Below, piece by piece: positions 1 to 11,722 of a DNA stretch of 11,722 bases (within the stretch, counting starts at the first letter, position 1; each line of letters starts with the position of its first letter). The notes under the pieces are model-generated. The model did no database searches. It was not told where the DNA came from and worked only from the letters and a program-made list of their open reading frames with translations. The DNA is from Streptosporangiaceae bacterium (GTDB lineage Bacteria; Actinomycetota; Actinomycetes; Streptosporangiales; Streptosporangiaceae), in assembly GCA_030045215.1 (NCBI GenBank), contig JASIBJ010000192.1:1-11722 (forward strand). Direction: 5' to 3'. A program made the position numbers and the translations under genes.

Positions 1-57
1 TGCGGCTGCCAGGGCACAAACCCGGGCTGACCCAGGCAGCGGCAGGACGGAGAGCAG

Positions 58-1731
58 ATGCGGGACGGCACAGCCCGCCGCCACCCAGGGAACCCCGATA
101 ACGACTGGTACGACCGCTCGTCTCGCCAGCCGGGCGGTCGGAGGGCACCCACCGCCAGCCGTCGGCCTGGGCCGATCCGCGGGGGCACCCGGCGGCAGCC
201 GGGAACCGCGGGGCGGTGGCAGCTCTGGCGGCGATTCCGGGACAAGAGCGCGCTAGCCCAGGTCGGCTATACGGTTGCCACCATCGGGGCAGTCCTGACC
301 GTCATAGTCGGTGTCGGCGGATACGCCGAGTACGAGCGGCTCGTGGGCAACATCGACTCGGTCAACGTGGGCGACCTCAGCGGGCGGACGGTCTACGGCG
401 TCCAGAACATCCTCGTCCTCGGCTCGCAGGAGCGGCACGGCCAGACCGGTAACTTCGGCTTCGAGGCAAATCCGTGGACCACGAACTCCGACAACCTGCT
501 CGTGATTCACCTGAACGCGACCCACACCCGCGCGATCGTGCTGTCAATTCCGCGTGACACCATGGTGTACGAGCCCGGCTGTGAGGCCCGCATCCGGCAG
601 ATCGGCATCGGCATCCAGGGGCCATTTCAGAGCACGATCATCGACGGCGCTCTCAACATCGGCGGCCCCACGTGCGCGGTCGAGACGGTCACGGACCTAA
701 CCGGGATCAAGTTCGATCACTTCGTCGAGTTCGACTTCAACTCGTTCCGCGCCATCGTGGACGCGATCGACGGGGTCAACGTCTGCATCCCCAAGGGCGG
801 CTACCACGACCCGAATTCCCACGTGAACCTCACCGCCGGCATTCACCACATCGATGGGACCGAGGCACTCGCCCTCGTCCGGACCAGGGACACCCTGCAG
901 GATGGTGCCGACACGGGCGGTGACCTGCCCCGTATCGAAGTGCAGCAGGCCTTCATGGAAGACGTGATGCTGAAGGTTGCCCGCATGCACCTGTTTGACC
1001 CGGGCAACGCCCTCACGCTCTTGCGCATCGCCAGCATCGCGACGAAGGCCCTCACCGTGGACAAGGGCCTGGGCACGACGGACTCGCTCATCAGCATGGC
1101 CAAGTCCCTGGTCGGCCTGCACGCCAGCGACGTGACGATGCTGACGATGCCGAACGTATTCGATCCTGCGAACAATGACCGGCTGCTGGCCGAAGAGCCG
1201 GAGGCTGACGTGGTCTTCGGAATGGTCGCCAGAGGGCAGGCCTGGAGAGGGCACCTGCCGTTGATCAAGCCCGCGAAGATCGAAGTGACGGTGCTCAACG
1301 GCACCGGCATCGGCGGCCTGGCGGGCCGGACCGCGGCGGCGCTGCGCAAGCTTGGCTTCGATGTGATCCACATCGGCGACGCCAGCCCGACCACATCGAC
1401 GACGGTCAGCTATGACGGCATCGCATCGGCGGACGAGGCCTACACGCTGATGGCCTCGCTGAAGTCCTTCGCGCAGGGCAATCAGCCGCAGGCGCAGAAC
1501 CTGCTGGCCGAGCCGGCCCCGCAGGGCGGTCGCTACGCCGCGCTCACGCTGACCCTGGGTGACGACTACGCCAACTTCCCGGTCAACCCGCCACCGGCCA
1601 CGAAGAAGTCGGCCAACTCCGGGACGGCCAGCGCGCCGGCCGATACCGCCGCGGCCAGCTCCAGTGGCCCGGGCGCCGTGGAGTCCCGCAGCGGGAACGA
1701 GAACGTCTGCTCTGGCCTGCCGCTCGGCTAG
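58..1731 (+). CDS. LytR-CpsA-Psr (LCP) family cell-wall glycopolymer ligase with C-terminal LytR_C domain
   Basis: The 557-residue protein has a cytoplasmic Arg/Pro-rich head (about 1-65), one membrane segment (about 69-90), an extracytoplasmic LCP catalytic domain (about 115-310), a LytR_C domain (about 406-505, starting IEVTVLNGTG) and a Pro/Ala/Ser-rich tail. LCP hallmarks are NSDNLLV (143-149), SIPRD with R166-D167, DHFVEFDF (220-227), DGVNVCIP (238-245) and DGTEALALVRTR (266-277). The family transfers polyprenyl-pyrophosphate-linked glycopolymers onto peptidoglycan, and the Arg residues bind the pyrophosphate. C206 and C243 match a pair I associate with actinobacterial members, possibly a disulfide. 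Oddities: the usual INxAY..GG motif reads DGALNIGG, and the usual GRI.RQQ stretch reads PRIEVQQ (291-297), losing one Arg. The ATG is preceded by GGAG five bases upstream. The gene is monocistronic here and convergent with hutF. The family is certain; the polymer it transfers is unknown. Confidence 0.93.
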   Translation: MRDGTARRHPGNPDNDWYDRSSRQPGGRRAPTASRRPGPIRGGTRRQPGTAGRWQLWRRFRDKSALAQVGYTVATIGAVLTVIVGVGGYAEYERLVGNIDSVNVGDLSGRTVYGVQNILVLGSQERHGQTGNFGFEANPWTTNSDNLLVIHLNATHTRAIVLSIPRDTMVYEPGCEARIRQIGIGIQGPFQSTIIDGALNIGGPTCAVETVTDLTGIKFDHFVEFDFNSFRAIVDAIDGVNVCIPKGGYHDPNSHVNLTAGIHHIDGTEALALVRTRDTLQDGADTGGDLPRIEVQQAFMEDVMLKVARMHLFDPGNALTLLRIASIATKALTVDKGLGTTDSLISMAKSLVGLHASDVTMLTMPNVFDPANNDRLLAEEPEADVVFGMVARGQAWRGHLPLIKPAKIEVTVLNGTGIGGLAGRTAAALRKLGFDVIHIGDASPTTSTTVSYDGIASADEAYTLMASLKSFAQGNQPQAQNLLAEPAPQGGRYAALTLTLGDDYANFPVNPPPATKKSANSGTASAPADTAAASSSGPGAVESRSGNENVCSGLPLG

Positions 1732-1756
1732 CCTGCCCTGAGCATGCCGGCCCCGG

Positions 1757-3175
1757 TCACGCCAGCACGGACGTGATCGCGCTCCGCAGGGCCGCGGGCA
1801 CGTCGGCCACGAGCTGGTGCTGGCCGTCGCGGACCACGTCCCGACCCCCGACAATCACGTCACGGACGTCCGCGGCGGTGGCACCGAAGATAACCGACTC
1901 CAGCGCGGTCCCCCGCACCGTGCCCGCGGTCCTTACCGAGTCCAGCCGCACCACGACCAGGTCGGCCATGGCGCCCGGCGCGAGCTGACCGGCGTCCGGC
2001 CAGCCCAGGCTTGCGTGCCCGGCCGACGTCGCTGCCGTCGCCAGCTCAGCCGCCGTGAAGTGACCCCGCTCCCGGCTGGCGAGCCGCTCGTCAAGCTCCA
2101 CCCGGCGGGCCTCCTCGAGCAGGTCGATCACGGCGTGGCTGTCGCTGCCAAGAGTCAGGGTCGCGCCCGCAGCGGCCAGCCCGCTGGCCGGCCCTATCCC
2201 GTCGGCCAGGTCGGCCTCGGTCGTCGGGCAGAAACATGCATGGCTGCGGCTCTCGCCGAGCAGCCGGATGTCGGGCCGGGTCAGGTGGGTAGCGTGCACC
2301 AGGCTGCTCCGCGGCCCAAGCGCGCCGGCCTCCTCGAGCACCGCAGCCGGAGTCGCGCCGTACGCGGCCAGGCAGGCCGTGTTCTCGGCGACCTGCTCGG
2401 ACAGGTGGGCGTGCAGCGGCGCCCCGTGGCGGTGCGACCAGCCGACGACGTCCGCCATCTGGGCGGGCGGCACGGCGCGCACCGAGTGGATCGCGGCGCC
2501 CGCTCTGGCGCCCGCCCCCAAGGTGCTGGTCTCATCCGCCCCCAGTGCCGCCATCCGCTCCGCCCAACGCGAGCTGTCGCCGTCGCCGAACCGCAGCTGC
2601 GGGCCGGCCAGTGGCAGCTGGGCTCCATCGTGGCCGAGCCCCCCGGCCAGATAACACGTGTCCAGCAGGGTGATCCGCAGCCCGGCTTCGGCGGCCGCCC
2701 GGACAAGCACGCGGCCCATCTCGTTCGGGTCCGCGTACGGCACGCCGCCCGGCCCGTGATGCAGGTAATGGAACTCGCCGACGCAGCTCACGCCGGCCAG
2801 GGTCATCTCCGCGTAGACCGCGCGGGCCAGTTCCAGGTAGTCATCGGGATCAATCCGCTCCGCTACCTCGTACATCCGCTCCCGCCACGTCCAGAACGTG
2901 CCTCGGGACGCCTGCGTTATCCCGCGCAGCGCCCGGTGGAACGCGTGCGAGTGCGCGTTCGCGAGCCCTGGCAGCGTCAGGCCCGGCAGCCGGATGGCTC
3001 CGGCGGGTATCTGAATGGCCTCGGGCGTGACGCCGCTGAACCGGTCCCCGGCCGCCTCGAGCAGGACGTTCGCGCGCAGGCCAAGCCCGGGCGACCAGGC
3101 CAACTCGGCCAGCCAGGCCCGGTCGGGCGCTACCTTGCCCGGCTCGCCGTCGCTCGCGGACCGCAGCCGACTCAC
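1757..3175 (-). CDS. hutF: Formimidoylglutamate deiminase (HutF)
   Basis: A 472-residue amidohydrolase-superfamily enzyme. HutF converts N-formimino-L-glutamate to N-formyl-L-glutamate and ammonia in the five-step histidine pathway. Metal-binding residues are visible: the H75-x-H77 pair in NAHSHAFHRALRG, H257 in LHAHLSEQ, and D345 in LGSDSHA. HSVRAVP (230-236) and NAHSHAFHRALRG are typical of HutF rather than of guanine or cytosine deaminases. An N-terminal beta-sandwich part and its C-terminal return (about 400-450, GAMADLVVV) flank the barrel. It is the last gene of the hut block. Its GTG start shares the bases GTGA with the stop of the upstream M20 gene, so the two are probably translationally coupled. 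No good Shine-Dalgarno is seen and the first 20 residues are atypical, so the exact start is uncertain, though no better one is evident. Confidence 0.93.
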   Translation of the reverse strand: MSRLRSASDGEPGKVAPDRAWLAELAWSPGLGLRANVLLEAAGDRFSGVTPEAIQIPAGAIRLPGLTLPGLANAHSHAFHRALRGITQASRGTFWTWRERMYEVAERIDPDDYLELARAVYAEMTLAGVSCVGEFHYLHHGPGGVPYADPNEMGRVLVRAAAEAGLRITLLDTCYLAGGLGHDGAQLPLAGPQLRFGDGDSSRWAERMAALGADETSTLGAGARAGAAIHSVRAVPPAQMADVVGWSHRHGAPLHAHLSEQVAENTACLAAYGATPAAVLEEAGALGPRSSLVHATHLTRPDIRLLGESRSHACFCPTTEADLADGIGPASGLAAAGATLTLGSDSHAVIDLLEEARRVELDERLASRERGHFTAAELATAATSAGHASLGWPDAGQLAPGAMADLVVVRLDSVRTAGTVRGTALESVIFGATAADVRDVIVGGRDVVRDGQHQLVADVPAALRSAITSVLA

Positions 3176-4383
3176 CGGCAGGCCAGATCCGCGAGCACCG
3201 CCGCCAGCGCGGTCACGCCCGCCTCGCAGTCGTCCGGCTCGGCGTGCTCGGCGGGCGAGTGTGAGACGCCGGTCGGGTTCCGCACGAATAGCATCGCGGT
3301 CGGAATCCGGGCCGCGAGGACCCCGGCGTCATGACCGGCACCGGTCGGCAGCAACGGCGCCTGCTGCCCAGCCGCGGCCAGCACCTCCTTGATCCGGTCT
3401 CGCAACGCCTGGTCGAACCGCACGAGCGGCGTGAACGACTCCTGCCGCAGCTCGAATCCGACTCCGTGCATGGCCGCCGCCTCCGCCGCGACCTCGCTGA
3501 CGGTCGCGACGACCAGGTCAAGCACGACCGCATCGGGTGCACGGGCGTCGAGCCAGGCGTGTACGGATGAGCTGATGGCGTTCGCCGCCCCGGGTTCGGC
3601 GATGACCTTGCCGAACGTGGCTAGCGCGCCGTGGTCGGCCGCCGCCTGCCTGGCTGCCAGCGCCGTGGCCGCGAACGGCAGCATCGGATCGCGGCGATCC
3701 CCCAGCCTGGTGGTGCCGGCGTGGTCGGCCCGGCCGGTGAAGTCCAGCCGCCAGCGCCCGTGCGGCCATATCCCGTCCGCCACGCCGATCGCGGCCCGCA
3801 GGCCCGCGAGCGCGCTGCCCTGCTCGATGTGCAGCTCCACATACGCGCCGATCCGGCCGAGCAGTTGCTCGTCCGGGCCGATGAGCGCCGGATCGCGGCC
3901 AGCGGCCTGCATGGCCGAGGCCAGGCTGATCCCGTCCTGATCACGCAGGTCCCGCGCCACGGCCGGATCCATCAGGCCGGTCAGCAGCCGGCTGCCGAGG
4001 CAGGCTACGCCGAACCTGGCCCCCTCCTCCTCGGTGAACGCCGCCACGCCGATCGGCCTAGCCGGGCGGAACCCCTCGTTCCGAAGCTGAGCGATCGCAG
4101 CAAATGCCGAGACGATCCCGAGCGGCCCGTCAAATGCCCCGCCATCGGGAACAGAGTCCAGGTGGCTGCCGGTAATGACGGCCGCCTCACCGGGCCCGCC
4201 CCACCACGCCCACATGTTGCCGTTGCCGTCGCAGTCGGTCCGCAGGCCCAGGCTCGTGGCGTTCCTGACGAACCAGCCGCGGCAGGCGGCATCGGGCTCG
4301 GTCCATGAATAGCGCCGGTAGCCGCCGGTGAACTCGTTCCGCCCGACCGGCAGCAGTTCGGCCCACAGCTCGGCAAAGCTCAT
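3172..4383 (-). CDS. M20-family amidohydrolase of the allantoate amidohydrolase/N-carbamoylase type, probable N-formylglutamate hydrolase of the hut operon
   Basis: A 403-residue zinc/manganese amidohydrolase of the M20 hydantoinase/carbamoylase family, usual length about 400-420. Dinuclear-metal and catalytic residues can be placed: H74 and D85 in GSHLDSVPDGGAFDGPLG (72-89), the E118-E120 run in FTEEEGARFG, H185 in ELHIEQG, and H375 in GVSHSP. GRADHAGTT (217-225) belongs to the lid/dimerisation domain and GAGHDAG (348-354) to the substrate site. The family is usually annotated as allantoate amidohydrolase. Lying between hutU and hutF and overlapping hutF by 4 nt, it more likely hydrolyses N-formyl-L-glutamate to formate and glutamate, the HutG step, since no other deformylase is present here. 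That role is inferred from position only. It starts at ATG 23 nt after hutU, with a weak ribosome-binding site. Confidence 0.9.
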   Translation of the reverse strand: MSFAELWAELLPVGRNEFTGGYRRYSWTEPDAACRGWFVRNATSLGLRTDCDGNGNMWAWWGGPGEAAVITGSHLDSVPDGGAFDGPLGIVSAFAAIAQLRNEGFRPARPIGVAAFTEEEGARFGVACLGSRLLTGLMDPAVARDLRDQDGISLASAMQAAGRDPALIGPDEQLLGRIGAYVELHIEQGSALAGLRAAIGVADGIWPHGRWRLDFTGRADHAGTTRLGDRRDPMLPFAATALAARQAAADHGALATFGKVIAEPGAANAISSSVHAWLDARAPDAVVLDLVVATVSEVAAEAAAMHGVGFELRQESFTPLVRFDQALRDRIKEVLAAAGQQAPLLPTGAGHDAGVLAARIPTAMLFVRNPTGVSHSPAEHAEPDDCEAGVTALAAVLADLACR

Positions 4384-4406
4384 CGCGATGCTTTCGGCAC
4401 GGGCCG

Positions 4407-6083
4407 TCAGTTGTCCGCGCGCATCGGCACCCGCACGCCGCGTTCGGCCGCAACCTCGCCCGCGCGCTCGTAGCCGGCGTCCGCATGCCGGATCACGCCC
4501 GTGCCCGGATCGTTGGTCAGCACCCGCTCCAGCTTCTGCCCGGCCAGATCCGTGCCATCCGCCACGCAGACCTGGCCCGCGTGGATCGACCGGCCGATAC
4601 CGACGCCGCCACCGTGGTGGATGCTCACCCAGGTCGCCCCGGACGAGGTGTTGAGCAGGGCGTTCAGCAGCGGCCAGTCCGCGATCGCGTCGCTGCCGTC
4701 GGCCATCGCCTCGGTCTCCCGGTACGGCGACGCCACCGACCCGCAGTCGAGGTGATCGCGGCCAAGGACGATCGGAGCCTGCACCTCGCCCCCCCGCACC
4801 AGCTCATTGAACCGCTCGCCGGCGAGGTTCCGCTCGCCATAGCCCAGCCAGCAGATCCGGGCGGGCAGGCCCTGGAAGTGCACCTTCTCCCTCGCCATCC
4901 GGATCCACCTGGCGAGCGCCTCGTTCTCGGGGAACAGGTCGAGGATCGCCGCGTCGGTGGCCGCGATGTCGGCCGGGTCGCCAGACAGCGCGACCCAGCG
5001 GAACGGGCCCTTCCCCTCGCAGAACAGCGGACGGATATAGGCGGGGACGAACCCGGGAAACTCGAACGCGCGGTCGTAGCCGGCCAGCTGCGCCTCGCCG
5101 CGGATGGAGTTGCCGTAGTCGAAGACCTCGGCGCCCGCGTCCTTGAACCCGACCATCGCCGCGACGTGGGCGGCCATCGATTCGCGCGCGCGGCGGGTGA
5201 AGCCGTCCGGATCCTCGGCGCGAAGCGCGGCCATGTCCTCGAACTTGACCCCGCGGGGCAGGTAGGTGAGCGGGTCGTGTGCGGATGTCTGGTCGGTCAC
5301 CACATTGATCGGCGCGCCCATGCGCAGCAGCTGGGGCACCAAATCCGCGGCATTGCCCAGCAGGCCGATGGACAGCGCCTCGCCAGCCCGCGCCGCGGCC
5401 TCGGCCCTGCGGACCGCGTCGTCGACGTCGGCGGCCTCGACGTCGAGATACCCGTGCTCGATGCGGCGCCTGATCCTGGACGGGTCACAGTCGATGCAGA
5501 GGGCCACGCCGCCGTTCATCGTCACCGCGAGCGGCTGGGCACCGCCCATCCCGCCCAGGCCCGCTGTGAGCGTGATCGTGCCCGCCAGCGAGCCGCCGAA
5601 GCGCTTGGCCGCGACCGCGGCGAACGTCTCGTAGGTTCCCTGCAAGATGCCCTGGGTACCGATGTAGATCCACGATCCGGCTGTCATCTGGCCGAACATC
5701 GTGAGTCCCTCGGCCTCGAGCCGCCGGAATTCCTCCCAGGTCGCCCACTGGGGAACCAGGTTGGAGTTGGCGATCAGCACCCGCGGCGCCCACTCGTGGG
5801 TGCGGAACACGCCGACCGGCTTGCCCGACTGGACCAGCAGGGTTTCGTCGCCCTCAAGCTGCTGCAGCGACGACACGATGGCGTCAAACGCGGCCCAGCT
5901 GCGCGCGGCCCGCCCCGATCCGCCATAGACGATGAGCTGGTCGGGGTGCTCGGCAACCTCGGGGTCGAGGTTGTTCATCAGCATCCGCATGGCCGCCTCT
6001 TGCGGCCAGCCCTTGCAGGCTAGGCCCGTCCCGCGCGGCGCGCGCACTGGCCTGGCACCCGGCAGCCTGGGCCCGTCGGTCAT
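4407..6083 (-). CDS. hutU: Urocanate hydratase (urocanase)
   Basis: A 558-residue urocanase, the normal size for the family (about 550-560). It adds water to urocanate using tightly bound NAD+, giving imidazolone propionate in the cytoplasm. Hallmarks are [12 protein letters not shown] (35-46), [11 protein letters not shown] (53-63), the NAD-binding [12 protein letters not shown] (175-186), ARICWLG with C411 at the position of the reactive Cys410 of the Pseudomonas enzyme, [13 protein letters not shown] (441-453), and HHGGGVGIG (489-497). The ATG at 6083 is chosen because GAGGGAG lies six bases upstream and the protein then begins like known urocanases. The frame stays open for another 78 codons upstream, but that part overlaps the alcohol dehydrogenase gene and resembles no urocanase. 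It is the first gene of hutU-M20-hutF and lies 64 nt downstream of the fae operon on the same strand. Confidence 0.97.
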
Positions 6084-6089
6084 GTCCAA

Positions 6090-6096
6090 CTCCCTC
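6090..6096 (-). promoter_or_regulatory. Shine-Dalgarno site of hutU
   Basis: On the minus strand this reads GAGGGAG, six bases before the ATG at 6083. It fixes the urocanase start and argues against the 78-codon upstream extension of the same frame. Confidence 0.75.
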
Positions 6097-6147
6097 GATC
6101 GACTGGGCATCATCATCCACCGTGCCCGCCCCTCGTCACGACCCGGG

Positions 6148-7323
6148 TCAGGCGCCGCTGACCGCCTCGAGGATCGCGACCAGGTCCGCCGCCGATGGCT
6201 GCCGCGGAGCGTTTGCCAGCACCTCGTCATCGAGCGCGTCCGCCGCGATATACCGGAAGTCCTGGCGCCTGATTTCGAAGTCAGACAGCCGCTTGTCCAT
6301 CCCCACGGACGCGGCAAGCGCGGCGACGGCCCGCACCGCGGCGGTCGCGTTTGTCCCGGCCGGCACCGCCGTGTCGCCGGCGCCGAGCGCGAAGGCGACG
6401 TCCGCCAGCCGCGACTGAGCGACGGGCAACGTGAACCGCAGTACCTCGGGCAGCACCATCGTCAGCGCGACCCCGTGGGCGACGTCGAACCGCCCTCCGA
6501 TGGCGTGTCCGATCGCATGGCAGGCACCGAGTCCGGTCGAGGCCATCGCCACGCCCGCCATGTGTGCTGCCAGGAGCATCTGCCCTCTGGCCTCGCGGTC
6601 CGAGCCGTCCGCCACCGCCCTCGGCAGGAATTCACCGATCATCCCGATGGCCTGTAGCGCGATCCCGGCCGACCAAGGGCTGGCCCGGACCGAGAGGTAG
6701 GACTCGAGCGCGTGCGTCAGCGCGTCCATACCCGTCGCCGCGGTGGCGTCCGCCGGCAGTCCGACGGTGAGCTCGGGGTCGAGGATGGCGGCGGCCGGCA
6801 TCGTGGAGGCATGCCCGACGTAGAACTTACGGTGCTGGTCCTCGTCGGTGACCACGCCGAACCCGTTGGTCTCGGCCCCGGTGCCTGCCGTCGTCGGCAC
6901 AGCCAGCAGCGGCAGGGCCGGGCTGGCGAACTCGGCCCGGTAGTCAAGCTGACGGCCGCGCTGCGGGTTCACCGCCGCCAGCGCGATGCCTTTCGCCGCG
7001 TCGATCGGCGAGCCGCCGCCGACCGCGACCACGACGGGCCGCTCATTAAGCAAGCCGGCCGCCGCCACCGCTCCGGCGGCGACATCCGCAGTAGTGGGAT
7101 TCGGGTGCACGCCGCTGAACACGGCTGCCGACTGGTCCGCGTCGGCCAGCACCTTGAGCACCTGGGCGATCACCGGCGTCGCTGCCAGCGCCGCATCGGT
7201 CACGAGGAACACGGCCGCGCCACCGGCCGCCGTCACCAGCGCAGGCAGCCTGGCGATTGCCCCGGCGCCAAAGTATGCCGTCGGTGTGGCGCCGATGGTG
7301 AGCTCGGACGGAACGGGCAGCAC
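6148..7323 (-). CDS. Iron-containing (group III) alcohol dehydrogenase family protein
   Basis: A 391-residue Fe-ADH-family oxidoreductase with an N-terminal nucleotide-binding domain and a C-terminal helical metal-binding domain. Nucleotide-binding [11 protein letters not shown] lies at about 102-112, and PTTAGTGAE at about 143-151. The metal set D-x3-H, H, H is present in [10 protein letters not shown] (D200, H204) and [19 protein letters not shown] (H269, H283), the same spacing as lactaldehyde reductase FucO. The family reduces aldehydes or oxidises alcohols; members include 1,3-propanediol, lactaldehyde and methanol dehydrogenases, and related maleylacetate reductases, so the substrate is open. 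The GTG at 7323 is preferred over the GTG two codons upstream because AAGGGAG is correctly spaced only for it. That leaves 2 nt after the stop of the beta-hydroxyacid dehydrogenase. It is the last gene of the fae operon. Given Fae in the operon, an alcohol substrate that yields formaldehyde or a hydroxyaldehyde is possible but unproven. Confidence 0.92.
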
Positions 7324-7325
7324 GG

Positions 7326-8243
7326 TCACTCCCTTGGCAGGCGCAGCGGCGTGGCGGTCAGGTCTTCCAGCAGCCTGATCGGCAGCATCTCGCCGCCATG
7401 GTCACCGTACTGGGCCCTGGCCCGGCGGTAGATCTGCTCGACCAGCGCGCTGACTTCGGCCGGCACACCGGTCTGCCGGGCCAGGTCGACGGCCAGGCCC
7501 AGGTCCTTGCAGGCCAAAGCCAGCGCGAACGAGTCGTCATAGTCCCCGCGCTCCAGCACCGCCAGCACGTCCCGCTCGAGGAAGTTGCTCGCTGCCGGGC
7601 TGGCCAGCAGGCACTGGCGCAGCATGGCCAGGTCGACGCCGGCCCGCACGCCGACGGTGAGAACCTCCGCTGTCGCGACGAGGTGACCGAACCACAGCAG
7701 GTTGATCATCAGCTTGACCGTGTAGCCTGCCCCGTTCCCCCCGACGTGCAAGATGCGGTCGGGATCGCCCATCGCCTCCAGCAGCGGGAGCGCTCGGTGA
7801 AAGTCGCCGGCACTGCCACCGACGAAGATCTGCAGGGATCCGGCCCTGGCGCCGACCGCCATCCCGCTCACCGGGGCGTCCAGCACAGCGATCCGGCGAG
7901 GGCCCGCGAGCGCCCGGACCCGATCGGCCACCGCCGGCACGCTGGTCGACATGTCCACCCAGATTGCGCCGGGCTCAAGCCCGTCCAGGAGGCCGTCCGC
8001 GCCGAGGAGCACATCCGCCACCTGCTCGGGCGCGGGCAGCATCGTGATGACGACCTCACGGCCCGCGCCGGTCGCGCGCGGCGACCCGGCCCAGGTCGCG
8101 CCGGCCGCCACGAGCCCGGATGCGGCCTCAGGTCGCTGGTCGTGCACAACCAGGTCGTGGCCGGCGGCCAGGATGCGCGCGCTCATCGGCGCGCCCATGT
8201 GACCTAGCCCGATGAAACCTACTCGCACCGCTGCCACATCCAC
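7326..8243 (-). CDS. NAD(P)-dependent beta-hydroxyacid dehydrogenase (3-hydroxyisobutyrate dehydrogenase family)
   Basis: A 305-residue two-domain protein, close to the usual 290-300. The N-terminal Rossmann domain opens with GFIGLGHMGAPMS (9-21), the dinucleotide-binding signature of this family. The substrate-binding stretch is DAPVSGMAVGARAG (122-135), usually DAPVSGG. The catalytic lysine is K177 in GAGYTVKLMINLL, followed by N181. CKDLGLA (245-251) is the conserved C-terminal motif. Relatives oxidise 3-hydroxyisobutyrate or reduce tartronate semialdehyde, succinic semialdehyde or similar 3-oxo acids, and the substrate cannot be read from sequence. The Met of the DAPVSGM variant lies next to the substrate pocket. 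The gene starts with GTG one base after the dehydratase stop and ends 2 nt before the Fe-ADH start, so it is an internal operon gene. A start two or five codons later (also GTG) is possible. Confidence 0.93.
   Translation of the reverse strand: MDVAAVRVGFIGLGHMGAPMSARILAAGHDLVVHDQRPEAASGLVAAGATWAGSPRATGAGREVVITMLPAPEQVADVLLGADGLLDGLEPGAIWVDMSTSVPAVADRVRALAGPRRIAVLDAPVSGMAVGARAGSLQIFVGGSAGDFHRALPLLEAMGDPDRILHVGGNGAGYTVKLMINLLWFGHLVATAEVLTVGVRAGVDLAMLRQCLLASPAASNFLERDVLAVLERGDYDDSFALALACKDLGLAVDLARQTGVPAEVSALVEQIYRRARAQYGDHGGEMLPIRLLEDLTATPLRLPRE
7329..7335 (-). promoter_or_regulatory. Shine-Dalgarno site deciding the start of the Fe-ADH gene
   Basis: On the minus strand this reads AAGGGAG, five bases (TGACC, including the stop of the preceding gene) before GTG at 7323. 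The alternative GTG at 7329-7327 overlaps the last base of this site, leaving no spacer, so it is unlikely to be used. Confidence 0.65.
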
Positions 8244-8244
8244 G

Positions 8245-9354
8245 TCATGCCTGGGCCCATCGGGTCACGGCGTCCGCATCGATCTGCCCGCCGAGGCCCG
8301 GCCGCTCCGGCACCCGGACGGAGCCGCTGGCGTCGGTCAGGACCGGTTCGGCCAGGAAGAAGTCGCGCCGCTCGGGCGTCCACCCCGGAGGGTCGAAGGG
8401 GAACTCCAGGAACGGCCCGCCGCCGACCCCGGCCGCCACGTGCAGGTTGGCCAGCAACCCAAGGCCGTTGGTCCAGGTGTGCGGGCTGAACCAGCGGCCC
8501 TCCAACAGCGCCACCTCGGCAACGGTGCGCGCCCGCAGCATGCCGACCGCGAGCACGACGTCCGGCTGCACCACATCCAGCGCACCGGCGGTCAGCGCCG
8601 CAAGCAGCTCCGGCACGGTGCGGGCCATCTCGCCGCCTGCCACGCGCACGCCCGCCTGTTCCCTGACCATCCGCATTCCGGCCAGGTCGGCGGCGGGCAG
8701 TGGTTCCTCCAGCCAGAGCACGCCCAGCTCGGCCAGCTCGGCCGCGAGCCGACGCACGGTCTGCGCGTCGAGCGCAGGGCCAATGTCTCCCGGCATCCGC
8801 CACCACTGGTTCAGGTCGACCATGATCTCCATCGCGTCGCCGACCGCATCCCTGGCCGCGCGGACGCAGGCCGCACCGGATGGCACGTCGTCGCGGCTGA
8901 TGCGGATCTTTACGGCCCTGAAGCCCGCCCCGCGCGCTGCCAGCACCGCGTCGGCAGCCGTGGATGGGCTCTTGAGCTCGGCGAATGACGCGTAGGCGGG
9001 CAGGCGGTCGAGCGCGCCGCCGAACAGGGCAGCGACCGGCTGGCCGCAGGCCTGGCCGGCGATGTCCCAGAGCGCCGCCTCGAACGGCCAGTACCGGCCG
9101 GCGTGGAAGCTGATCGACTCGAGCGTCCGCACCTGATTGACGATCCGCAGCGGGTGGGTGCCGACGAACAGATCCGCGAAGGCCTCGAAGCCGTCCATCG
9201 TGTCGCCTGACCCGTAACCCACGAGGCCGGCGTCGGTATCGACCCGGACCAGGGTCGCGTCAAAATAGCGCCGCGGTACCGGATCCCAGGCCGCGTTGAG
9301 CGGCGGGTCGAGCGGCAGCCGCATCCGGCTAAGCCGGATGGAGGTTATCTTCAC
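8245..9354 (-). CDS. Mandelate racemase/muconate lactonizing enzyme family protein (enolase superfamily), probable acid-sugar dehydratase
   Basis: A 369-residue enolase-superfamily enzyme with an N-terminal capping domain (about 1-120) and a modified TIM barrel. Metal ligands are D180 in VDLN, E216 in LEEP and E242 in GGEMA. Acid-base residues fit the mandelate racemase subgroup: K149-I-R151 at the end of barrel strand 2, a D265/H292 dyad in QPDV and SPHTW, and E317 in EFP. Enzymes of this subgroup abstract the proton alpha to a carboxylate, most often to dehydrate sugar acids to 2-keto-3-deoxy acids. Racemases use the same dyad, so dehydration is an inference. The KxR form instead of KxK is noteworthy. 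Its GTG start overlaps the fae stop as GTGA, and its stop lies one base before the next gene, so it is the second gene of a tight catabolic operon. Confidence 0.93.
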   Translation of the reverse strand: MKITSIRLSRMRLPLDPPLNAAWDPVPRRYFDATLVRVDTDAGLVGYGSGDTMDGFEAFADLFVGTHPLRIVNQVRTLESISFHAGRYWPFEAALWDIAGQACGQPVAALFGGALDRLPAYASFAELKSPSTAADAVLAARGAGFRAVKIRISRDDVPSGAACVRAARDAVGDAMEIMVDLNQWWRMPGDIGPALDAQTVRRLAAELAELGVLWLEEPLPAADLAGMRMVREQAGVRVAGGEMARTVPELLAALTAGALDVVQPDVVLAVGMLRARTVAEVALLEGRWFSPHTWTNGLGLLANLHVAAGVGGGPFLEFPFDPPGWTPERRDFFLAEPVLTDASGSVRVPERPGLGGQIDADAVTRWAQA

Positions 9355-9863
9355 GGTGCCTGGTAGTACGGGTTGTACGGCTGCTGCCTGGCCGCCTCGA
9401 CCGCATCCAGATCTGGCTCTGAGCTGACCGCGGCCAGCAGCGCGCCCTTCGTCGCGGCGCGGTTGTTCGCGTACACCAGGTCAGCATCCCGGGCCGCCGG
9501 GTTCACCCAGACAGCCGCAATGAGCACGGACTGGGCGGCCGCCGCTGCGGTGACGATGCCGTCGGCGACTGCGTCGGCAACTCCGCCGGCTACCCCGGCT
9601 TGCGCAGCCCCCCAGGTCAGCGTCGCGTGCTCATCGCTGGCGATGGCCGCTTTGTTCACGAACAGCGTCAGCGGCCGGACCGGAGTGCCGGGCCGCAGCA
9701 CCGCCACGAACGGCGTGTGGCCGGCGCTCGGGGTCGCGAGCGCGGTGGCCCACGCGGTCCCGACCGGCCCGGCGCGATGGCCGAGGACGACGTTGATGTG
9801 CGCCGCCTCGGCGCCCTCGCCGACGAAGCTCTCGCCGATGAGCACTTCTGACGAGTCCGCCAC
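9351..9863 (-). CDS. Formaldehyde-activating enzyme (Fae) family protein
   Basis: A 170-residue protein matching the full length of Fae, which in methylotrophs and methanogens condenses formaldehyde with tetrahydromethanopterin to methylene-H4MPT. Family landmarks in order: GEGAEAAHI (15-23) with H22 at the active-site His, GHTPFVAVL (48-56), a P-x-TL-x-VNK stretch ending at K71, GAAQAGVAGGVADAVADGIV (85-104) containing Q88, and NNRAATKGAL (133-142). Differences from Methylorubrum Fae as I recall it: Asp two residues after the His is Asn24, Thr two after the Lys is Ala73, and GPAQHG reads GAAQAG. The GTG at 9863 is chosen because AGAAAGAGG lies seven bases upstream and gives the normal Fae N-terminus; the longer frame to 10031 adds an unrelated leader. 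It is the first gene of the four-gene operon. Family assignment is strong, but the pterin or other partner is unknown because actinomycetes usually detoxify formaldehyde through mycothiol. Confidence 0.9.
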   Translation of the reverse strand: MADSSEVLIGESFVGEGAEAAHINVVLGHRAGPVGTAWATALATPSAGHTPFVAVLRPGTPVRPLTLFVNKAAIASDEHATLTWGAAQAGVAGGVADAVADGIVTAAAAAQSVLIAAVWVNPAARDADLVYANNRAATKGALLAAVSSEPDLDAVEAARQQPYNPYYQAP

Positions 9864-9870
9864 GAGTTGG

Positions 9871-9879
9871 CCTCTTTCT
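9871..9879 (-). promoter_or_regulatory. Shine-Dalgarno site deciding the fae start
   Basis: On the minus strand this reads AGAAAGAGG, seven bases before GTG at 9863. It supports the 170-residue Fae and argues against initiation up to 56 codons upstream. Confidence 0.7.
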
Positions 9880-9931
9880 GGCGTTGATGCGCCGATCCCC
9901 GCCGGCGGTCCGTGCGCTTTCGCCCAAAGGT

Positions 9932-9944
9932 AGCTAAGTTGGCT
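9932..9944. promoter_or_regulatory. Imperfect palindrome upstream of fae, possible operator
   Basis: AGCTAA and TTGGCT flank a central G; five of six pairs are complementary. It lies about 70 bp upstream of the fae start in the divergent region, where a fae promoter and regulator site would be expected. No convincing -35/-10 pair for the minus strand was found next to it. The assignment is weak because short palindromes arise by chance. Confidence 0.2.
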
Positions 9945-10043
9945 GGCATGGCGGTGACAGTATTCCGCAGCCGCGTGCGAAGCGGCGCGGGCGGCCGCCT
10001 GTCGCGCCGGAATCTGCCACCTGACAAGCACGTGAAAACGGTC

Positions 10044-10072
10044 TTGCAGGTAGGGGCGTCTGCTCTTAGGCT
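10044..10072 (+). promoter_or_regulatory. Predicted sigma70-type promoter of the ABC importer genes
   Basis: TTGCAG (10044-10049) and TAGGCT (10067-10072) are separated by exactly 17 bp, which fits the -35/-10 layout of housekeeping promoters in actinobacteria. Transcription would start near 10079, leaving a leader of roughly 48 nt before the TTG start of the first permease. It lies in the 263 bp divergent region 9864-10126, which holds no credible gene. A promoter for the opposite, fae direction was not located. Confidence 0.5.
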
Positions 10073-10087
10073 AACCGAACCCGGTTA
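10072..10087. promoter_or_regulatory. Perfect inverted repeat at the predicted transcription start, candidate operator
   Basis: TAACCG, four bases, then CGGTTA: a perfect 6-bp-arm inverted repeat beginning at the last base of the predicted -10 box and covering the expected start site. A repressor bound here would block the importer promoter. It could also form a small hairpin in the leader RNA. No regulator gene is present in the window to pair with it. Confidence 0.4.
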
Positions 10088-10115
10088 TTCCGGTCTGTTG
10101 TGTTGCCTAAGTCGC

Positions 10116-10121
10116 AAGGGG
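10116..10121 (+). promoter_or_regulatory. Shine-Dalgarno site favouring a TTG start for the permease
   Basis: AAGGGG lies five bases before TTG at 10127. No comparable site precedes the alternative GTG at 10100, and starting at the TTG gives the usual short N-terminus of DppB-type permeases. Confidence 0.55.
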
Positions 10122-10126
10122 ATCCC

Positions 10127-11080
10127 TTGGCGATCTACCTGCTGAGGAGACTCGGGCTCGCGGTCATCACGCTCTGGCTGCTCAGCGTGATCATTTTTTT
10201 CGCGGGCCAGGTGCTACCCGGCGACCCGGGGCGAGCGATCCTCGGCCCGTTCGCGACGCAGAGCGCGGTCAACAGCCTGAACCGGCAGCTCGGTGTCGAC
10301 CGGCCGTTGCTCACCCAGTACTGGTCCTGGATCAGCGGAGCCGTTCACGGCAACCTCGGCATCTCCTACCAGTACCGAACCCCGGTCGAGCCGATGCTGG
10401 CGTCGGCTCTGGCGAACTCGGCCAAGTTGGCGATCTTCGCGCTCGTCCTACTCGTTCCGCTCGGCATCATCGGCGGAGTGATTGCCGCGCTCTACGTTGG
10501 CCGGCCGGTCGACCGGGTCATATCGCTGACAGGCCTGTCGGCCGCCACTGTGCCTGAGTTCGTCTCCGGCATCGTGGTGATCGTCATCTTCGCCGACGGG
10601 CTCAAGGTCCTGCCGTCAAGCGCGAACGCGGCTCCCGGCTCGTCCTTCGCCACTCAGTTGCGGTACTTGATCCTCCCGGTGATACCGCTGGTGTTCGAGT
10701 TCTTCGGCTACATAGCGCGGATGGCGCGGGCCGGCACGATCGAGGCCCTCGAGTCCGATTACGTCAGGACGGCAACGCTCAAGGGCCTCAGGCGTCACGT
10801 GGTGATCGTGCGTCATGTGCTGCGCAATTCTCTGCTGCCGACGATAACCGTGATCGCAACCCAGATCGGATATCTGATCGGCGGCCTGGTCGTTGTGGAG
10901 ACGCTGTTCAACTATCCAGGCGTTGGCCGGCTCATCTTCGTGGCCGCTCAGAATAAGGACTTCCCGATGCTCGAGGCCGGCGTGCTGACGATCGGCGCGA
11001 TCTATATGACCGCCACCCTCGTCGCCGACCTGCTCAGCACCTGGCTGAACCCACGGCTTCGGACGGCGGTAGCACCGTGA
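10127..11080 (+). CDS. ABC transporter permease, dipeptide/oligopeptide (DppB/OppB) type
   Basis: A 317-residue inner-membrane permease with about six hydrophobic segments. The first is at 9-28, followed by the typical VLPGDPG stretch and the periplasmic LGVDRPLLTQY (55-65) and HGNLGIS (74-80). The cytoplasmic EAA-like loop, which docks the ATPase, is about 209-238 (ESDYVRTATLKGL then RHVLRNSLLP). ETLFNYPGVGRL (258-269) is a strong DppB-family hallmark. The family forms a heterodimer with a DppC-type partner and imports peptides, nickel, oligosaccharides or other solutes delivered by a binding protein. The TTG start follows a good ribosome-binding site; GTG at 10100 would add nine residues. 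Its stop overlaps the start of the next permease as GTGA. It is divergent from the fae operon, so its solute may be that operon's substrate; this is inferred from position. Confidence 0.93.
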   Translation: MAIYLLRRLGLAVITLWLLSVIIFFAGQVLPGDPGRAILGPFATQSAVNSLNRQLGVDRPLLTQYWSWISGAVHGNLGISYQYRTPVEPMLASALANSAKLAIFALVLLVPLGIIGGVIAALYVGRPVDRVISLTGLSAATVPEFVSGIVVIVIFADGLKVLPSSANAAPGSSFATQLRYLILPVIPLVFEFFGYIARMARAGTIEALESDYVRTATLKGLRRHVVIVRHVLRNSLLPTITVIATQIGYLIGGLVVVETLFNYPGVGRLIFVAAQNKDFPMLEAGVLTIGAIYMTATLVADLLSTWLNPRLRTAVAP

Positions 11081-11722
11081 CCGAGATCCTGGTGGCGCCG
11101 CTCACCGAAGCCGCCAGCGGGGAGCTCCCATCGTGGCGGCTGCTGCTGCGGCGGCCGGCCTTCATCGTCGGCCTGCTCATCCTGGCCTTCTGGGTTGTGT
11201 GCGCAGTGTTCGGCACGTCCTTCGCCCCGCATAACCCCTACGCCCAGCAACTGCTGGCGACCAACCAGCCGCCGTCGGCAGCGCACTGGTTCGGCACCGA
11301 TCAGCTCGGCCGCGACGTCTTCTCCCGCGTCCTCGTCGGATCGCGAAGCATCCTGATAGTGGCGCCGCTGGCCACGCTGCTTGGCACGGTCCTTGGCACG
11401 GCCCTCGGCCTGGCGCTTGGCTACCTGGGCGGCGTCGTCGACGCGATCGTCGGCCGTCTGGTCGAGGCCGTGCTCGCGGTTCCGGCCGTCATCGTTGCCT
11501 TCTTGTTCATCGTCGCGGTGGGGGCGTCTGCGGCGAGCGAGGTCCTCGTCGTCGGCTTCGTCTTCACCCCGCTCATCGCGCGCACAGTCCGGTCGGCCGT
11601 GCAGGTGGAGAGCCAGCTCGACTACCTGCCGGCTGCCCGCCTGCTCGGCGAGGGTCGGCTCCGGGTGATGTTCGTGGAGATTCTGCCGAACGTCATGCCG
11701 ACCGTGCTGGTCGAGTTCACCG
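11077..11722 (+). CDS. ABC transporter permease, dipeptide/oligopeptide (DppC/OppC) type, 3' end outside window
   Basis: About 215 codons are visible before the right edge; the family usually has about 280-300. A cytoplasmic N-terminus leads to a membrane segment at about 29-47. HWFGTDQLGRDVFSRVLVGSR (70-90) is the DppC/OppC signature. Further hydrophobic segments lie at about 92-116, 131-150 and 155-169. The EAA-like loop begins at about 182 (LDYLPAARLLGEG, then EILPNVMPT), with Pro at 185 where many relatives have Val or Ile. The GTG start is embedded in the stop of the preceding permease (GTGA), so the pair is probably translationally coupled and forms one heterodimeric channel. ATPase and solute-binding genes presumably follow beyond the window. 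Confidence 0.92.
   Translation, partial: MTEILVAPLTEAASGELPSWRLLLRRPAFIVGLLILAFWVVCAVFGTSFAPHNPYAQQLLATNQPPSAAHWFGTDQLGRDVFSRVLVGSRSILIVAPLATLLGTVLGTALGLALGYLGGVVDAIVGRLVEAVLAVPAVIVAFLFIVAVGASAASEVLVVGFVFTPLIARTVRSAVQVESQLDYLPAARLLGEGRLRVMFVEILPNVMPTVLVEFT

Follow-up and report, generated by a model that had tools for sequence, protein, structure and literature searches.

A Fae-family protein in a conserved actinobacterial catabolic operon whose sampled hosts lack tetrahydromethanopterin markers

A formaldehyde-activating enzyme (Fae) family protein encoded on an 11,722-nucleotide stretch of DNA from a Streptosporangiaceae bacterium (contig JASIBJ010000192.1; the whole stretch is called the window here) is, as far as the genomes of its relatives show, not an ordinary tetrahydromethanopterin (H4MPT)-linked Fae, and it belongs to a catabolic operon that is both widespread and conserved. 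Fae accelerates the dehydration step in the condensation of formaldehyde with H4MPT, and we know of no other reaction for this enzyme. The Fae of the clade described here probably serves another purpose than methanopterin loading. Our leading reading, in which our confidence falls slightly short of even, is that this Fae works independently of H4MPT and has been recruited to Fae-type carbonyl-amine chemistry that helps to break down an imported compound, probably a betaine-like one.

Results

A full-length Fae-family protein in the window

The fae gene runs on the minus strand from a GTG start at 9863 to a stop codon ending at 9351 and is preceded by a Shine-Dalgarno-like sequence (Table 1). 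An earlier start in the same frame is possible at 10031; the start was nevertheless set at 9863 because the six best homologues (87–90% identity) are all 170 aa long and cover 100% of the query counted from this position. A preliminary description of the window had called the product a full-length Fae-family protein at exactly these coordinates, and the profile searches, which place it inside the family by two models, bear this out. The Pfam model PF08714 (Fae) matched with 176.1 bits (cut-off 27, E = 6.7e-52) over profile positions 1–157 of 159, and the NCBIfam model TIGR03126 matched with 150.2 bits over 155 of its 160 positions (E = 5e-44), which passes the equivalog cut-off of 118.05; two canonical Fae proteins score 252–255 bits with the latter model. 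Homologues at E ≤ 0.001 numbered 5604 among 7998 scored candidates, and the closest solved protein by sequence was the M. extorquens Fae (1y5y, E = 2.6e-26). The AlphaFold2 model (mean pLDDT 92) has the Fae fold (TM 0.92 and 36% identity to 1y60), with the first non-Fae structure match at E = 0.02. The reading frame is real and the assignment to the Fae family is right.

Table 1 Features of the window discussed in the text.
Feature	Position	Strand	Remarks
Dipeptide/nickel-type ABC permease (DppB-like)	10100..11080	+	Divergent from Fae
Second ABC permease, DppC-like	11077..11722	+	Assigned by position and cluster; overlaps the DppB-like gene and runs off the window
Shine-Dalgarno-like AGAAAGAGG	9871..9879	-	Seven bases upstream of the Fae GTG start
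Fae-family protein, 170 aa	9351..9863	-	First operon gene; H4MPT markers absent from the sampled hosts of its clade
Enolase-superfamily (MR_MLE) dehydratase/racemase	8245..9354	-	4-base overlap with the end of the Fae gene
Beta-hydroxyacid dehydrogenase, 3-hydroxyisobutyrate / tartronate-semialdehyde reductase family (HIBADH-like)	7326..8243	-	Core partner of Fae
Iron-containing (type III) alcohol dehydrogenase (Fe-ADH)	6148..7329	-	Profile and structure-database matches

Methanopterin markers in the genomes of relatives

Nine window proteins were profiled and Fae alone was methanopterin-related, in agreement with the earlier remark that no other methanopterin genes are in view. Absence from the neighbourhood by itself says little, because mch is also missing near some canonical-type Fae genes: among eight such plasmid loci it adjoins four (Phyllobacterium pT1293c, Azoarcus, Thiodictyon and Azospirillum), three annotated loci have none within 3–6 kb, and one record is unannotated.

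The marker search covered the 79 genomes behind the best 80 of 126 confirmed relatives in species genomes (79 Actinomycetota by title and one, L040, labelled delta proteobacterium), with L025 left out; they form a first set of 49, mostly isolates, and a second set of 30, mostly metagenome-assembled genomes (MAGs), to which the closest kin L001, L002 and L003 belong (88, 86 and 78% identity). Mch and Ftr were over cut-off in 0/49 and 0/30 of these genomes, and so was RFAP synthase, which gave one sub-threshold match of ~20 bits per set. All three models matched in methanogen control genomes. Bacterial controls were matched by the Mch model in 4/4 cases and by the RFAP synthase model in 1/1 (162 bits against a cut-off of 113.5), and the Ftr controls were archaeal only. 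The MtdB model PF09176 matched in 0/15 genomes and in none of its controls, so this zero carries no weight. Each of the 49 genomes of the first set has exactly one Fae copy, with a reading frame free of stops. The unusual pterin route that the preliminary description had offered as one of two readings thus finds no backing in the 79 genomes, and we infer from these relatives that the window's own host would lack H4MPT as well. In Amycolatopsis methanolica, according to the consulted part of PMC8879981, the H4MPT pathway went undetected.

Of 396 genomes sampled from the phylum, 17 have Fae and one (G091), not among the 17, has Mch; Fae was already known beforehand in G004, which is the centre and one of the 17, and in G026. 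The rarity suggested by the preliminary description was therefore overstated. A canonical Fae whose H4MPT pathway was missed, is too divergent, or is replaced by cofactor taken from neighbours could be argued from the equivalog cut-off passed, from the fact that the marker search covers the genomes of relatives rather than that of the window and includes incomplete MAGs, from the one actinobacterial genome in 396 that has Mch, and from the missing mch in the stretches around three of the seven canonical-type loci with annotation. Set against three markers at 0/79 (best 80 of 126 relatives), an Mch genome outside the 17 Fae genomes, and a separate clade in which conserved positions are altered, this explanation is very improbable.

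A separate clade with switched residues

A quick maximum-likelihood tree was built from 111 Fae sequences, including 10 canonical ones, that were left from 134 after copies identical over residues 11–120 had been dropped. The 10 canonical Faes lie on a branch of their own (length 2.21, SH-aLRT 98) with the window Fae outside, a support that falls to 71 once the long-branch second Fae of Caballeronia is included. The window protein groups nearest L001 and L002 (SH-aLRT 94, slightly below the tool's 95 mark), and these are operon-linked actinobacterial copies of the kind with which the preliminary description had wondered whether it would group. Because many of the inner branches are open (49 of 108, with 18 starred), the tree is used here for the canonical split and for the nearness of the window protein to L001 and L002.

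Residues were compared between the 10 canonical and 100 other sequences (Met = 1; L119_2 in neither class). Positions G10, H22, T66, K71, G85 and Q88 are kept in all 100 non-canonical sequences, E11 in 99 and N134 in 91. His22, which we take to be the catalytic (general-acid) histidine of Fae, is present in the window protein. At 18 positions, at least 90% of each class has one residue and this residue differs between the classes; among these switches are D24N (99 of 100), N45P (100), F49H (98), F69V (95), Q79H (99), F84W (97), G117A (100), F119W (97), H121N (90, with 10 D), W122P (99), Y135R (92) and H164N (98). Eight residues that each occur in at least nine of the ten canonical rows (D24, N45, F49, F69, F84, H121, W122 and Y135) all differ in the window. 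From this pattern of retention and replacement, the enzyme of the clade looks active with altered surroundings.

The same pattern bears on the idea that the protein is a non-catalytic or weakly catalytic sensor or regulator responding to formaldehyde or another aldehyde. Regulatory or sensing roles are suggested for Fae-like proteins in the consulted parts of PMC11748545 and PMC3728764, and mutants of Methyloversatilis in fae3 (PMC5023235, consulted in part) and of M. alcaliphilum in fae1-2 or fae3 (PMC11748545) had no growth defect. However, H22, T66, K71 and Q88 are identical in 100/100 non-canonical sequences, the gene sits among enzyme genes, and an IclR-type regulator is already near in 60 of 81 loci (the best 80 of 126 relatives plus the window, which itself is not one of the 60). 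We consider a sensor quite unlikely.

The operon in the window

As the preliminary description had it, Fae is the first gene of the operon: the next gene on the minus strand begins at 9354 and overlaps it by 4 bases. One base separates the MR_MLE and HIBADH-like genes (8245 to 8243), and the HIBADH-like and Fe-ADH genes again overlap by 4 bases (7326/7329). These overlaps and the one-base gap indicate that the four genes are tightly coupled. In the MR_MLE protein, Lys149, Asp180, Glu216, Glu242, Asp265 and His292 are invariant in 31/31 aligned rows of 355–430 aa, window included, that were drawn from 38 loci. The best solved matches of the Fe-ADH are NAD-dependent methanol dehydrogenases, followed by 1,3-propanediol and lactaldehyde enzymes. 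None of the MR_MLE, HIBADH-like and Fe-ADH proteins of the window scored above any NCBIfam equivalog cut-off, so no exact reaction can be assigned to them.

A hut-type set consisting of urocanase (likely start 6083), an M20 amidohydrolase and formimidoylglutamate deiminase lies 64 bases past the Fe-ADH gene. Among the relatives, L001 and L002 alone show hut genes following Fae, and the L003 and L076 contigs stop near the Fe-ADH gene; the hut genes of the window are therefore counted as neighbours and not as parts of the operon. The divergent DppB-like permease is placed identically in L001, L002, L003 and L076, and the Dpp-type transporter is possibly the importer in the lineage of the window.

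Conservation of the neighbourhood

The neighbourhood was counted in 81 loci (the best 80 of 126 relatives plus the window) on the same strand and within 9.5 kb, with matches of at least 80 bits, or 150 for aldehyde dehydrogenases (ALDHs). Owing to short contigs each count is a minimum. The enzyme genes of L012, L014, L015 and L018 are divergent and so fall outside the same-strand counts. Two clusters of antisense open reading frames (13 and 14), which resemble artefacts, were left off the maps. A HIBADH-like enzyme was found in 59 loci, an OpuAC binding protein, an importer ATPase and any ALDH in 57 each, MR_MLE in 46, Fe-ADH in 42, an SDR in 20, an FAD oxidase in 16, an FGGY kinase in 15, a HalD-like oxygenase in four and an aldo/keto reductase (AKR) in one. 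On either strand, an IclR regulator occurs at 60 of the 81 loci, DppB at nine and a sugar-type MFS at six.

Two main gene orders emerge. Type I reads importer-Fae-MR_MLE-ALDH1-HIBADH-FeADH-ALDH2 (for example L035) and type II reads importer-Fae-HIBADH-ALDH2-SDR-FAD oxidase-FGGY (for example L055). Comparison of L035 with four type-II loci gave identities of 71–73% for Fae, 68–75% for OpuAC and 73–77% for ALDH2, and comparison with three of them gave 77–81% for HIBADH, which was not separately called in L047; ALDH1 and ALDH2 of L035 are just 36% identical to each other. The cross-type identities indicate that types I and II have the importer and the core in common and that the accessory module differs. 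The window and its nearest relatives have type I in a reduced form: their transporter is of the Dpp type, and no ALDHs or IclR gene lie nearby. Since both ALDHs, the IclR gene and a betaine importer beside Fae are missing from this lineage, the core is incomplete there.

Relatives of the operon extend to plasmids, 62 records of which have a Fae match. In S. clavuligerus the genes are an oxidoreductase, a betaine-type importer, fae, a HIBADH-like enzyme and a succinate-semialdehyde dehydrogenase (SSADH); in Caballeronia grimmiae, an ABC importer with an NMT1-type binding protein, fae, an AKR, an SSADH and an MFS; in the unannotated records of Burkholderia arboris and Caballeronia SBC1, fae, an AKR, an ALDH and an MFS; and in Ensifer, an AKR, fae, an SSADH and a Dpp-type importer. 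Four proteobacterial plasmids (two Caballeronia, one Burkholderia and one Ensifer) thus have a similar Fae-AKR-ALDH core. With TIGR01780 (SSADH, cut-off 646) the Caballeronia and Ensifer proteins pass at 699 and 681 bits, and the actinobacterial ones stay below at 540 and 523. The minimal common set is an importer, Fae, a HIBADH or AKR, and an SSADH-like ALDH.

Far from being an oddity of one organism, the window Fae belongs to a subfamily that is widespread and has proteobacterial relatives. A horizontally acquired passenger with no function in the operon has the patchy distribution (17/396 genomes) as its sole support; against it, synteny spans Microbacteriaceae to Nonomuraea, the core recurs in Burkholderiales and on Ensifer plasmids at about 50% identity, and the reading frames are stop-free in 49/49 genomes. 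We hold a passenger to be scarcely credible.

A likely ligand of the importer

The top NCBIfam match of the binding protein is OsmF, below its cut-off, and its best solved matches are engineered acetylcholine/nicotine sensors, then the osmoprotectant binders OsmF and ProX, with the ergothioneine binder EgtUC lower down. An alignment of the 38 cluster-4 proteins (out of 56) with a length of 290–345 aa shows Tyr99, Tyr145, Tyr214 and Phe229 (L035 numbering) as invariant aromatic residues in 38/38 copies and Arg184 in at least 95%. These residues presumably correspond to those that form the aromatic cage of ProX, and to its arginine. In lineages with the betaine-type importer, the ligand is therefore predicted as likely to carry a quaternary-ammonium or similar cationic group and a carboxylate. 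Of the pathways for betaine, carnitine, DMSP, hydroxyproline-betaine, sulfolactaldehyde, polyols and betaine lipids, none to our knowledge explains Fae.

Discussion

The substrate class, reaction and order of steps that we infer for the operon can be set out as follows. Fae would be the opening enzyme of an operon that breaks down a small polar compound, and in most sampled relatives this compound would enter through a glycine-betaine/choline-type ABC transporter. With H22 as general acid and with K71, T66 and Q88, Fae could reversibly add water to, or remove it from, an aldehyde carbon bonded to nitrogen. Its substrate would be the imported molecule, or the first product made from it, in place of H4MPT, and the step would make or free a carbonyl compound. 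This carbonyl would then be reduced or oxidised by the HIBADH-like enzyme (an AKR in four proteobacterial loci) and by the SSADH-like enzyme. The remainder of the molecule might be handled by an interchangeable module, either ADH, ALDH and MR_MLE or SDR, FAD oxidase and FGGY kinase; the window would be of the ADH/MR_MLE type, minus the aldehyde dehydrogenase. Both the gene order, in which Fae comes immediately behind the binding protein, and the minimal sets lend support to Fae as an early step of the pathway. Recruitment to another carrier or carbonyl compound, the second reading of the preliminary description, is a proposal that fits the separate clade, the kept catalytic residues in an otherwise altered protein and the conserved catabolic neighbourhood.

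Fae also occurs in neighbourhoods that lack the core, beside a HalD-like oxygenase, a Zn-ADH, an agmatinase, or an acyl-CoA dehydrogenase with a luciferase-like protein (L041–L043). HalD-like oxygenases are near Fae in L050, L063, L067, L077, L107 and L109–L114, of which L109 alone was profiled; L115 has a Zn-ADH of the NDMA/mycothiol type, and L116–L118 have an unprofiled open reading frame of similar length there. Several of these neighbours might generate formaldehyde or act on it, and this speaks for a simple formaldehyde role and against the recruitment proposed above. Fae would then still trap formaldehyde released by the catabolic substrate, with tetrahydrofolate (H4F) or another common amine as acceptor. 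That H22 and its neighbours are kept agrees with such a role, as do the genes making or handling formaldehyde (the HalD-like 2-oxoglutarate oxygenase, the Zn-ADH of L115, of the NDMA/mycothiol-formaldehyde type, and the luciferase-like and acyl-CoA-dehydrogenase-like proteins), the methanol dehydrogenases heading the solved matches of the window Fe-ADH, and the H4F-linked transfer given as a suggested role for Fae-like groups in the consulted part of PMC11748545. However, the profiled genes of both main operon types include no demethylase or oxygenase, condensation with H4F is spontaneous according to the consulted part of PMC8879981, and formaldehyde does not require HIBADH- and SSADH-like core partners. 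In addition, a mycothiol-dependent formaldehyde dehydrogenase is already over cut-off in 32 of the 49 genomes; it is absent from all ten Microbacterium genomes among them, and Fae and this dehydrogenase are thus neither always together nor simple replacements for each other. On balance we regard formaldehyde trapping as unlikely, though it is the chief competitor of the recruitment reading.

The phylogeny of PMC11748545, in its consulted part, has five Fae groups across bacteria and archaea, with actinomycetes among the sources; functions are defined for groups 1 and 5 alone, and sensing or folate-linked transfer is suggested otherwise, which is consistent with a single known Fae reaction. Actinomycete Fae-like proteins and groups with undefined function are thus already part of a published phylogeny. 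In the same source, fae1-2, a Fae-like second copy of M. alcaliphilum, made an M. extorquens fae mutant less sensitive to methanol on plates but did not restore its growth in liquid, and fae3 did not complement this mutant. The partial rescue indicates that Fae-like proteins can keep some formaldehyde activity, which counts against recruitment to carbonyl-amine chemistry. PMC5023235 and PMC3728764, also consulted in part, describe Fae2/Fae3-type copies of methylotrophs that have no growth phenotype or are separately regulated. Among the titles and abstract beginnings listed from the open PMC literature, we found no description of the operon or of an actinobacterial Fae function.

The most far-reaching proposal, held slightly more tentatively, is that a new carbonyl-amine lyase or condensing enzyme has arisen from the Fae fold and stands at the start of a so far undescribed pathway for the catabolism of a betaine-like compound, spread from Actinomycetota to Burkholderiales and Rhizobiales. 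If this is true, many proteins named '5,6,7,8-tetrahydromethanopterin hydro-lyase' have another substrate. Database models give the clade this name or that of 'formaldehyde-activating enzyme', and if the clade uses no methanopterin, such names mislead surveys of genomes and metagenomes. The conserved core operon makes a role of Fae-like proteins beyond the H4MPT pathway testable in culturable strains.

Comparison with known systems

Gfa (glutathione-dependent formaldehyde-activating enzyme) is a family unrelated to Fae. It resembles Fae in name and in aiding a spontaneous formaldehyde adduct (PMC8879981, consulted in part), and the consulted part of PMC5209427 concerns a glutathione-dependent protein; in contrast, the window protein matches Fae models only. 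Archaeal Fae and Fae-Hps have the Fae domain in common with the window protein (NF009833 matched under its cut-off), but the latter has no Hps domain and is about 36% identical to M. extorquens Fae, compared with 50–51% for archaeal Fae (PMC11748545, consulted part).

The canonical Fae (EC 4.2.1.147; M. extorquens AM1, 1y5y/1y60) is matched over the full-length fold (TM 0.92, 36% identity), and both proteins have G10, E11, G15, H22, T66, K71, G85, Q88, N134, P150 and P165. The two differ in score with TIGR03126 (150 bits for the window, 252–255 for canonical Fae), in the 18 switched positions, in the H4MPT markers, which the sampled hosts of the window clade lack, and in setting, since the window Fae lies in a catabolic operon whereas mch is a neighbour at four of seven annotated canonical-type loci. 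A further parallel is with Fae-like groups 2–4 (mSystems 2024, PMC11748545), which, in the consulted part, are Fae-like and have undefined function; the tree there is reported to cover actinomycetes as well. The Fae-like copies treated in the consulted parts of PMC11748545 and PMC5023235 are extra copies in methylotrophs, whereas here the protein is the sole Fae in 49/49 genomes, all of them lacking the H4MPT markers searched for.

Gene neighbourhoods of Fae

The Fae operon of the window is followed on the same strand by a hut gene set that includes an M20 amidohydrolase; neither hutH nor hutI was found among the profiled window proteins. Besides the window, this set was observed behind Fae only in the two loci with the nearest relatives (L001 and L002).

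A HalD-like (PF23169) 2-oxoglutarate oxygenase, assigned by profiling of one protein among the loci with this pairing, is encoded near Fae, or has Fae directly behind it, in loci L107, L109–L114, L050, L063, L067 and L077. The genomes that carry both genes are actinobacterial and 1.4–3.2 Mb in size. This pairing is a second, different partnership of Fae. At three further loci (L104, L106 and L103), Fae is accompanied by MR_MLE and an agmatinase-family ureohydrolase, the latter profiled in L104, and in L103 by a sodium:solute symporter and an ALDH. A MAG labelled Bifidobacterium breve (L042) is probably mislabelled; its Fae locus hardly differs from the one in Actinobacteria bacterium IMCC26256 (L043).

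The second Fae of Caballeronia grimmiae plasmid p1 has a very long branch and 31% identity. No mch was found within 6 kb of the two tandem fae genes of a Methylocystis iwaonis plasmid.

Locations of the hut gene set and of fae genes on two plasmids
Feature	Location	Strand	Neighbourhood
hutU, M20 amidohydrolase, hutF	window 1757–6083	−	64 bases after the Fae operon
Second Fae, C. grimmiae p1	L119:63–596		adjoins tellurium-resistance-type genes
Tandem fae pair, M. iwaonis plasmid	L124:6001–7185		

Mch and the TIGR03126 model

Strong Mch (E 3.6e-114) was detected in one of 396 actinobacterial genomes (G091 / L132), which lies outside the 17 with Fae. The TIGR03126 name has been propagated to the clade in JGI and plasmid annotation. 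Three clade proteins scored 123–150 bits, passing the equivalog_domain cut-off of this NCBIfam model (118 bits), whereas two canonical Fae proteins scored 252–255 bits.
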